This document shows positions 1 to 62,396 of a stretch of 62,396 bases of DNA, piece after piece. Each line of letters starts with the position of its first letter. The stretch's first letter is position 1. The stretch comes from Gemmatimonadota bacterium (GTDB lineage Bacteria > JAAXHH01). The DNA is taken from NCBI GenBank assembly GCA_009838645.1, contig VXRC01000002.1, forward strand, positions 1-62,396. The letters run 5' to 3'. Below the pieces are notes generated by a model, which saw only the letters and a program-made list of their open reading frames with translations, searched no databases and had not been told where the DNA came from. The translations under genes were made by a program, and so were the position numbers.

Positions 1-630
1 TCCAGATGATTAAGACCCTCTGGAACACCGATCCGCCCTACGACATCAACGGCCGTATCTGGCAGGTGCACGTGGGCCGGGAAGTCCGTGCCCGTGATCA
101 TGCGGGATTCGGCCGGGACCCGCATCGCGGGCCAGAAGGGCTATTCTCCCTTCAGCCACCACATGGTCGCCGCGAACGTGCTGGCGAACCACTGGGAGAC
201 CTACGCCTCCGGCGCACAATCCGCCGGACAGGAGCCGGACCGGCGCAAGTGGAAGATCTCCCGCAACATCTTCGTGGCGGACACGACGAAGGAAGCCCGC
301 GAGAAGGCACGGAACAGCTCGCTGGGCAAATGCCTGGAATACATCATGAAGCTCACGGACCTGGGACCGGGGCGGGCGTTCTGGAAACGGGACCTGGACA
401 TGCCCGACTCCGAATGCACCCTGGACTACATGATGGACGAGCAGGTCATCGCCGGCGATCCCGACGAGTGCGTGCGGCAACTGCACCGCATGATGGAGGA
501 GACGGGGGAGTTCGGCACATTCATCATGACCGCCCACGACTGGGACGACCGCGAGGCCTGGATCAACAGCCTGGAACTGTTCGCGAACGAAGTCATGCCG
601 AGGTTCAACCGGTCGCTGGGCTACGCCTGA
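1..630 (+). pseudogene. LLM-class flavin-dependent oxidoreductase, 5'-truncated and frameshifted
   Basis: This is the 3' part of a luciferase-like (LLM) monooxygenase, closely similar to the two genes that follow. Bases 6-74 in frame 3 encode a stretch with DPPYDINGRIWQ, matching DPPYRYDGRFWQ in the next gene. From about base 79 the match continues in frame 1 (PVIMRDSAGTRIAGQKG, then a full C-terminal domain ending MPRFNRSLGYA). By comparison with the paralogs about 20 codons between the two blocks are missing and the frame shifts, so no intact reading frame spans the junction. Either the gene is decayed or the assembly is wrong near the contig edge. A GTG at 88 could start a C-terminal fragment, but it would lack the barrel core. 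Confidence 0.75.
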
Positions 631-706
631 GCGCGCCGGGCGGATTTCGCAGGATCACGCGCGGAGCGGTGTCTATACATTGCGAGGGTTAGATTCAATG
701 CGCAGG

Positions 707-725
707 GTGTCTACACTGTAGATAC
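707..725 (+). promoter_or_regulatory. Putative operator, site 1 of a shared 19-bp motif
   Basis: The 19 bases GTGTCTACACTGTAGATAC lie 33 bp before the ATG of the next oxidoreductase gene. They contain the perfect dyad TCTACA-C-TGTAGA and match two other upstream sites (10889-10907 minus strand, 18453-18471) at most positions, giving the consensus GTGTMTACAMWKTRGATAC. A weaker half-like copy, GTGTCTATACAT, sits at 669-680. The dyad shape fits a GntR-type regulator; the identity of that regulator is inference. Confidence 0.5.
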
Positions 726-758
726 AACGAAGATCCAGCAACCTTGTCGGAGTCCAGT

Positions 759-1853
759 ATGAAATACGGCATGTTCATCATGCCTTTCCACGATCCGGAT
801 AAGGCGCCGGCCCAGTGCTACGACGAAGACCTCGAACTGGTGGTCCTGGCCGAGGAGATGGGCTTTTCCGAGTTCTGGATCGGCGAGCACCACACCCACC
901 AGTGGGAGAACATCGCCCTGCCCGAGGCCTTCATCGGCAAGGCCCTGGCTCTGACCGACACGATCCGGCTGGGTACGGCGCCCACCTGCCTGCCCTACCA
1001 TCACCCGGCCCACGTTGCCACGCGCCTGGCCTTCCTGGACCACCTGTCCCACGGCCGCCTGAACCTGTGCTTCGGTCCGGGCAGCGTCTATCCGGACATG
1101 GAGCTCTTCGGCATCCACGACCCGGCGGTGAACAGCGCCATGGCTGAAGAAGCCGCCGAGATCATTCTGCAACTCTGGCAGCAGGACCCGCCGTACCGGT
1201 ACGACGGACGGTTCTGGCAGATCGGACTGGAGCATTGGGTCGACCGGGAGTCGCGCCTCGGCATCCTCCAGAAACCTCTTCAGCGGCCCAATCCACCCAT
1301 CTGCGCACCGGCCATGAGCATGAACTCGGGCACCATGAAGCTCGCCGGACGGAAGGGGTGGGCGCCCATCAGCAGTAACCTGATCGCAGGCAACGTGGTG
1401 GCGGACAACTGGAAGGTCTACGAAAAGGCGGCCCTCGAGGCGGGCCGCACGCCCGACCGGGCCGACTGGCGCGTCTGCCGCAGCATCTACGTGGGGGACG
1501 ATCCGGAGGAGTCCAGGAGACGGGCCTGGACGAGTTACCTCGGGCGGTTCTTCGATTTCCTCGGCGGGGTGCTGGACAAGGGCGAGGGGCAGGGGCCCGG
1601 CCGCAAGTTCTTCAAGCGCGATCCAAACATGCCCGACGCGGAGTGCGACAGGGACTTCTTCCTGGGCGAACAGATCATCCACGGCGACGTGGACGAAGTG
1701 GTCCGGCGCCTCAACGGGTTGCTCGAGGAAACGGGCGAATTCGGCACGCTGATCCTCATGGCCTACGACTGGAACGACGCGGAGGACAAGGCCCGCTGGC
1801 TGCGCAGCACCGAGCTGTTCGTCAACGAAGTCATGCCGGCGCTGAACGACTGA
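759..1853 (+). CDS. LLM-class flavin-dependent oxidoreductase
   Basis: Predicted 364-aa luciferase-like monooxygenase, which would use reduced flavin (or F420) to oxidise a small organic substrate in the cytoplasm. The N-terminus MKYGMFIMPFHDP and the block EFWIGEHH (residues 38-45) are typical of the bacterial luciferase barrel, and the length is normal. I chose ATG 759 rather than the upstream TTG at 744 because the paralog at 1886 begins at the same alignment position and a CGGAG lies 6 bp upstream. It follows a frameshifted paralog and precedes an intact one 32 bp downstream, so it is probably co-transcribed with it. A dyad operator candidate lies just upstream. The substrate cannot be read from sequence. 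Confidence 0.9.
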   Translation: MKYGMFIMPFHDPDKAPAQCYDEDLELVVLAEEMGFSEFWIGEHHTHQWENIALPEAFIGKALALTDTIRLGTAPTCLPYHHPAHVATRLAFLDHLSHGRLNLCFGPGSVYPDMELFGIHDPAVNSAMAEEAAEIILQLWQQDPPYRYDGRFWQIGLEHWVDRESRLGILQKPLQRPNPPICAPAMSMNSGTMKLAGRKGWAPISSNLIAGNVVADNWKVYEKAALEAGRTPDRADWRVCRSIYVGDDPEESRRRAWTSYLGRFFDFLGGVLDKGEGQGPGRKFFKRDPNMPDAECDRDFFLGEQIIHGDVDEVVRRLNGLLEETGEFGTLILMAYDWNDAEDKARWLRSTELFVNEVMPALND

Positions 1854-1885
1854 GGCGGCGCTCACACTACAATGGAGATTATGAC

Positions 1886-2950
1886 ATGAACCACGGCATG
1901 TTCATCATGCCCTTCCACGACCCGGTGAAGCCGGCGGCGCAGTGCCACGACGAGGACCTTGAACTCATCGTGCGCTGCGAGGAACTGGGTTTCACCGAGT
2001 TCTGGATCGGCGAGCACCACACCATGAAGTACGAGAACATCGTCCTGCCCGAGGCCTTCATCGGCAAGGCCCTGGCCATGACCCAATCCATCCGCCTTGG
2101 CACCGCGCCGACCTGCCTGCCCTATCACCACCCCGCCCATGTGGCCAGCCGGCTGGCCTTCATGGATCAGCTCTCCCACGGGCGGCTCAACCTGTGCTTC
2201 GGCCCGGGCAGCGTAACGACGGACCTGGAGCTCTACAAGATCGATCCGAAGCTCAACAGCGCCATGGCCGCCGAGTCGGCGGAGATGATCCTGCAGATCT
2301 GGAGCCAGGACCCGCCCTATCACCTGAAGGGACGTTTCTGGGAGATCGACCTGGAAGAAAACGTGGACCGCGACACGCTGATCGGCTACATCCACAAGCC
2401 CCTGCAGCAGCCCCATCCGCCCATCTGCGCCCCCGGGATGAGCATGAATTCCTCCACCATGAAGCTGGCGGGCGAAAAGGGATGGTTTCCCATCAGCGCG
2501 AACATTTCCCCCGGTAACGTCGTGGCCGACAACTGGCGGGTGTACGAGCAGGCGGCCCTGGATGCCGGGCGGACACCCGACCGGAAGGACTGGCGCGTCT
2601 CCCGCAGCATCTTCCTCGCCGACAGCAAGGAGGAAGCGGCGCGGAAAGTGCGCAACAATTCCCTGGGACGGGGCTTCGAATACCTTGGCGGCCTCTTCGA
2701 CCAGGGCCTGGGGCGTAAGATGCTGAAGCGGGACCCGGACATGCCGGATTCGGAGTGCAACCTGGACTACCTGATGACGGAACAGATCATCCACGGCGAC
2801 GTGGACGAGGTCGTCCGGCGGCTGGACCTGGTGCGGGAGGAAACCGGCGACTTCGGCACGTTGATCCTCATGGGGTACGACTGGGACGACAAGGATTCCT
2901 GGCTTCGCAGCATGGACCTCTTCGTCCACGAAGTAATGCCGCGCATGTAA
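1886..2950 (+). CDS. LLM-class flavin-dependent oxidoreductase
   Basis: Predicted 354-aa luciferase-like monooxygenase, the third of the tandem set and strongly similar to its upstream neighbour along its length (MNHGMFIMPFHDP start, EFWIGEHH, LPYHHPAHVASRLAF, GRLNLCFGPGS, MSMNSSTMKLAGEKGW). GGAGA at 1874-1878 sits 7 bp before ATG 1886, which fixes the start; longer upstream extensions in this frame only read the neighbour's coding region. The repeated family points to local gene duplication with possible substrate divergence. The creatininase gene follows 36 bp later, consistent with one operon. Confidence 0.9.
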   Translation: MNHGMFIMPFHDPVKPAAQCHDEDLELIVRCEELGFTEFWIGEHHTMKYENIVLPEAFIGKALAMTQSIRLGTAPTCLPYHHPAHVASRLAFMDQLSHGRLNLCFGPGSVTTDLELYKIDPKLNSAMAAESAEMILQIWSQDPPYHLKGRFWEIDLEENVDRDTLIGYIHKPLQQPHPPICAPGMSMNSSTMKLAGEKGWFPISANISPGNVVADNWRVYEQAALDAGRTPDRKDWRVSRSIFLADSKEEAARKVRNNSLGRGFEYLGGLFDQGLGRKMLKRDPDMPDSECNLDYLMTEQIIHGDVDEVVRRLDLVREETGDFGTLILMGYDWDDKDSWLRSMDLFVHEVMPRM

Positions 2951-2986
2951 GACTGAGCACCACGCCGCACCGCCAAAGGAGCACAG

Positions 2987-3793
2987 ATGAAGGGCCCACG
3001 CCTCCCCTACCGCTACGATCACTACACCTGGGTCGAACTGAAGGAGAAAGTCGAGGAGCAGCCCGCCGTCATCCTGCCCGTCGGATCCACGGAGGACCAT
3101 GGCTACCACATGCCCCTGGACGTGGACACCTTCCTGGTGAGCAGCGTGTGCGACGGCGCCGCGAAGCTCATCGCGGACGAAGTGCTGATCCTGCCAGCCC
3201 TGCCCTACGGGTTCGAGGACCACCACATGGACTTTCCCGGGACGATCACCGTGCGGGACGACCACCTGCAGGACTTCGTCGTGGACATCACCCGGAGCGT
3301 GGCCCACCACGGATTCCGGAAGATCCTCATCGTCAACGGCCACGGTTCCAATGCCACTATCCTGGAGACGGCCTCGCGGCGGACGGTCATCGAGACGGAC
3401 GCCCACTGCGGGACGCTCAACTGGTGGAGCGTGGCCCAGTCGAAGCTTTGGGAGATCGGCGACTCCGAGCTCCAGTCCCACGCCGACGAGATCGAGACCT
3501 CGGTCTACCGCTACCTCAACGACGACGCGATCCAGATGGACAAGGCGGTGCGGGAGGTGAAGATCCCCGTGTCGAAGTACTACTGGCGCGGCTGGATCCG
3601 CGGCAAGGGCGCTTCGCCCCTGCGCATGATGGACCAGTGGTCACGGATCTCCGATTCCGGCGTCATCGGCGACGCCACCGTGGCCACCGTGGAGAAGGGC
3701 GAGGCACTCTACCGTGCGGCTTCCGAGGAACTGGCCGGCCTGATCCAGGAATTCCGCGCACTGCCCATCGAGCCCCGGGTGGACCGGCACTGA
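2987..3793 (+). CDS. Creatininase-family amidohydrolase
   Basis: Predicted 268-aa metal-dependent amidohydrolase of the creatinine amidohydrolase / MftE-like family. The family signature is visible as GSTEDHGYHMPLDVDT (residues 33-48), with E36, H38 and the Asp residues as likely metal ligands, and as IVNGHGSN (115-122) with H119. Length is typical. AAAGGAG lies just before ATG 2987. Members hydrolyse creatinine or related cyclic amides or formamides, and the real substrate here is unknown. Its place behind flavin monooxygenases suggests it opens an amide made or exposed by them; that is inference. Confidence 0.88.
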   Translation: MKGPRLPYRYDHYTWVELKEKVEEQPAVILPVGSTEDHGYHMPLDVDTFLVSSVCDGAAKLIADEVLILPALPYGFEDHHMDFPGTITVRDDHLQDFVVDITRSVAHHGFRKILIVNGHGSNATILETASRRTVIETDAHCGTLNWWSVAQSKLWEIGDSELQSHADEIETSVYRYLNDDAIQMDKAVREVKIPVSKYYWRGWIRGKGASPLRMMDQWSRISDSGVIGDATVATVEKGEALYRAASEELAGLIQEFRALPIEPRVDRH

Positions 3794-3823
3794 CGACTTG
3801 CCCAATCCCTGGAGTACCTTTTC

Positions 3824-5872
3824 ATGAACCGCGCCGCTCGCATAGCTGCACGCATCGCCTCGCGATTCGGGTTCGCCATCCTCCGGACGCTGAAGCGGCT
3901 GGCCCCGGATACCTGGATGAAGCGCTGCATCTATGCGGGACTGGTCCTGGCGGCCGGGGTCTTCCTGGTCCTGGGCACCTGGCAGGGTGTGGTCACCTGG
4001 CTCGGCTGGCCGGCCATCGCCCTCCTGGCCGCCGGCGTTTTCTACTACACGTGGAAGGCCTTTTCGTGGCTGCGGGACCATCTGCTGTGGAAAGTCCGGA
4101 ACCGTATCATCGTCGTTTTCCTCTTCGCCGGTATCGCGCCCCTGTGTATCGCCTCTTCGATCAGCATACTCGTCGGATGGCTCTGGATCGGGACCCTGGG
4201 TACCAACCTGGTCACCCGCCATATCGAAGAAACCGTCGACCGACTCGATCATATACCGGTCGATTTGCAACTGGCCCTGCTGAGGACGGCTTCGGAGAAC
4301 ATACCGTCTTACGCGGGGATCTTGGACGAGATCCTGCGGGACAATCAGGACCTTACCGGCCTGTCGATCAGCGTATTCGAGGATGGCCGCCCGGTGCTTG
4401 CTTCTGCCCCCTTCGATACGCCCGAACCCCTCCCGGACTGGCTGCTCCGGGAAGACCATTTCGCAGAAGTTGTATTCGACAGCCTGTCCGACGGCCTCTC
4501 CGCGCTGTCCTTTCGCGCCGGCACCGCGATCGATATCCGAGGACGGAACCTGTACGTCCTCTCCTACAAGCCGCTGGGGGAGGAATACCGGACCAAAATA
4601 TGGGAGGAACTGGGCACGCAAGTCGCGTTTCGGTCGGGGCCGGTCGATTTCGAAGAGGTCACTGTCTATGAGTCTCCGCCATCGGAAGTGGAAAGGTCCC
4701 GGTTGCCGCTCCTGGGAGCGCTTCACGTGCCGTGGGCCGCTACGTTCTCCGTCAAGTCCTGGAATTCGGGAGAGCAGACCGTGGCGATCCTGGGCCTGGA
4801 TCTCGATCCGGCACACATCTTCGAAGCTACCGTCACCGGAGACATGCTGCTGTCCGGTTTTCCTCCGCTGTTTTTCGTCGTCATCGTCCTGTGCGCGGTA
4901 TTCGTTTGCTTCGAACTGATCTCCTTCATGATCGGGCTGCTCGTCTCGCGGCGGATTACCACGGCGGTGCACGGGCTGTACGAGGGCACGGAAGCCATTC
5001 GCTCGGGCAGGACGGACTTCCGCGTGGAAGAAAAGGCGCGGGATCAGCTGGGTGAACTCGGTCGTTCCTTCAACACCATGGCGCAGAGCATCGAGATACT
5101 GATGGATGAAGAAAGAGAAAAGGAGCGCATCGAAACTGAACTGTCCATGGCCCGGGAGGTGCAGGCCCGTTTCATACCCAACGTACCGCCGCAGCGGGGC
5201 CCGCTTGAACTGGCCGGCGCCTGGATCCCCGCCCGTACGGTCAGCGGCGACTACTACGACTTCATCGAACACCGGGACCGGATGCTGGATATCGTGGTCG
5301 GCGACATCTCGGGCAAGGGCATATCGGCGGCGCTCATGATGGCCGGTCTGCAGGCGTCGCTGCGGTCCCAGGCGCTGGATCCCGCGCTGGAAGGAAGCCC
5401 GGACCGGCTGTCCAGGCTGATGTCCCGCCTCAACGTCTACCTGTGCCACAGCACGGCGCCGGATCGATTCGCCACGGTGTTCATCTGCAGCTACCACATG
5501 GAGACGTCCCGGCTCAACTACTGCTGCGCCGGGCACAATCCACCCCTGCTGCTGCGCAACGGCAGCGACAATGTCGCGTTGCTCGAAAGCGGCGGTTACC
5601 CGATCGGGTTGTTTCCTGAAGCGGAATACGAAGATTCCTCCGTCAGCGTCGATCCGGGGGATCTGTTCGCGGTCTACACCGACGGTATCACGGATGCGCT
5701 CAACCGGGAGGAAGAGGACTTCGGGGAAGCGCGTCTGCACCGGGTCCTTTCGCGGAACCGCGACCGGTCCAGCGAGGAGATCCTGGAGCGGATCCTCGCC
5801 TCCGTCCGCGACTTCTCGCTCGGTGTGGAACAGTTCGACGACCAGACCGCCGTCATCGGCCGCGTGCGCTGA
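3824..5872 (+). CDS. Membrane HAMP/SpoIIE-type PP2C serine phosphatase (RsbU-like)
   Basis: Predicted 682-aa sensor phosphatase. The N-terminus has about three hydrophobic segments (near residues 33-52, 55-75 and 93-120), followed by an extracytoplasmic sensor region, another membrane span near 348-375, a HAMP linker (EGTEAIRSGRTDFRVEEKARDQ), a short coiled coil and a SpoIIE/PP2C domain. The PP2C metal motifs are GDYYDF (about 468), VVGDISGKG (about 491) and YTDGITDA (about 618). Such proteins dephosphorylate anti-anti-sigma factors and so release an alternative sigma factor. No anti-sigma or STAS gene lies nearby, so its partner is elsewhere. It begins 30 bp after the creatininase gene with GGAG upstream. 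Confidence 0.88.
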   Translation: MNRAARIAARIASRFGFAILRTLKRLAPDTWMKRCIYAGLVLAAGVFLVLGTWQGVVTWLGWPAIALLAAGVFYYTWKAFSWLRDHLLWKVRNRIIVVFLFAGIAPLCIASSISILVGWLWIGTLGTNLVTRHIEETVDRLDHIPVDLQLALLRTASENIPSYAGILDEILRDNQDLTGLSISVFEDGRPVLASAPFDTPEPLPDWLLREDHFAEVVFDSLSDGLSALSFRAGTAIDIRGRNLYVLSYKPLGEEYRTKIWEELGTQVAFRSGPVDFEEVTVYESPPSEVERSRLPLLGALHVPWAATFSVKSWNSGEQTVAILGLDLDPAHIFEATVTGDMLLSGFPPLFFVVIVLCAVFVCFELISFMIGLLVSRRITTAVHGLYEGTEAIRSGRTDFRVEEKARDQLGELGRSFNTMAQSIEILMDEEREKERIETELSMAREVQARFIPNVPPQRGPLELAGAWIPARTVSGDYYDFIEHRDRMLDIVVGDISGKGISAALMMAGLQASLRSQALDPALEGSPDRLSRLMSRLNVYLCHSTAPDRFATVFICSYHMETSRLNYCCAGHNPPLLLRNGSDNVALLESGGYPIGLFPEAEYEDSSVSVDPGDLFAVYTDGITDALNREEEDFGEARLHRVLSRNRDRSSEEILERILASVRDFSLGVEQFDDQTAVIGRVR

Positions 5873-5912
5873 GTGCGTCGTCGACCTGTTTTAGCCGAAA
5901 CCGGGCTGCCGC

Positions 5913-5952
5913 GCGCCGCTACTCAACGCCGTGCGCCGCTACTCAACGCCGT
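5913..5952. repeat. 20-bp perfect tandem duplication at the end of a gene
   Basis: Two adjacent identical 20-base units (GCGCCGCTACTCAACGCCGT) occupy 5913-5932 and 5933-5952. The second copy contains the TAG stop of the minus-strand membrane gene, and the first lies just beyond it, giving a duplicate stop. It looks like a recent slippage duplication in the short gap between two convergent genes. Confidence 0.9.
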
Positions 5953-8437
5953 GCGGTGCCCCCCTTACCGCCGCGCACGCCGCGACGACATAGCAGGCCG
6001 CCGCCGCCGTTACCGTGAGCACGAATCCCCACTGCATGGCGAGGATCATGGCCAACGGCGAGGCCAGGACGGAAGCGCAGCCGTTAACGCCCCAGGCCCA
6101 GGGAACCAGCGCGGCGGACCGCGCCCCGAACCATCGCAGCCCCAGCGGGAAGGGCAGTCCCATGGCGAAGGCCAGGGGTGCGATGAGGACGAGCACCGCG
6201 GCGAGACGGATTCCCAACGGCCAGGCCCCTCCGAACAGCGCGAGGAGGATCAGGCCCGTGAACACGGGTATGGCCAGGACCGCCGGCATCATGGCCAGCC
6301 TGCCCAGTGAAACGCCGGGCAACTTGGCGATGCGATCCGCCGCCAGGCTTCCCAGGCCCGAGCAAAGCAGAAAGCCTCCCACGGTGGCCGCGCCGCCGAG
6401 CACGGGATCGCCCAGCAGGCGCTGGATGCCCGACAGAAAGGCGATTTCCAGCACCAGGTAGGCCAGCCCGATGGAAAGAAAGTACACCGCGGCGATCGAC
6501 CGTCCGGACGCCTTTCGGATGTCGGAGCGGAAAACGAAGGGCAGCAGTATCAGTACCAGTCCCGCGCACGTAACGATGACGGCGGTGGACAGAACGAATA
6601 TAAAAGCCAGTTCCGACCGCAGCAGCCACCCCGCTCCGTAGGTCCGCCGGAAATCGGGCAGGGCGCCAAGCTTTCCGAAATTGCCGAAGAAGGGGCGGTC
6701 GTCGGTGGCCGGCCGGACTTCGAAGGGCCATTCGTCGAAGAACCGGGCGGTTTCATTTCGGTCCCCGGACAACAGGCTACGCATCACGTGGTACAGGTAG
6801 TCCCCGTCTTGCCCCGGTGGTCCGGGGAGTTCGTCGGGACGGTTCAGTTCGCCGGCCGTTATCCCCTCGAAGTACACCGGGGTCAGGTTCCGCTCCGCGG
6901 CCAGGTCCCGCAGCCGGCGAATCTCCCCGACCCGCCAGGGTCTTGGCCGGACCATGGTGCAGACGCCCAGGAAATCCCGGACCATGGCGATGTGCGCGCC
7001 GGGGCGAGCGATCCCCGACTGTTCGAGAGCGGCAATGACCGTCGCCGCGATCTTCGCGTTGTCCCGGGGCGGCAGCTGTATCCCGCGGGACAGGTGGAGG
7101 ATGCCGTTGGGTGACAACCGCCGCAGGGCGGCCGCCATACCCTCCACTGTCATGAGATGATCCTGGTTCAGCCCTTCCAGGCCGCCCGCGGCCGCCGACC
7201 AGGATTCCATGCCCGCCAGCTGGATGAGATCGAAGGAACCCCGCGTCCCTTCGAGGAAGGCCCGGGATTCCACCGGATGGAGCGCGACGCCCGGCAGGCC
7301 GAACACCATGCCGCCTTCGTCCTCCAGGGGACCGGCCAGGAGGTCCGACAGCACCCGGTTAGGCTGCACGACGTCTACCGCGGCGGCGCCGTGCCGCCGG
7401 GCCAGCCAGATGTTGCCACCGCCGACCTCGTCCAGCAGCAGTACCCTGGAATTGGAAGGGACCAGTCCATAGGGCAGGGCCATGAGCGTGCCGTCCAGCG
7501 CCGCCGCCTGATCCGGCCGGTCGATGCGCAACAGGGAGCCGGCGCGGTGACCGTCCACGACGATCGACGCCATGGACGGCGGCACGCGCTCGTCGGTCAT
7601 GAAGGCCATGTCGTGGAAGGCATCGCTGCCGAACGCCTCCACGACCCCCGACGGACCGACGGCACGGGCCAGTTGCTCGGCCTGCCCGTCCGCCTCAAGG
7701 CGTTCCACATAGGCCAGGTACTTGTCGTCGTCTACGCGGATGGAAGGGGGATAAAACAACGCCAGCAACGCGCCGGCCAGCACGGCCAGCACGGCCAGCA
7801 CGGCCAGCACACTCGCGGAAACCGGTCCGGCGCTCCACGCCCGCCGGTCGCCGCGGTATGCCGCGGCCAGGACCACGGCCCCGGTCATGTAGCCCAGCCA
7901 TGCGGGTTCCACGAAGTACAGGCCGATGGTCACGCCGACCGCGCCGGACGCGCTGCCGATGAGGTTCGACGCGTAGACCGACGAAAGCCGTTCACCGGCG
8001 GACATCAGTGCCAGTCCGATGGCGGTGGCGCCCAGGGCGAAGGGGACGGTCAGCAGGGCCCAAAATACTGCCCACCAGGCCAACTGCCCGACGACCAGGC
8101 CGGGCAGGAAACGGCCGGTCACGGGCAGAAGCTGCGCGGCCTGGAGCATGAGGGGAATGGAGACGGCCGTGAGCAGGGCCAGTACCGGAAGGGCCGTATG
8201 CCGGTGCCGCAGGAGGTAACCGCGCCACAGCGACAGGATGGCGCCGCTCATGCCGAAGCCGAGGAGCGCGATGGTGATGACGAGGAAGGCGAAATGGTAC
8301 CAGCTCGCGTACTGCAGGACGCGTATGAGCCCGATTTCGAAGGCGATGACGCCGCAGGAAACCAGGCCGGCGGCCCGTACGAGATAACCTGCCGGAAAAT
8401 CCTCGGGCGTATCGGTGGTTTCGGTTCGCGACGTCAC
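5939..8437 (-). CDS. Multi-pass membrane protein with central spermidine-synthase-like domain
   Basis: Predicted 832-aa protein. The N-terminal third has many hydrophobic helices (for example CGVIAFEIGLIRVLQ and LLGFGMSGAILSLW). A soluble Rossmann-like middle part follows (VLLLDEVGGGNIWLARRHGA, later FDLIQLAGMES), and a second set of helices lies in the last third (SIGLAYLVLEIAFLSGIQRL). This arrangement matches fused membrane and spermidine-synthase-like proteins of unknown substrate. The start is GTG 8437, whose GTGA overlaps the TGA of the upstream pcm-like gene by 4 bases, indicating translational coupling; a longer in-frame extension would only re-read pcm. The acceptor-binding residues of true spermidine synthases are not evident, so aminopropyl transfer is not claimed. 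Confidence 0.78.
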   Translation of the reverse strand: MTSRTETTDTPEDFPAGYLVRAAGLVSCGVIAFEIGLIRVLQYASWYHFAFLVITIALLGFGMSGAILSLWRGYLLRHRHTALPVLALLTAVSIPLMLQAAQLLPVTGRFLPGLVVGQLAWWAVFWALLTVPFALGATAIGLALMSAGERLSSVYASNLIGSASGAVGVTIGLYFVEPAWLGYMTGAVVLAAAYRGDRRAWSAGPVSASVLAVLAVLAVLAGALLALFYPPSIRVDDDKYLAYVERLEADGQAEQLARAVGPSGVVEAFGSDAFHDMAFMTDERVPPSMASIVVDGHRAGSLLRIDRPDQAAALDGTLMALPYGLVPSNSRVLLLDEVGGGNIWLARRHGAAAVDVVQPNRVLSDLLAGPLEDEGGMVFGLPGVALHPVESRAFLEGTRGSFDLIQLAGMESWSAAAGGLEGLNQDHLMTVEGMAAALRRLSPNGILHLSRGIQLPPRDNAKIAATVIAALEQSGIARPGAHIAMVRDFLGVCTMVRPRPWRVGEIRRLRDLAAERNLTPVYFEGITAGELNRPDELPGPPGQDGDYLYHVMRSLLSGDRNETARFFDEWPFEVRPATDDRPFFGNFGKLGALPDFRRTYGAGWLLRSELAFIFVLSTAVIVTCAGLVLILLPFVFRSDIRKASGRSIAAVYFLSIGLAYLVLEIAFLSGIQRLLGDPVLGGAATVGGFLLCSGLGSLAADRIAKLPGVSLGRLAMMPAVLAIPVFTGLILLALFGGAWPLGIRLAAVLVLIAPLAFAMGLPFPLGLRWFGARSAALVPWAWGVNGCASVLASPLAMILAMQWGFVLTVTAAAACYVVAACAAVRGAPHGVE

Positions 8438-9288
8438 TGTTCGACCCGGCCGGTCATGGGCACGAAGCGAACGGGCATCACGGTGCGGGAGGTGCGCTCT
8501 CCTTCCGCCGTCTTGCGGACGACGACGAGCCGCTGCACACCCGTCATCTCGCCGATGGGGATGACGATCCGGCCGCCGGGCTTGAGCTGGGACCACAGGA
8601 GCGGCGGCAGATGCCCGGCCGCGCAGGTGACGATGATGGCGTCGTAGGGCCCCGCCTCCGGCCACCCGTAATAACCGTCTCCGTGGCGTGTCTGAACGGC
8701 GTCATACCCCTCCTCGGCGAGCAGTCCTCGGGCCCGGTCCAGCAACGGTTCGATGATCTCCATGGTATACACGTGGGGCGTAATGTGAGCGAGCACGGCG
8801 GCCTGGTAGCCCGATCCGGTGCCGATCTCCAGTACCTTTGAAGCCGGACCGATCTCGAGTAACTCGGTCATGTACGCCACGATGTAGGGCTGGGAGATGG
8901 TCTGCCCGAGGCCGATGGGCAAGGGCGTATCGTCGTAGGCGATGCGCCGTGTCTGCTCGTGGACGAACACGTGGCGAGGGGCGTCCATCATGGCCCGGAT
9001 TACGGCCTCGTCCGTGACCATGGGTGACTTGTCCAGGATCACCTCGACCATGCGTTCCCGCTCCCGCTGCCGCTCATGGACGGAGCGGGGCTGCGGCGGC
9101 GTCCAGGCCGTGTCGGCGGCGGCCAAGGTGGAGGCGGCCGCGGTGTTGGAGGTGGCGGCGACCTGTACGTCTCCGCGGCGGCCATCGGGATCCGCGGTCG
9201 ACGCCGAGGACTCCGGCTCAGCCGCACACGCCAATAGCATGTATCCGCAAAGCAGCGCTGAAGTCAATAGACTGATTGCACCTGGCAT
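8434..9288 (-). CDS. pcm: Protein-L-isoaspartate O-methyltransferase, predicted lipoprotein
   Basis: Predicted 284 aa. The catalytic part is clear: LGQTISQPYIVAYM (127-140) and the AdoMet loop VLEIGTGSGYQ (152-162), followed by the GDGYYGWP region, all typical of Pcm, which methylates isoaspartyl residues as a step in protein repair. Unusually, ATG 9288 gives a signal sequence with a lipobox, LLAC (Cys21), and an Ala/Ser-rich linker before the enzyme. GGAGG lies directly upstream; a longer start at 9339 would overlap the preceding gene's end. Export is inferred from the lipobox. AdoMet is not expected outside the cytoplasm, so the location is puzzling. Confidence 0.88.
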   Translation of the reverse strand: MPGAISLLTSALLCGYMLLACAAEPESSASTADPDGRRGDVQVAATSNTAAASTLAAADTAWTPPQPRSVHERQRERERMVEVILDKSPMVTDEAVIRAMMDAPRHVFVHEQTRRIAYDDTPLPIGLGQTISQPYIVAYMTELLEIGPASKVLEIGTGSGYQAAVLAHITPHVYTMEIIEPLLDRARGLLAEEGYDAVQTRHGDGYYGWPEAGPYDAIIVTCAAGHLPPLLWSQLKPGGRIVIPIGEMTGVQRLVVVRKTAEGERTSRTVMPVRFVPMTGRVEQ

Positions 9289-9304
9289 ATGCCTCCGTCC
9301 CCGT

Positions 9305-10429
9305 TCAGATATCGGAATAGGACAGGTCGTCCGGATCACGGCGCATGTTGCGGAGCGGCCAGGAGTCGGCCGTGTTGGCCGCGAGGCCTTCCTCCGAGAT
9401 CTCTATGCCGAGTCCGGGCCCCTGCGGCAGCTCGACGAAACCGTCCTTGAACACCAGGGGCTGGGTGAAGAGCGTGTCGCCGCCGCCACCGCCGTATTCC
9501 TGGATCAGGAAATTGGGCGTGCCGGCCATGGCCTGCAGGGACGCGGCCACGCCCACCGGATCGGCGGCGGAGTGGGGCGCCATGGCCACGTAATGAACTT
9601 CGGCCAGGGCCGCGATCTTCTTCATCTCCAGGATCCCTCCGCAGTGGCGCACGTCGGGCTGGAGAATCGCGGCGACCTTCTTCTCCACCAGTTCCCGGAA
9701 CCCCCATCGGGTCGTGTTCCGCTCGCCGGTGGCGATGGGGATGGTGGTGGAGCGGGTGATCTCGAGCAGGGCGTCGACGTTCTCCGGATGGGCGGGTTCC
9801 TCCACGAACATCGGTTTGAGGGGTTCCAGTTCCTTCAGCAGGCGTCTGGCCATGGCCGGACTCACCGCCCGGTGGAAATCCACGGCCACGTCGACCTCCG
9901 GTCCCACGGCTTCGCGGATCGCGGCGACGCGGGCGATGATGCGCTCCATGGCCGCCGGCGTATCCACGAAACGCACCGGATCGGGAAAGGGGGTGCACTT
10001 GAGCGCGGTGTACCCTTCCGCCACCCGTGCCCGGGCATGTCTCGCGTATTCGTCCGGCGACGGGCCGCCGACGGACGCGTAGACCCGGACGCGATCCCGG
10101 CAGGAACCGCCCAGCAGCCGCCATACCGGCATGTCCAGCGACTTGCCGAGGATATCGAGACAGGCGTGCTCGATGCCGCTCAGCGCGGAGAGCAGGATGG
10201 GCATCTGGCGGCTGTAGCTCGAACGGAAGAGTGTCTGCCAGTGGTCCTCGATCTGCCGGGGGTCGCGGCCGCGGAGGTAGTCTTCCATGTCATGGACGGC
10301 CCGGGTAACCGTCCGGCCGTGCTCGTAGTTCATGGGCGACCCGTAGCCCACGAGTTCCGAATCGGTATGCACCTTGAGCAGCAGGCCGCGCTGCTTCAGG
10401 GGGATGACCTCGAACCGCGTGATCTTCAT
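9305..10429 (-). CDS. Enolase-superfamily sugar-acid dehydratase (mandelate racemase/muconate lactonizing family)
   Basis: Predicted 374-aa enzyme of the MR/MLE group, closest in layout to galactonate/gluconate-type dehydratases. Visible active-site blocks are ALKCTPFPDP (catalytic Lys region), VDVAVDFHRA (metal Asp and a His), FVEEPAHPEN (metal Glu), IATGERNTTRWGF (metal Glu) and VAMAPHSAADP (C-terminal catalytic His). It would abstract the proton alpha to a carboxylate and eliminate water from a sugar acid. Its first 136 codons and 31 bp of leader are present twice in tandem, so this intact copy has only half of the operator found at 10889-10907. The pcm-like gene follows after 16 bp. Confidence 0.87.
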   Translation of the reverse strand: MKITRFEVIPLKQRGLLLKVHTDSELVGYGSPMNYEHGRTVTRAVHDMEDYLRGRDPRQIEDHWQTLFRSSYSRQMPILLSALSGIEHACLDILGKSLDMPVWRLLGGSCRDRVRVYASVGGPSPDEYARHARARVAEGYTALKCTPFPDPVRFVDTPAAMERIIARVAAIREAVGPEVDVAVDFHRAVSPAMARRLLKELEPLKPMFVEEPAHPENVDALLEITRSTTIPIATGERNTTRWGFRELVEKKVAAILQPDVRHCGGILEMKKIAALAEVHYVAMAPHSAADPVGVAASLQAMAGTPNFLIQEYGGGGGDTLFTQPLVFKDGFVELPQGPGLGIEISEEGLAANTADSWPLRNMRRDPDDLSYSDI

Positions 10430-10899
10430 GGGTACTGCCCACTCCCGTCGTATCTACTTTCACCCGTGCCCGGGCATGTCTCGCGTATTCGTCCGGCGAC
10501 GGGCCGCCGACGGACGCGTAGACCCGGACGCGATCCCGGCAGGAACCGCCCAGCAGCCGCCATACCGGCATGTCCAGCGACTTGCCGAGGATATCGAGAC
10601 AGGCGTGCTCGATGCCGCTCAGCGCGGAGAGCAGGATGGGCATCTGGCGGCTGTAGCTCGAACGGAAGAGTGTCTGCCAGTGGTCCTCGATCTGCCGGGG
10701 GTCGCGGCCGCGGAGGTAGTCTTCCATGTCATGGACGGCCCGGGTAACCGTCCGGCCGTGCTCGTAGTTCATGGGCGACCCGTAGCCCACGAGTTCCGAA
10801 TCGGTATGCACCTTGAGCAGCAGGCCGCGCTGCTTCAGGGGGATGACCTCGAACCGCGTGATCTTCATGGGTACTGCCCACTCCCGTCGTATCTACTTT
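10022..10899. repeat. Perfect 439-bp tandem duplication
   Basis: Bases 10022-10460 and 10461-10899 appear identical on reading. Each unit carries the first 136 codons of the enolase-superfamily gene plus 31 bp upstream of its ATG, in minus orientation. The right junction cuts inside the 19-bp operator motif: the outer copy has the full site, the inner copy keeps only GTATCTACTTT and then runs into CACCCG. The unit length is not a multiple of three, so the outer reading frame cannot run in frame into the inner gene. The identity implies a very recent event or an assembly artefact. Confidence 0.92.
10461..10868 (-). pseudogene. Duplicated 5' fragment of the enolase-superfamily dehydratase gene
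   Basis: This is the outer copy of the tandem duplication. It starts at ATG 10868 and encodes the N-terminal 136 residues of the dehydratase (the capping domain and the first part of the barrel, through YASVGGPSPDEYARHARARV). It then leaves the homology and reads out of frame through the leader and start of the intact copy, stopping at 10290. It lacks every metal-binding residue and cannot be active. It keeps the native promoter/operator region, so transcription of the intact copy and of pcm downstream probably has to pass through it. Confidence 0.85.
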
Positions 10900-10907
10900 G
10901 TATACAC
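10889..10907 (-). promoter_or_regulatory. Putative operator, site 2 of the shared 19-bp motif
   Basis: Read on the minus strand the site is GTGTATACAAAGTAGATAC, ending 20 bp before the ATG at 10868. It matches the site at 18453-18471 at 17 of 19 positions and the site at 707-725 at 16 of 19. A position this close to the start codon suits repression. The copy belonging to the intact dehydratase gene was cut in half by the duplication. Confidence 0.55.
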
Positions 10908-10956
10908 GCCAATGGAACACGCCGGCGGAACACGCCGCCGGAAACCCGCTGTCGCC

Positions 10957-11679
10957 TTATCCTGTCGCCACCGGCCGCCTGTAGAACCGGTGGGGATTCG
11001 TCCGGGGTTCGTAGCCGAGGATGCGCCGGGCCTTGTGGATGGTGTACTTGCCTTGCTGCAGGTAGCTGCCCATGTTGAAGGCCTGGAAGAAGTCCGGCAC
11101 CTCCTCGATCTCCAGGGCCAGCCGGCAGGCTTCCACCAGGTCGTCGTAGACGATGGTGAAAGGCGGATGGTCGGCGTTACTGACCGGCTCTTCGGGCATC
11201 GGGCCCAGTCCGTTGAACTGGTAGCACACGGTGTGTATCCGGTACTTGCGGGCGTAGATTTTGCAGATCTCCATGGCCAGGTGCTTAGTCAGCATATAGT
11301 AAGCTGTTCCCGGTGCCTGCGGCACGTCGCCGATGTCGTGGTCGTGGAGATAGCCGGGGATGATGATCTCCGGACCCGTGTGCAGGATCTTCTCGATACC
11401 GAGTTCCGCCGCCGCCTTCATCACGTGCCAGGCGCCCCGGACGGACACGGCGAAACTCGCCACCGGATCCTGCCGGACCACGGTCCAGTTCATGATCGCG
11501 TCCATGCCGCGGGCGGCTTCCAGCACCTGCCCGTATTCGCCCATGTCCACGTGCATGATGGGCTTGCCGCCGGGATGGGGACGGATATCGGCCAGCAGCA
11601 GGTTGTAATGTTGTTCCAGGCCGGGGATGATGAACGGCGCGATATTGCCGGAGGCGCCCAGGAGGAGGACGTTTTTCAT
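10957..11679 (-). CDS. NAD-dependent epimerase/dehydratase (extended SDR family)
   Basis: Predicted 240-aa Rossmann protein. The nucleotide-binding motif GASGNIAPF begins at residue 8 and the SDR catalytic pair is seen in YYMLTKH (YxxxK), followed by VCYQFNGLGP. It would oxidise, epimerise or dehydrate a nucleotide sugar or another polyol. It is short for an extended SDR but complete. I chose ATG 11679 because AAGGAG lies about 7 bp upstream; a longer open frame up to 12372 is only a shadow of the preceding aminotransferase gene. The gap to that gene is 17 bp, so one operon is likely. Confidence 0.83.
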   Translation of the reverse strand: MKNVLLLGASGNIAPFIIPGLEQHYNLLLADIRPHPGGKPIMHVDMGEYGQVLEAARGMDAIMNWTVVRQDPVASFAVSVRGAWHVMKAAAELGIEKILHTGPEIIIPGYLHDHDIGDVPQAPGTAYYMLTKHLAMEICKIYARKYRIHTVCYQFNGLGPMPEEPVSNADHPPFTIVYDDLVEACRLALEIEEVPDFFQAFNMGSYLQQGKYTIHKARRILGYEPRTNPHRFYRRPVATG

Positions 11680-11696
11680 GGTTTTGCTCCTTCTGT

Positions 11697-12992
11697 TCAA
11701 TCCATTTTCGCGATCACGTCCCGCAGCACCTCTTCCGCCGACTCCAGGAGCCGGTCGATGTGGCCGTCCGTGTGCACGAGGGACAGGTAGATCTTCTCGT
11801 AGGGACTGACGAAAAGCCCCCGCTTGATCAACTCGACGCCGAAGACATAGGCCTTCTGCTTGTCGGCGCGGAACATGGAACCGTAGTCGACGATCTCCCG
11901 TTCGCCGGTGAACAGTACCTGGAGCACGGGGCCTTCGCCGCCGACGAGCAGGGGGATCGAATGCCGCGCGCCCATGGCCGTGATCTCCCGGGTGATGCGG
12001 TCGCCCATGGCGAAGAGCCGCTCGTAGGTCCCGGGCCGTTCCAGCACGTCGAGAGTGGCCAGTCCGGCGACGGCGCCCACGGGATAGCCGTTGAAGGTGC
12101 CGGAGGCGATGACCCGCTTCGGATCGTCCGCCGGGCGCCAGCCGTTCATGACGTCCATCACGTCGGCCCGTCCGCACATGGCGGCCAACGGATAACCGCC
12201 GCTGATCGTCTTGCCATAGGTTGCCAGGTCGGCGGTTACGCCATAGCGTTCCTGCGCCCCGCCCCGGGCCATGCGGAAACCCGTGACGATCTCGTCGAAG
12301 ATGAGGACGATGCCGTACCGATCGCACAGTGCCCGCATCGCCTCGAAGAAGCCCGGCCGGGGAAGGATGCACCGCTGGAGGGGCTCGATGACGATCGCGG
12401 CGAGTTCCCCGTGGTGGCGTTCCACGACTTCGGTGGCCCGTTCCGCGTCGTTGAAGGGCACGGCAAGCATGTCCGCCGACCAGTTCCGGGGTATGCCGCC
12501 GCCGTCCGGCAACGTGCCGGGGTAGGCGCCGGGATGCAACGTCCGCGCCCCGTGCAGCGCCGCATCGCTCACGCCGTGCCAGCCCCCCTCGAAGCGCAGG
12601 CAGCGGTCGCGGCCCGTGAAGGCCCGGGCGGCCCGCAGGGCGAACTGCATCGATTCGGATCCGGTGATGACCAGGCGGACCTTCTCCCCGCAGGGCGAGG
12701 CGTCGGCCACCCGTTCGGCCAGCTCGATCGCCGGTTCGTTGAGGGCCATGAAGGTCGTCCCGCGCGCGACCTGACGAGTCACCGCCGCCACTACTTCGGG
12801 ATGGGCGTGACCGAGGATCATCGGGCCGGACCCCAGGAGAAAGTCGATGTACGACCGGCCCGCCGTATCGTATATGACCGCGCCCTCGCCGCGGGTCACG
12901 ACCAGGTTGGCTTCGGGCGGCAGGCGGAATTCCCCGTTCCCTCCGCCCACGAAAACCCGTTCGGCCCGTTCGATCAATGCGGTCTGCGACAT
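11697..12992 (-). CDS. Class III PLP aminotransferase, glutamate-1-semialdehyde aminomutase-like
   Basis: Predicted 431-aa PLP enzyme. The fold-type I class III signature is clear: GSESMQFALRAARAFTGRD (PLP phosphate region), FDEIVTGFRMARGGAQ (Asp that contacts the PLP ring nitrogen) and TYGKTISGGYPLAAMCG with the Schiff-base Lys. It resembles HemL-like enzymes, but the setting among a DapA-like aldolase, a second aminotransferase and sugar-acid enzymes suggests a catabolic aminotransferase or aminomutase rather than heme synthesis. GAGGGA precedes ATG 12992. Confidence 0.87.
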   Translation of the reverse strand: MSQTALIERAERVFVGGGNGEFRLPPEANLVVTRGEGAVIYDTAGRSYIDFLLGSGPMILGHAHPEVVAAVTRQVARGTTFMALNEPAIELAERVADASPCGEKVRLVITGSESMQFALRAARAFTGRDRCLRFEGGWHGVSDAALHGARTLHPGAYPGTLPDGGGIPRNWSADMLAVPFNDAERATEVVERHHGELAAIVIEPLQRCILPRPGFFEAMRALCDRYGIVLIFDEIVTGFRMARGGAQERYGVTADLATYGKTISGGYPLAAMCGRADVMDVMNGWRPADDPKRVIASGTFNGYPVGAVAGLATLDVLERPGTYERLFAMGDRITREITAMGARHSIPLLVGGEGPVLQVLFTGEREIVDYGSMFRADKQKAYVFGVELIKRGLFVSPYEKIYLSLVHTDGHIDRLLESAEEVLRDVIAKMD

Positions 12993-13008
12993 GCGTTTCC
13001 CTCGAAAG

Positions 13009-14058
13009 TCAGCGCCCGTCGGTCCTCACGGCCTGCCTGTTGTCGATCAGGATACCCTCCAGCGCCGATATGAACGCCTCGTTCGCCTCAGGAAGCCCCA
13101 CGCTGACCCGGACGCTGTGCGTAAGGCCGAAACGGCTGCCCGATCCCACGAGTATGCCCCGGTCGGCCATGCGCGCCGTGAGCTCGTCGGCGGGGACCGG
13201 CGTCCGGAAAAGCACGAAGTTGCCTTCACTCGGCCAGCAGGCGACGCCCAGCCGGTCGAAGGCCGCGTAGAGCGTTTTCTTGCCCTGTTCCGCCAGCGCC
13301 ACGGATTGCGCTACGTGTTCCTGGTCCCCGATGGCCGCGACAGCCGCTTCCATCTCGAGCGAACCCAGGTGAAAGGTCCGGCGAAGTCCCGCCAGGCGTT
13401 CCACGAAATCGGGACGGGACATGACCACGCCGACGCGAAGGCCGGCCAGCCCGTAGACCTTCGAAAAGGAGTGGAGGACAATCACGTTGCTCCCGGCTAC
13501 GGCGTCGGCGGGCGAATCCGGATAGTCCGGATGGGTCACGAACTGGTGGTACACCTCGTCGGAAACCACGGTCACGCCGCCGGGCAGGCCCCGGTGAAGC
13601 CGGTCCATGTCGTCCCGGGTAACGATGGAACCCGTCGGATTGTTGGGATTGCCCAGGTAGACCAGGCGCGTCCGCGCCGTCACCGCCTCCATGACCGCGG
13701 CGGTCCGGACGCTGAAATCCTCGCCGTCCAGGGGTACGTCGACGACCTTCGCGCCCTGCCACGCGGCGGTCCGTTCGTATACGTGGAACGTGGGCCCGCA
13801 AACAATCACCTCGTCGCCGGGCGCCAGGAAGACCCGGGCGATGAGGTCCAGGGCTTCGGAGCCGCTGTAGGTCGTGAACAGGTGCGCCGGCGTCACGCCC
13901 CTGCCGTAGAACGCCGCGAGGCGGTTTCTCAGCACTTCATCGTCCCTGGGCGGATAGAGGCTGAGGCCGGCCAGGTGAGCCTTGATCCGGTCCATCACCA
14001 ATGGAGAAGGACCGAGCGGGTTCTCGTTGTAATGCAGTCGGTAGGGAGTATTCGACAT
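13009..14058 (-). CDS. HisC-like class I/II PLP aminotransferase
   Basis: Predicted 349-aa aminotransferase of the histidinol-phosphate aminotransferase subgroup. It has the N-terminal LHYNENPLGPSP motif, LGNPNNPTGSIV, the Asp/Tyr pair in VVSDEVYHQF, the PLP Lys in HSFSKVYGLAGLRVG, and a C-terminal RVSVGLPEAN. Length is typical. No other histidine-synthesis gene is nearby, and a second, Tat-exported member of the same family lies in this gene run at 16997-18256, so it is likely a catabolic or amino-acid-converting enzyme. It is separated by 16 bp from the GSAM-like gene downstream. Confidence 0.85.
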   Translation of the reverse strand: MSNTPYRLHYNENPLGPSPLVMDRIKAHLAGLSLYPPRDDEVLRNRLAAFYGRGVTPAHLFTTYSGSEALDLIARVFLAPGDEVIVCGPTFHVYERTAAWQGAKVVDVPLDGEDFSVRTAAVMEAVTARTRLVYLGNPNNPTGSIVTRDDMDRLHRGLPGGVTVVSDEVYHQFVTHPDYPDSPADAVAGSNVIVLHSFSKVYGLAGLRVGVVMSRPDFVERLAGLRRTFHLGSLEMEAAVAAIGDQEHVAQSVALAEQGKKTLYAAFDRLGVACWPSEGNFVLFRTPVPADELTARMADRGILVGSGSRFGLTHSVRVSVGLPEANEAFISALEGILIDNRQAVRTDGR

Positions 14059-14070
14059 ATACGTGACCGG

Positions 14071-14946
14071 CTAGCCGATCAGCCCGTAGTCCGCCAGGAT
14101 CCCGCGCAGCTTCTCGCGGTTCGGTTCCGACAACGGGGCCAGGGGCAGCCGGACTTCGGGACTGATCTTGCCCATCATGCCCAGGGCCGTCTTGACCGGC
14201 ACGGGATTGATCTCCATGAACACGGCGTCGTTGAGCGTCATCATGTGGTAATGGAGTTCGCGCGCCTCCAGCCACTTGCCCTCCTGGACCAGGTTGTACA
14301 GCCGCGCCACTTCCGCCGGCATCAGGTTGCCCGTGGCGCTCACGAATCCCGCCCCGCCGATGGCCAGAATGGGATAGCAGAGCAGTTCGATCCCCGAGTA
14401 TACGAGGAAGTCCCGGCCCATGCGGTGCAGAAGCCGGTTGATGTGCTCGAAATCCTTGTTCGACTCCTTGACGCCTATGAGATTGTCGTTGGCCTCTTTC
14501 AATCGCGCCACGGTATCGATCTCGATGTTGACGGCCGTGCGCCCGGGGATGTTGTACAGGATGACCGGCAGGTCCACGCATTTGGCAAGGGCGTCGAAAT
14601 GACGGAAGATCCCTTCCTGGCCCGGCCGGCTGTAGTACGGCGCGATGAAGAGCAGGGCGTCCGCGCCGTTCGCCTGGGCGAAGCGGGAAAGCTCGATGGA
14701 CTCCTCGTGGTGGGTGGATGCGCTGCCCGGCACGAAAGGTACCCTTCCGTCCACCGCCGCAGCCGCGGTGCGGATCACTTCCTTGCGCTCTTCGAGGGAC
14801 AGCGAACCCGGTTCGCCCGTCGTCCCCTGCACCGACACGCCATGGGACCCGCTTCGGATCTGCCATTCGACCAGGCCGGCCAGGCCGTCAAGGTCCAACG
14901 ATCCGTTTTTGAAGGGTGTAACCACCGGTACGATCGACCCGCGCAT
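14071..14946 (-). CDS. DapA-family aldolase/synthase (4-hydroxy-tetrahydrodipicolinate synthase-like)
   Basis: Predicted 291-aa TIM-barrel lyase. GTTGEPGSLSLEER (pyruvate-binding region), YYSRPGQEGIFRHF (Tyr triad), YNIPGRTAVNI and the Schiff-base Lys in GVKESN are all present. It could be true DapA (pyruvate plus aspartate semialdehyde) or a related 2-keto-acid aldolase; the sugar-acid context favours the second, as inference. AAGGAGG precedes ATG 14946. It sits 12 bp before the HisC-like gene and 9 bp after the nitroreductase gene. Confidence 0.86.
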   Translation of the reverse strand: MRGSIVPVVTPFKNGSLDLDGLAGLVEWQIRSGSHGVSVQGTTGEPGSLSLEERKEVIRTAAAAVDGRVPFVPGSASTHHEESIELSRFAQANGADALLFIAPYYSRPGQEGIFRHFDALAKCVDLPVILYNIPGRTAVNIEIDTVARLKEANDNLIGVKESNKDFEHINRLLHRMGRDFLVYSGIELLCYPILAIGGAGFVSATGNLMPAEVARLYNLVQEGKWLEARELHYHMMTLNDAVFMEINPVPVKTALGMMGKISPEVRLPLAPLSEPNREKLRGILADYGLIG

Positions 14947-14955
14947 TCATCCTCC

Positions 14956-15624
14956 TTAAATAAACGTAGCGATGTCTTCGAGCGGTTTCTTCGTGATGAC
15001 CGGCACTTTCGCGTCCTCCGCCGGGTAGCCGACGACCAGGAGCAGGAAGGGCCGTTCGTTGGCCGGCCTGCCCAGTAGGCGGTTCAGGAAATTCATGGGA
15101 CTCGGCGTGTGGGTGAGCGACGCCAGGCCGGCCTGGTGCACCGCCGCGATCAGCATGCCCGTGGCGATACCCACCGATTCCAGGGCGTAGTAGTGCTTGA
15201 CGTTGCGGCCGTCGGGCAGCACGCCGTGGCGCTGGACGAAGATCGCGATCAGCCACGGCGCCGTTTCCAGGAAGGGCTTGTGTTCGTCGGTACCCAGCGG
15301 GGCCAGGGCGTCGAGCCACTCCTGCGGCGCTTTCTCGCGGTAGAACTGCTGTTCCTCCTGCTCGGCGGCGACCCGGATCTTCGCCTTGATCTCCGGGTCG
15401 GCCACCGCTGCGAAATGCCACGGCTGCATGTTCGCGCCGCTCGGTGCCGTGCCGGCCGCAAGCAGGCAGTGATCGATGACCTGCTTCGGCACGGGCCGGT
15501 CGGAGAAATCGCGGACCGTTCTCCGCCGGCGAAGCTCCCGGTAGTACGCTTCGGCCCGCTGCTTCATCTCTTCGGGCGGATACTCCCGGTAGGTCGACAG
15601 GGATTGAAAAACGGGATCTTTCAC
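14956..15624 (-). CDS. Nitroreductase-family FMN oxidoreductase
   Basis: Predicted 222-aa flavoprotein. Typical FMN-binding features are [14 protein letters not shown] near the N-terminus and [14 protein letters not shown], then [21 protein letters not shown] and a C-terminal VGYPAED. It would use NAD(P)H to reduce a quinone, nitro compound or enone, or act as an iodotyrosine-deiodinase-like enzyme, to which the N-terminal style is also similar. The start is GTG 15624 with AAAGGGG upstream. It is closely spaced with its neighbours on the same strand. Confidence 0.86.
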
Positions 15625-15645
15625 GCCAGTACCCCTTTGCGCGCG

Positions 15646-16980
15646 CTAGCGGGTTTCATCTGACCCATCTCCTTCGGCCGGCGAGTCCTGGTCATCGACA
15701 AACCCCGACTTCTCCAGGAATGCCAGGACTTTCTCCGCGTAGGCCTCCCGGTCCATTTCCCAGATATCGCCGTGGGTCGCGCCGTCGGCCACGTACATCT
15801 CCTTGCCGGCACCGGGAATCTGCTCGAACAACCGTTCGTTATTCGCCACCGGCATGCGCCGGTCCGCCGTGCCGCCCACCAGGAGCACGGACGTGTCTTC
15901 CAGTCCGGACACCGCGCAGCCGATGTCCAGGTCATCGATCCTGATGCCCACGCGAAGTTCCGTTATCGTACTCGTCAGGAACCCGAAGGGCACCGTGGGC
16001 AGGCCGAACATCCGGCTCAGGTCGCTGCGCAGCGTTTCGGAGGCCGCGTAGAAGCTGCTCTCGGCGATGACGGCGTCGATCCCGGGCTCTTCCGCCGCCG
16101 CCAGCAACGCGGTGGCCGCGCCCATGGAAACGCCCCACAGGATGACCGGCCCCTCCTCGCCCCGTTCGTCGACCGTGTATCGCAGGGCCGCCTGCACGTC
16201 GCGCCATTCGTAATAGCCGAATGTGGTCAAATCGCCTTCACTGTCCCCGTGGCGGCGGAAGTCCAACAGGAGCCCGCTGAACCCGTTTGCGTGCAGGAAG
16301 GCAGCCTGGTCGAGCATCTGACCCCGGTGGTTGGTGTGGCCATGGCAGTAAATGACCGTGCCCCGGCCGGTTTCGTTCGGGATGTACCAGGCGGCCAGGT
16401 TCAGACCATCGGACGTGGTCAGCGATACGTCCTCGTAGGCCAGACCGTGGTCCGCGGGGGTGTCCCGCGCCGTGCGGCGGGGACCCACGCTACCGGTGTA
16501 GAGGGTCGAAATGAGGTAGGGCAGGGCGATGAAGACGAGCAGAAGGATGACCACGACGCCCATGGCAGCGCCTCGATAGGAAACCTGTCTCCGGCGCATG
16601 GCCAAGGCAAGAACCGGCCAGATCAGCGTGCCCGCGATGAAGGTGACGACCGGCCACAGGACGACGTGGGGAATGACCAGGCCGAAGAGGACGTTGCGGC
16701 CCCAGGTGAAATACTCGCCTTCGAGCCCCGCCGTCTTGCCCAGTACCGCCAGCAGGATGATCAGCAGGCGGACGCCCGCCGTATAGCGCAGTGCCGCGGA
16801 AAGAAACCCGCCGTAACCCCTGCCCGCGCGGAGACAGATGACCGCAAGCCATGCGGCGGCGGCCGGGATGGTCCAGTTGATGTTGAAGGGACCGCCCGCA
16901 GCGAGGTTCGTGACGTCCAGCAGGAACCACAGGACGACCAGGCCCCAGGTAACGATCAGGGGCAGGCGGATGAGCGACAT
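15646..16980 (-). CDS. Membrane-anchored alpha/beta hydrolase
   Basis: Predicted 444 aa. The N-terminal ~170 residues hold about five hydrophobic segments (for example LIVTWGLVVLWFLLDVT and VVVILLLVFIALPYLI). The rest is an alpha/beta hydrolase: YCHGHTNHRGQ (oxyanion region), the nucleophile Ser in LWGVSMGAATALLAA, Asp in LVGGTADRRMP and His in DGATHGDIWEMD. It is probably an esterase or peptidase-like hydrolase facing one side of the inner membrane. No strong ribosome site was seen before ATG 16980, but the gene follows its neighbour by 16 bp and may be coupled to it. Confidence 0.83.
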   Translation of the reverse strand: MSLIRLPLIVTWGLVVLWFLLDVTNLAAGGPFNINWTIPAAAAWLAVICLRAGRGYGGFLSAALRYTAGVRLLIILLAVLGKTAGLEGEYFTWGRNVLFGLVIPHVVLWPVVTFIAGTLIWPVLALAMRRRQVSYRGAAMGVVVILLLVFIALPYLISTLYTGSVGPRRTARDTPADHGLAYEDVSLTTSDGLNLAAWYIPNETGRGTVIYCHGHTNHRGQMLDQAAFLHANGFSGLLLDFRRHGDSEGDLTTFGYYEWRDVQAALRYTVDERGEEGPVILWGVSMGAATALLAAAEEPGIDAVIAESSFYAASETLRSDLSRMFGLPTVPFGFLTSTITELRVGIRIDDLDIGCAVSGLEDTSVLLVGGTADRRMPVANNERLFEQIPGAGKEMYVADGATHGDIWEMDREAYAEKVLAFLEKSGFVDDQDSPAEGDGSDETR

Positions 16981-16996
16981 TGGCGGCCCCGTGCTG

Positions 16997-18256
16997 CTAG
17001 CTGGTCTTGCCCAAAGCTTCTTTCAGCACGTTGAGGAAGACTTCCGTTTCCCGCTCGTCGCCGGAGGATACGCGGATCCACGTGGGCATCTGCTGCCTGC
17101 GCCGGTTCGTCACCATGACGCCCTTCTGGAACATCTCCCGCATGATGTTCATCGACGGCTTGCCCAGGTCGACCATCATGAAATTGCTTTCGGACGGGAT
17201 GTACTCCAGCCCCATCTTCGTGAATTCGTCTTCCAGCCGGTCCCGGAAATGCTGAACGACCGCCCGGGAGCGGTTGTAGTGGTTCTTGTCCTTCAGCGAC
17301 GCCTCGCCCGCGGCCATGGCCAGGGCGTTGGCGCGGCCCGTGCTGTAGAACCGCAGCTTCTGCTGGATGGCCTGGCTGCAGATCCCGTACCCAAGGCGCA
17401 TGGCAGGCATGCCGAAGACCTTGGAAAAGGTACGGGTGACGATCACGTTGTCGTACTTCGTGGTCAGCGAGGCCGCGGTCCGGTACTGCGGATCCTTGAC
17501 GAAATGAATGTAGGCCTCGTCGATGACCACGATCACGTTCTCGGGCACGGCGGCAACGAACTTCTCCGTCTCTTCGAAGGAGAGCAGCGTGCCGGTCGGG
17601 TTGTTCGGATTGGTGATGACCACCACGGACGTCTTCGGCGTGATGGCCGCGAGCATGGCGTCCAGGTCGTGCGTGTAGTCCTTCATGGGCGTGCGGATGA
17701 TGTTAACGTCGAGACCGGCGAATTGCTGGTAGATCTCGGCAGCACCCGAAATGTCGCCGTAGCCCATATCGGCCTCGATGACCTCGGTGCCGCCCTTGCT
17801 CAGGTAGGTCAGCGCGATTTGGGAAAGGAGCGCGCCGGATCCCGCCGTAATGTAGAAGGGAGTCTGCCTGAAGAAACGACCTCCACCGCCCATACGACCC
17901 GTACCGCCGAACCTGGGAGGGGGGGGCGGCAACTCCATACCGTCGAACTCGGCCAGCGCGCCGTAGATGTCGCCGCCGCCGAAGGAATACCGGTTGATAT
18001 TGAACATGTTCTCGGCGATGGCCTCCAAGGCCCGCGGGGATGGTCCGATGGGGTTCTCGTTCAGCGCCATGCGTACGAGACCCGGCTCGACGCCGATCCC
18101 GTGGATGTCCTTGGCGGTAAGGCCGCCCGAAGCCATGGTCTGGGCCAGGGCCAGGCGATCGGCCAGCGTAAGCGCGGCGCCTGCAGCCAACGCTCCCGAG
18201 AGAAAACGGCGGCGGGAGAGGCCGGAATCGACCGTCTCCTTGATACGGTTCAACAT
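16997..18256 (-). CDS. Tat-exported HisC-like PLP aminotransferase
   Basis: Predicted 419 aa. The N-terminus has a twin-arginine signal (SRRRFLSGALAAGAALTLA, residues 14-32), then an aminotransferase of the histidinol-phosphate subgroup: RMALNENPIGPSPRA, ITNPNNPTGTLLSF, VIDEAYIHFV and the PLP Lys in TRTFSKVFGMPAMRLG. A Pro-rich insertion (MELPPPPPRFGG) interrupts the N-terminal domain. Tat export fits a protein folded with its cofactor before transport. It is the first gene of the minus-strand run, with AGGGAGC upstream of ATG 18256. An exported aminotransferase is unusual and its amino donor is unknown. Confidence 0.86.
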   Translation of the reverse strand: MLNRIKETVDSGLSRRRFLSGALAAGAALTLADRLALAQTMASGGLTAKDIHGIGVEPGLVRMALNENPIGPSPRALEAIAENMFNINRYSFGGGDIYGALAEFDGMELPPPPPRFGGTGRMGGGGRFFRQTPFYITAGSGALLSQIALTYLSKGGTEVIEADMGYGDISGAAEIYQQFAGLDVNIIRTPMKDYTHDLDAMLAAITPKTSVVVITNPNNPTGTLLSFEETEKFVAAVPENVIVVIDEAYIHFVKDPQYRTAASLTTKYDNVIVTRTFSKVFGMPAMRLGYGICSQAIQQKLRFYSTGRANALAMAAGEASLKDKNHYNRSRAVVQHFRDRLEDEFTKMGLEYIPSESNFMMVDLGKPSMNIMREMFQKGVMVTNRRRQQMPTWIRVSSGDERETEVFLNVLKEALGKTS

Positions 18257-18452
18257 GAAAGTGCTCCCTGTGTGTGTGGACGCGGCCGCGAAGCGGCGGC
18301 GGTCGAATTCGACCCATCCGCATGTACGTATAGCATTTACGTTGATGAGCCGGTTCGATTACGATGTCGAATATACGCGCCCGGGGGTGTGCTGACAACC
18401 CTAAATGTCACGGAACCGGGACTCGAAACCGGGCAAGGCACCGGGCGGATTC

Positions 18453-18471
18453 GTGTATACAAATTGGATAC
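18453..18471 (+). promoter_or_regulatory. Putative operator, site 3 of the shared 19-bp motif
   Basis: GTGTATACAAATTGGATAC, followed by A. It is the most symmetric of the three sites: TGTATACAA-A-TTGGATACA pairs at 8 of 9 positions per arm. It lies about 200 bp from both divergent start codons and about 80 bp upstream of the predicted -35 element of the outer-membrane gene, so it may serve either direction. Confidence 0.55.
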
Positions 18472-18551
18472 ATCCGAACCGCCGACTTTATTCTAACATA
18501 ATCCTGCTATTCTATTCCCGCGGACGGCTGCTGCAACCGGTTCAATATTTC

Positions 18552-18580
18552 TTGACACCAAATCAACCCGCCCATACTAT
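18552..18580 (+). promoter_or_regulatory. Putative sigma70-type promoter
   Basis: A perfect TTGACA at 18552-18557 is followed after 17 bp by TACTAT at 18575-18580 (4 of 6 to consensus). It would give an untranslated leader of roughly 105 bases before the ATG at 18693. Confidence 0.45.
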
Positions 18581-18692
18581 CCCTTTTTCAAGACCTGCCA
18601 TCAATTACTGGATCGTCTACCGGCGTATACCGGCGAATCCGGCTCACTTTCGCGAAGCCCGGGAGAACCGATACACTGGAGGGATTGAGCCC

Positions 18693-19844
18693 ATGCGGAC
18701 CAGATGCGCCCTTTTGTGCGTCCTTGCACTTTCCGTCCTGACGTACGTCGTTCCCGCCGCCGGGCAGGACGCTGGGCAGGAAGAAGACCGTTTCTCCTGG
18801 AACGGAATGATCAGGACGCGGCTGCAGGGCGACTACCAGGATGGAAGCCGCGCGGTGAACCGGTTCATGTACGGCTTCTTTCTCAACGGCACGTTCCGCC
18901 TCACCGACCGGATCGACGTGGCCGGCCGGATCAAGACGGGGAACCCCAATGCCATCGTCACCTCGGAATGGATGTCCTACGGCGACTTTCTGGTAAACGA
19001 GCACCCCCATGTTTCATGGGCGTACGTCACGGTGCGTCCGAACCCTTCGCTGGCCCTCATCGCGGGCAAGTTCCCCCTGCCCTTCTTCCGGCCGACGCAG
19101 GTGGTCCTTGACAGCGACCTCTCTCCGGAGGGCTTCGCCCAGCAGATCGTGATCGACAGCGAGGACGGATCATCGTCCTTCGGTATGAACTTCGGCCAGT
19201 TCATGATCAACCAGTTGGCCTCTCCGGTGAAGGACCTCGACCGCACGTACTTTCTGGGTGGACAGTTGGTGGCCCGCTTCAACCAACCGGGAAGTTCGCA
19301 GACGCTGGCCGCCGCTATCTACTCCGTGTCCGCCGCGGATTCTATCTTTGTCGCGCAGAATCTGCGATTTCCGTCGCCAATCGTCGCGCCGAACTCCAAC
19401 CGGGCGAACCGGTACAGGGACGGTTACCTGTCCGAGTTCCGCATGATCAACCTCAGCGGTCAATATACCCGAACCGTGAACGGGCGTCCGCTGACCGTAA
19501 GTGCCGATTACGTGTTCAATACCGGGGCCAACGACATGCGCCAGGGCATCACGGGCATGATTACCTACGGCAGCACGGCGCGGGTCGGCAGCACGCGGGG
19601 CGGGATCCATGCCTTTCTCATGCAGCAGGACGCCACCCTGGCGCCTTTCAGCAATATCGACTACTCCCAGACCAATACGAAGGGTGTCGGACTACTGTTC
19701 GGTCACCATGTCATCGAACGGTTTAGAGTCGACATCGCGCTGTATACCCGCAAGTACGATTCCCCCGAAACGCTCGTCTCCCCCGTGGCCAACAACGCGT
19801 GGCGTACGCGCCTCCGCTTCATGTTAAGTTTCCTGTTGAACTGA
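18693..19844 (+). CDS. Predicted outer-membrane beta-barrel protein
   Basis: Predicted 383 aa with a cleavable signal peptide (CALLCVLALSVLTYVVPAAGQDAG). The mature part alternates short polar turns with amphipathic strands rich in aromatic residues (FMYGFFLNGTF, HPHVSWAYVTVRP, LALIAGKFPLPFFRP) and ends LRFMLSFLLN, with aromatic and hydrophobic residues as is common for barrels. The layout fits a phosphate- or carbohydrate-type porin, but I cannot assign a family. GGAGG lies about 10 bp before ATG 18693. The TupA-like gene follows 11 bp later, so the barrel may supply its ligand; that is inference. Confidence 0.72.
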   Translation: MRTRCALLCVLALSVLTYVVPAAGQDAGQEEDRFSWNGMIRTRLQGDYQDGSRAVNRFMYGFFLNGTFRLTDRIDVAGRIKTGNPNAIVTSEWMSYGDFLVNEHPHVSWAYVTVRPNPSLALIAGKFPLPFFRPTQVVLDSDLSPEGFAQQIVIDSEDGSSSFGMNFGQFMINQLASPVKDLDRTYFLGGQLVARFNQPGSSQTLAAAIYSVSAADSIFVAQNLRFPSPIVAPNSNRANRYRDGYLSEFRMINLSGQYTRTVNGRPLTVSADYVFNTGANDMRQGITGMITYGSTARVGSTRGGIHAFLMQQDATLAPFSNIDYSQTNTKGVGLLFGHHVIERFRVDIALYTRKYDSPETLVSPVANNAWRTRLRFMLSFLLN

Positions 19845-19855
19845 CGGCCCACAGC

Positions 19856-20677
19856 ATGCGTCTCGGTTCTATTTCGCTCCAGCTGCTTTTCGTCGCGGTC
19901 TTTGCGGTCTTCGTGGCCGCCGCGGAAGCGCAGCCGCGCCTCAAGCTCGCAACAACGACCAGCACCGACGACTCCGGCCTGCTGGACATCCTCCTTCCGC
20001 CCTTCGAGGAAAAGGGGGCGGGCGGGATCCGGGTGGACGTCATCGCCGTGGGTACGGGCAAGGCCCTGAAGCTGGCCGAGAACGGGGACGTGGACGCGGT
20101 CCTCGTACACGCGCCGAAGCTTGAGGAGGCCTTCGTGGCCGCCGGCTTCGGGGTGGACCGCCGGGACGTCATGTACAATGATTTCGTCGTCGTAGGTCCG
20201 TCTGCCGACCGGGCACAGATCGCCGGAACGAAACGGGTCGCCGACGCCTTCGCCACCATCGCGCGAAGGGAAGCGTTGTTCTTCTCGCGGGGCGACCTGT
20301 CCGGCACCCACCTGAAGGAACGGGCGATCTGGGACCTTTCCGGGATCGAGCCCTCGGGGGACTGGTACGTGGAAGTGGGCCAGGGCATGGCGGCCACGCT
20401 TCGGATGGCGGACGAGAAGCGGGGTTACGTGCTGATCGACCGGGGCACCTACCTGGCCCTGAGGGAAACAGTGAACCTGCGGGTCCTGGTAGAATACGAT
20501 CCCCCGCTGCACAACCCCTACAGCATCATCGCCGTCAACCCCGAGCGCTGGCCGCACGTCAAGTACGGGCGGGCGCGGGCGCTCATCGACTACGTGACCT
20601 CGCCGGAAGCCCAGGCCATCATCGGCGGATACCGGAAATACGGCCAGCAGCTGTTCACGCCGTCCGCGACGGACTAA
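19856..20677 (+). CDS. TupA-like tungstate (or molybdate) binding protein
   Basis: Predicted 273-aa periplasmic binding protein with signal peptide (ISLQLLFVAVFAVFVAAAEAQ). The oxyanion-binding signatures of the TupA family are visible: LATTTSTDDSGLLD at the mature N-terminus, AVGTGKALKLAENGDVD, and FFSRGDLSGTHLKE. In TupABC systems this protein delivers tungstate to an ABC importer. Neither a permease nor an ATPase gene is present near it, so it must work with components encoded elsewhere or have another role. I chose ATG 19856 because it begins the signal peptide; 19 further in-frame codons upstream overlap the preceding gene. Confidence 0.86.
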   Translation: MRLGSISLQLLFVAVFAVFVAAAEAQPRLKLATTTSTDDSGLLDILLPPFEEKGAGGIRVDVIAVGTGKALKLAENGDVDAVLVHAPKLEEAFVAAGFGVDRRDVMYNDFVVVGPSADRAQIAGTKRVADAFATIARREALFFSRGDLSGTHLKERAIWDLSGIEPSGDWYVEVGQGMAATLRMADEKRGYVLIDRGTYLALRETVNLRVLVEYDPPLHNPYSIIAVNPERWPHVKYGRARALIDYVTSPEAQAIIGGYRKYGQQLFTPSATD

Positions 20678-20704
20678 AGCGCACGAAGCAGAGGAGGTAT
20701 TAAA

Positions 20705-21727
20705 TTGATACGCATCGGCATCCTGGGCATCGGTTTCATGGGGACGACTCACTTCATGGCGATCAAGCACCTGGCCAACGCGCAGGTGGGGGCCATATGC
20801 ACCCGGGACGAACGGAAGCTGAGCGGTGACTGGCGGCATATCCAGGGCAACTTCGGGGGCGGAGGCGGCGTGCAGGACCTTACAGGCATCCGTACCTGTA
20901 CCGATATCGACGAGGTGCTGGGCGACCCGGACATCGACCTGGTCGACGTGTGCCTGCCCACGGCCCTGCACCACGACGTCGTCCTGCGCGCGCTGGACGC
21001 CGGCAAGGACGTCATCGTCGAGAAACCCATCGCCCTCGGGCTGGACGAGGCGGACCGCATGATCGACCGGGCGGGGGAAGCCGGCAGGACCCTGATGGTC
21101 GCCCACGTGCTGAAGTTCTTCCCCGAGTTCGCCTTCCTCAAGGCCGCCATCGACGACCGCCGCTACGGCCGCCTGCTGGGCCTGCACCTCAAGCGGGTCA
21201 TCTCCAAACCCCTCTGGGGAGAGGGCAACTGGTTCGGAGACTACGAGCGCACGGGCGCGGCAGGCATCGACCTGCACATCCACGACACCGACTACCTGCG
21301 GTACCTCTTCGGCATGCCGGACAGCGTGCACGCCGACGGCAGGACGAGTCCGAACGGCTACGTGCTCTACCTGAATACGCAGTACGGATACGACGACCGG
21401 GACATCACCGTCTCGTCCCAGTGCGGGGCCATCAGCTCGGCCGCCTTCGAACACGGATACGACGCCTATTTCGAGGAAGGCACGCTCTGGTACAACGTGC
21501 TCTCCGAACGGCCGGTCACGCTCTACACGCCCGACGGCGGCCGAACCGAACCGGTAATCGACTTTCCCGAAGCCTTCGAGGCCCAGTTGGGATATGCCGT
21601 CGACGCCCTGGAAAACGGCACGGAGCCCGACCTGGTCTCGGCCGGCGCGGCCCGCGACGCTCTGCGGATCTGCCACGGAGAGGCCGAATCGGTGAAGACG
21701 GGGAAGACCGTGCGGTTCCCGGACTGA
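20705..21727 (+). CDS. Gfo/Idh/MocA-family NAD(P)-dependent oxidoreductase
   Basis: Predicted 340-aa sugar dehydrogenase-like protein. The N-terminal Rossmann motif GILGIGFMGTTH and the family hallmark VIVEKPIAL are present, with a dimeric C-terminal domain holding GIDLHIHDTDYLRYLFG. It probably oxidises a sugar, inositol or sugar-acid hydroxyl. It begins with TTG at 20705; the start is well supported by AGGAGGT about 7 bp upstream and by phase with the Rossmann motif. It lies 19 bp before the ceramidase-like gene. Confidence 0.87.
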   Translation: MIRIGILGIGFMGTTHFMAIKHLANAQVGAICTRDERKLSGDWRHIQGNFGGGGGVQDLTGIRTCTDIDEVLGDPDIDLVDVCLPTALHHDVVLRALDAGKDVIVEKPIALGLDEADRMIDRAGEAGRTLMVAHVLKFFPEFAFLKAAIDDRRYGRLLGLHLKRVISKPLWGEGNWFGDYERTGAAGIDLHIHDTDYLRYLFGMPDSVHADGRTSPNGYVLYLNTQYGYDDRDITVSSQCGAISSAAFEHGYDAYFEEGTLWYNVLSERPVTLYTPDGGRTEPVIDFPEAFEAQLGYAVDALENGTEPDLVSAGAARDALRICHGEAESVKTGKTVRFPD

Positions 21728-21745
21728 ACCGACCGAATTTCTACT

Positions 21746-23062
21746 ATGCCCCAGCTGCATTTCGGCACCGGCCGAACTCTCATCACGCCGCCAGTGGGGA
21801 TTGAGCTCTGCGGATACGGTCCCTACCTCGAGCGGCGGTCCACCGCGGTACACCAGGACCTTCATTGCACGGCCCTGGCCTTTTCGGACGGGGACCGGAC
21901 TTTCGTTTGGGTATCGAACGACCTCGTGTGGACGGACCGCTCCCTGGTCGACGAGACCCACCGCATCGTCCGCGACCGGTACGGCCTCGACCCGGTCCGC
22001 GTAGTCATCACCAACACCCATACCCATTCCGGCCCGGCCACCATGAAGACCGTGGCCTGGGGAAAATGGGACGAAGATTACACGGCGGGGTTGCCGGCTT
22101 TGTTCGCCGGCGCCATTGGGCAGGCCGTGTCGAACCTGGAACCCGGGCGTATCGGGTTCGGGAGAACGCCCGTGCCGGACCTCTCGGTCAACCGGGTCGA
22201 CGAGGGCGGGGAAGCCGACGGGGAAGCGCTGCTGATACGCATCGACGATTCCCGTGGCCGGATGCGCGCCGCCGCGATCAATTTCGGCGCCCACCCCGTT
22301 ACACTCGGCGCCGACTCCTTAATCTGCGGCGACTATCCGGCCGATGCCATCGGGAAAATGGAGCAGGATCGGAAAGGCCTGCGTGTGCTGTTTTTTCAGG
22401 GGAGTTGTGGCGACCTCAACTGCCGGGGATTCGGCGATGGCATGGATAGGATGAAGTCGAACGGTTCCCTCCTCCGCGATCATGTCCTGCCCGCCCTGGA
22501 CGAAATCGGGACGGACCCGGAGGTCGACCTGGACGGCGACACCTTCGAGGTCGCGCTACCCATGGAAGTCCCGGACCGGGCGGACCGGGCGGCGCTCGAG
22601 TCGGAACTAGCCGATAGTCGCGACCATCTCGAGGCTGCGGGCATTGATGCGGATCCCGCGGACCTGCGCAAACTGCGTTTCGAGGCGGACTGGCGTGCAC
22701 AGCGCCTCGGCCTGCTCGACGGCCCCCATCCGCAGCGGCTGGAATTCCGCGTTTCGTGGATGCGCGTCAACGATGCCGTGTTGATCGCCCATCCGCTGGA
22801 ATTGTTCCTGACCTACGGTAAGCAGGTCCAGTCAGCCTCCCCTTACCCAAACACCATGATCATAGGGTACGCCAACGAGACCGTCGGCTACCTGGCGCGG
22901 CCGCAGGACTTCGACCAGGAAGGATTCGGCTGGTACGCCGCGGTGTTCGCGCCACGGATCTGCCGTCATCTGCCCTTCGAACCCGATGCGGGCACCGTGT
23001 TTCGTGATCACCTCATCGCCCTGCTTCACCGGATCAGGCAACGGGAAACATCTACCGACTGA
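21746..23062 (+). CDS. Neutral/alkaline ceramidase-like hydrolase
   Basis: Predicted 438 aa, matching the N-terminal catalytic domain of neutral non-lysosomal ceramidases. Features are GTGRTLITPPVG at the start, the metal-binding NTHTHSGPATMK, INFGAHPVTLG, CGDYPADAIG and FFQGSCGDLN. It lacks a signal peptide and the C-terminal Ig-like domain of secreted ceramidases, so it is likely a cytoplasmic amidohydrolase of the same fold acting on another amide. This catalytic-domain-only form is frequent in environmental genomes next to Gfo/Idh/MocA genes. Confidence 0.83.
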   Translation: MPQLHFGTGRTLITPPVGIELCGYGPYLERRSTAVHQDLHCTALAFSDGDRTFVWVSNDLVWTDRSLVDETHRIVRDRYGLDPVRVVITNTHTHSGPATMKTVAWGKWDEDYTAGLPALFAGAIGQAVSNLEPGRIGFGRTPVPDLSVNRVDEGGEADGEALLIRIDDSRGRMRAAAINFGAHPVTLGADSLICGDYPADAIGKMEQDRKGLRVLFFQGSCGDLNCRGFGDGMDRMKSNGSLLRDHVLPALDEIGTDPEVDLDGDTFEVALPMEVPDRADRAALESELADSRDHLEAAGIDADPADLRKLRFEADWRAQRLGLLDGPHPQRLEFRVSWMRVNDAVLIAHPLELFLTYGKQVQSASPYPNTMIIGYANETVGYLARPQDFDQEGFGWYAAVFAPRICRHLPFEPDAGTVFRDHLIALLHRIRQRETSTD

Positions 23063-23090
23063 ATGTTCGACAAAACTGCCATTGTTTCGG

Positions 23091-23453
23091 TTATTGCGAC
23101 TCCTTTGAACTGTTCGTTGCGGAGATGCTCATGTGACCTTCTACCCGGCCCAGCCGGCCGTTCATGTCGTGCATCTCCCCATGTAGCGACTTGATCTCAC
23201 CGAAGACCGCCATCCGATCGGTACGCATCTCCTCGCGTAAGGTGCTGAATCCAGCGTGCATCTCCTCACGAAGCGATTTGATCTCACCGAAAATGACTAC
23301 CCGGTCCGCACGCATCTCTACGTGTAAGGTATTGACTTTTTTATCCATCTCTACGCGCAGAGACTTCGTGATCCGTCCCGTTGAGGTCACTATTCCGAGC
23401 AACAGGACCCCCGCCGCGCAAATCACCTGGGTAATCACCATGAATTCCGTCAT
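23091..23453 (-). CDS. Small membrane-anchored coiled-coil protein
   Basis: Predicted 120 aa. A hydrophobic N-terminal helix (VITQVICAAGVLLLGIV) is followed by a long heptad-like helical region with internal near-repeats (FGEIKSLREEMHAGFSTLREEM, FGEIKSLHGEM). It ends MHDMNGRLGRVEGHMS, the same motif found in the small proteins at 32797-33036 and 33135-33386. No known function is recognisable; the shape is that of a trimming, scaffold or sensor subunit at the membrane. A G-rich ribosome site precedes ATG 23453. Confidence 0.65.
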   Translation of the reverse strand: MTEFMVITQVICAAGVLLLGIVTSTGRITKSLRVEMDKKVNTLHVEMRADRVVIFGEIKSLREEMHAGFSTLREEMRTDRMAVFGEIKSLHGEMHDMNGRLGRVEGHMSISATNSSKESQ

Positions 23454-23711
23454 TTGATTCTACAGCCCCCTTTCCTGGACGCGACCCTGCGTTGACAACG
23501 CTCGATAGTACACTATCTTAAAATCAGCCGGCTGCCGTACCGTCCTGAACGTACCTGACCCGGGCATGAAGTCTACGGCCATGGTTCGATCGGGACCCGG
23601 AACCGGCAACAGCGACCGGCAACCGTGTTTAAAGGGTTAGTCATTGGCATTTACCGTAACCTCGTAATAAAAAAGCTCCTGTAACACATCCGACCTCTGA
23701 AAGGGCCGATC

Positions 23712-25496
23712 ATGTCCATAACCGGTTTCACCAGGACGGGTTTGATCCTGTCGTTTATATTGCTCATTACGCCTGCTTCAGCGGTATACGCCAACGGCGA
23801 AACGGTTCTCCGGGAAGCAGCCGGACCGACCGCGCCGACCGACCCGCCCGCACAGTCTTCGGCGTCCGCACCGACCAACCCACCCGCGCAGTCATCGGCT
23901 TCCGCGCCGACCGATCCGCCCCGGCTCGCGGTGCTGATCATCATCGACCAGTTCCGCCACGACTACCTGCAGCGGTTCGACGACCTCTTCGTGGAGGACG
24001 GATTCCGCCGGTTCATGGACCGCGGCGCATGGATGCAGGACGCCCGTTTCACGCATGTGCACGCCTCCACTTCACCGGGCCACAGCGTGGTCACCTCCGG
24101 CACCTACGCCTACAAGACGGGGATGGTCAACAACGCGTGGTACAGCCGGTCCACGGGGGTGTTTCGGCCGTCGCTGGTAGATCCGGAAAGCCACATCCTC
24201 GGATTGTGGCCCACCGCGACCGGACGCGCCTCCACACGGGAACTGGTCGGCTCTTCCCTGGCGGATGAACTGCGCATGGCCACGCGCTACCGGGGCAAGG
24301 CCATCACGATATCACTCAAGGACTACAGCGCCATGATCTCCGCCGGGAAGCTGGGCGCGCCATACTGGTTTGAAGCGGGCCTGGGCCGGATCACATCGAG
24401 CAGCTTCTTCATGGACGACCTGCCCGACTGGGTCAAGCGCTTCAACGACCGGAACATCCCTAACCAGTCCTTTGGTCGCACATGGGACCGCCTGCTGCCG
24501 GAGGAACTGTACCTGGAACGGGCGGGGAAAGACGTCCGGGAGGGCGAGGAGGACAACCGGAACAGCGGGATCGTCTTTCCTCATGTGACGAAAGGCGGCC
24601 TGGAGGAACCGGGACCCCGTTACTGGAACGCCTTCAAGCACACACCCTGGTCCACGGACTACCAGCTGGAATTCGCCCGGCAGGCGATCATCGAGGAAGA
24701 ACTGGGGCAGGATGATACCCCGGACGTCCTGGTCATCAGTCTCTCCGCCAATGACTACATCGGCCACGATTTCGGCCCATTCAGCCAGGAATCCATGGAC
24801 GCCACCCTGCGCACGGACCGGCAACTGGCGGACTTCTTCGCCTTCCTCGACGAGCGGGTCGGGCGTGACCGCACCCTCCTGGTCCTGACGGCCGACCACG
24901 GCGCACTGGAACTGCCGGAGCAGTTGGCGCTCAGGGGTCTGGAGGCCGGACGGGCCGGTCCCGAACCGCTGACGGCCCTGGTGGAGGAGGCCCTGGACGG
25001 GCTGCACGGGGAAGACGACTGGGTCCTGCACGTGGCGGAATCGGGCGTGTACCTGAACTGGGAGGCCATCGACAGCCGCGGCCTGAGCCGGGCCGACGTG
25101 GAAGAGACGGCGGCCGCGGCCGTCGTGACCCATCCGGCCGTATGGAAGGCCTATACGCGCCACCGAATCGAGCGGCGGCTGCTGCCGGAATCAGACCTCA
25201 CGAAGACGGTCTATCACAGCTTCCATTCCGAGAACAGCGGCGACATCATGCTCATCTCCACGCCCTTCTACCTGCTGCTGGGCGAATACGGGTCGGCCAC
25301 GGTGGGCACCTCCCACGGATGGCCCCACGACTACGATACGCACATACCGATCATGTTCCACGGCCCGTGGATCGCACCCGGCCACTACCGGAACCGCGTC
25401 GACGCGGCGGACATCACGCCGACGATCTGCAACCTGCTGCGGATCACCCTGCCGTCGAACCGCGACGGGCGCATACTGGGCGAGATCCTCAGGTAG
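23712..25496 (+). CDS. Alkaline phosphatase / phosphodiesterase superfamily protein (PafA-like)
   Basis: Predicted 594 aa with signal peptide (LILSFILLITPASAVYA). A short repetitive linker (APTDPPAQSSAS-type units, about 2.5 copies) joins it to the enzyme. Metal and nucleophile blocks are LIIIDQFRHDYL (first metal Asp), HASTSPGHSVVTSGTY (nucleophile Thr or Ser), LSANDYIGHDFGP (Asp/His), LTADHGALELP (Asp-His) and TSHGWPHDYDTHIPIMFHG. It should hydrolyse phosphate mono- or diesters in the periplasm. A PPK2 gene lies just beyond, convergent, so phosphorus handling may be a local theme. AAAGGG lies upstream of ATG 23712. Confidence 0.85.
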   Translation: MSITGFTRTGLILSFILLITPASAVYANGETVLREAAGPTAPTDPPAQSSASAPTNPPAQSSASAPTDPPRLAVLIIIDQFRHDYLQRFDDLFVEDGFRRFMDRGAWMQDARFTHVHASTSPGHSVVTSGTYAYKTGMVNNAWYSRSTGVFRPSLVDPESHILGLWPTATGRASTRELVGSSLADELRMATRYRGKAITISLKDYSAMISAGKLGAPYWFEAGLGRITSSSFFMDDLPDWVKRFNDRNIPNQSFGRTWDRLLPEELYLERAGKDVREGEEDNRNSGIVFPHVTKGGLEEPGPRYWNAFKHTPWSTDYQLEFARQAIIEEELGQDDTPDVLVISLSANDYIGHDFGPFSQESMDATLRTDRQLADFFAFLDERVGRDRTLLVLTADHGALELPEQLALRGLEAGRAGPEPLTALVEEALDGLHGEDDWVLHVAESGVYLNWEAIDSRGLSRADVEETAAAAVVTHPAVWKAYTRHRIERRLLPESDLTKTVYHSFHSENSGDIMLISTPFYLLLGEYGSATVGTSHGWPHDYDTHIPIMFHGPWIAPGHYRNRVDAADITPTICNLLRITLPSNRDGRILGEILR

Positions 25497-25520
25497 GCGT
25501 GCCGGCGGCGCGCCGGAACT

Positions 25521-26351
25521 TCAGTACACTTCGGGGATGAACCGCTGGTCGTCCATGGGGGGGCGGACGTAACCGGAGTCGGTATCGCGGTCCGGCAGAT
25601 CGATTTTCGACGTAGGAGGATCCTTGTCGTAGGGGAAGAGGCTGAGCAGGTGGGTGATACAGTTCAGGCGCGCGCGGCGCTTGCTGTCCGACGGCACGAC
25701 GTACCATGGCGCCTGCTTGATGTCGGTGTAGTTCATCATCTCGTCCTTGGCGTGCGAATACTCGTCCCACTTCATGTAGGACTGCAGGTCCATATCGCTG
25801 AACTTCCAGCTTTTCAGGGGATCCTTGATCCGGTTCTTGAACCGCCGTGCCTGCTCCTTCGCGCTCACTGAGAACCAGTACTTGATCACGTGGATGTCGG
25901 AGCGGACGAGCATGCGTTCGAACTCGGGGCAGGACCGGAGGAACTCGCGGTACTCCTCCTCCGTGCAGAACCCCATCACCCGGTCGACGCCCGCGCGGTT
26001 GTACCAGCTCCGGTCGAAGAGGACGATCTCGCCGGCCGAAGGCAGTTGGGCGACGTACCGCTGGAAATACCACTGCGACTGTTCCCGGTCCGTCGGCTTG
26101 GCCAGGGCGGCCACGCGGCAGACGCGGGGATTGAGCCGCGCGATGATGCGGGAGATGGTGCCGCCCTTGCCGGCCGCGTCGCGGCCCTCGAAGATGACCA
26201 CCACCTTCAGGCCATGGTCGACCACCCATTCCTGGAGCTTGGACAACTCGACCTGCAACCGGGCCAGTTCCTTCTCGTAGTGTTTCTGCTTAAGTTTCTT
26301 CTTCGTTTTCTTTTCCCGGGTCTCAGGATGATTCCCGTCGAGTTTATTCAC
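25521..26351 (-). CDS. ppk2: Polyphosphate kinase 2
   Basis: Predicted 276 aa, a one-domain PPK2 that transfers phosphate between polyphosphate and nucleotides. It contains the Walker A-like VIFEGRDAAGKGGTISR, the Walker B-like LFDRSWYNRAGVDRVMGF, a lid region KEQARRFKNRIKDPLKSWKFSDMD (quoted only to F by family resemblance) and WYVVPSDSKRRARLN. I chose GTG 26351 because GAGGAGG lies 7 bp upstream; an in-frame ATG 84 bp further up has no such site. Sequence alone does not decide whether it acts on NDPs or NMPs. Confidence 0.9.
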   Translation of the reverse strand: MNKLDGNHPETREKKTKKKLKQKHYEKELARLQVELSKLQEWVVDHGLKVVVIFEGRDAAGKGGTISRIIARLNPRVCRVAALAKPTDREQSQWYFQRYVAQLPSAGEIVLFDRSWYNRAGVDRVMGFCTEEEYREFLRSCPEFERMLVRSDIHVIKYWFSVSAKEQARRFKNRIKDPLKSWKFSDMDLQSYMKWDEYSHAKDEMMNYTDIKQAPWYVVPSDSKRRARLNCITHLLSLFPYDKDPPTSKIDLPDRDTDSGYVRPPMDDQRFIPEVY

Positions 26352-26464
26352 GCGCGTTCCTCCTCGTATCGCGAAGGGCCGACTGGTCGACGACCGGTTA
26401 CCCGGCCCGTGACCGGCCGCTTTGTCACGGTCCATGCCAAGCCGCCCGGTCCGTCCGGGTCTCC

Positions 26465-27646
26465 TCAGCTTCCGCTCATCGTGAACCGCACGCCCATCCG
26501 GTCGAGCTCGTCGATCATCGTATCGAAACCGTCCCCGTAAATCGCCTGCTCGGGGGTAACGAAGGGTCGGCCGGGATGGGGCAGGTCTCCCCGGGCCGTC
26601 ATCCGTGCGCCGATGGCCGCGGTGAAGGCCGTGGTCCGCGCCATGGAGGTGAAACCCGTCACTTCGTCGTACCGGTCGACCATCTCGGCCGTACGCGTGG
26701 CGGGCCGTCCGTCCTTCTCGCCGATCGCGGTGACGCGGAACGTCGTGATGTCGCGGTCCTCCGGGACCATTTTCACCCGGGGAAAGAGCACGGCGTCCAC
26801 CACGTGCTTGGGGATCACGCTGGTGCCGTCCACGTCCACTGGCTCCTCGCTCAGCAGGCCCAGCTCGCGCAGCACGGTCACCTTGTGCGAATACCCCGGC
26901 CAGCGCACGGTCTTCTGCGTGCCGGTGCGCAGGCCTTTCAGCACATCCAACTCGAGGAGCCAGGGGAAGAACCCCTCGTGCCAGGCTTCGCAGTCCCCCA
27001 CGCCGTCGAAGGAAACCGGTTCCGGGTCGGAGTAGCGGGGGACGTCCACGAGACGCCCGTCCTTCACCATCCGGGCCGTGGAATCACGGAGGGGCAGGCG
27101 CTTGCCGCCGAAGACGATCTTGTACCCCAGGGGCGGTTCGGGCCGCGTGGGAATGCCTCCGCACTGTATGTGCAGTTCGTCCGTCCGGTCGAGCTGCTCC
27201 GCCAGGCGGCGGCCCAGGATTTCGGTCAGTCCCGGCTCCAGCCCGCAACCCAGGATGACGAAGCCCCGCGAACCGGAAAAGCGCGCCTTCATGGCGTCGA
27301 GTTCGTCCCGCGGCACTCCGGCAATGTCCAGTCGGGTAAGGTCCATGTACGGCATGCCCGCTTCGAGAGCGAGCGGAAAAGCCGTCATGCTCGCCTCCCT
27401 GGGCAGGGCCGCCACGCCCGCCGCGTGATCCCTCATCACGGCAATGGATTCGTCCCGGTCGTTCATGTCCAGTCGACGGTAGGCGACCTTGTTCGCCCCC
27501 GGCTTGTCCCGCAGCGTTTCGCGGCAGGCCCCGAGCTGGTCATCGCTGAGATCGCAGACCGTAACGCATTCCACCTCATCGTCCACCATGGCGTTGTACG
27601 CCGCCGCGGGTCCCATCAGGCCGCTGCCGATCACGAGTATACGCAC
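26465..27646 (-). CDS. Saccharopine dehydrogenase-like NAD(P)-binding protein
   Basis: Predicted 393 aa. The Rossmann motif VIGSGLMGPAAAYN is at the N-terminus, with CDLSDDQL after the second strand. The C-terminal substrate domain contains LGCGLEPGLTEILGRRLAEQ and YKIVFGG. It belongs to the saccharopine dehydrogenase/homospermidine synthase-like family. In context it may act on an amino acid or polyamine, but the substrate is not known. It lies 113 bp upstream of ppk2 on the same strand. Confidence 0.8.
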   Translation of the reverse strand: MRILVIGSGLMGPAAAYNAMVDDEVECVTVCDLSDDQLGACRETLRDKPGANKVAYRRLDMNDRDESIAVMRDHAAGVAALPREASMTAFPLALEAGMPYMDLTRLDIAGVPRDELDAMKARFSGSRGFVILGCGLEPGLTEILGRRLAEQLDRTDELHIQCGGIPTRPEPPLGYKIVFGGKRLPLRDSTARMVKDGRLVDVPRYSDPEPVSFDGVGDCEAWHEGFFPWLLELDVLKGLRTGTQKTVRWPGYSHKVTVLRELGLLSEEPVDVDGTSVIPKHVVDAVLFPRVKMVPEDRDITTFRVTAIGEKDGRPATRTAEMVDRYDEVTGFTSMARTTAFTAAIGARMTARGDLPHPGRPFVTPEQAIYGDGFDTMIDELDRMGVRFTMSGS

Positions 27647-27888
27647 GGGTGCCTCCGTAATGGATCAAACCTGTCGGAACGCAGGTAAAAAGCATGTTGT
27701 GGTAGTGACAGCGTCGGAAGTCAGGATCACAATTAGCACGCTGGAAGGGGATCGCGTCAAGGCCAATCTGGCCGGGATGCCGCACCGGATAAACCTTGAT
27801 CCGGTCCCCCGGCGCCTGTATCTTGGCGCTTACGTTTTCCTCCAAATACCCATCGTATCCGAGCCTCATTCCATGTCAGGAACTGATG

Positions 27889-30594
27889 ATGAATCGAGTC
27901 CATCCTCGCGCGTTTTCCGCAGTCTTCCTCTTCGCCTTCGGCCTGGTCTGTGCCCTTGTCCCCGGTACCGTCCGGGCGCAGGACCTTCCATTCGCCATGG
28001 AGGTCCGCGTGCCCGGCGTCGAATCCTACGACCCGGCCATCCCCCGTCCTGAATCGGTAATCGGCCACGTGGTGGGCGACACGCACACGCGGTCCCACCT
28101 GGTGGCCGCCTACTACCGGGCGGTGGCCGAAGCCTCGGACCGCGTCGTGGTAAGCCGCCACGGCGCCACCTACGAGGGACGCCAGTTGTACCACGCCGTG
28201 GTGACATCGCCGGCCAACCATGGGCGCCTGGAAGAAATCCGTCTGGCCAACCTCCGGCTGTCCGACGCGCCGGGCGAGGTGTCGGACGCCATGATCGAGA
28301 CCATGCCCGTCGTCGTCCACATGGGCTACGGTGTGCACGGCAACGAGGCCAGCGGACCCGAGGCGGCCATGCTGGTGCTCTACCACCTGGCCGCGGGCCG
28401 CGGACCGGCCGTGGACGGCCTGCTGGACCGCGCCGTGATCATCATGGACCCCAACTACAACCCGGACGGGCGGGACCGTTTCGTCAACTGGGTCAACGCC
28501 AACCGGGGCCGGGTCGCCACGCAGGACGGCCAGGACCGGGAGCACGCGGAACCGTGGCCGGGCGGGCGGACCAACCACTACTGGTTCGACCTGAACCGGG
28601 ACTGGCTCGTGGCGCAGCACCCTTCATCGAAGGGCCGGGTGGGTCTCTTCCACCACTGGCGCGCCCAGGTGCTGACCGACGTCCACGAAATGGGCAGCAA
28701 CGCCACCTATTTCTTCCAGCCCGGCATCCCGAGCCGGAACAACCCGAACACGCCGGAACGGACCTTCGAACTGACGGCGGCGCTCGCGGAGCACCACGCC
28801 GAGTGGCTCGACCGCCACGGTGCGCTGTACTACTCCAGGGAGACCTTCGACGACTTCTTCTACGGCAAGGGATCTACCTTCCCGGACGTGAACGGCGCCA
28901 TCGGCATTCTCTTCGAGCAGGCCTCGTCCCGGGCGCTGGAGCGGATGACAAACGACGGGGTCCTGACTTACCCCTTCACGATCCGCAACCAGGTCGCCAC
29001 CTCGATGTCGACCCTGGCCGGCAGCCTGGCGCTGCGGACGGAGTTGCTCACGCACCAACGCGACTTTTACGCCTCGGCGCCCGAGGCCGCGCGGCGCAAT
29101 CCCGTCAAGGCCTATGTCCTCGATCTCGGCGGAACGAGGACACGTACGCAGGCCCTCCTGCAGATGCTGCTGCGCCACCGCATCCGGGTCTACGAACTCG
29201 CACGGACCGTGCAGGCCGATCGAACCTTGCCGGCCGGGCGGATCGGGGGTTCCGGCGAACGTACCTTCCGCGCCGGCGAGGCGGTCATCATCCCCATGGA
29301 CCAGCCGCAGACGCGGTTGATCAAGGCCTCGATGGAGCAGGTCACGACCTTCAAGGACTCCCTCTTCTACGACGTCTCGGCCTGGACCCTGCCTCTGGCC
29401 ATGGGGGTACCGAGCGGTGAACTGCGCAGTTACTCCGACGACCTGGCCGGCGCAGAGATCACCGAAGCCGCCTTCGACGGCGGCGAGCTGATCGGCGGCC
29501 ACGGGGCCTATGCCTACCTGATGGAATGGGACCGCTACTTCGCGCCGCGCGCGCTCTACCGGATCCTGGACGTGGGCCTCCGGCCCCGGCTGGCCAGGCA
29601 ACCTTTTTCGGTGGCCGTAGGCGGACCGGACGGTTCCGGCAGCGCGGGTGGCCAGGGCGGCCCAGCCGGGCCGGGCAGCACAGGCGGCCCGACCACCATG
29701 GAAAGAACCTTCGACCGGGGCACGATCATCATTCCCGTCGCCCAGCGCGATGCCGCGTCCACCGTGACCGCCGCGCAGGTGCGGGCGCTGATCGACCGGG
29801 TCGTGTCGGAAGACCACGTCGTCGTCCACGGCACGGATACGGGCCTGACGCCCACGGGCGGCGACCTGGGCGGCCCCACCTCCCCGGTACTGGTCAAACC
29901 GGAGATCGCGCTGCTCTCGGGCCCCGGCACCCGGGCCTACGAGGTCGGCGAGACCTGGCACCTGCTGAACGAGCGGTTCGGCATTCCCGTCTCCCTGGTC
30001 GACGTCGACGGGTTCTTCGACCTGGACCTGGACCGTTACACGACCCTGGTCATGGTCACGGGCAGCTACGACCTGGATACGGAAGACGTGAACCGTCTGA
30101 TGAGTTGGGTGCGGGAGGGCGGCATCCTCATCGCCTGGAAAAGCGCGGCCCGGTGGCTCATCGGCAAGGAACTGATCGACGAGGACCTTAGATCCGCCCG
30201 GCCCGATACCGTCGATATCCCCTATGAGCTGGTATCGTCCACGCGGGGGGCGCAGCGTATCGGCGGCGCCATATTCGCAGCCGCGCTCGACACCACCCAC
30301 CCGCTGGCCTTCGGTTACGGCGACCAGGTACCGCTCTTCCGCAACCACGAGATCTTCTTCGAACCTTCCGCCACGGCCGGGGCTACGGTTGCCCGGTACG
30401 CGTCTTCGCCGTTGCTGTCCGGCTACATCTCGCCGAAGCGGCACGGAGAGCTGACGGATTCCGCCGCATTGATCGCCCGGAGGCAGGGTGCCGGCGCCGT
30501 CGTGCTCTTCGCCGACAACCCCAATTTCCGGGCATTCTGGTATGGCACGAACGGCCTGTTCCTGAACGCCGTATTCTTTGGGGGCGCGTTCTAG
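27889..30594 (+). CDS. Secreted M14-family zinc carboxypeptidase with C-terminal GATase-like domain
   Basis: Predicted 901 aa with signal peptide (AFSAVFLFAFGLVCALVPGTVRAQ). The M14 domain occupies roughly the first 400 residues: the zinc motif GYGVHGNEASGPEA (H and E), the third ligand in LTDVHEMGSN and a Glu in GILFEQASSRA. The last third contains VLVKPEIALLSGPGT and LVMVTGSYDLDTEDVNRLMSW, resembling the ThuA/GATase-like domain found on many large environmental M14 proteins. It should trim peptides in the periplasm or outside. Two Met codons are adjacent (27886 and 27889); AGGA 7 bp before the second favours 27889. Confidence 0.86.
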   Translation: MNRVHPRAFSAVFLFAFGLVCALVPGTVRAQDLPFAMEVRVPGVESYDPAIPRPESVIGHVVGDTHTRSHLVAAYYRAVAEASDRVVVSRHGATYEGRQLYHAVVTSPANHGRLEEIRLANLRLSDAPGEVSDAMIETMPVVVHMGYGVHGNEASGPEAAMLVLYHLAAGRGPAVDGLLDRAVIIMDPNYNPDGRDRFVNWVNANRGRVATQDGQDREHAEPWPGGRTNHYWFDLNRDWLVAQHPSSKGRVGLFHHWRAQVLTDVHEMGSNATYFFQPGIPSRNNPNTPERTFELTAALAEHHAEWLDRHGALYYSRETFDDFFYGKGSTFPDVNGAIGILFEQASSRALERMTNDGVLTYPFTIRNQVATSMSTLAGSLALRTELLTHQRDFYASAPEAARRNPVKAYVLDLGGTRTRTQALLQMLLRHRIRVYELARTVQADRTLPAGRIGGSGERTFRAGEAVIIPMDQPQTRLIKASMEQVTTFKDSLFYDVSAWTLPLAMGVPSGELRSYSDDLAGAEITEAAFDGGELIGGHGAYAYLMEWDRYFAPRALYRILDVGLRPRLARQPFSVAVGGPDGSGSAGGQGGPAGPGSTGGPTTMERTFDRGTIIIPVAQRDAASTVTAAQVRALIDRVVSEDHVVVHGTDTGLTPTGGDLGGPTSPVLVKPEIALLSGPGTRAYEVGETWHLLNERFGIPVSLVDVDGFFDLDLDRYTTLVMVTGSYDLDTEDVNRLMSWVREGGILIAWKSAARWLIGKELIDEDLRSARPDTVDIPYELVSSTRGAQRIGGAIFAAALDTTHPLAFGYGDQVPLFRNHEIFFEPSATAGATVARYASSPLLSGYISPKRHGELTDSAALIARRQGAGAVVLFADNPNFRAFWYGTNGLFLNAVFFGGAF

Positions 30595-30652
30595 GCGCAA
30601 CCCAGGAGCGTGGCCGGAGTGAACCGCGCATCCGTTACAGAAAGCCAATCCC

Positions 30653-31852
30653 ATGCCCGTGAAAATCACCGACGTGAAGACCATCCTGACCCAGCCCGCG
30701 GGGTCGCGCCTGATCGTCGTGAAGATCCTGACGTCGGAACCCGGCCTCCACGGCCTGGGTTGCGCCACCTTCACCCAGCGGTTCCAGGCCGTCCATTCTG
30801 CCATCGAACACCACCTCCGTCCCTTCCTCGTGGGAAAGGACGTGGACGATATCGAAGACCTGTGGCAGACCGCCATGGTGAACGGCTACTGGCGCAACGG
30901 ACCGGTCCTGAACAACGCGATCTCCGGCATGGACCAGGCCCTGTGGGACATCAAGGGCAAGCGGGCGGGCATGCCCGTGTACCAGATTCTCGGCGGCAAA
31001 TGCCGGGAGGCGGCGGACACCTACGTCCACGCCGACGGGAGGTCACCGGAAGAGGTGGCGGAAAACGTACTGAAGTACATGGAGCAGGACTATCGGCACG
31101 TCCGCTGCCAGACCGGCGGATACGGAGGCCGAAAGCCGCGGGTCACCCCGCCCGAAGGCGCGAAACCCGGGGACTATTTCGATCCGCGGAGCTACATGCG
31201 CCGCACGGTGAAGATGTTCGAGCACCTGCGCGCGGCCGTGGGCGACGAGGTGGAACTGCTCCACGACGTGCACGAGCGGCTCACGCCCGCCGACGCCATC
31301 GTCTTCGCGAAGCAGCTCGAACCCTACAACCTCTTCTTCCTCGAAGACCCCCTGGCGCCCGAGGACAACGCGTGGTTCCGCCGCATGAGGCAGACCTCGA
31401 CGACGCCCATCGCCATGGGGGAACTCTTCAACAATCCCGCGGAATGGCTGCCCCTGATCGAGGGACGGCTCATCGACTTCCTGCGCATGCACATCAGCCA
31501 GATGGGCGGCATCACGCCGGCCCGGAACGTCGCGGCCATGGCCGCCATGTACGGCATCCGCACGGCCTGGCACGGTCCGGGCGACGTCTCCCCGGTGGGC
31601 CACGCCGCCAACCTGCACCTCGACCTGTGGGCTCCGAATTTCGGCGTCCAGGAGTGGTGCCGCTTCAGCGACCTGGTCTACGAGATCTTCCCCGGCACCC
31701 CCGAAGTGCGCGGCGGCTACATGTATCCCAACGACCGACCGGGACTGGGCGTCGAAGTGAACGAGGAACTGGCGGTCCGGTATCCCTGCCAGGACGAAAT
31801 CATCAACTGGACCCAGGCCCGGACGCCCGACGGAGGGCCCGCCCGGCCGTGA
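30653..31852 (+). CDS. Enolase-superfamily dehydratase, D-mannonate dehydratase/RspA-like
   Basis: Predicted 399 aa. It follows the ManD/RspA pattern: ALWDIKGKRAGMPVYQILGG, YVHADGRSPEE, LLHDVHERLTP (metal Asp plus catalytic His), LFFLEDPLAPED (metal Glu), IAMGELFNNPAEW (metal Glu) and TAWHGPGDVSPVGHAANLHLD. It should dehydrate a sugar acid such as mannonate or gluconate to a 2-keto-3-deoxy acid, which a DapA-family aldolase like the one at 14071-14946 could cleave. Its stop TGA overlaps the GTG start of the RDD gene. Confidence 0.88.
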   Translation: MPVKITDVKTILTQPAGSRLIVVKILTSEPGLHGLGCATFTQRFQAVHSAIEHHLRPFLVGKDVDDIEDLWQTAMVNGYWRNGPVLNNAISGMDQALWDIKGKRAGMPVYQILGGKCREAADTYVHADGRSPEEVAENVLKYMEQDYRHVRCQTGGYGGRKPRVTPPEGAKPGDYFDPRSYMRRTVKMFEHLRAAVGDEVELLHDVHERLTPADAIVFAKQLEPYNLFFLEDPLAPEDNAWFRRMRQTSTTPIAMGELFNNPAEWLPLIEGRLIDFLRMHISQMGGITPARNVAAMAAMYGIRTAWHGPGDVSPVGHAANLHLDLWAPNFGVQEWCRFSDLVYEIFPGTPEVRGGYMYPNDRPGLGVEVNEELAVRYPCQDEIINWTQARTPDGGPARP

Positions 31853-32283
31853 CCTTCATCTCCGGCTACTCATTGTCCGAAGACTACGCCGGCCACCTCC
31901 AGCGGATCGGCGCCTTCGCCATCGACCTGGCCATCCTCACCGCCACGGGCGCCGTGATGGCGCTGGCCGCCGAATTCCTGGATGCCGGCTCGGACCCGGT
32001 CACCGTCCCGTTGCTGAGCGCGTTCCAGCTGCTCATGCCCTGGTTCTACTACGCGGCCATGGAGAGTTCGGCCAAAGGCGCCACGATCGGCAAGATGATC
32101 CTGGGAATCCGGGTGGCCGACGCCGAGGGGCATACGCCCACTTTTGGCCGCGCCGCGCTGAGGGCCATTCCCAAGTGCCTGCCCGTCCTCTGGCCGGGCT
32201 ACCTCGCCGCGGTCTTCACCCAGCGCCGGCAGGCCTTTCATGACCTGATCGCGCGGACGCTGGTACTCAAATCCGATACCTAG
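31849..32283 (+). CDS. RDD-family membrane protein
   Basis: Predicted 144 aa. It has the RDD signature: Arg in HLQRIGAFAIDLAIL, the Asp in that same helix, then KGATIGKMILGIRVADAEG, and FHDLIARTLVL at the C-terminus. Three hydrophobic helices are visible. Family members are thought to be small transporters or Na+/H+-handling proteins, but many are of unknown role. The GTG start overlaps the preceding stop (GTGA) with GGAGGG upstream, so it is translationally coupled to the dehydratase; a much longer open frame in this phase is only a shadow of the dehydratase gene. Confidence 0.82.
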   Translation: MTFISGYSLSEDYAGHLQRIGAFAIDLAILTATGAVMALAAEFLDAGSDPVTVPLLSAFQLLMPWFYYAAMESSAKGATIGKMILGIRVADAEGHTPTFGRAALRAIPKCLPVLWPGYLAAVFTQRRQAFHDLIARTLVLKSDT

Positions 32284-32300
32284 CGGGAAAGAAACGTAAG

Positions 32301-32525
32301 TCAAGACGCCTTCTGCTGCGTAGTCAGCACCCCTTCCAGCCGGCCTATACGGGTGTCTATCCTGTCCTCCAAGGCGGCAAAACGTCTGTCCATCATGTTC
32401 TCGAGATAGTTGAAGCGCCTGTCCATCTTGTTTTCGAGATAGTCAAGACGCCTATCCATCTTGTCTTCCAGTGCGACCATGCGCGCTTCCAACGTCCCTA
32501 AACGCTTATCCATCTTGTCCTCCAT
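32301..32525 (-). CDS. Small hendecad-repeat coiled-coil protein
   Basis: Predicted 74 aa built almost entirely of 11-residue repeats: LEDKMDRRLDY, LENKMDRRFNY, LENMMDRRFAA, LEDRIDTRIGR, then LEG. At the DNA level these are imperfect 33-bp repeats. Hendecads form nearly straight or right-handed coiled coils, so this is a rod-like oligomer with no anchor. It ends IGRLEGVLTTQQKAS, related to the RLGRVEG end of its neighbours. It is the last of four small same-strand genes. Function is unknown; existence as a gene is supported by clean codon phase and family resemblance. Confidence 0.6.
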   Translation of the reverse strand: MEDKMDKRLGTLEARMVALEDKMDRRLDYLENKMDRRFNYLENMMDRRFAALEDRIDTRIGRLEGVLTTQQKAS

Positions 32526-32564
32526 GCATTACATGCGCTAATACAGTCTCTCCCTGACCAGTTT

Positions 32565-32786
32565 CTATTTGGACACTTCCTGTTTGCTATTATCGATTTT
32601 GGTCTCTACGCGTGAAACAACCTCAATCAAGTCTCTCAGTTTCTCTTCTACCGAAAGCATCCTGTTATTCAGGTCGCCATATGAGAAGAGCATTACCGTA
32701 ACGGTGATGGCCGTCATCATTACATGCATTCCGGCGATTGTAACAACCGGAGTCCATGACCAATCTCTCTTGCTGTGTTCGCTCAT
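32565..32786 (-). CDS. Small membrane-anchored coiled-coil protein
   Basis: Predicted 73 aa. A single hydrophobic helix (TPVVTIAGMHVMMTAITVTVMLFSY shape, residues about 12-36) follows a charged N-terminus (MSEHSKRDWSW), and the C-terminal half (NNRMLSVEEKLRDLIEVVSRVETKID) is a strong coiled coil. It lies between the hendecad protein and two paralogous anchored coils on the same strand, 10 bp from the next gene. Together they look like a small set of membrane subunits that could form mixed bundles. No known family is recognised. Confidence 0.62.
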   Translation of the reverse strand: MSEHSKRDWSWTPVVTIAGMHVMMTAITVTVMLFSYGDLNNRMLSVEEKLRDLIEVVSRVETKIDNSKQEVSK

Positions 32787-32796
32787 TATTCAGACC

Positions 32797-33036
32797 TCAT
32801 TCGTTTACCGATACGCGCAGGTAACCTTCGACGCGGCCAAGGCGCGTGTTCATGTCGTGCATCTCGGAACGTATCGAGGTGAGTTCCGTCCTCAATCCGG
32901 TCAATTCGGTCCGAATTTCATCCCGAAATTCCTTGTTGGATTGATTGATGAAAGTGACGACGGCGATTACGAGGATGCCTATGGCCGATACGATCTGCGC
33001 GCCAAAAGCCCAGTTTTCGCGGGACATTCCGGTCAT
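32797..33036 (-). CDS. Small membrane-anchored coiled-coil protein, tandem paralog A
   Basis: Predicted 79 aa: MTGMSRENWAFGAQIVSAIG begins a short N-terminus and one membrane helix (to about residue 30), followed by a coiled coil (FRDEIRTELTGLRTELTSIR) and the end motif MHDMNTRLGRVEGYLRVSVNE. I chose ATG 33036 because AGGAGG lies 7 bp upstream and the paralog at 33386 has the same arrangement. It is nearly a copy of the next gene; the leader region is duplicated too. Function unknown. Confidence 0.68.
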   Translation of the reverse strand: MTGMSRENWAFGAQIVSAIGILVIAVVTFINQSNKEFRDEIRTELTGLRTELTSIRSEMHDMNTRLGRVEGYLRVSVNE

Positions 33037-33099
33037 CTTACAACCTCCTGGTGAGTGTGACGATGTGTGTATAGTCGGACCTATATGATTCAATAGTCA

Positions 33100-33119
33100 G
33101 AGATCTGCCTTCAGATCTC
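33100..33119. terminator. Perfect 8-bp hairpin between paralogs
   Basis: GAGATCTG and CAGATCTC pair perfectly around a CCTT loop. On the plus strand GTAGTTTTA follows; on the minus strand, which is the coding strand here, no U-run follows. It may attenuate or terminate, or act as a regulatory stem between the two tandem small genes. Confidence 0.35.
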
Positions 33120-33134
33120 GTAGTTTTACCGTTT

Positions 33135-33386
33135 CTATTCGTTTACCGACACGCGCAGGATACCTTCGACACGGCCGAGGCGTGTATTCATATCGTGGAT
33201 TTCGGAACGTATGGAGGCGAATTCGGATTGCATTTCCGTCCGCAATCCGGTCAACTCGGCCCGAATCTCATCCCGGAATTCCTTGTTGGATGAATTGATG
33301 AAAGTGACGACGGCGATTACGAGGATGCCTATTGCCGATACGATCTGTACTCCAAAGGACCAGTTTTCGCGGGACATTCCGGTCAT
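33135..33386 (-). CDS. Small membrane-anchored coiled-coil protein, tandem paralog B
   Basis: Predicted 83 aa with the same plan as its downstream paralog: MTGMSRENWSFGVQIVSAIG, one membrane helix, a coiled coil (FRDEIRAELTGLRTEMQSEF) and the end motif IHDMNTRLGRVEGILRVSVNE. It differs mainly by a 4-residue longer coil (an added MQSEFA-type step). GGAGG precedes ATG 33386. The pair clearly arose by local duplication of a roughly 340-bp unit including its leader. Function unknown. Confidence 0.68.
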   Translation of the reverse strand: MTGMSRENWSFGVQIVSAIGILVIAVVTFINSSNKEFRDEIRAELTGLRTEMQSEFASIRSEIHDMNTRLGRVEGILRVSVNE

Positions 33387-33519
33387 CTTCCGACCTCCTG
33401 GTGAGTGTGACAAAGCATGAAAAACCGACCTCTAAAGCGTATCAGTCGGAGATCACCAGGCGATACTCGGAGTTTTTCTTGGAAAAAGTAAGAAGACAGG
33501 CTGGTAAAGACGCGACTAC

Positions 33520-34809
33520 TCAGTCCCGCAGGGCGAGACTTTCTCCGCTGAGCGTCACGCCGATCGGCTCGATGACCACTTGGCGGGGGCCATCCTCAAC
33601 GACGCCGGCAACCCATGCGCGGATGCCTTGCGCTTCGGCGCAGGCCACCGCCGCGCCCCCGTCTTCCGGGCGGACGAAGAGGGCGAAGCCGGTGCCCATG
33701 TTGAGACTGCCGTAGGCCTCACCAGACGTCTGGCGGGTCTCATCCACCATGAACTGCAGGACCTCTGGGACGGGGGGCACTTCGGTAATGCGGTAGGTGA
33801 ACCGGCCGGGGTGGCGCATGATCTTCCGCCAGCCGTGGCCGGTGATGTTGGCTATGTAGCGCAGGCCGATGCCGGCCTCGAAGGCCGCTTCGGTAACGGG
33901 AGGATAGAGCACGGTAGGATCGAGCAGGGCCTCGCCGTACGTCCGGCCGCCGGGCATGACCGTGGCGTACCCTTCCGGCAGCCGCTCGGACAGCTTGCGC
34001 GCGAGGGTGAGGCCGTTGGCGTGGATGCCGCTGCTTTCCAGGAGGACGATTGCGTCGCCGGCCGCCAGGTCCTCGCCCAGGGTGAGGCGGGACTTCGGCC
34101 GGATGATGCCCACGCAGGAAGCGGCCAAGTCGATGGCGCCTTCCTCCACCACGCCGGTCAGGCAGGGCGTCTCGCCACCGCCCCAGGCCACGCCCAGGAC
34201 GTCGCAGGCCGCCTTCCAGCCGTCGACCAGGTCGTTCATGCGTTCGGTGTCGTCGAACCAGTCCGAAGAACCGGCGGCCCAGTAGGCGTGGATGCTCAGG
34301 GGGCGGGCGCCCACGGTGACGAGGTCGTTGACGGCCGTGGCGATGGTGTCCTGCGCGATGTGGTCGTACCAGGTCCGCCCCGATGCCTTCGATGTTTCCG
34401 ACCCCTTCGATATCTCCGACATCTCCGGCGGCCCCGACACACCCGACACCGCCTGCACCTCCCGCATCGCATCCGCCACCAGGGCCTTGGTGCCCAGGCA
34501 TTCGGTGATGGAGGCGAGATAGGCGTCGCCGATATCCACTACGTAGGCCGACTCCCCGCGGCTGGCCGCCACCTCGCGGACACCTGTGTGCGCACCCGCG
34601 CGCTCGAGGTTGGCCCCCGTGGTCCGCGCCGCCTGCTGGGCGAGGACCTTCAAAGGATCGATCCGGTCGTAGTCCACACCGGAATCCTCGTAGGTCAGCC
34701 GGTTACCGGCCGGCGGACCACCAGGCGCGCCAGCTCCCGCTACCTGATCGCCCGTCGCGCCGCTTCCACCCGGCGCACCACTGCGGTCGCTCGTATGTTC
34801 GTCGGCCAT
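33520..34809 (-). CDS. PurM-like phosphoribosylformylglycinamidine cyclo-ligase family protein
   Basis: Predicted 429 aa. RLTYEDSGVDYDRIDPLK is the PurM N-terminal motif; IAQDTIATAVNDLVTVGARPLS, AWGGGETPCLTGVV, LESSGIHANGLTLARKL and ANITGHGWRKIMRHP follow the AIR synthase (PurM/SelD/HypE) fold and keep its ATP-binding blocks. It is longer than usual PurM (about 345 aa), with a Gly/Ala-rich N-terminal tail and a short repetitive insert (SEISKGSETSKASG). It could be the purine-pathway enzyme or a relative. The neighbour is a SelA-like PLP protein, so a link to selenium-like chemistry should be considered but is not shown. AAAGGA precedes ATG 34809. Confidence 0.82.
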   Translation of the reverse strand: MADEHTSDRSGAPGGSGATGDQVAGAGAPGGPPAGNRLTYEDSGVDYDRIDPLKVLAQQAARTTGANLERAGAHTGVREVAASRGESAYVVDIGDAYLASITECLGTKALVADAMREVQAVSGVSGPPEMSEISKGSETSKASGRTWYDHIAQDTIATAVNDLVTVGARPLSIHAYWAAGSSDWFDDTERMNDLVDGWKAACDVLGVAWGGGETPCLTGVVEEGAIDLAASCVGIIRPKSRLTLGEDLAAGDAIVLLESSGIHANGLTLARKLSERLPEGYATVMPGGRTYGEALLDPTVLYPPVTEAAFEAGIGLRYIANITGHGWRKIMRHPGRFTYRITEVPPVPEVLQFMVDETRQTSGEAYGSLNMGTGFALFVRPEDGGAAVACAEAQGIRAWVAGVVEDGPRQVVIEPIGVTLSGESLALRD

Positions 34810-34829
34810 GCCCGTCCTTTCGGAGTTCC

Positions 34830-36332
34830 TCAGGTTCCCGTGGTGAACAGTTCCCGCAGCCTGCGGGCCACGAGCTGGACTTCGCCTTCCTCGAGCTGCA
34901 GCGTGCGCGGACCCGGACCGTCGTAGATGATTTTCGGGTCGCCCGCGCGCAACAGCCGGCCCACGTCTTCCCGGGACAGGGGGATGACCACCTCGTCCCA
35001 GACCAGTTCCACGTCGCAGTATCCGTGGGTGTTGAGCTCGTAGCGGGCTACCAGGCCGTCGATGCCCTGCAGCTGGTCCGCCAGCCAACGGGCCTTCGCG
35101 TTCCAGGCCGCGATCTCCTCCTCCTCGTCGAGGGCCACGTACCGTTCCAGCGCGGCGACCAGGCCGACGATCTCCTCCTTGCCGACCTTCAGTCCCCGTC
35201 CGATGCCGTTGTTCGGCGCGTTCTGCATCCGGGCGGCCTCGATCAGGTCGGCGCGGCCCGCGAGGATCCCCGTCGAGTTCGGTCCGCGAATCCCCTTGCC
35301 GCCGCTGACCACGACCAGGTCGGCACCGGCTTCCAGGTACTTGGTCAGGTTCTCCTTCGGCGGCAGGTTGGACGCCAGGTCGATCATCACCGGCACGCCC
35401 CTGCGCCGGCCGATCTCGATGATTTCAAGGGGCATGAGGGTCTCGGGGTCGTGTTCCTGCCGGTGGCGCACGGGAAAGGGCGGGACACCCCGGGTCTGGT
35501 GCTCGATATAGGCCAGGCCGACGAGCAGCGCCGTCCGGTCCGTGATGGCCGCCTCGTATTCCGCGCGGGTGCCGGCCTCCACCAGCTTCATGCCCGCGAA
35601 GCCGAACACGTTGTCGTAGAAGAAGCGATGGGCCGTCTGGAACAGGCACTCCACCTTCGGCCAGGTCGGATCGGGCAGGAGCCCCATCCGTTCCTCGTCG
35701 GACCCGGTCAACACGCCTGCCGCGCCTACCAGCATCGCCGCGAAGGCGCCGGACGAGACCAGGGCGGCCTCCGCCCCCATGATCTCGGCGATGCGCCGTC
35801 CCGCCGCTTCGTGCAGCTCCGCCATGTCCACGAAGTATCGGTTGGCCTCGGCCATGGCCTCCATCACCTCGGCCGGCATGCGCGAGCCGCCCATACTCGA
35901 GAGGTGCTCGTGGGCGCCGACGTGGGGCCGTACGCCCAGCAGCCGGGTGTAGACGTTGTCCTTCAGATCGGCCGCCAGGGCCTCCGGGTCGCCGCCCATG
36001 CCCGCCGGGGAACCTCCAGCGCCGCCCATACCGCCCGAACTGCCGGCTTCGTCCGTGCCGCCCGCGCCACCCGTGCCACCGGAGCCGCCCGCGCCACCAC
36101 CTCCCGATGATCCATCCATCTCGCCCGCACCGCTGCAACCGGACGCCGCGACGCCCGCCGCACCGGCCGCGCCGGCCACGCCGGCCAGGGCACTCACCCT
36201 GATGAAGGTGCGCCTGTCCAGCCGGTTCAGCCGGTCCAGCCGGTCCAGACCGTCCAGCTCGTCCAGTTCGTTTTCCGCTGCCGCCGAATCAGGCTCATTC
36301 ACACGCTTGTCTTCCCGGATGTCCTCGTCCAT
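34830..36332 (-). CDS. Exported SelA/aminotransferase-like PLP protein with Gly-rich linker
   Basis: Predicted 500 aa. After a repetitive charged start (LDGLDRLDRLNRLDRRTF) comes a Tat-like RRTFIRVSALAGVAG segment ending in SGC, a possible lipobox, then a roughly 50-residue Gly/Ser linker. The rest resembles selenocysteine synthase (SelA)-type fold I proteins: ALVSSGAFAAMLVGAAGVL, MIDLASNLPPKENLTKYLEAGADLVVVSGGKGIRGPNSTG (shown only to motif level), with the PLP Lys in SGGKGIRGP. Such proteins include seryl-tRNA selenium transferases and ammonia-lyases. Export makes a tRNA role impossible if the signal is used. Co-directional with the PurM-like gene, 20 bp away. Confidence 0.8.
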   Translation of the reverse strand: MDEDIREDKRVNEPDSAAAENELDELDGLDRLDRLNRLDRRTFIRVSALAGVAGAAGAAGVAASGCSGAGEMDGSSGGGGAGGSGGTGGAGGTDEAGSSGGMGGAGGSPAGMGGDPEALAADLKDNVYTRLLGVRPHVGAHEHLSSMGGSRMPAEVMEAMAEANRYFVDMAELHEAAGRRIAEIMGAEAALVSSGAFAAMLVGAAGVLTGSDEERMGLLPDPTWPKVECLFQTAHRFFYDNVFGFAGMKLVEAGTRAEYEAAITDRTALLVGLAYIEHQTRGVPPFPVRHRQEHDPETLMPLEIIEIGRRRGVPVMIDLASNLPPKENLTKYLEAGADLVVVSGGKGIRGPNSTGILAGRADLIEAARMQNAPNNGIGRGLKVGKEEIVGLVAALERYVALDEEEEIAAWNAKARWLADQLQGIDGLVARYELNTHGYCDVELVWDEVVIPLSREDVGRLLRAGDPKIIYDGPGPRTLQLEEGEVQLVARRLRELFTTGT

Positions 36333-36345
36333 GTGTCCACGCTCC

Positions 36346-36780
36346 CTACGACCGTTTCTTCGCGGCCATCAGGTTCTCCGTCCGGCTTGCCGCCTGTGCC
36401 TCGATCTCCTTGCGCGTCCATCGCTTCCCCTTGTTCATGCCCCCACACGTCTCCGCTTCCCGTTCCCACCGGCGTTTCGACTTCAGGATGTCCTGCCAGA
36501 AGGGATAGCTGCTGCACTGGGACGGCCGCACCGGATAGATGGAACACCCCTGGTCGTAGAATACGCAGGGACCGTCATCCGGAGAGACCAGGGAGACGTA
36601 GCCGTCGATCTCTTCCGTGTACTTTTCCAGGAAGGTTTCGAACGGCAGGTCCAGGTACTCGGCGATGCGCCGGAATTCCTTCTCGCTGCCGTAGATGAAT
36701 CCACCCGGGAAGGTGCAGCAGTGGCCGCACCCGTGGCAGGAGAACTGCAATCCGTCGTGCCAGAACTTGCCTTTAGCCAT
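36346..36780 (-). CDS. YkgJ-family cysteine-cluster protein
   Basis: Predicted 144 aa. It carries the conserved Cys set of YkgJ (Zn/Fe-S cluster, UPF0153) proteins: FSCHGCGHCCTFPGG near residue 14, then CVFYDQGCSIYPVRPSQCSSYPFW, and a final ETCGGMNKG. Proteins of this family bind a metal cluster; their substrate is unknown and maturation or oxidase-type roles have been suggested. It lies 13 bp upstream of the SelA-like gene on the same strand. Confidence 0.86.
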   Translation of the reverse strand: MAKGKFWHDGLQFSCHGCGHCCTFPGGFIYGSEKEFRRIAEYLDLPFETFLEKYTEEIDGYVSLVSPDDGPCVFYDQGCSIYPVRPSQCSSYPFWQDILKSKRRWEREAETCGGMNKGKRWTRKEIEAQAASRTENLMAAKKRS

Positions 36781-37039
36781 GGCTATTGATCGTTATTGAA
36801 AGAGATTCCTTGTTCCTTCGCCAAATTAAAAAACGTTGATAAGAGTTCGAGCAGTTCCAATTCGCCGAGCCCGGGCATAGGATCGTGTATGGCTTAGCCA
36901 GACAGCAGCCTGTATCCAGTGCTGTGCATAAGGCATTAGTCGGCGCATTGGCGATTCACTCGTATCACCAAGTTAAATATCGCTCTGTCGATCACCACAG
37001 CCGGTGTGGCAGAACTCCCCGACCTTTCAGCCGAATCCC

Positions 37040-37708
37040 CTATTCTCCCACCGTGGCGATCACCTCGACTTCGCACCGCGCGCCGAAGGCCAGGCCGCTG
37101 CCGGCGAAGGCGCTGCGGGCCGGCTTGTCGCCTGGGAAGTACGTGACGTACACCTCGTTGAAGGCGGGCCATTCGGCGATGTCCGCCAGCATGACCGTGG
37201 CCTTGATCACCCGGTCCATGGAGGATCCGTTGGCTTCCAGGACCGTCCTGATGTTCTCCATGGTCTGGCGGGCCTCGCCCTGGATGCCCCCCGGCGCCAG
37301 GTCCGTCGTGCCTGGAATGTTTCCGATCTGCCCGGAGAGGAACAGCAAATGCCCTACACGCACGGCGTCCGAGAAGGGCAGGTTCATGCTCGCCGTGGTC
37401 TCCGAGGTGAGATAGACCGCCTCGGGTGAGGGTGAAGCCGGTTCCGACGACATTTCCGTAGCTTCTGTGGTCGCCGGCAGTTCCGACCCCTCCGGCGCCG
37501 CGGACATCGTGGGCGTCTGCGCGGCTTGTTGAGCATCCGTCGATGCGTCCTGAGCCTGTTCCGCGCAGCCCGCGGTCGACAGCAACACAAATCCGGCAAG
37601 CAGCAGCGGCATAACGCCAATTAACCGCGGCGAATCGGAAAGTAGCAGCGGTGCGAAGGTCTTCGCCAACCACATGAATGAATCGACAGGACGTAGCGTT
37701 CCGGTCAT
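37040..37708 (-). CDS. RidA/YjgF-family protein, predicted lipoprotein
   Basis: Predicted 222 aa. The C-terminal ~125 residues are a complete RidA domain: DAVRVGHLLFLSGQIGNIPG, TMENIRTVLEANGSSMDRV, VYVTYFPGDKPARSAFAGSGLAFGARCEVEVIA; the Arg-Ser step of the enamine deaminase site is visible (PARS). In front are a hydrophobic stretch (PLLLAGFVLLSTAGC, lipobox) and a Thr/Ala/Pro-rich linker. GGAG about 8 bp before ATG 37708 supports the long form. Classical RidA is cytoplasmic and destroys reactive enamines; an exported one is unusual and its substrate is unknown. Confidence 0.84.
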   Translation of the reverse strand: MTGTLRPVDSFMWLAKTFAPLLLSDSPRLIGVMPLLLAGFVLLSTAGCAEQAQDASTDAQQAAQTPTMSAAPEGSELPATTEATEMSSEPASPSPEAVYLTSETTASMNLPFSDAVRVGHLLFLSGQIGNIPGTTDLAPGGIQGEARQTMENIRTVLEANGSSMDRVIKATVMLADIAEWPAFNEVYVTYFPGDKPARSAFAGSGLAFGARCEVEVIATVGE

Positions 37709-37849
37709 GTTTCGCTCCAGAGTTCAGAGGTGTCTGTTGCTGTGCGTCAACGTGGTTATATACTTGTAAAGGTAAACCTGAAACTAACAATTTGAAGTTG
37801 ACCCGGTCAAGCATACATGTTATCTCTTGTGTTGCACAGGAGACACACA

Positions 37850-40501
37850 ATGATCCGAGAGGCGTACTCGATCCGTCCGTGTCGTCGTCGATGGATCACC
37901 GCACTGCTTGTCGCCGCACTGTCCCTTGCGGGCGCCGATACGGCAGCGGCGCAGGCCGGCCAGCGCATCTTCCGCTCGATCCCTGCGCCGGGCGACACGA
38001 CGCACGTAGCCGTACCGGGCGGGCGGTTCGAGAAGGGCGGTTTCGGCCGGTGGTTCTATGGCAGCGACTACCGCCAGCTCTGGACGACGCCGCTCGATCT
38101 GCCGGTCCTTGATCTGGATACCGTGGGCGGCGGGCTGTCGCCCATGCGACCCGGCGGCGCCGGCCAGTCCATTTCGCTCCATTTCATGGGCGAGGACGGC
38201 CGCCGCTACACGGTGCGCTCCATCGACAAGGACCCATCCAAGCGGTTGTTGGAGGAACTCAAGGACACGGTCGTCGAGGACGTGATCCAGGACCTCGTGA
38301 GCGCCCACCTGCCCGCGGCGGGCCTGGTGGTGGACGCCCTGATGGACGCAACCGGAGTCCTGCATGCGCCGCACCGGCTCGTGGTGATCCCCGACGATCC
38401 CAGGCTGGAATCGTTTCGCGAGGAATATGCCGGGCTGATCGGCACCCTGCAGGAACATCCGTCCGAAGCCCCCGGCAACGAGCCGGGATTCGCCGGTTCA
38501 CGCCGGGTGAGCGGCTCGGAGCGGTTGTACGAGGGCCTCGAAGAATCCCCCTGCGAACGCGTGGACGCCCGGGCCTATCTCAAGGCGCGGCTCATCGATT
38601 TCCTGATCGGCGATTCGGACCGGCACCGGGGCCAGTGGCGCTGGGCGCAATTTCCGGTCGGCGACTGCTACACGTGGCTGCCGGTCCCCGAAGACCGGGA
38701 CAAGGCCTTCATCGACCTGGACGGCCAGTTCATGAAACTGGTACGCCGTATCGAGCCCAAGTTCGTCCGCTTCCGGGAGAAATATCCTAACCACAAGGGG
38801 CTGTCCCGCACGGGCTGGGAACTGGACCGGAGGCTGCTGGCCGAACTGGAATGGAGCGCGTGGGAGACCGTGGTCGCCGCGGTACAGTCCGAATTGCCGG
38901 ACCCGGTGATCGACGAAGCCGTCCGGCGGCTACCGGATCCGTTCTACGCGCAGGTGGGGGAATTCCTTGCCCGGACGCTGAAAGTGCGCCGGGACCGGCT
39001 CGATGAATTCGCGGCGCGGTACTACGGGTTCATCAGCGACCAGGTCGAGATCCGGGCGACGGACGAGGACGAGTACCTCGAACTGGATCACCGGACCGAT
39101 GGCGCGCTGGAGATCCGCATCAGCCTGGCCGGGAACCGGGACGCGCCCTACTTCCGCCGCACGCTCTATCCTAACGAGACCAGCGAGGTCAGGATCTACC
39201 TGCACGGCGGGGACGATCAGACCAACGTCGTCGGAGACAGGGCGAGGATCAAGGTGCACGTGGACGGGGGCGGGGGCGACGACACCTTCGCGAACAACTC
39301 CCGGGCGGGACGCCGGACGACACGGTTCTACGACGCCCGGGGAAGCAACCTCTTCGAAGGCGGCCGGGCGCACGTCAACGAGCGACGTTTCGTGCGGCCG
39401 AGGAACGAGAGCGCGATCTCGCAGGACATCTATACCCTCGACTGGGGCCGTGTATCGGGTATTCGCCCGGTGGTCTACTACAAGTCCGACTTCGGCTTCT
39501 ACGCCGGGCTTCAGTACGCCCGATTGAGTTATGGCTACCGGAAAGCGCCGTATGCCGCGCGATACGCCATCGACGTCGGCGTCGCCTCACGGGGTGGAGT
39601 TAAACCCTTCGTCATCTATTCCGGCCGGTTCCGGCATATGCTTCGGAGCCTGGACGGACAGCTGGAGATGGGGTACTCCGGCATCAACATGGTACGCTTC
39701 AACGGCTTCGGCAACGACTACAATCTCACGGAGGACGAGCCGTTCTACGAGCTGGAACAGGCGCAGTTCCTTCTCGCACCCGCCCTGTCATTCACGGGTT
39801 CCGGTGATGCGCACGGTAAGTGGAACCTGGCGGGCGGCCCCGTCGCCAAGATAACCAACACCTCATTAGACGAGAACGAAGGGAAGTTTATCGCATCCTA
39901 CGAAACGCCGCTGTACGGGACGGGATCCTTCGGGCAGGCCGGGGTGCGTGGGGAAGTCGTCTTCGACACCCGCGACCATCCGGCTCACGCCCGGCGGGGC
40001 GTGCGGATCAGGCTGGCCGGTGAACTCTATCCGGCGCTGTGGGACGTCGAATCGATCTTCGGCAATGTCGCGGGGGAGGCGTCCACCTACCTCTCGGCGA
40101 ACATCCCCGCCTCCCCCACCCTCGCCCTGCGCGTGGGCGGCAAAACCGTCCTCGGGGAGTATCCCTTCCACGAAGCCGCTGCGATTGGCGGTTCCGAAAA
40201 CCTGCGGGGATTCCGCAAGTTCCGTTTCGCGGGGGATTCGGCGGTCTACGGCAACGGTGAGATACGTTTCCGGCTGGCCCCGATCAAGTTCCTGGTTCCC
40301 GGTGACCTCGGCGCGTTCGGCGCCGTCGACGTGGGGCGTGTATTCTACGGGGACGATCCGGGTAATGCCGACAACTGGCATATCGGCCGGGGCGGCGGGC
40401 TCTGGGTCTCCTTCACCGAGCGGCGGGCGACGCTGAGCCTGGCGATGATGGACAGCAAGGACAAGACCGAGCTGTACCTGTACTTCGGGTTCATGTTCTA
40501 G
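37850..40501 (+). CDS. BamA/surface-antigen barrel protein with kinase-like N-terminal region
   Basis: Predicted 883 aa with signal peptide (ITALLVAALSLAGADTAAAQ). The C-terminal ~330 residues form an Omp85/bacterial surface antigen barrel: VVFDTRDHPAHARRGVRIRL, and GGSENLRGFRKFRF carries the RGF motif of the family. The N-terminal half contains FLIGDSDRHRGQWRW (about residues 250-264) and DRDKAFIDLDG (about 283), the DxDRH...D pattern of HipA/PI-kinase/FAM20-type catalytic sites. AGGAGA precedes ATG 37850. It faces a metallophosphoesterase lipoprotein gene 52 bp away; in Bacteroidetes I recall these as one fused protein. Whether it phosphorylates anything is inference. Confidence 0.8.
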   Translation: MIREAYSIRPCRRRWITALLVAALSLAGADTAAAQAGQRIFRSIPAPGDTTHVAVPGGRFEKGGFGRWFYGSDYRQLWTTPLDLPVLDLDTVGGGLSPMRPGGAGQSISLHFMGEDGRRYTVRSIDKDPSKRLLEELKDTVVEDVIQDLVSAHLPAAGLVVDALMDATGVLHAPHRLVVIPDDPRLESFREEYAGLIGTLQEHPSEAPGNEPGFAGSRRVSGSERLYEGLEESPCERVDARAYLKARLIDFLIGDSDRHRGQWRWAQFPVGDCYTWLPVPEDRDKAFIDLDGQFMKLVRRIEPKFVRFREKYPNHKGLSRTGWELDRRLLAELEWSAWETVVAAVQSELPDPVIDEAVRRLPDPFYAQVGEFLARTLKVRRDRLDEFAARYYGFISDQVEIRATDEDEYLELDHRTDGALEIRISLAGNRDAPYFRRTLYPNETSEVRIYLHGGDDQTNVVGDRARIKVHVDGGGGDDTFANNSRAGRRTTRFYDARGSNLFEGGRAHVNERRFVRPRNESAISQDIYTLDWGRVSGIRPVVYYKSDFGFYAGLQYARLSYGYRKAPYAARYAIDVGVASRGGVKPFVIYSGRFRHMLRSLDGQLEMGYSGINMVRFNGFGNDYNLTEDEPFYELEQAQFLLAPALSFTGSGDAHGKWNLAGGPVAKITNTSLDENEGKFIASYETPLYGTGSFGQAGVRGEVVFDTRDHPAHARRGVRIRLAGELYPALWDVESIFGNVAGEASTYLSANIPASPTLALRVGGKTVLGEYPFHEAAAIGGSENLRGFRKFRFAGDSAVYGNGEIRFRLAPIKFLVPGDLGAFGAVDVGRVFYGDDPGNADNWHIGRGGGLWVSFTERRATLSLAMMDSKDKTELYLYFGFMF

Positions 40502-40553
40502 GGGAGGGCCGGGGGCCGACTGGGGGCCGACGCGGCACCCGGGATCAGTGGAC

Positions 40554-41753
40554 CTACCTGCCGTCCGACTCGTCCCGCAGCGGAATGCGCATCTGGAACA
40601 CGGGCGTTTCCTGTCCCGTTCTCACGACGCGCACGACGGGCACGACGGGGACTTCTCCTCCCTCGAGGCTGACGAAGTCGAGCACGACGAATCCCGGAAC
40701 GGCATGGGCGAAGATCGTTCCGGGAAGGTCGGTCACCCGCGTCACCTTGCCGGTGGAGCCCGCCCCGCTCACGATGTGCATCCGGGCAATCTCGTCGCCT
40801 TCGAAGAGCTGCAGGCTGTGGTCATGTCCCGCGGCGTAGACGAGGGGCCTGTGTCTTCCGAGTGCGATCTCGACTTTTTCCGCGTAGTCCACGTATTTCG
40901 GGTGGTGCAGCGTGAGTTCGGATCGTGGCTGCAGCAGGAGATGATACAGGTTGACCAGGATATCGATGAACATCCCGCGCCCCAGGTCGGCGCGGTCTCC
41001 GGCGGACCGCAGCGGATAATGACTCGCCACGATCACGAAATGCTCCTCCAGGGCGGCGAACGCCTCGTCGATCTGCCTGCCAAAATCCCCTTCTGTGCAT
41101 CCGTCGGCGTCGACAACATCGGAGAACCACGGCAACCAATCGATGGCGACGACCGCGATCCCCCGTTCCATCTGCTCCCCCGGCCGAAGCAGTTCGCGGA
41201 CGGCGGGACCCGGACATCCGTCCCGGGGCAGGAAGTCCACGTCTCCCGCGGGCCAGGCCAGTACGAACTCCTGCTGCGCGATGACGCGCTCTCCCGTCCA
41301 GTCTCGCGGAGACGAACCCCAATCGTGGTTGCCCGGTAAGAAGATCCGCAGCGCCGAGGTGGCCTCGAGTTGCTGGCGCAGCACGGACTCGCCCCAGGCG
41401 CGGTTATCCTCTTCCAGTCCCGACGGGTATAAATTGTCGCCCAGAAACACGACGGCGGCACGGTCCGGCGGAACCGCCCAGCGCCCGATTGCGGCTAAAG
41501 TCGGGTCCTCCGGAACCGGCTCGCCGGTGTCCCCGGCCAGGATGACGCGATAGGCGACCCGGGCCGTATCGGCTGGGCCGGCGGTGGCGATCGTGTCCGC
41601 TGGGGCGGCCCACCGGATGAACGGGTCCCCGTCCGCGTCGTAGTTTTCACCCCGCAATCGTCCGGCGTGGCATCCTGCCAGGAATACGGCCAGCGCCAGG
41701 AGCAGTGCGGCCACCGACAGGAATTCCGGCCGAGCGTATTTTGATCTTTGCAA
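40554..41753 (-). CDS. Calcineurin-like metallophosphoesterase, lipoprotein
   Basis: Predicted 399 aa. A lipobox (LAVFLAGC) follows a hydrophobic signal. The dimetal phosphatase motifs are in order: LAGDTGE, FLGDNLYPSG, LPGNHDWG, ASHYPLRS and AAGHDHSLQL. It should hydrolyse a phosphate ester in the periplasm. It starts with TTG 41753 placed directly after the TAA of the preceding gene (41754), so it is the last cistron of the four-gene unit running from 44987. The 3' end faces the barrel-kinase-like gene 52 bp away. Confidence 0.85.
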   Translation of the reverse strand: MQRSKYARPEFLSVAALLLALAVFLAGCHAGRLRGENYDADGDPFIRWAAPADTIATAGPADTARVAYRVILAGDTGEPVPEDPTLAAIGRWAVPPDRAAVVFLGDNLYPSGLEEDNRAWGESVLRQQLEATSALRIFLPGNHDWGSSPRDWTGERVIAQQEFVLAWPAGDVDFLPRDGCPGPAVRELLRPGEQMERGIAVVAIDWLPWFSDVVDADGCTEGDFGRQIDEAFAALEEHFVIVASHYPLRSAGDRADLGRGMFIDILVNLYHLLLQPRSELTLHHPKYVDYAEKVEIALGRHRPLVYAAGHDHSLQLFEGDEIARMHIVSGAGSTGKVTRVTDLPGTIFAHAVPGFVVLDFVSLEGGEVPVVPVVRVVRTGQETPVFQMRIPLRDESDGR

Positions 41754-42833
41754 TTACCGATCCTTTACAACGGGGTAGACACTCAGGGTCGCGCGCTTCC
41801 CCGCCCCTTCATCCGCTATGACCAGGGAATTGTCGGCTGCGAAAGTGATGCCCTCGGCCTGCCGGTGCCGGCTGGCCTTCAGTCTGATTACGGCGAGGAC
41901 CGATCCCCCGGGGGTAATCTCGGCAACGGCGCGCTGGCGGGCCGCCACGACAAAGTAGTGTCCCGATGCCGGATGCCGTTCGATGCCCGAGGGTTGGAAT
42001 GTCACGCGATCAATCGGGCGGGCGAACGCGTCGGCCTCTATGTGGATGCGCCCGTTTTCGACAAGCCGTTTGGTAACAAGCGACCAGCGGTAAATGACGA
42101 TCTGGTCCCCCTGCCGGGGGGTTCTGGGGTTCTTGCTGACGAGCAGCAGCTCGCGCCGGTCCGGATCGTACGCAAGTCCCTCTATTTCATGCACTCGTCC
42201 GACGCCGGTCTCAAACCGGTTGTAGGGAACGGCCGCCCCATCGTCGCCTTCAACGAACTCGTACAGCCGGCCCGCGCTCGTGACGAGGTACAGGCGGCCC
42301 TCAGCGGCGGCGATACCTTCAAAGTCGTCGGCGACCCGGCCGCGCGGACCACCGAGTTCGAAGTCTTTCACGATCGAACCATCGCGGTAGTCGATTTCTA
42401 CTACCGTGCCTCTTTCGTCATCGTGGGCGAGAAGCCGGTTCCCCGCGAGCATGGCCAGGCCGGATATTTCCCGCATCCGCCTCGGCAGCCTGAATTGCCG
42501 GTCCGGCTCTTCGAAAGCGTAACGCCCGAGGAGAAGAGGATCCCCCGAGATCGCCGCGGTGGAATCGGCAATGGATGCCAGGGCGACCGTGGCTGCGGCC
42601 CTTGCGATCACCGCTGAATCCATAGTCGCGCGCTGCCCCGCAGCGGCGCCATCATCTTGCATCGCAGGAACACCGCCTGGTGCGCCATCACGCCGCGCTT
42701 CCAGGTCCGGATCGATCGATGCGCCCTCGTCCGGATCGTCCGGCGCGCCCTCCCGCACCAACAGAGCCACCGCAAAGAAGACCACGCTCAAGCCCAGAAA
42801 CGCCGCCAGAAGCTTATTGCCCGGTGCCCTCAT
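41754..42833 (-). CDS. SdiA-regulated-like beta-propeller protein with PGN membrane anchor
   Basis: Predicted 359 aa. It begins RAPGNKLLAAFLGLSVVFFA, one membrane anchor, then a long low-complexity linker. The remainder has repeated propeller-like strands: REISGLAMLAGNRLLAHDDERGTV, DDFEGIAAAEGRLYLVTS, HEIEGLAYDPDRRELLLVSK, PSGIERHPASGHYFVVAA and QAEGITFAADNSLVIADEG. This is the pattern of the SdiA-regulated/esterase-like phytase-type propellers. Its anchor matches that of the protein at 43818 position by position. I chose ATG 42833, since longer forms overlap the DUF4956 gene 13 bp away. Confidence 0.78.
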   Translation of the reverse strand: MRAPGNKLLAAFLGLSVVFFAVALLVREGAPDDPDEGASIDPDLEARRDGAPGGVPAMQDDGAAAGQRATMDSAVIARAAATVALASIADSTAAISGDPLLLGRYAFEEPDRQFRLPRRMREISGLAMLAGNRLLAHDDERGTVVEIDYRDGSIVKDFELGGPRGRVADDFEGIAAAEGRLYLVTSAGRLYEFVEGDDGAAVPYNRFETGVGRVHEIEGLAYDPDRRELLLVSKNPRTPRQGDQIVIYRWSLVTKRLVENGRIHIEADAFARPIDRVTFQPSGIERHPASGHYFVVAARQRAVAEITPGGSVLAVIRLKASRHRQAEGITFAADNSLVIADEGAGKRATLSVYPVVKDR

Positions 42834-42846
42834 AGACCACCTCTCC

Positions 42847-43770
42847 TCAGGGTTGCGGCCGCTCCTCCAACTCCACCTTTGCGGCATGACCCTCGGTGAT
42901 TTTCTCAAGCGCCGAGGTGAATGCGTCCGGGTCCGCCTTCTTTTTCATTCGGACGTCGAACTCGACGATCGAAGCGTCGTCTTTCTGTTCCACTACCCCC
43001 GCGAACTGCCAACGCGCGGCATGGGTCGCCAGCAGCGCTTCGGCGGCCTGCTGCGCTGCTTCGGTCCGCGACGTATGTACCCTGAGCCTGGAGGTGAACG
43101 GTTTCGCTTTTTTGTCCGACTGGGGATCGCTCCCGTCAGGCAACTGGTGCCCACCGGGCGGATGCACCAGTCTGAGCCCGGACAGTACCGCGGGCTCCGC
43201 GCCCCAGTTCATGCGCCAGACGACGAGTACGACGGCATTGAAAGCCACCGAGGCCAGGATCGCCACCGAACCGTACTGGATCCCGGCGGCCAGCCCGATG
43301 CCGATGACGATGAACATATAGATGGCGTCCATGGTCTCGTTCAGCGACGTGCGGAAGCGTACCGCGGCGACAATACCCGCGATACTGAAGGCGAGGGCGA
43401 TGCTGTCCTTCACGAGAAACACGACGAGGGCGATCGCGATGGGGACGACGAGGAGGGTCTGGGCAAAGGCCTGGTCGTATTTCTTGCGGGGCCGCGTCCA
43501 GCGATAGACCCAGACCACGGGCAGGGCGAAGAGAAAGGAAAACAGCAACGACATGGTCACCGGAACAAACACCTGGGACAGGCCCGCGTCGGCCTCGAAC
43601 TGTTCGAAATCCAGGGCCGGGAGGGAGCTGTCTTCGATCCGTTCGGCCACCTGAAATTCGAGGAAGACCCCCGGAAGCAGTTCCCACAGGGCCGCGAAAA
43701 ACAGAAACGAGGCGATATAGTAAACCACGAGCCGTATAATGATATGGTCGAGCAGGCCAGATCCTTGCAT
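42847..43770 (-). CDS. DUF4956-family membrane protein
   Basis: Predicted 307 aa. The DUF4956 hallmark is seen at DSIALAFSIAGIVAAVRFRTSLNETMDAIYMF (cited as landmarks SIALAFSIAGIVAAVRFRTS), with about six hydrophobic helices, an extracytoplasmic segment between the first two, and a cytoplasmic C-terminal domain (VHTSRTEAAQQAAEALLATHA). DUF4956 genes are often next to polyphosphate-polymerase (VTC) or CotH kinase-like genes; here neither is adjacent, though a kinase-like barrel protein lies across the operon end. GAGGTGACTT precedes ATG 43770. Role unknown. Confidence 0.84.
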   Translation of the reverse strand: MQGSGLLDHIIIRLVVYYIASFLFFAALWELLPGVFLEFQVAERIEDSSLPALDFEQFEADAGLSQVFVPVTMSLLFSFLFALPVVWVYRWTRPRKKYDQAFAQTLLVVPIAIALVVFLVKDSIALAFSIAGIVAAVRFRTSLNETMDAIYMFIVIGIGLAAGIQYGSVAILASVAFNAVVLVVWRMNWGAEPAVLSGLRLVHPPGGHQLPDGSDPQSDKKAKPFTSRLRVHTSRTEAAQQAAEALLATHAARWQFAGVVEQKDDASIVEFDVRMKKKADPDAFTSALEKITEGHAAKVELEERPQP

Positions 43771-43817
43771 AAGTCACCTCGGAGTCGTGCGATGCGAGGG
43801 CGGTCAATCCATGCGCC

Positions 43818-44987
43818 CTACCACGTGAAACTGAATGATCCGGCCACCCGCGGATCGGACCCGGCCACTTGCGGATCGGACCCGGCCCTGCCGGCGTCCA
43901 CGGCCTTGTACCGGCCTGGCACCGCCGACCAGTCTTCGTAGATACTGCCGTCCAGAAAATACCGCCGCGTCATACCGGGTCCCATGGCCGGCCTGTCCGA
44001 CAGAAAGAGTTCGTAGAAATGCGCAGGCGGGTCCGGACCGGTCCGATTGCCGTATGGGACGTACTCGCCGAGACCGTCGCCGTCGACGTCCGCCCGGATC
44101 CAGTCGAGCTCGAGCAGGCCGTTATAGGTCCGGTCGGCTATCATGGCGCTTACCTCGGCGTCAAATCGCGTGATGATCGCATCGGCTTCCGGAAGCGAAC
44201 GGCGTACGGCGAGGTGAAGCGATCGCGCGAGCAGCGGCGTCGAGCCAAACACCAGACGTGTCCGCGCTTCGTCTCCGTGATTGGAGATGAGGTACTGGAC
44301 GACCAGGTCGTCCAACAGCGCGTAATCCACCTCGCCGTTCAGGAGTCTTGCGACACCGCCCTCGTCGCTGTTCGAGCGGACGAATTCCGGCCCGCCCTCA
44401 GTCACGTCCACACTTGCGTAGGCGAGCCCGGCGACCAGGGCGACCTTCGTTCCGTCGAGGCCGGCCAGGGAGGCAGCGGATACGTCACTGCCCGTCCGCC
44501 CCACGAGGATCAGCCGGTTCTCCAGATACGGCCGGGAGTAGATCATCGCGCCTTTCCGCGCTTCATTCTGCCAGACTGCCGCACTTCCGTCGAACCCTCC
44601 GGTCAGCAACACGGACGACAACCTTTCTTCGTCCATGACGACCGTATCGACGCCGATGCCCATGCGCTCCAGGGCCGCTTCGACCAGGTCGAGGGCGAAC
44701 CTGGGTTTTCCCGGCACGCCGGCAAAAGGCGACCATGTTGTCGTCACCAGTCGCAACGGCCGGCCTGACAGCGCGGGATGACCGTCGAATCGCGCGCCAG
44801 AGGCAGACACATCTGCCGGACCATTCGTAGCGGCGTCCTGCTCGTACAGGCTTCCCGATGGGTCGCCTGGCCGGACTTCCGCATTGGAATCGAACAATGC
44901 GAACTCCTCCACGATCACCGCCACCACGAAAAAAACGAAGCTGAAGATAAGAAACCATACCAGCAGTCTGTTACCCGGTCTGTACAT
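43818..44987 (-). CDS. PGN-anchored periplasmic binding-domain protein
   Basis: Predicted 389 aa. RPGNRLLVWFLIFSFVFFV forms one membrane anchor, followed by a Ser/Asp-rich linker and a domain with the periplasmic binding protein type II layout: LRLVTTTWSPFAG, FALDLVEAALERMGI, AAVWQNEARKGAMIYSRPYLENRL (shown for landmarks), LNGEVDYALLDDLVVQYLI. A DxDxDG-type loop (RADVDGDGLGEY) near the C-terminus may bind calcium. It is the first gene of the four-gene unit. It probably senses a small molecule at the membrane; the ligand is unknown. A short repeat (GSDPQVAGSDPRVAGS) ends the protein. Confidence 0.8.
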   Translation of the reverse strand: MYRPGNRLLVWFLIFSFVFFVVAVIVEEFALFDSNAEVRPGDPSGSLYEQDAATNGPADVSASGARFDGHPALSGRPLRLVTTTWSPFAGVPGKPRFALDLVEAALERMGIGVDTVVMDEERLSSVLLTGGFDGSAAVWQNEARKGAMIYSRPYLENRLILVGRTGSDVSAASLAGLDGTKVALVAGLAYASVDVTEGGPEFVRSNSDEGGVARLLNGEVDYALLDDLVVQYLISNHGDEARTRLVFGSTPLLARSLHLAVRRSLPEADAIITRFDAEVSAMIADRTYNGLLELDWIRADVDGDGLGEYVPYGNRTGPDPPAHFYELFLSDRPAMGPGMTRRYFLDGSIYEDWSAVPGRYKAVDAGRAGSDPQVAGSDPRVAGSFSFTW

Positions 44988-45346
44988 GATCCTTACCTTG
45001 TTGTTTGACTAAAACGCGAAGCGTGGCCCTGACCGCCTGCAGGACCCCGGCCTCGAACTAAGCCGCATCCGCTATGGTATATCACACGAGAGCCCGGCGA
45101 TTCGGAAGGCTCTGCGTATCAGACAGCAATGTTGAAAAAGCAAAAAGTTGTTATAGCAGGTTACCTATACGCTAAGGAAGTTCAACCATAATAAAAACCA
45201 CGGAGCCGTACTTCGCATGCTAAAAAACGAACGGTATGCTAAAAACCTGAAACTATGTACTAAATAAATGATTATATTAACTGTACATTCAACAGATTAT
45301 ACCTATGAATCCGTAGCGGCGCACACGATTCTGAGAGTTTCCCGGT
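44988..45346. other. 359-bp A/T-rich divergent intergenic region
   Basis: This gap separates the minus-strand four-gene unit from the plus-strand secretome block and is visibly richer in A and T than its surroundings. It holds two copies of ATGCTAAAAA (45217-45226 and 45236-45245) 19 bp apart. I see no convincing sigma70 box pair or RNA element. Confidence 0.5.
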
Positions 45347-47101
45347 TTGCTTACGTCCCGCTTCATCTCATCTGTTGTCGCGCTTTTGGTCCTGTCGGCA
45401 GCACTGGTTTCGTGTGGCGGAGGGGGATCTTCGCAACCCGGTCCGACGTCGCCCGTTACGCCGACACCACCTCCCACGCCTACACCGCCGCCGACGCCTC
45501 CTCCGCCACAACCCGTCCCGACCAGTGTCCGGATCACGCCGGCCTCCCTGACCCTGACCGCCCTGGGACAGACCGCGCAACTGACCGCCGCGGTCAACGA
45601 TCAGAACGGCAGTCCGATCACCGGGGCATCAGTGGCCTGGTCATCGAGCAACACCGACGTAGCCACGGTGAGTACCGGAGGCCTGATTACCGCCGTGAGT
45701 AACGGAACGGCCCGCATCACCGCGCGTTCGGGCAGCGTCTCGAACGGGATCACGGTGACCGTATCGGCGCCCCTTCCCAACCGCGCCCCGGAGCCAGTGG
45801 ATGAAATAGAACCTCAGGCACTGGTCGAGAACGGTTCTCCCGCGGAGTTGGACGTATCCGCCGCCTTCCGGGACCCGGACGACGACGAACTGACCTATTC
45901 CGCGGAATCCAGCAACGACCAGGTAGCCACGGCGGAAGCGTTCGGCGCCACCGTCACCATCCGTCCCGTCGCGGCCGGCGAAGCGACCGTGACGGTCACG
46001 GCGACCGATCCGGACAGCCTGAGCGCCACGCAGTCCATATCGGTCATCGTTACGGGGGTGAATACCCGGCCTCAGGCGGTGGGTATGCTCGCGGACCTGA
46101 GACTGGTCGAGGGCGGACCGGCAGAGGAACTGGACGTGTCCGACGCGTTTCTCGATGCCGAAGGCGACAGTCTGGTATATACCGCTGTATCGAGCGACGA
46201 ACTGATCGCCACGGTCGGAGCGATGGAAGCGCGGATCACGATCCGGCCGGTATCACCGGGAAAAACGACGATTTCAGTCCATGCGACCGACCCGGAAGGC
46301 CTGAGCGCCACGCAGAGCTTCGCCGTGACGACGGTGGTTTCGAGTCCGGATCGGAATGCGCTCGTCGCGTTCTACGAAATGACAGGCGGGCCGGATTGGA
46401 CGGACCGGTCGAACTGGCTGTCCAACGCACCGATGAACGAGTGGCATGGCGTCACGACAGACGCCGACGGCATGGTCATCAGGCTGGAGCTGAACGCAAA
46501 CAGTCTTCGGGGCACGCTCCCGGCTGAACTCGGGCGGCTCGGCAATCTCACGGCATTGGACCTCGGCGGCAATCACCTGACGGAAAGCATACCGTCCTCG
46601 GTCGGCCAGTTGATCTTGCTTGAATCGTTGAACCTGGAAGAGAACCAGCTGACGGGTCCTATGCCTCAGGAAATCGAGCACCTGCGAAATCTCGAAACAC
46701 TCTATCTTGCCGGAAACCAACTATCCGGCGGAATTCCCGGTGAACTCGAGCATCTCGATGCGCTTGAAGCACTTGACCTCGGGGATAACATGTTCTCGGG
46801 CGCCATCCCGCCCGAAATCGGCACGTTGCAGACCCTCGTCCACCTTGATCTATCGGCCAATCAGCTATCCGGTCCGCTGCCCCCTGAAATGGGCCGGCTC
46901 GGCAATCTGACCGCCCTCAACGTGGCCTCGAACCCGGAACTCGCCGGACCGCTGCCCCTGGCACTTTCAAATCTCGACCTGGAAAGCCTGCACGTTAACG
47001 GAACCCAACTTTGCGTGCCGTTATCCGAGGAATTCCTGGAATGGCTGAGTGATATACCGGATCTCAGCGAAATACCAATACCTGTCTGCCCGGACGAGTA
47101 A
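45347..47101 (+). CDS. Surface lipoprotein with Big_2, dystroglycan-like and LRR modules
   Basis: Predicted 584 aa. A lipobox (SAALVSC) leads into a Pro/Thr linker (TPTPPPTPTPPPT). Next is a Big_2-type Ig domain (SVRITPASLTLTALGQTA, WSSSNTDVATVS), two dystroglycan/cadherin-like domains (FRDPDDDELTYSAESS; FLDAEGDSLVYTAVSS), and a plant-type leucine-rich-repeat domain with about seven repeats (LGRLGNLTALDLGGNHL, LEHLDALEALDLGDNMFSG). The start is TTG 45347, chosen because it opens the signal peptide; the ribosome site is weak. Likely an adhesion or binding surface protein; its target is unknown. Confidence 0.8.
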   Translation: MLTSRFISSVVALLVLSAALVSCGGGGSSQPGPTSPVTPTPPPTPTPPPTPPPPQPVPTSVRITPASLTLTALGQTAQLTAAVNDQNGSPITGASVAWSSSNTDVATVSTGGLITAVSNGTARITARSGSVSNGITVTVSAPLPNRAPEPVDEIEPQALVENGSPAELDVSAAFRDPDDDELTYSAESSNDQVATAEAFGATVTIRPVAAGEATVTVTATDPDSLSATQSISVIVTGVNTRPQAVGMLADLRLVEGGPAEELDVSDAFLDAEGDSLVYTAVSSDELIATVGAMEARITIRPVSPGKTTISVHATDPEGLSATQSFAVTTVVSSPDRNALVAFYEMTGGPDWTDRSNWLSNAPMNEWHGVTTDADGMVIRLELNANSLRGTLPAELGRLGNLTALDLGGNHLTESIPSSVGQLILLESLNLEENQLTGPMPQEIEHLRNLETLYLAGNQLSGGIPGELEHLDALEALDLGDNMFSGAIPPEIGTLQTLVHLDLSANQLSGPLPPEMGRLGNLTALNVASNPELAGPLPLALSNLDLESLHVNGTQLCVPLSEEFLEWLSDIPDLSEIPIPVCPDE

Positions 47102-47164
47102 TCCGGATCGACAAACCCTTAAACCGCCGCGACGCCTGCCGTCGCACGAAGGTGTGGCCATTTG

Positions 47165-50100
47165 ATGTATCGAACCGCTAAACTCGGATTCCCGGTTATC
47201 CTTTGCCTGGTGGCCGTATCTCTTTTCACCTGTGGGAAAGACAATCCCACCAGTTCCTCACGGCAGGAAGCAACCGCACCGAAGGCCGCGGCAAGGCCAC
47301 AGACCACGGCAGCCGGTCCGCAGACCACGGCAGCCGGTCCGCAGGCCACGGCTACCGGTCCGCAGGGCACGGTCACCGGTCCGCAGGGCACGGTCGCCGG
47401 CCAGGCAGGGCAGGCCACCGAGCAGGCCACCTCACCGGATTACGTGATCGAATCGGTGGAAGTCAGCGAATCGAGCCTGAGCGCCGGACAGCGTTTCTCC
47501 ATGACCGCAACGGTCAAGAACCAGGGCGTGGACTACCCCGGTTTTGATCTGGCAACGCTGCGGTTCTACCGTTCTTCCGACGCCACGATCTCCACCGCTG
47601 ACACGGAACTCGGTGATCGGCCCATCCTCCCGCTCGACGCGAACGAGACCCGGGAGTGGTCCCTGCCCGTCCTCTATGCGCCGTCGGCGGCCGGTACCTA
47701 TTACTTCGGGGCCTGTGTCGACCCCCTGCCGGAAGAAGCCGACCGGCAGAACAACTGCTCGGTCGCGGTGGCGGTGAGCGTCGGCGGACCCGATCTGGTC
47801 GTCGATTCCCTCGCGGTGAGCGAATCGAGTCCGAGTGCGGGCCAACGCTTCTCCATGACCGCCAGGGTGCGGAACCAGGGCGCCGGCGCCACGATCGACC
47901 TGACGACGCTGCGCTTCTACCAGTCCGCCGACGCGACGATCTCCACCGCCGATACGGAACTCGACACCCGGCCGATCCTGACCCTCGACCCGGGCGGGAC
48001 CCGGGAGTGGTCCCTGCCCGCCCTGTACGCGCCGTCAACGGCCGGCACCTATTACTACGGCGCCTGCGTCGATCCGCTGGCGGAAGAAACCGACCAGCAG
48101 AACAACTGCTCGGCAGCACTGAAGCTGACCGTCGGAGGACCCGACCTGGTCGTCGATTCCCTCGCGGTGAGCGAGACGAGTCTGAGCGCCGGGCAGCGCT
48201 TCTCCATGAGCGCGACGGTCAAGAACCAGGGCGGCGGCGGATCCATATCCTTGACGACCGTGCGCTTCTTCCTGTCCACAGACGCGACGATCTCCACCGC
48301 CGACACGGAGCTCGATACCCGGCCCATACTGCCCCTCGACCCGGCCGAGACCCGGGAATGGTCCCTGCCCCTGCTCTATGCGCCGTCCACCGCCGGCACC
48401 TACTACTACGGCGCCTGCGTCGATCCCCTGCCTGAGGAAACCGACCAGCAGAACAACTGCTCGGACGCGGTGACCATATCCCTGAGAACGGCGGACCTCA
48501 TCGTCGAGCGGCCTACGGTCAGCGACGTCAGCTCCACCGCGGGCGGCAGGTTCTCCCTGGGCGCCACGGTGCGCAACCAGGGCGGCGGCGACGCCGTCGC
48601 GTGGACGACGCTTCGGTTCTACCAGTCCGGCGACGCCGCGATCTCGACCGCCGATACGGAGGTCGGCACATGGGCCATATCTCCCCTGGAGGCGTCCGGA
48701 TCGCAGGAAAGGACGCTCAGGTTCCTCGAACTGCCCTCGGACGGCGGCACCTATTACTACGGGGCCTGTGTGGATCCCCTGCCCGGCGAGGCCGACACGG
48801 GGAACAACTGTTCGGGCGGGGTGACCATTACCGTCAGCAGCCCCGACCTGGTCGTCGATACCCCGACCGTCAGCGAGCGCAACCCGGCGCCCGGCGAGCA
48901 ATTCGACCTCAGCGCCACGGTGCGCAACCAGGGCGGCGGCGACGCGGCCAATTCGACCACGCTCCGCTACTACCGCTCGAGCGACGCCGCGATCTCAGCC
49001 AACGATACCGAAGTCGGGACCGACTTCGTAAGCAGGCTGGACGCGGCGGCAACCGCCGAGGAGTCGATCTCGCTGACGGCGCCCGATGCGGCGGGAACCT
49101 ACTATTACGGGGCATGCGTGGACGCGCTGGCCAACGAGACGGGCACGGGGAACAACTGTTCCATGGGCGTCGCGGTGACCGTGGGACAGACCGCCAACCA
49201 GCCCCCGGTAGCCCGGGGCATGATCCCTGACCAGGAAGTGGACGGCGGCGAGTCGGTCACGGTGGACGTGTCCTCGTATTTCACGGATCCCGACGGCGAT
49301 GCGCTGACCTACCAGGCCCTGACGTCTGACGCCGCAGTCGCGACCGCTTTCATTCCGGGCAGCGTGGTGACGATCCGGGGCGTGTCGGCCGGCAGCGCGA
49401 CGATCACCGTCACGGCCAGCGATGGCAGCCTGACCGCCGGGCAATCGATTCACGTCACCGTGCGGCGTTCCATCGTCCCGCTTGCCGATCTCATCGTGGA
49501 ATCGCCGTCGGTCAGCGACGGTAGTCCCGAACCGGACGAGCGGTTCACGTTCCGCGCGACGGTTCGCAACCGGGGCGACGGCGACGCCTCGTCCTCGACC
49601 ACGCTGCGGTACTACCACTCCGGGGACGCCACGATCTCGGCCGCGGACACGGAAGTCGGCACGGACAGCGTGCGCTCCCTGGACTCTTCCGAGACCAGCG
49701 ACGAATCGATCGCGTTGAACGCGCCTTCAGACGCGGGCACGTACTACTACGGCGCCTGCGTGGACGCGGTGTCCGACGAATCCGACAGTCAGAACAACTG
49801 TTCCGTCGCCGTGACGGTGACGGTGGGCCAGCCCGTCAACCAGGCGCCCGTCGCACAGGGCACGATTCCGGCACAGAACGTGGAGGTGGACGAATCGGTC
49901 CGAATCACCGTGTCCTCTTATTTCAGCGATCCTGACGGCGACCGGTTGACGTTCTCGGCCGCCACGTCCGACGCGGCGGTCGCCACGGCGGCCACTTCGG
50001 GCAGCGTGGTGACGGTGGAAGGCAAGTCGGCGGGCAACGCGACCATCACCGTTACGGCGGACGACGGCAGCCTGACCGCGAGGCAGACGATCCGCGTGAC

Positions 50101-52324
50101 CGTGCGGAACCCCGTCGTGCTCGCGCCGGACCTCATCGTGGAATCGCCGACGGTAAGCGAAGATCAACTGAGTGCCGATGAGCGATTTACCTTCCGGGCC
50201 ACCGTGCGCAACCAGGGAGACGGCCGGGGGTCTTCCACGACCCTGCGTTATTACCTTTCCACCGACGACACCATTACTTCCGGCGACACGGAACTGGGTA
50301 CAGACCGCGTATCTTCGCTCAGACCATCGTCCACCAGCAATGAATGGATCTCCCTTAGAGCGCCGGCGGCGCTCGGCACGCACTACTACGGCGCCTGCGT
50401 GGACGCGCTGTCCGAGGAGTCGAATAACGGGAACAACTGCTCCGCCGCGGTCATGGTGACGGTCGTAGGTCCCGACCTGGTCGTCGGACTGCCTTCGGTA
50501 TCCAACGCCAGTCCGCAGGTCGCGGAAGTGTTCGCCCTGAGCGTGACGGTCACCAACCAGGGCGCCGGCGACGCCACCTCCTCGACGACGCTTCGCTACT
50601 ACCGGTCCGACGACACCACGGTATCCTCCGACGATACGGAAGTGGGAACGGACTACGTATCCAGGCTCGACGGCGGCAGGACCGGCGACGAATCCATCAG
50701 CCTGGCGGCGCCGGACGCCGCCGGAACCTACTACTACGGCGCCTGCGTGGACGCGCTTCCCGCTGAAACGAACGACCAGAACAACTGCTCCGGTGTGGTA
50801 TCCATCGACGTCATGGAAAAACCGACGATCGTCGGCGCCGACGCCTACGCATACCTCACGCAGTCGGTACAATCGGTCGGCGACCCCGTCGCCCTGATCG
50901 AAGGCGACCAGGCCCTGTTGCGCGTATTTCTGGCAAGAGACGGCGACGATGACGTCGGCATCCCGCCGGTTCGCGCCACCTTCTACCAAAACGGGTCGGT
51001 CGCGCACGAGGTGGATATACCGGGCAAATCCGCCAGCATACCCGAGCAGATCGAGGAGGGCGTGCTGGAACTGTCTTCCAATGCGCTGATACCCGGCTCC
51101 GTCATCGAGCCGGGCCTGGAAATGGTCGTCGAGGTCGACCCAGACAGCACCCTGGACGCGGCGCTCGGAATTGCCCGTCGCATACCGGCCACGGGACGCA
51201 CCTCCGTCGACGTCCGGACAGTTCGTTCTTTCGACATCCTGGCGATTCCCTATCTTTGGGAAGACAACCCGGACCGTTCCATCCTGACGGAGATCAACGC
51301 CATCACCTCACGCGGCGAAGTCCTGCGCGAAACCCGCGACTATCTGCCGGTGGGCGACATTACGTACGACGTGCACGACCCGGTATTCGTTTCGTACGAT
51401 CCGACCGGTGATCGCGCCGAGGATCTCATTACGCTGACGGAATCGATTCGCGACATGGAAGACTCGGAGGACACCTATTACATGGGTGTGTTCAGACGCG
51501 GAGGCGACAACGGCGTCCTTGGAATCGCATACGTAGGCGGTTATTTTCTGGGGTACATCAGGGAGTATTCGAGTGTGACCGTGCTGCAAGGTCCCGTCAT
51601 CGCGCACGAATTCGGCCACAATCTGTCTCTGCGGCACGCGCCGTGCGGCGGTCCTTCCGGAACGGACTCCAACTATCCGGAATCCGACGGATCCATCGGC
51701 GCGTGGGGCTACGACTTCAGCAGGCGGGAATTGATATCCCCCAGCCGGCCCGACCTGATGAGCTACTGCGAGCCGGAGTGGATAGGCTACTACAGTTTCA
51801 ACAAGGCGCTTCGCTGGAGACAGTCCAAAGACGTCAGGCTGGCGGTAACGCCGTCCACCACACTGGGGCTGATGCTCTGGGGCCATGTAGACGCATCCGG
51901 AGACCTCGTGCTGGAACCGGCTTTTGCCGTCGAAGCGCCACCGAACGTCCCTCAAGGCAGCGGTCCGTACCGGCTCACGGGACAGAGTACGAACGGCAGC
52001 GTCCTTTTCGATGTTTCATTCGGATTGAATGGATTCGGCGACATAGGGGGCGGCGGCTTCAACTTCATCCTTCCGTTCCGGGCGGACTGGCCCGGCAGGC
52101 TGGATCAGATCACCCTTTCCGGGCCGGAAGGCGTGGTGATACAGGATAAGGAAAGCGACCGTTCCGCGGCGCTTTTGCTGGACCGCGCCACCGGCCAGGT
52201 ACGCGGGTACCTGCACGACTGGGCCGTCACGGGCGCGGGGATGCCGCCGGCCCGCCGCGTACTGCCCGAACCGGGACTGGAGGTGATTACGAGCCAGGGC
52301 GTTCCCGATGCGGCGGACTGGTAG
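47165..52324 (+). CDS. Large CARDB-repeat surface protein with C-terminal zincin metallopeptidase
   Basis: Predicted 1719-aa lipoprotein (SLFTC lipobox). A Thr/Ala/Gly-rich linker made of five 21-bp repeats comes first. Eight CARDB-type domains follow, each starting near DLVVDSLAVSES and ending with TYYYGACVDPLPEE...QNNCS, interrupted by two dystroglycan-like domains (FTDPDGDALTYQALTS; FSDPDGDRLTFSAATS). The C-terminal region is a peptidase: HEFGHNLSLRHAPC (about 1479-1492, zinc-binding HExxHxxxxxH) and the later DLMSYC (Met-turn) as in metzincins. It probably cuts extracellular proteins or glycoproteins. ATG 47165 is preferred over the adjacent TTG 47162. Confidence 0.83.
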   Translation: MYRTAKLGFPVILCLVAVSLFTCGKDNPTSSSRQEATAPKAAARPQTTAAGPQTTAAGPQATATGPQGTVTGPQGTVAGQAGQATEQATSPDYVIESVEVSESSLSAGQRFSMTATVKNQGVDYPGFDLATLRFYRSSDATISTADTELGDRPILPLDANETREWSLPVLYAPSAAGTYYFGACVDPLPEEADRQNNCSVAVAVSVGGPDLVVDSLAVSESSPSAGQRFSMTARVRNQGAGATIDLTTLRFYQSADATISTADTELDTRPILTLDPGGTREWSLPALYAPSTAGTYYYGACVDPLAEETDQQNNCSAALKLTVGGPDLVVDSLAVSETSLSAGQRFSMSATVKNQGGGGSISLTTVRFFLSTDATISTADTELDTRPILPLDPAETREWSLPLLYAPSTAGTYYYGACVDPLPEETDQQNNCSDAVTISLRTADLIVERPTVSDVSSTAGGRFSLGATVRNQGGGDAVAWTTLRFYQSGDAAISTADTEVGTWAISPLEASGSQERTLRFLELPSDGGTYYYGACVDPLPGEADTGNNCSGGVTITVSSPDLVVDTPTVSERNPAPGEQFDLSATVRNQGGGDAANSTTLRYYRSSDAAISANDTEVGTDFVSRLDAAATAEESISLTAPDAAGTYYYGACVDALANETGTGNNCSMGVAVTVGQTANQPPVARGMIPDQEVDGGESVTVDVSSYFTDPDGDALTYQALTSDAAVATAFIPGSVVTIRGVSAGSATITVTASDGSLTAGQSIHVTVRRSIVPLADLIVESPSVSDGSPEPDERFTFRATVRNRGDGDASSSTTLRYYHSGDATISAADTEVGTDSVRSLDSSETSDESIALNAPSDAGTYYYGACVDAVSDESDSQNNCSVAVTVTVGQPVNQAPVAQGTIPAQNVEVDESVRITVSSYFSDPDGDRLTFSAATSDAAVATAATSGSVVTVEGKSAGNATITVTADDGSLTARQTIRVTVRNPVVLAPDLIVESPTVSEDQLSADERFTFRATVRNQGDGRGSSTTLRYYLSTDDTITSGDTELGTDRVSSLRPSSTSNEWISLRAPAALGTHYYGACVDALSEESNNGNNCSAAVMVTVVGPDLVVGLPSVSNASPQVAEVFALSVTVTNQGAGDATSSTTLRYYRSDDTTVSSDDTEVGTDYVSRLDGGRTGDESISLAAPDAAGTYYYGACVDALPAETNDQNNCSGVVSIDVMEKPTIVGADAYAYLTQSVQSVGDPVALIEGDQALLRVFLARDGDDDVGIPPVRATFYQNGSVAHEVDIPGKSASIPEQIEEGVLELSSNALIPGSVIEPGLEMVVEVDPDSTLDAALGIARRIPATGRTSVDVRTVRSFDILAIPYLWEDNPDRSILTEINAITSRGEVLRETRDYLPVGDITYDVHDPVFVSYDPTGDRAEDLITLTESIRDMEDSEDTYYMGVFRRGGDNGVLGIAYVGGYFLGYIREYSSVTVLQGPVIAHEFGHNLSLRHAPCGGPSGTDSNYPESDGSIGAWGYDFSRRELISPSRPDLMSYCEPEWIGYYSFNKALRWRQSKDVRLAVTPSTTLGLMLWGHVDASGDLVLEPAFAVEAPPNVPQGSGPYRLTGQSTNGSVLFDVSFGLNGFGDIGGGGFNFILPFRADWPGRLDQITLSGPEGVVIQDKESDRSAALLLDRATGQVRGYLHDWAVTGAGMPPARRVLPEPGLEVITSQGVPDAADW
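47300..47404 (+). repeat. Five 21-bp tandem repeats encoding the linker
   Basis: Five consecutive 21-base units of the form CAGaCCACGGCaGCCGGTCCG encode seven-residue blocks (QTTAAGP-type). The first two are identical and the rest vary at a few positions. Being a multiple of three, changes in copy number would lengthen or shorten the linker without breaking the frame. Confidence 0.85.
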
Positions 52325-52366
52325 CGCACACTGGGAGTTGCGCACACTGGGAGTTGCGCACACTGG
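52324..52366. repeat. 16-bp tandem repeat, 2.7 copies
   Basis: GCGCACACTGGGAGTT at 52324-52339 is repeated at 52340-52355 and partly at 52356-52366, starting on the last base of the preceding stop codon and lying 45-85 bp before the next ATG. It may be a slippage site altering the leader length. Confidence 0.85.
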
Positions 52367-52410
52367 AAGAAGCGTGCATTCACCTGCAAAAAGAAAGAGG
52401 CGATAAGGCC

Positions 52411-53133
52411 ATGAGAAACACTGCTACGTCTGTACTACTGGTTGCCATAGGCATGGGTTGCGGCGGCGACAAGAGCGTAGAGCCGAGACCCCAGCAGGAT
52501 TTCCCGCCCAGGGCGGTCGAGACCTTTGAAGTGCAGACGCTGACGGCCGAGCGGGAGCGCTTGATGATCGATTTCGCGACGGCATTCAACGACCCGGAAG
52601 AGCGTCCGCTGAGCTACTCGGCGGAATCGAGCCATCCTTCGGTCCTCACGGTCGCCATATCCGGATCGGTCCTGACGATCACCCCGTTGGCCGAGGGAAG
52701 CGCCACGGTGTCCATCAAGGCCTCGGACCCCGGCGGGAACAGCGCAACCATCACCATTTCCGTAACGGTAAACGCTCCTGCCCATCCCGACGATGACGAA
52801 AACTATCAACCGTTATCGAGACTGATCGTCATGGCAAACAGCGTGGAGTTCTTTGGATTGTCCGCGCAGGGGTCCGGCTCCTGCATCGACGTCGATCCAC
52901 AGACCGTGTACGGGTCGGGATACGAAACGGCAAGTTACCGGTTTCACCATTCGAGATGGCAACGGCAGGACGAATTCGGCTGGATAACGATACCCGGAAC
53001 GGTGCGCGGCGAAAACAAGCTGTGCGTGTACGCGCCGCCCCAGTCGGGACTATACAGAATGGTCGGCGACGTTACGATAAGCCGAGATGGACAAACGAGA
53101 CTACGGTTCAGCTCGAACGTATTGAATCACTGA
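52411..53133 (+). CDS. Lipoprotein with dystroglycan-like domain
   Basis: Predicted 240 aa. The lipobox is AIGMGC (Cys17). It has a linker, then one dystroglycan/cadherin-like domain (FNDPEERPLSYSAESSHPSVLTV, ITPLAEGSATVSIKASDPGG) that closely resembles the modules in the two upstream genes. The C-terminal ~100 residues (SGSCIDVDPQTVYGSGYETA, then a predicted beta-rich part) match nothing I recognise. The start at 52411 is chosen because it gives the signal peptide. It follows the large peptidase gene and may be co-transcribed with it. Confidence 0.74.
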   Translation: MRNTATSVLLVAIGMGCGGDKSVEPRPQQDFPPRAVETFEVQTLTAERERLMIDFATAFNDPEERPLSYSAESSHPSVLTVAISGSVLTITPLAEGSATVSIKASDPGGNSATITISVTVNAPAHPDDDENYQPLSRLIVMANSVEFFGLSAQGSGSCIDVDPQTVYGSGYETASYRFHHSRWQRQDEFGWITIPGTVRGENKLCVYAPPQSGLYRMVGDVTISRDGQTRLRFSSNVLNH

Positions 53134-53190
53134 GTAGCGGGTCGGTCCGAAAGCCGGCGCCGTCGCTGCGCCGCCGCGAGGAACATGCTG

Positions 53191-53913
53191 ATGTCGAAGG
53201 CACTCCTTTTGATTCCTATCCTGGGTCTCACTCATTTCCTGGGCCTTACCGCTGGCTGCTCAATGGCTTTGCAGACGGCTTCGAACGACGATTCCGCACT
53301 CGATCAGTCCTCAGGCGCGGACGCGAGACCGTCCGCATCGTCCGCATCGTACGGGGAATACGCCTGCGAACCCACGGCCGGTTCCCTGGAAGCCGACACC
53401 ACCCTGGCGGATCGGGCCGGCCGGTATCACCTCATCCTTGTGGCGGACTCCAGCATAGTGGCGGACCCCAGCGGCGCCGCAGCGGATTCCAGCCGCACCT
53501 CCCGCCGTGCCGTTTCCGGTCAACTCACCCTGCGCCGGCTAGCCCGCGAAGCGGACTCGTCGGGCTCTGCGGACTCGATTGACCGGTCGAACGATCCCTC
53601 GACGCCCCTCTACGGGTTCACGGATCTCGATCCGAAGTCGGTCGGCGCGCACCGCGTCGGCGATCCGGGTAGCAGGGACCCGTCGGCCCCCGGCGTGCTC
53701 GTGCTCGAAAGGGAGGAATACGGTCGGTCCATCATCACGCTGCGGCTGGGTTCGCTTGCCAACAGGTCTGACCTGGTGCGCTACGACGGGACCTACACGG
53801 TGTTGTCTGTGAGGAGCATCGACGAGAAGGGTTTTGCGGGAAGCTGGCGAAGCGGCGGTGGTTTGGGTTTCTCCGTGACCACGGGACACTTCTGCGCCTT
53901 GGAAGTGCCGTAA
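53191..53913 (+). CDS. Lipoprotein of unknown function
   Basis: Predicted 240 aa. Signal and lipobox LTAGC lead a Ser/Ala-rich linker. The rest (GEYACEPTAGSLEADTTLADRAGRYHLIL, later TTGHFCALEVP) is an unrecognised beta-rich domain with two Cys residues near its ends, possibly a disulfide. I chose ATG 53191, since GAGGA is 8 bp upstream, over ATG 53185 with only 2 bp spacing. Separated by 57 bp from the preceding lipoprotein gene. Confidence 0.65.
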   Translation: MSKALLLIPILGLTHFLGLTAGCSMALQTASNDDSALDQSSGADARPSASSASYGEYACEPTAGSLEADTTLADRAGRYHLILVADSSIVADPSGAAADSSRTSRRAVSGQLTLRRLAREADSSGSADSIDRSNDPSTPLYGFTDLDPKSVGAHRVGDPGSRDPSAPGVLVLEREEYGRSIITLRLGSLANRSDLVRYDGTYTVLSVRSIDEKGFAGSWRSGGGLGFSVTTGHFCALEVP

Positions 53914-54074
53914 GCTACGTTACGACGACCCGGCCGTTGTTTCAAGGATTGGGAACTATATACCTCAGTGCCCCTGCATTTCCGCCAGCCACTTTCCTGT
54001 ATCGTGGGGATTCGAAACCGCGATTTTCGGCTTACGAGATCGGCGATTAACCCCTTATCCACCCCGCGTCTGCA

Positions 54075-54599
54075 TTACATCGACAAAGGTATGCGCATAA
54101 AGATATGAAAAGATGTCCATGTTTTTGGACTGCTATGTTCATAATCCCAATACCTGGCCACAGACCTGTTATGCTCTACCATAACGCCAGCCATATAAAG
54201 CATAGCACCAATTCCAGCACTGCCCATTAGACCAGATTCCGTACTTATCATCCCACCACCACTGATTTGTGCGAAAAGGAAGTTATCATCACCTCCACCA
54301 ACCTTAAATCTCAATCCGGTCATAATCGGGACAGATATGACTGGACCTTCTCCGTCTTGTACAAAAGTATTCTCACGCTCTAACAGGTAATCTCCGTTTA
54401 CTTGTTCATGTAAATCCAATGAAACATTGAATATGGATTGAACCGAGGAATTCAGGTCTCTGGCAATCTCTACCCTCATTCCTCCTCCAACAGATCCGTT
54501 GTAACTACCCACATGACCTGCTGGACCAACCATCAAGTTTGTCTGTCCAAAAGCGCTACTATACGTAGCAACTGATAATATAACAGCAATCCACTTCAT
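54075..54599 (-). CDS. Predicted small outer-membrane or secreted beta protein, A/T-rich gene
   Basis: Predicted 174 aa with signal peptide (MKWIAVILSVATYSSAFGQ). The mature part has many short alternating hydrophobic strands (VGGGMRVEIARDL, FLFAQISGGGMIST, MLYMAGVMVEHNR) and ends MRIPLSM, resembling a small eight-strand OmpA/OmpW-style barrel, though I cannot name a family. GGGAGG precedes ATG 54599. Its codon choice and base composition are clearly less G/C-rich than its neighbours, and it lies inside the direct-repeat-bounded segment, so transfer is likely. Confidence 0.7.
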   Translation of the reverse strand: MKWIAVILSVATYSSAFGQTNLMVGPAGHVGSYNGSVGGGMRVEIARDLNSSVQSIFNVSLDLHEQVNGDYLLERENTFVQDGEGPVISVPIMTGLRFKVGGGDDNFLFAQISGGGMISTESGLMGSAGIGAMLYMAGVMVEHNRSVARYWDYEHSSPKTWTSFHIFMRIPLSM

Positions 54600-54801
54600 T
54601 TTAACCTCCCTATATCGAGTACCCCATACACGGCATGGGGTGGTTGCTTCCTTCGGCACTTACGCATGTAATTCCCACATCATACCGGTTGTTCATTATT
54701 GTTATTATTAAATAAACAAAGTTGTTATTAGTTAGTCAACTGCAATGAGATTAACGTGACAAAAAGACGAACAGCGGGACGTGTTGTCACACTTGAACGC
54801 A

Positions 54802-54835
54802 GAACGCCCCGGAATTTCAGTATCACGGGGCGTTC
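54802..54835. terminator. 10-bp inverted repeat after the autotransporter gene
   Basis: GAACGCCCCG (54802-54811) pairs perfectly with CGGGGCGTTC (54826-54835) around a 14-base loop. It lies about 100 bp past the autotransporter stop (minus strand), where a terminator is expected, but no clear U-run follows on that strand; it could also be a protein-binding site. Confidence 0.4.
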
Positions 54836-54872
54836 AATTCACGCAGTGGAAAAGTGCAGGTACAGGCCATAG

Positions 54873-54893
54873 TTATCCACAGGCTTATCCACA
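54873..54893 (+). other. Two perfect DnaA boxes in direct repeat
   Basis: TTATCCACA occurs at 54873-54881 and again at 54885-54893 with a 3-bp spacer, exact matches to the DnaA-box consensus. A strongly A/T-rich stretch lies 110-180 bp away. A weaker box TTATCCACC is at 54055-54063. No dnaA, dnaN or rep gene is nearby. Confidence 0.5.
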
Positions 54894-54935
54894 CAAGACC
54901 GACGACCCGGCCATTGTTTCATTCGTAGCTGCCCC

Positions 54936-57900
54936 TCAGAAGCTCATCCTTCCGATCAGGCCGATGCGGTGGTCGGGCGTCCGGCCGTAACCCTCTATGC
55001 GCTCACCGGCGAGTTCGAAACTCAATGCGCCGACCCCGCCAGCCGTGCCGCCCACGGCACCGGCGCCAGTGGATCCGAACCGCGTGCCCAAGCGTATGCG
55101 GCGGCGGTCGTCACCGGCCAAGTCCATTGCGCCGAAGGGTGTCATCAGGATATCGCTCGATGCGAAACGCGCGAGACCATAGCCGACTTCGGCCTTCACG
55201 CCGACGCCCTCGCGGGACGGCCGCGTGAGGCCCTCCATCTGCTCATCGCGCCACATATCGCCGGACATATCGGTTGCGGCGCCGATCCGGGGAACGACCG
55301 TCATCGAGAATCCCCGCCTGCCGGCGGCCATCGGATTTACGTAGGCGGCCAGCGAAATGCCGCGCTCCTTGACGCCTTCGCCCGAGTGCGAGGCCAGCAG
55401 GCGGCCGCGCGTTTCGACGCCGATCCTGCCGCGGGCGATTTTGAGTCCGCCGGCGACCTCGATGCCGCCGCCGGTCTGGCCGTCGCCGCCGTCATACCGG
55501 CCCGTCACCTGGACTAAGGGCGATACGCGCATGCCATTGTCCATTTCGATGGTTCCCGAACCTTCGAAACCGACACGAACGCGATGTACGCCGGCCTTCA
55601 GGTCGCTTAAGGACGCGTGTTCGCTGTCGGCGGCCGTCAGGTTGGCAATGCCCGCGTCACCGATTACGCCCAGGTCCAGCCCTTCGATGCCCGATCCGAC
55701 CAGTTGGGCGCGTACGCCGAACTGGTACATGCGCATGGACAGATCGTTGGTCATTTCGTTCGACTCGACTTTACCCGAACCGAAACCGCCGATACCCCAG
55801 ACCTCGACGATGTAACTGGGAACCTGCCACAGCACATAGGGATACACGCCGTTCAAGGTGGTTTCCAGCTTGCCGTCCGCGACCGATCCGGTGTAATCCG
55901 AACTACCCATGGTACGGCCAAAGGCCACGCCGCCCGTCCAGCTGCCGGCCTTCGACACATCCATACCGAAGTAACCGGAAATCAGCGATCCGTCGTAGGT
56001 GGCGGTCTGGGCGGCCGCACCCTCAAAGGCGTTCCAGTCTCCGGCCCCCCAGACCGTGTAGCTCAGGCCGTCCCTGCCGCTCCCAACCTGCGGCGCATCA
56101 TCCAGCGCGTAGTAGAAGGACGTGCCCCGCATCAACTCTCGGGCCGAGACGGGATGTGCGCCGGCCAGAGTTTCGCCGGCAGCACCGTACTTTCTCGTCT
56201 CCTGTGTACCGGTCAGTCCGACCACGGCTTCCAGACCGGCCGCCATGCCGTCGACCCGCCGGTTACCCAAAGCAAGCTGGCGTTCGGAACCGGACACCGC
56301 GAACCGGCCGCCGATCGTGCTGGACACGCTCGACAGGATTCCCCGGCCCATGGCCGCCAGGATGTCGGTGTAGATCATCCGTTCTTCGGTGACCGTCGTT
56401 ACCGTCACGCCGAAGTCGAAACTGACCGAACCGGCGTCGTTGGTCGCGAGCACCGTTACGCGGGCCGAACCCCTGTGATCGGCCGTGACCGTCAGCGTCG
56501 ATCCCGACACTTCGGCCGATACCGCTTCGTCCGAGGAAGAGGCCGAAAAGGCCAGGCCCTTGCCGGAGAAACTGCCGGCCACGTCGGCCTGCCTGGAATC
56601 GCCCGCTTCCAGGGTCATGTCCGTAATCGCACTCGTTACCGCGGGCGCCGGGAAGTTGTCGACGATGGTGAGCGTGACGTGGTCTATCTCGCTTCCCTGC
56701 CAGTTCGCGGATACGACGATCGTCTCGTCGTTCGGTTCGTAGACCGCGTCGTCCACGACGGAGAAGTCCAGCTGCGCAGCCGCTGAACTCTGACCGGCGG
56801 CGATAACGATTTCCGCGTTTCCATTCACCTGGTAATCCGTACCCCGGGTGGCCGTGCCGGCCAGGTCCAGCGTAATGGCCGTCGGAACAGAAAGCGCGGC
56901 GCCGGACAACGCGACGGTGAACGACACCGACTGCGTACCGCCGTCTTCACGCAGCGTATCCTGGTCGACGTTCAGGCTGAACGCCGCCGTGACGGACACG
57001 CCGAAGTTGTAGCTGACCGAACCGGCGGCGTTGGTCGCGGCGACCGTCACGCGGCCCGAACCCAGGTAGTTGCCGGTGACCACCAGCGAGGCGCCCGTCA
57101 ATTCAACCGAAATCGCGCCACCCGAGGCCTGGGCCGAAAAGGTCAGGTCCTTGCCCGAGAAGGTTTCGGAGAGGTCGGTGCGAAAGGCGCCGCCCGCAAT
57201 CAGGCTCACCTCCGGAATCGGGTTGGCCACCGCCGGCGCCGGAAAGTTGTCTATGATCGTCAGCGTGACGTGGCCGAGATCCTGGTGCTGCCATCTCGCC
57301 GTCACCACAATGGTCTCGTTGCCCGGCTCGTGAACTTCGTCGTCCTCGACCTGGAAGGTGAGCTGCGTGCCCGCCGTCGTCCCGCCGGCGGGAATGGCGA
57401 TTTCCGCGGTTCCGCCCCAAGTGTAGTCTATTTCCTGGGCGGCCGTGCCGGTCATCACCAGCGTGATCACGGTGGGAACCGGAACCGGGCTGCCGGTCAT
57501 CGTGACGTCGAACGTTACCGTCTGGGCGCCGCCGTCTTCGCGCAACGAGGTCGGAACTGCGCTCAGGATCATGTTCGGTGTGTCGTTGTCGACGATGGTG
57601 ATTACGACCGGCTCACTGATCGTTCCCAATAGATTGCCAGCGAAGACGGCGAATTCGTCGGATTCGTAAGCGTCGTCATCCACCGGAACGACCGTCAGGT
57701 TGATACTCCCCGTCGTCTGGCCCGCGGGGATCGTAATCACGATGTTCGGGTCAGCCGCCAACTCCAGCACGGCGAGGTCCGCCCCCGGTCCGATCAGGGT
57801 AGCGGTACTTTGATCCAGCAGCGGTACCAGGCCCACGTGAAGGTCCTGCGAGCTGATCTCGGATGTAGTTGCCGTAACGACGCCCACCTGCGGACCACCG

Positions 57901-59492
57901 CCTTCATCGAGCATGTCCGGCGTCGCGCTCAACGTGATGACCGGCGCCGGTTCGTTGTCGGTGATCTCCACCGTCAAGGGCATGGTCAGTGACTCGCCCA
58001 TGGCCCCCACGCCCACTATGACGAACGTCTCCGTACCTTCGTAGATACCGTCATCCGTTGGAACGACGGTAACCTCCAGAACCCCTTCCGTCTCACCCGG
58101 AGCGATCACGATCGGCTGATCCAGCGGCGTTGCGACGAGATCATCCGGAAACGTTGCCGTACTTTGATCAAACACAGGCGCCAGCGCGATAACGGTCGGC
58201 ACGGTGCTTGCGACCGTCGCCGTCGCCGTTACCGTGACCACCTGCGGTCCGCCGCCTTCATCGACCATGGCCGGCGCCGCGCTCAGCGTGAAAGTCGGTA
58301 CCGGTTCGTTGTCGATAATCTCCACCGTCAAGGGCGTGGTCAAGGGATCTCCCGTGACCCCCAACCCCACGACCACCAGCGTCTCCGTACCCTCGTAGAC
58401 ATTGTCATCCGCAGGTATGACAGTTACCTCCAGGACGCCTTCCGTCTCACCCGCGGCAATGATGATCGGCCGATCCAGCGGGGACGCAACGAGATCATCC
58501 GGAAACGCGGCCGTGCTTTGATCGAACACGGGCGCCAGTACGATAACGGTCGGCAAGGTGCTCGCGACCGTCGCCGTCGCCTTTACCGTAACCGCCTGCG
58601 GACCGCCGCCTTCATCGACCGTGTCCGGCGTCGCGCTCAGCGTGAAGGCCGGCATCGACTCGTTGTCGTTGATCGCCACCGATATAGGCATGGTCAGCGG
58701 CGCGCCCATGGCCCCCACACCCACGATGACGAACGTCTCCGTGCCTTCGTAGATGTTGTCATCCGTGGGTACGACGGTCACCTCCAGGACCCCTTCGGTC
58801 TCACCAGCTGCGATGACGATCGGTTGATCCAGCGGCGTGGCGACGAGATCATCCGGAACGGTGGCCGTGCTTTGGTCGAACACGGGCGCCAGGGCAATGA
58901 CGGTCGGCACGCTGCTCGCGACCGTCGCCGTCGCCCTGACCGTAACCACCTGCGGGCCGCCGCCTTCATCGATCATGTCCGGCGTTGCGCTCAGCGAGAA
59001 GGTCGGCATCGGCTCATCGTCATTGATCGCCATCGACACGGGCATGGTCAAAGGATCGCCCGAGGAGATCTCCACGCCCACGACCACCAGCGTCTCCGTA
59101 CCCTCGTAGATCATGTCATCCACGGGAACGACGGTTACCTCCAGCACACCTTCGGTCTGGTCCGGTGCGATGACGATCGGCTGATCCAGCGGCGTGGCGG
59201 CCAGATCACCCGGAATCGTGGCCGTGCTTTGATCAGACACAGGACGCAACGCGATGTTAATGGGCAAGGTGCGCACGATGCTCGTGTCCCGCACCGTCGC
59301 CCTTACCGTTACCACCTGCGGCCCTCCGTCTTCATCCACGGACACGGGATCAATGGTCAGGTTTACCAATGTCTGCGCTGCAGCATCCTCGTTGGTCATC
59401 AGAACGGCAACCGGGACGATCGCCAGTGCGAACGCCAGGATCTTGACGCACCAGACACGCGTGGGATTCCTGAACCTGGAAGCGTAGCGCAT
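54936..59492 (-). CDS. Calx-beta repeat autotransporter-like surface protein
   Basis: Predicted 1518 aa. After a signal peptide (VKILAFALAIVPVAVLM) come seven Calx-beta-type repeats of about 118 residues (each starting near FTLSATPDMVDEGGGPQ with YEGTETFVIVGVG). Two dystroglycan-like modules (FSGKDLTFSAQAS; FSGKGLAFSASSS) are placed between and after the last repeats. The last ~430 residues look like an autotransporter barrel ending IGLIGRMSF, with terminal Phe. The start is ATG 59492 with AGGAGA upstream. It should be displayed on the cell surface as a calcium-binding adhesin. The middle four repeats are very similar to each other, about 354 bp apart in DNA. Confidence 0.84.
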   Translation of the reverse strand: MRYASRFRNPTRVWCVKILAFALAIVPVAVLMTNEDAAAQTLVNLTIDPVSVDEDGGPQVVTVRATVRDTSIVRTLPINIALRPVSDQSTATIPGDLAATPLDQPIVIAPDQTEGVLEVTVVPVDDMIYEGTETLVVVGVEISSGDPLTMPVSMAINDDEPMPTFSLSATPDMIDEGGGPQVVTVRATATVASSVPTVIALAPVFDQSTATVPDDLVATPLDQPIVIAAGETEGVLEVTVVPTDDNIYEGTETFVIVGVGAMGAPLTMPISVAINDNESMPAFTLSATPDTVDEGGGPQAVTVKATATVASTLPTVIVLAPVFDQSTAAFPDDLVASPLDRPIIIAAGETEGVLEVTVIPADDNVYEGTETLVVVGLGVTGDPLTTPLTVEIIDNEPVPTFTLSAAPAMVDEGGGPQVVTVTATATVASTVPTVIALAPVFDQSTATFPDDLVATPLDQPIVIAPGETEGVLEVTVVPTDDGIYEGTETFVIVGVGAMGESLTMPLTVEITDNEPAPVITLSATPDMLDEGGGPQVGVVTATTSEISSQDLHVGLVPLLDQSTATLIGPGADLAVLELAADPNIVITIPAGQTTGSINLTVVPVDDDAYESDEFAVFAGNLLGTISEPVVITIVDNDTPNMILSAVPTSLREDGGAQTVTFDVTMTGSPVPVPTVITLVMTGTAAQEIDYTWGGTAEIAIPAGGTTAGTQLTFQVEDDEVHEPGNETIVVTARWQHQDLGHVTLTIIDNFPAPAVANPIPEVSLIAGGAFRTDLSETFSGKDLTFSAQASGGAISVELTGASLVVTGNYLGSGRVTVAATNAAGSVSYNFGVSVTAAFSLNVDQDTLREDGGTQSVSFTVALSGAALSVPTAITLDLAGTATRGTDYQVNGNAEIVIAAGQSSAAAQLDFSVVDDAVYEPNDETIVVSANWQGSEIDHVTLTIVDNFPAPAVTSAITDMTLEAGDSRQADVAGSFSGKGLAFSASSSDEAVSAEVSGSTLTVTADHRGSARVTVLATNDAGSVSFDFGVTVTTVTEERMIYTDILAAMGRGILSSVSSTIGGRFAVSGSERQLALGNRRVDGMAAGLEAVVGLTGTQETRKYGAAGETLAGAHPVSARELMRGTSFYYALDDAPQVGSGRDGLSYTVWGAGDWNAFEGAAAQTATYDGSLISGYFGMDVSKAGSWTGGVAFGRTMGSSDYTGSVADGKLETTLNGVYPYVLWQVPSYIVEVWGIGGFGSGKVESNEMTNDLSMRMYQFGVRAQLVGSGIEGLDLGVIGDAGIANLTAADSEHASLSDLKAGVHRVRVGFEGSGTIEMDNGMRVSPLVQVTGRYDGGDGQTGGGIEVAGGLKIARGRIGVETRGRLLASHSGEGVKERGISLAAYVNPMAAGRRGFSMTVVPRIGAATDMSGDMWRDEQMEGLTRPSREGVGVKAEVGYGLARFASSDILMTPFGAMDLAGDDRRRIRLGTRFGSTGAGAVGGTAGGVGALSFELAGERIEGYGRTPDHRIGLIGRMSF

Positions 59493-59589
59493 GTTCCCAT
59501 TCTCCTTTTGCTTGCTCTGAAAGCAGCAGGTCAAATTCATTCGCATTCTTGCCAGACCAAAATGGCCAGACTGGTGATCGCAGATACTT

Positions 59590-59614
59590 AACAATTGATA
59601 ATTAAACAATTGTT
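59590..59614 (-). promoter_or_regulatory. Operator-like perfect palindrome near the start of transcription
   Basis: AACAATTG (59590-59597) and CAATTGTT (59607-59614) form a perfect 8-bp inverted repeat with a 9-bp A/T-rich spacer. It begins 7 bp downstream of the predicted -10 box of the autotransporter promoter and covers the expected start of transcription, a position typical for a repressor site. Confidence 0.45.
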
Positions 59615-59620
59615 GACAGG

Positions 59621-59649
59621 ATTATACAAGGAGCATGCCGCAAGATCAA
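59621..59649 (-). promoter_or_regulatory. Sigma70-type promoter of the autotransporter gene
   Basis: On the minus strand TTGATC (59649-59644) is followed by exactly 17 bp and a perfect TATAAT (59626-59621). It would start transcription near 59614, leaving a leader of about 120 bases before the ATG at 59492. This is the strongest promoter I see in the window. Confidence 0.6.
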
Positions 59650-59693
59650 GTAATTAACCTTTAAATATCGGACATTTTCGTACAGCGAGCACA

Positions 59694-60779
59694 CTACGGC
59701 AGAACCGTCTCTCCGTTCCAGTTTTTCGGGAATGGAAGGTAGGTTTCGTGCGGATAGTCCTGCTCGGGCTCCAACACGATCGGGCTGTCCGTGAAACTCC
59801 CCGTCACGTCGGACACGACCCTGCGCCCACTTGCACTTGCCCGATCATAAAGCCGCCAGAGCTCGTCTACGCGAATAGCGTGCCCGGGGTCTTGCGAAGG
59901 GATGCGCGTGGGTTGGCCGGTCTGGTCATCGTAAGTGACCCGGAAGATACTGGCGAAATTCATTCCGACGATATACCCCGTATGATCGAACAGAAGACTG
60001 CCGCTCGTACGCCCGGTCAGATCCAGGTTATGATGGATGACCCAGCTGTTCTCCGGCGTGGCGACGTCGTCGAGATATGGCCGCAGCGCGCCGATCGTGC
60101 CCTCTTTGAACGTGGCGTGGGGGACCGTGACCGGATCGATCGAGGCCTCTTCCACGAACCCGATCGTGCCGATGGGCTGTCCCACCCGCAGTCCCTGGAC
60201 CTGGTCCCTGGGCAGGAAGAAGGGAAGTTCCGTCAGGTTTGCGTCAATAAGCAGGAGGGCCGCATCGGGCGAACTGGCTGTGCCATCGTAGTCGGGATGC
60301 ACCCAGAAGTTTTCCAGCCAGTAGGTATCGGTGCCGCCGATCACCGTGCCCGATTTGGCGGCAAAGGGCCGTGGGTTGAGATGTTCGATGAACTGGGTCG
60401 TGTTGATGACGGCCTGCACGATGTGGGCATTGGTCCAGACGGCATTCCAGAAATGCGCGACGAAGCCCGAACCCAGCACGTAATTGCGTCCCTGGACCTG
60501 CACGCCAATCGCATAGACCGCGTCTCCCAGGCTCTCGTCCTCGATGACGTCCGACCAGTCCAGCGTCTCACCGGGTTCGCCCTGCGGCCCTGCAGGACCC
60601 TGGATTCCCGCGGCGCCCGTTGACCCCGCCGGTCCCGTCTGTCCTGCCGGACCCACCTGGCCTGTCTGTCCCGCCGGCCCCGCAGGACCCGCCGGACCGG
60701 CCGGTCCCTGTGGACCCGCTGGGCCCTCGCAACCCAGAAACACGAGAAGAAACAGCAATTTGCTAGTGTGACGTAACAC
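59694..60779 (-). CDS. Lipoprotein with collagen-like stalk and trypsin-like protease domain
   Basis: Predicted 361 aa. A lipobox (VFLGC) leads directly into about 16 Gly-X-Y collagen-like triplets ([15 protein letters not shown] and so on, ending GEPGE). The rest is a trypsin-like fold: [20 protein letters not shown] (catalytic His), [11 protein letters not shown] (catalytic Asp) and [21 protein letters not shown], where the serine sits in TSGS rather than the usual GNSGG. It probably cleaves proteins at the cell surface or is a non-catalytic relative. The start is GTG 60779 with AGGAGG upstream. A neighbouring gene has the same stalk-plus-junction design. Confidence 0.8.
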
Positions 60780-60834
60780 GATTGAGACCTCCTGAGGCTA
60801 CCTGAATCGGCTCCAGTGATTTGTTCCAGTGAGG

Positions 60835-60863
60835 AAAGTATCTCTATTACAGGGTTCAGTCAA
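60835..60863 (-). promoter_or_regulatory. Weak sigma70-type promoter
   Basis: On the minus strand TTGACT (60863-60858) is followed by 17 bp and TACTTT (60840-60835). The -35 matches 5 of 6, the -10 only 3 of 6. It would give a leader of about 50 bases before GTG 60779. Confidence 0.4.
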
Positions 60864-61036
60864 GCAGACAACCGGCGGATATGGTAAGGCAAAGCGATCA
60901 CGCAGTACTGCTTTAGCTGGATACGTATTTGAAGGAGAGATTTTGGACGGGAGTTAAACCGGCACGGAGTAGTATGTATTTAAGCAGAATAACTATATTG
61001 GGCCCGCGAGATACGTTTTGAGTAGTTGCAAAAGGC

Positions 61037-61090
61037 AAAAAAAACCGTCCGCCCTGTTCGGTCGCAAAAGCTCCTACTAAGGACGGACGG
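61037..61090 (-). terminator. Rho-independent terminator
   Basis: On the minus strand CCGTCCG (61090-61084) and CGGACGG (61051-61045) can pair, with further G-C pairs beyond one mismatch and a long loop. Eight U residues follow directly (61044-61037). It lies 88 bp past the stop of the collagen-like/Ig gene. Confidence 0.6.
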
Positions 61091-61178
61091 GAAGATACTC
61101 GGGGATAACTGAGTATTCTGTATTGTCTTGCGCTAGGGTCTAACTAAAGACCGCTAGTGGTCACCTGCTACTACTACG

Positions 61179-62396
61179 TTACGACGACGCCGCTCTTGTA
61201 ACGGTAACCTCGACATAGATAGCACCATAACCCTCGGCACTTACCTTGATAACAGATTTACCAACCCCGCCGGTTACACCGGTGGACGTAGCGTCAGCAG
61301 GAAAACCGATAGACACTTGAGCGGTACCGTTACCACCCGAAGTCGCTGTAGTCGCTTCGGCCGTTGCAATTCGAACGGAACTGCCGCTGACAACTTCAAA
61401 CATGACGTCAACACCATCGGCGGCAGCCGCCCAGGCCCTCATACCGGTATCTGCATCGACAGCGCCGGTTCTTCTCTGTAACGTTGCTGCAACGACAGCG
61501 GCAGCGTCAACAGCACTGCTATCGGCATTGATCTCGACATTGAGGGGTAGGTTTGGTATTACCGATTCGGCAATGATAATCCGAGATGCAGGACCCTGGA
61601 TAACGTCGAACACCGTGACTTCATACTCGGCCGCATCAGCATCGTGTCCCACGGCCGTGACCGATATCGTGGCTTCGCCATCACCCTTCGCGGTCACCGT
61701 AGCCATAGCGCTGTTGTCATCATCGGCCTCAACCGTTGCCACGCTAGGATCAGAGGTATCCCACTCAAACTCAATGCCGGGAATTTCAACCCCTGAATCG
61801 GCATCGGACTCATCAAGGGCCGTAGCCGTCAATGCAACGGTACCGCCGACCTGAAGTGTACTGGAGGAACCATCAGCAGCGTCGGTCACTGTGATAGTAT
61901 CGACTGCTTTGTACACTGTGATGGGAATCTCGATGTCTATGCCGCGACCATCGACGGACAACGTTAACATCGTTGATCCGTTCGACACACCCGTCACCGT
62001 TCCGTTTGCCTCTACGTCGGCGAAGGCGGCATCCTCAATACCCCACGTGAAGGATGCGAGAACCGGACTTCCGTCCTGTGATCCGGCCTTGGCAAGAAGG
62101 TGGGTCGACTCGTCTACAAGCAAGACGATGGTCGTCAACATATCATCAAATCCAGGAGCGTTGACCCTGCGTGCATCATCAGCATCTTCACCATCCTGGA
62201 TGATCAGGACATGATGAATGTCGGCCAGAACACCGGCGCCAATTGCTTCGTTAATGAGGTCGCTGACATCGGCGTCTTCGCCAGGCTCGCCTTGGATACC
62301 CTGCTCGCCTTGGATACCCTGCTCGCCTTGGATACCCTGCTCGCCCTGCTCGCCTTGGATACCCTGCTCGCCCTGCTCGCCTTGGATACCCTGCTC
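61179..62396 (-). CDS. Collagen-like and Big_2-type Ig surface protein, N-terminus outside the window
   Basis: An open frame of 405 codons on the minus strand continues past the right edge. The visible N-terminal part is a Gly-X-Y run (EQGIQGEQG-type), ending [18 protein letters not shown], comparable to [19 protein letters not shown] in the neighbouring protease gene. Next come Big_2/BID-like modules ([37 protein letters not shown]) and a predicted beta-sandwich end. A methionine at 62141 begins only the downstream part and is not needed as a start. The base composition is lower in G/C than in most other genes. Confidence 0.7.
62288..62396 (-). repeat. 18-bp collagen-encoding tandem repeats
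   Basis: Repeats of an 18-base unit (TTGGATACCCTGCTCGCC on the plus strand), mixed with a 9-base unit (CTGCTCGCC), run to the edge of the window. They encode GEQGIQ or GEQ steps. The repeat reaching the edge suggests that the assembly broke here. Confidence 0.8.

Follow-up and report, generated by a model that had tools for sequence, protein, structure and literature searches.

Spontaneous tandem duplications formed without homologous sequences have been reported in bacteria, in the available part of one study, as a route to promoter capture (PMC11111574). A study of spontaneous rearrangements, in the portion accessible, applied three criteria to separate true events from ligation chimeras, one of them being long microhomology at the junction (PMC3411829). 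Small exact tandem duplications in metagenome assemblies readily invite a regulatory interpretation that goes too far. We describe such a repeat, with a unit of 439 bp, in a Gemmatimonadota genome (GCA_009838645.1) from an uncultured, Latescibacterota-like bacterium, on a stretch of 62,396 nucleotides of contig VXRC01000002.1 that we refer to as the window. The duplication is ordinary in kind, and the reading that we favour, with moderate confidence, is that it is real, minor and very recent and arose without homology at a fluid locus.

On the minus strand the locus comprises, in this order, an epimerase-like gene, an 88-nt spacer that carries a 17-bp motif, a dehydratase fragment, the intact dehydratase gene, a pcm-like ORF and a long ORF. 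The upstream gene (10957-11679) encodes an NAD-dependent epimerase-like protein. The intact dehydratase (9305-10429, 374 aa) contains the MR_MLE_N and MR_MLE_C domains and scores 384.3 bits against the galactonate dehydratase family NCBIfam NF010624, for which the curated cut-off is 311; it is a putative galactonate dehydratase, or at least galactonate-dehydratase-like. The pcm-like ORF downstream (8434-9339) belongs to the protein-L-isoaspartate O-methyltransferase family, and the long ORF behind it (5939-8665), described as a membrane gene in the earlier note, has no Pfam match. The fragment ORF (10290-10868) starts at the ATG at 10868 and follows the dehydratase frame for 136 codons, up to the junction 10461/10460; beyond it come 56 out-of-frame residues before a stop codon at 10290, which lies within the intact gene. 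The ATG of the intact gene at 10429 sits within the fragment ORF in a different frame. The fragment scores 148.1 bits against NF010624, and Pfam detects MR_MLE_N alone, with no match to the MR_MLE_C domain of the intact protein.

The repeat consists of two direct copies that abut at 100% identity with 0 mismatches, as expected for a recent bacterial tandem duplication: copy 1 (10022-10460, minus strand) holds the leader and the first 136 codons of the intact gene, and copy 2 (10461-10899, minus strand) holds the leader and the 136-codon 5' fragment. The exact repeat and the ORF anatomy thus bear out the earlier note, in which two identical units were said to put a partial gene ahead of a complete one; its end coordinate of 10907 took in the remainder of the 17-bp motif. 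One breakpoint lies within that motif and the other 408 bp into the dehydratase gene. The repeat is maximal at both ends, since the bases flanking the copies differ before and after them, and the join therefore has 0 bp of microhomology, a feature that is common in tandem duplications and not required for them; when breakpoint pairs are placed at random in the same region, 52% of them likewise give 0 bp. Perfect identity had been taken to mean a very recent event or an assembly product, which holds. The closest unit in another genome, that of G009, differs at 21 of 437 positions, so the absence of differences between the copies places the duplication within less than about one-seventh of that split, by our Poisson estimate at 95%, which assumes no gene conversion.

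The complete 17-bp motif, GTATACAAAGTAGATAC, occupies 10889-10905 on the minus strand and ends 20 nt before the ATG of the fragment. The end of the repeat at 10899 falls inside it, and consequently only 11 of its 17 positions, the right half, are kept before the intact gene (10450-10466, minus strand), where coding sequence stands in place of the left half. A junction within a regulatory motif that leaves the intact gene with half of it had been claimed; the location and the partition (17/17 before the fragment, 11/17 before the intact gene) are confirmed, and the regulatory nature of the motif can be called probable only. The distance from motif to dehydratase ATG is 20 nt in all five genomes measured (the own genome G000, G003, G008, G009, and G011), despite differing intervening sequence and even though G008 and G011 retain no more of the gene than roughly its first eight codons; part of this constancy could be due to shared descent. 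Searches of both strands in 12 genomes of the genus returned 109 matches to the pattern GTATACAANGTAGATAC with at most two mismatches, against 6 for the reversed control, and 101 sites for the symmetric form with at most one mismatch, against 16 control sites; these patterns were derived from the window and orthologous sites were counted in every genome, so the numbers measure recurrence and not independent events. Several of the symmetric-form sites in the own genome lie inside ORFs, so not all of them are intergenic. The motif is thus recurrent, partly palindromic and, at the dehydratase locus where distances were measured, constantly spaced from the start, as an operator would be, which makes it a credible candidate control element that is probably regulatory. 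GTATAC-type palindromes are bound by regulators of the GntR family.

Related sequences occur elsewhere. In the window the partly palindromic motif is also found at 18455-18471 and 709-725, and the motif-like form at 18455 has counterparts in G001, G002, G006, and G009 about 7.6-7.7 kb from the dehydratase. Just upstream of the complete motif lies a short array of 13-nt units (10914-10943, minus strand); by eye, there are three tandem units of 13-15 nt in G000, four in G009 and four in G011, and some of them look like a half site.

The comparison within the genus covered 12 genomes (G000-G011), the own genome included. A dehydratase orthologue is encoded in six of them, and the five others share 93-96% identity with the own one; none of these five has the 439-bp duplication. 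The junction, searched with up to three mismatches, was found in 1 of the 12 genomes, the own one, six of the 12 carrying the gene. Between the epimerase gene and pcm, the motif and the dehydratase are both present in G000, G003, and G009; the dehydratase only in G001, G002, and G006; the motif and about the first eight codons in G008 and G011; and neither in G004, G007, and G010. The pcm gene follows the epimerase gene, with no dehydratase, in G004, G007, G008, G010, and G011. The locus was not found in G005, which was left out because a distant pcm paralogue was all that was found there. In the epimerase-gene tree of 11 genus genomes and an outgroup, five of nine support values are below 0.6, and losses of the motif or of the gene were therefore not counted. 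Judged from the sequences compared, the locus is fluid across the genus, and the distribution suggests an old motif whose spacing is maintained even in genomes that have lost the gene that follows, whereas the duplication was found in a single assembly.

Some of the altered loci retain traces of the gene. In L304 (G008) and in L306 and L289 (G011), the dehydratase is lost and the leader, the motif and about eight codons are left, fused to pcm; the residual codons of G011 share the reading frame of pcm. Short stretches before pcm in L305 (G010) and L307 (G004) correspond to the 3' end of the dehydratase gene that was lost, and in G010 this remnant seems, by eye, to be doubled in tandem. A separate proposal, that the spacer upstream of the gene is a mobile or repeated element, was rejected for lack of support across 15 genomes including the own one: in this set (without G009, G010, and G011), the clear matches were the own site, its truncated copy and the G003 locus, and the remaining ones, including one at this locus in G008, were weak matches of little length (E 0.01 to 1). 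The named same-genus records among the matches (L026, L027, L028, and L039) are MAGs that carry the label Candidatus Latescibacterota or Gemmatimonadetes; MAGs of this kind derive from sponges.

The duplication has also been read as a change in the control of the dehydratase, pcm and the membrane gene. As a selected regulatory change, it would alter the expression of the three genes by moving the operator away from the intact gene. The probable control function of the motif (109 matches against 6 in the 12 genomes) and its 20-nt spacing in all five genomes measured are consistent with such an effect; however, the full motif still lies upstream on the same strand, 439 bp farther away, and the join between dehydratase and pcm is unaltered. 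Control of the operon need not be disturbed, since the upstream genes and the putative control site, which is complete, all keep their place upstream. A simple scan of 9200-11200 gave no terminator-like site (shuffled sequences give 0.6 by chance; Rho-dependent ends fall outside the scan) and no sigma-70-like promoter (shuffles give 0.5; other promoter types fall outside it). Moreover, three relatives (G001, G002, and G006) have no motif at the locus, and their dehydratase and epimerase genes overlap by 4 nt, which suggests that upstream transcription can serve the dehydratase. A same-strand ORF ends at -4 to 15 nt from the dehydratase in 13 of 15 relatives, the exceptions being G003 and G009 (in the latter the epimerase stop lies at 101 nt, counted on the printed sequence), although beyond the genus this upstream ORF is a different gene; together with the motif-less relatives, this spacing indicates that dependence on a motif directly before the dehydratase is not general. 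Altered control of the operon is weakly supported, and selection for it, with the junction found in one genome only, appears highly improbable. Also highly improbable is the reading that the duplicated unit acts as a reversible switch in a lineage that is losing the gene, in which the out-of-frame overlapping fragment would damp dehydratase translation and recombination would restore a single unit.

A more substantial alternative, which we hold to be possible but the less likely account, is an assembly artefact, in which the 439-bp sequence was joined end to start, either in the library (a chimeric or self-ligated molecule) or by a cycle in the graph, and the unit was walked twice. Identical 55-mers at contig tips and gap flanks are what SPAdes-type assembly with k = 55 leaves. 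Among the 94 of 100 contig tips (600 nt each) that were read, 14 tip pairs share at least 25 nt exactly, of which four share exactly 55 (three at both tips), ten share 25-54 and none shares more than 55, and four of the five N gaps in 1.24 Mb are flanked on both sides by an identical 55-mer. The assembly thus shows signs of a SPAdes-like k = 55 graph, the value of k being shorter than the repeat. Two 439-bp copies form one path in such a graph, so that direct evidence comes solely from k-mers that span the join; and as the unit is far longer than k, its copy number was inferred by the assembler. The 0 bp of microhomology, equally found in about half of the random pairs, makes the join look no different from a chimeric ligation, and the microhomology criterion, as given in the part of that study available, speaks mildly against its reality (PMC3411829). 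Against an artefact, the 439-bp repeat is isolated in the 1.24 Mb of the same assembly: in 1,242,093 of the 3,814,757 bases of the own genome, about a third, it is the longest exact direct repeat (of those of at least 50 nt), the next being 154 bp, which lies in a repetitive stretch with a gap, and no further duplication of that length was seen in 1.24 Mb of 3.81 Mb. In addition, an N gap was left at four other places between repeated 55-mers and none at the 439-bp join. Other repeats of the window are a terminal 18/27-bp tandem array (62278-62396) that continues into an N gap of the contig, and arrays of diverged 351-354-bp units at 47465-48941 and 57884-59255, perhaps repeated protein domains.

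Under the favoured reading of a real duplication, an illegitimate event in the sampled population would have produced the fragment and the intact gene, and the repeat would be present in cells. Expression of the intact gene would still depend on the same upstream signals, with a leader longer by 439 nt, ribosomes translating the fragment would cross the start of the intact gene and perhaps change its expression level, and recombination between the copies would later remove the duplication. If real, the repeat shows a dispensable gene caught mid-rearrangement; if not, it is a caution about copy number in k = 55 assemblies.

The locus can be set against three described systems. It shares with the spontaneous tandem duplications, as presented in the available part of that report, the head-to-tail direct copies, the homology-free join and a gene fragment at the join; it differs from them in its size of only 439 bp and in that the join cuts the motif and places no gene under a new promoter (PMC11111574). 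With the repeat and cycle artefacts of short-read metagenomes, in the portion of that source accessible, it has in common exact copies whose length exceeds k, the assembly bearing the k = 55 signature, but it lacks an N gap at the join and is without a parallel in the third of the assembly that was covered (PMC9104695). Relative to the NF010624 D-galactonate dehydratases of the enolase superfamily, the intact gene likewise lies above the curated cut-off, whereas the fragment represents the N-terminal domain only and falls below it.

Follow-up and report, generated by a model that had tools for sequence, protein, structure and literature searches.

We describe here a cluster of five genes encoding envelope components, including a DUF4956 inner-membrane protein, in a 62,396-nt stretch of Gemmatimonadota DNA (contig VXRC01000002.1, positions 1 to 62,396, hereafter the window). 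The gene cluster itself is established; for its biochemistry we infer from sequence, with confidence a little short of even, that the five products (A to E) may form one envelope module handling phosphate or polyphosphate from the inner to the outer membrane.

Gene content and conservation

The features of the cluster, in window coordinates, are as follows.

43818..44987, minus strand: gene A, anchored periplasmic solute-binding protein (SBP family 3, Venus-flytrap), 389 aa; PF00497, 7.7e-7
44898..44987, minus strand: anchor copy on A
43771..43817, minus strand: A-B spacer, 46-47 bp long and strongly conserved in sequence across 8 genomes
42847..43770, minus strand: gene B, DUF4956 inner-membrane protein, 307 aa; PF16316, 1.1e-12
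42859..43104, minus strand: C-terminal ferredoxin/ACT-like domain of B (beta-alpha-beta-beta-alpha-beta), from a weak model
41754..42833, minus strand: gene C, anchored SdiA-regulated/phytase-like beta-propeller, 359 aa; PF06977, 1.4e-9; PF13449, 6.3e-8
42744..42833, minus strand: anchor copy on C
40554..41753, minus strand: gene D, calcineurin-like metallophosphoesterase lipoprotein, TTG start uncertain; PF00149, 4.9e-7
37817..40501, plus strand: gene E, secreted kinase-motif domain and Omp85 outer-membrane barrel, 894 aa; PF01103, 2e-8; present and lost together with A to C, and clustered or fused with B, C and D in other phyla
37994..39196, plus strand: uncharacterised kinase-motif domain of E, with invariant R, K, DxDR..QW and DRD

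An earlier note on this DNA gave the positions of A to D and spacers of 47, 13 and 0 bp, all of which agreed when re-checked, and Pfam matches, with a lipobox for D, bear out the families it named (periplasmic sensor domain, beta-propeller, DUF4956 and metallophosphoesterase lipoprotein). The C-D spacer of 0 bp holds only with a TTG start for D; among relatives the C-D gap is longer and D starts differ. Gene E is convergent with D. A scan of positions 40400-45500 returned no sigma-70 promoter.

Gene A scores above the SBP family 3 (PF00497) cut-off (29.4 versus 26.4 bits), and its best PDB sequence match is the periplasmic domain of BvgS (9e-8). It has in common with the BvgS Venus-flytrap sensor and SBP family 3 a ligand-binding domain but, unlike BvgS, lacks a histidine kinase domain and is anchored once, at its N-terminus; the cluster showed no ABC transporter gene. 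Gene B, the sole DUF4956 copy in the genome, clears the curated PF16316 cut-off (48.5 versus 30.6 bits). Its AlphaFold model, built from few, near-identical input sequences, reaches a pLDDT of 46 overall and about 70 in the C-terminal part only, and a Foldseek search with that weakly modelled C-terminal domain matched ferredoxin-like/ACT chains, none below 1e-3. A membrane protein with a C-terminal ACT-like domain recalls the MgtC family, by this weak model and in ACT-like topology only, and gene B has no Pfam match to MgtC.

In gene D the metallophosphoesterase motifs GDxG, GDN, GNHD and GHDH (GHxH) are intact, and these motifs and the lipobox Cys28 are invariant in 7 sequences. The E domain has invariant K79, D207xD209R210 and D234RD236 across 53 sequences, for which we infer the roles of ATP-site Lys, catalytic Asp loop and metal Asp. 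No Pfam family was found for this 400-residue domain when 39 members were searched, although in one phylum 87 of 298 genomes encode E. The DxDRHxxQ/N pattern and acidic metal loop of CotH and HipA-type atypical kinases (including CtkA) are present in E, and its alignments with CotH and CtkA fall at the same loop but are non-significant (CtkA, E = 1.1); E differs from these kinases also in being fused to an outer-membrane barrel. A profile search for a kinase family gave no significant match for the domain, and its AlphaFold model, again from few, near-identical sequences, has a pLDDT of 33. From the motifs and these non-significant alignments, E is putatively a kinase. A kinase-like gene adjoining DUF4956 in another locus (L112) was also considered and set aside, having no profile link to E or CotH.

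Eight genomes of the genus keep A to D in the same order and on the same strand, and gene A is conserved in them. Genes A, B, C and E are jointly present in 8 of 12 genus genomes and jointly missing from the other 4, 2 of which keep decayed remnants of E, while 2 have intact flanks with no trace. The four-gene unit proposed earlier thus stands as regards A to D, but its boundary was drawn too narrowly: the convergent E belongs to it too, given this joint presence and loss and the clusters found elsewhere.

Related clusters in other genomes

Forty E loci of another phylum, picked among E matches across families and so not a random draw, have within 6 kb DUF4956 (24/40), D (15/40), C (11/40) and CYTH-PPK1, a polyphosphate kinase fusion (14/40); in 11 of the 40, B, C, D and PPK are all lacking. 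Two loci outside the phylum of the window (L243 and L210) have all four of B, C, D and E on a single strand, with each family confirmed by Pfam. DUF4956, E and CYTH-PPK1 abut in one genome (G347), and in another (G348) a D-E fusion adjoins an SdiA propeller. Of the four families whose co-occurrence the earlier note proposed to look for, B, C and D thus occur together in at least one other phylum as well.

The CYTH-PPK1/DUF4956/E clusters in the phylum of G347 resemble the window unit in that varying subsets of B, C, D and E lie together on the same strand. They differ in that a polyphosphate kinase is present, gene A and the anchor are absent, and E mostly runs in the same direction as B. We found no name for these clusters in the literature searched.

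DUF4956 occurs in 56 of 384 diverse genomes. Among 50 DUF4956 loci elsewhere, a VTC polyphosphate polymerase adjoins it in 30, a CotH kinase is found in 13 and a propeller is adjacent in 3. A set in which DUF4956 accompanies a polyphosphate polymerase and a CotH kinase is already known as an accessory to the Pel loci of Gram-positive bacteria (PMC7112168; SIR_1592-1594, PMC12345266). In that set, deletion of SIR_1592 and SIR_1594 changed Pel and aggregation (PMC12345266); SIR_1592, described as MgtC + ACT (PMC12345266), we take to be the DUF4956 protein. The likeness to the window lies in DUF4956 standing beside phosphate-polymer synthesis genes and a kinase-type exported protein; in place of VTC and CotH, the window encodes a propeller, a phosphoesterase, a solute-binding sensor and a kinase-motif protein fused to Omp85. 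We do not assign the cluster to the VTC-CotH set: DUF4956 is present, but neither VTC nor CotH (PF08757) was found in any genus genome. The window's cluster has no polymerase gene and no CYTH-PPK1, and an ordinary PPK1 lies on another contig of the genome. The earlier statement that no described system has this composition is therefore upheld in part: the open-access papers searched contain none, but the DUF4956-polymerase-CotH association has been described (PMC7112168, PMC12345266), and another phylum has B-C-D-E as well.

The shared anchor

The N-terminal anchor residues previously listed as common to A and C were all found in both proteins. The two anchors are identical at 17 of 30 residues in the window and at 16-19 of 30 in each genome of the genus, compared with at most 12 and on average 2.7-2.9 identical residues for shuffled anchors (20,000 per pair); among 281 ORFs with an N-terminal transmembrane segment, the best match to A's anchor other than A and C reaches 10/30. 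Judged by sequence, the A and C anchors are homologous. The invariant core among relatives is GN[KR]LLxxFLxxSxxFFxxA, with P4 and E28 variable. A profile search gave exactly two matches, A and C, in each of the 8 unit-bearing genomes and none elsewhere, so that the anchor is not spread over many unrelated membrane proteins, as it might have been. On this specificity, together with the ORF and shuffle comparisons, we reject the idea of a generic signal anchor.

It is possible, though we think it doubtful, that the matching anchors dock both A and C onto the DUF4956 protein to form a sensor complex, as the earlier note suggested. The anchor is confined to this unit, and its sequence is conserved, not just its hydrophobicity; B, the best conserved of the three proteins, is the one multi-span membrane protein whose gene lies between A and C. 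However, the anchor is absent from C proteins adjoining DUF4956 in the other phylum, so the C-DUF4956 association does not require it, and pairing of the A and C anchors with each other fits the data equally well. We give similarly limited credence to a passive relic, in which a signal anchor was copied onto a neighbouring gene as a ready-made targeting segment with no binding role. A and C are neighbours transcribed in one direction, and the same codon is used at 8 of the 17 identical residues in the window, consistent with an old copy; no C outside the genus carries the anchor, which marks it as a local innovation. Such a relic sits poorly with the roughly dozen positions that are identical between A and C in every genome, although other anchor positions and the following linkers have diverged.

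Proposed function

That the genes share a neighbourhood and no function is very improbable. The confinement of A and the anchor to one genus would fit chance, but we reject it on the joint loss and on the cross-phylum clustering, the latter refuting it for B, C, D and E, and the D-E fusion also speaks against it. Conserved order, joint presence and absence, the recurrence of B-C-D-E, the D-E fusion and the linkage of B and E to VTC and CYTH-PPK1 point instead to the envelope module. In such a module, B would sit in the inner membrane with its ACT-like domain in the cytosol and link the periplasm to the phosphate or polyphosphate pool of the cytosol. The shared anchor would hold C and A on the periplasmic side, C binding or scaffolding and A, an addition in this genus, sensing a ligand. 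Lipoprotein D may hydrolyse phosphoryl groups in the periplasm, and E, with its periplasmic kinase-motif domain on an outer-membrane barrel, may transfer them. Because the cluster here lacks a polymerase, the housekeeping PPK1 encoded elsewhere in the genome would supply the polymer.

Surface phospho-signalling is a less probable reading, to which we give some weight. Here E would phosphorylate exported or surface proteins or glycans in the manner of CotH or HipA, D would dephosphorylate them, A and C would sense ligands and B would relay the state to the cytosol, with polyphosphate synthesis linked only via phosphate supply. It draws on the alignment, albeit non-significant, of the invariant K, DxDR and DRD of E with kinase catalytic loops, on a phosphatase and a kinase-motif protein being adjacent or fused, on the BvgS-like sensor domain of A and on the CotH kinases near DUF4956 in 13 of 50 loci. 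Yet the periplasm is ATP-poor, A is missing outside the genus, and the CYTH-PPK1 and VTC linkage would need an extra explanation.

A more elaborate form of the envelope module is a long shot: a trans-envelope polyphosphate or phosphoryl-transfer machine in which DUF4956 would move polyphosphate, or its signal, over the inner membrane. The Omp85-fused, kinase-like E would use it in modifying the cell surface, the donor possibly being polyphosphate and not ATP, with the D phosphoesterase as balance; in the genus, a solute-binding sensor anchored beside the propeller would exert control.

DUF4956, common and unexplained, is now tied to four more envelope components and to polyphosphate-making enzymes of two types, so that its role can be put to the test. 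If the proposed function is true, the cluster would represent a system that transfers phosphoryl groups in the periplasm and at the outer membrane, both poor in ATP, and a candidate for the machinery behind polyphosphate in the periplasm or at the surface.

Genes A to D lie on the minus strand of the window at the coordinates previously assigned to them, with spacers of 47, 13 and 0 bp, and are followed by a fifth gene, E.

Genes of the unit
43818-44987, minus strand: gene A, solute-binding sensor (SBP_bac_3)
42847-43770, minus strand: gene B, DUF4956 inner-membrane protein
41754-42833, minus strand: gene C, SdiA-regulated/phytase-like propeller
40554-41753, minus strand: gene D, calcineurin-like phosphoesterase lipoprotein
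37817-40501, plus strand: gene E, kinase-motif domain and Omp85 barrel, convergent with D

The 0-bp spacer assumes that D starts at a TTG immediately behind the stop codon of C; in relatives, D starts at other positions and the gap is longer. The catalytic motifs of D are intact. The binding domain of A is followed by a conserved C-terminal extension that contains an EF-hand-like loop (DxDGDGLGEY, approximately residues 297-313).

B, C, E and the N-terminal membrane anchor common to A and C were searched in all available genomes of the order, and D was followed by synteny only. A-B-C-D occur in this order in 8 of the 12 genus genomes, with E convergent after D wherever the contig extends far enough; the unit is absent from 4. 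Two good assemblies (G001 and G006) retain the flanking L-PSP, YkgJ-like and PLP enzyme genes with none of A-E at the site. Two further genomes have intact flanking genes and no A-D, with a broken piece of E in G011 (L147:6294-7551) and approximately 45 codons of it in G008 (L149:7980-8153). A, B, C and E are kept and lost together, and E is therefore a member of the unit. The earlier note's proposal of a four-gene unit stands as to the conserved order of A-D but stopped short of E, which lies outside its interval and on the opposite strand.

The non-coding A-B spacer (43771-43817, 47 bp) is near-constant in length and strongly conserved in the 8 genomes, with CGCATCGCACGA ... CCGAGGTGA invariant and a mean identity of 92% across the region, compared with only about 55% upstream of A. 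It possibly serves translational coupling or as an RNA element. The AT-rich stretch between A and a divergent LRR/Big_2 gene (44988-45346; GC down to 0.39 versus 0.62-0.68 around it) is likely a regulatory region, in which no sigma-70 consensus was found. The LRR/Big_2 protein adjoins a giant 1,720-aa secreted protein (47162-52324) with CARDB-like repeats and a metalloprotease-like HExxHxxxxxH motif (HEFGHNLSLRH); both vary in length and order among relatives.

Every anchor residue previously named was found in both A and C. Of 30 anchor positions, the two proteins agree at 17 in the window and at 16-19 in relatives, while permuting each genome's own C anchor (20,000 times per genome pair) gave mean identities of 2.7-2.9 and a maximum of 12, and the best match other than A or C among 281 ORFs with an N-terminal TM segment was 10 residues. 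A full-length C profile picks up A proteins through their first ~40 residues (approximately 1e-7 to 1e-6). In all 8 genomes that carry the unit, an anchor profile gave exactly two strong matches per genome, one to A and one to C; these genomes include G007, which was left out of the profile. Across 16 genomes, the best remaining match had E = 0.09. The invariant core is GN[KR]LLxxFLxxSxxFFxxA. Judged by these comparisons, the anchor is real and specific to A and C.

E consists of a secretion signal, a 400-aa domain for which no Pfam family was found, and an Omp85 barrel. In 53 diverse E sequences, residues R75, K79, D207, D209, R210, Q214, D234, D236 and G244 do not vary, and 52 of the sequences have R235 (L024 domain numbering). 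Kinases of the HipA/CotH type have catalytic and metal loops similar to the E pattern DxDRHxxQW ... DRDxAF. In this region lie the only kinase alignments obtained, to CotH (P = 0.006, probability 6%) and CtkA (E = 1.1). These likenesses are suggestive, not proof, of a kinase-like domain.

Searching with the E domain led to genome G347, where DUF4956, E and a CYTH-type/PPK1 polyphosphate kinase fusion (PPK1 assigned by Pfam, CYTH from reading of the N-terminus) abut or overlap on one strand. E relatives occur in 87 of 298 genomes of its phylum. Within 6 kb of E in 40 fetched loci from this phylum were DUF4956 (24 loci), the D phosphoesterase (15), the C propeller (11) and CYTH-PPK1 (14); 11 loci had none of these. 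B-C-D-E are tightly packed on one strand in locus L243; in locus L210 the order is E-B-C-D, with 18, 15 and 7 bp between successive genes. Independent Pfam matches in both loci are to DUF4956, SdiA-regulated/phytase-like and Metallophos, and the L210 phosphoesterase matches D's own profile only weakly. In genome G348, D and E form a single 1,238-aa protein adjoining an SdiA propeller. Because A was found at none of these loci, and C there lacks the anchor, the wider core is B-C-D-E, with A and the shared anchor an addition in this genus.

Three roles remain for the anchor. It may dock A and C onto DUF4956, as the earlier note read it, it may pair the two proteins with each other, or it may be a targeting segment that was copied. 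A binding role is favored since the sequence is conserved beyond hydrophobicity; against docking, C outside the genus accompanies DUF4956 without the anchor.

DUF4956 was found in 56 of 384 diverse genomes. Within the fetched stretches, 30 of 50 DUF4956 neighborhoods contain a VTC polyphosphate polymerase and 13 a CotH domain; 28 VTC-like genes adjoin DUF4956 on its strand, separated from it by a median of 7 bp. An SdiA-regulated propeller is also beside DUF4956 in three loci (L103, L105 and L108). In the window's order, G013 has a VTC-DUF4956 pair and G015 has VTC, CotH and DUF4956 on one contig; VTC and CotH were found in none of the genus genomes. Elsewhere, a secreted protein directly after a DUF4956 gene (L112:8915-11088) has a kinase-like NTDW...DFDW motif. 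It is not detectably similar to either E or CotH and could represent a third type of kinase that pairs with DUF4956.

Polyphosphate is made by VTC and PPK1, and CYTH and VTC domains have the triphosphate-tunnel fold. We tentatively propose, at slightly less than even confidence, that A-E form an envelope phosphate/polyphosphate module. B would link the phosphate or polyphosphate of the cytosol with the periplasm, where D and E would act on phosphoryl groups; C would bind or scaffold, and A would be the sensor of a small ligand. The ordinary PPK1, present in the window genome on another contig, would supply the polymer in this genus. A weak model predicts a ferredoxin/ACT-like topology for the C-terminal domain of B. 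The main rival to the phosphate/polyphosphate module is a phospho-signalling module.

A deletion study in Streptococcus intermedius reports effects on Pel and aggregation for two genes, SIR_1592 and SIR_1594, and suggests roles in phosphate metabolism (PMC12345266). It describes the SIR_1592 product as an MgtC-like protein of the membrane whose ACT domain is intracellular; SIR_1594 is a CotH protein. The earlier note knew of no described system of this composition; we likewise found no open-access paper on this set, but a DUF4956/CotH/polymerase set is known at Pel loci (PMC7112168), of which we infer SIR_1592 to be the DUF4956 protein. We regard A-E as a variant of the DUF4956-phosphate neighborhood not previously described in the open-access papers searched, the most surprising part of which is the uncharacterized kinase-motif Omp85 protein E.
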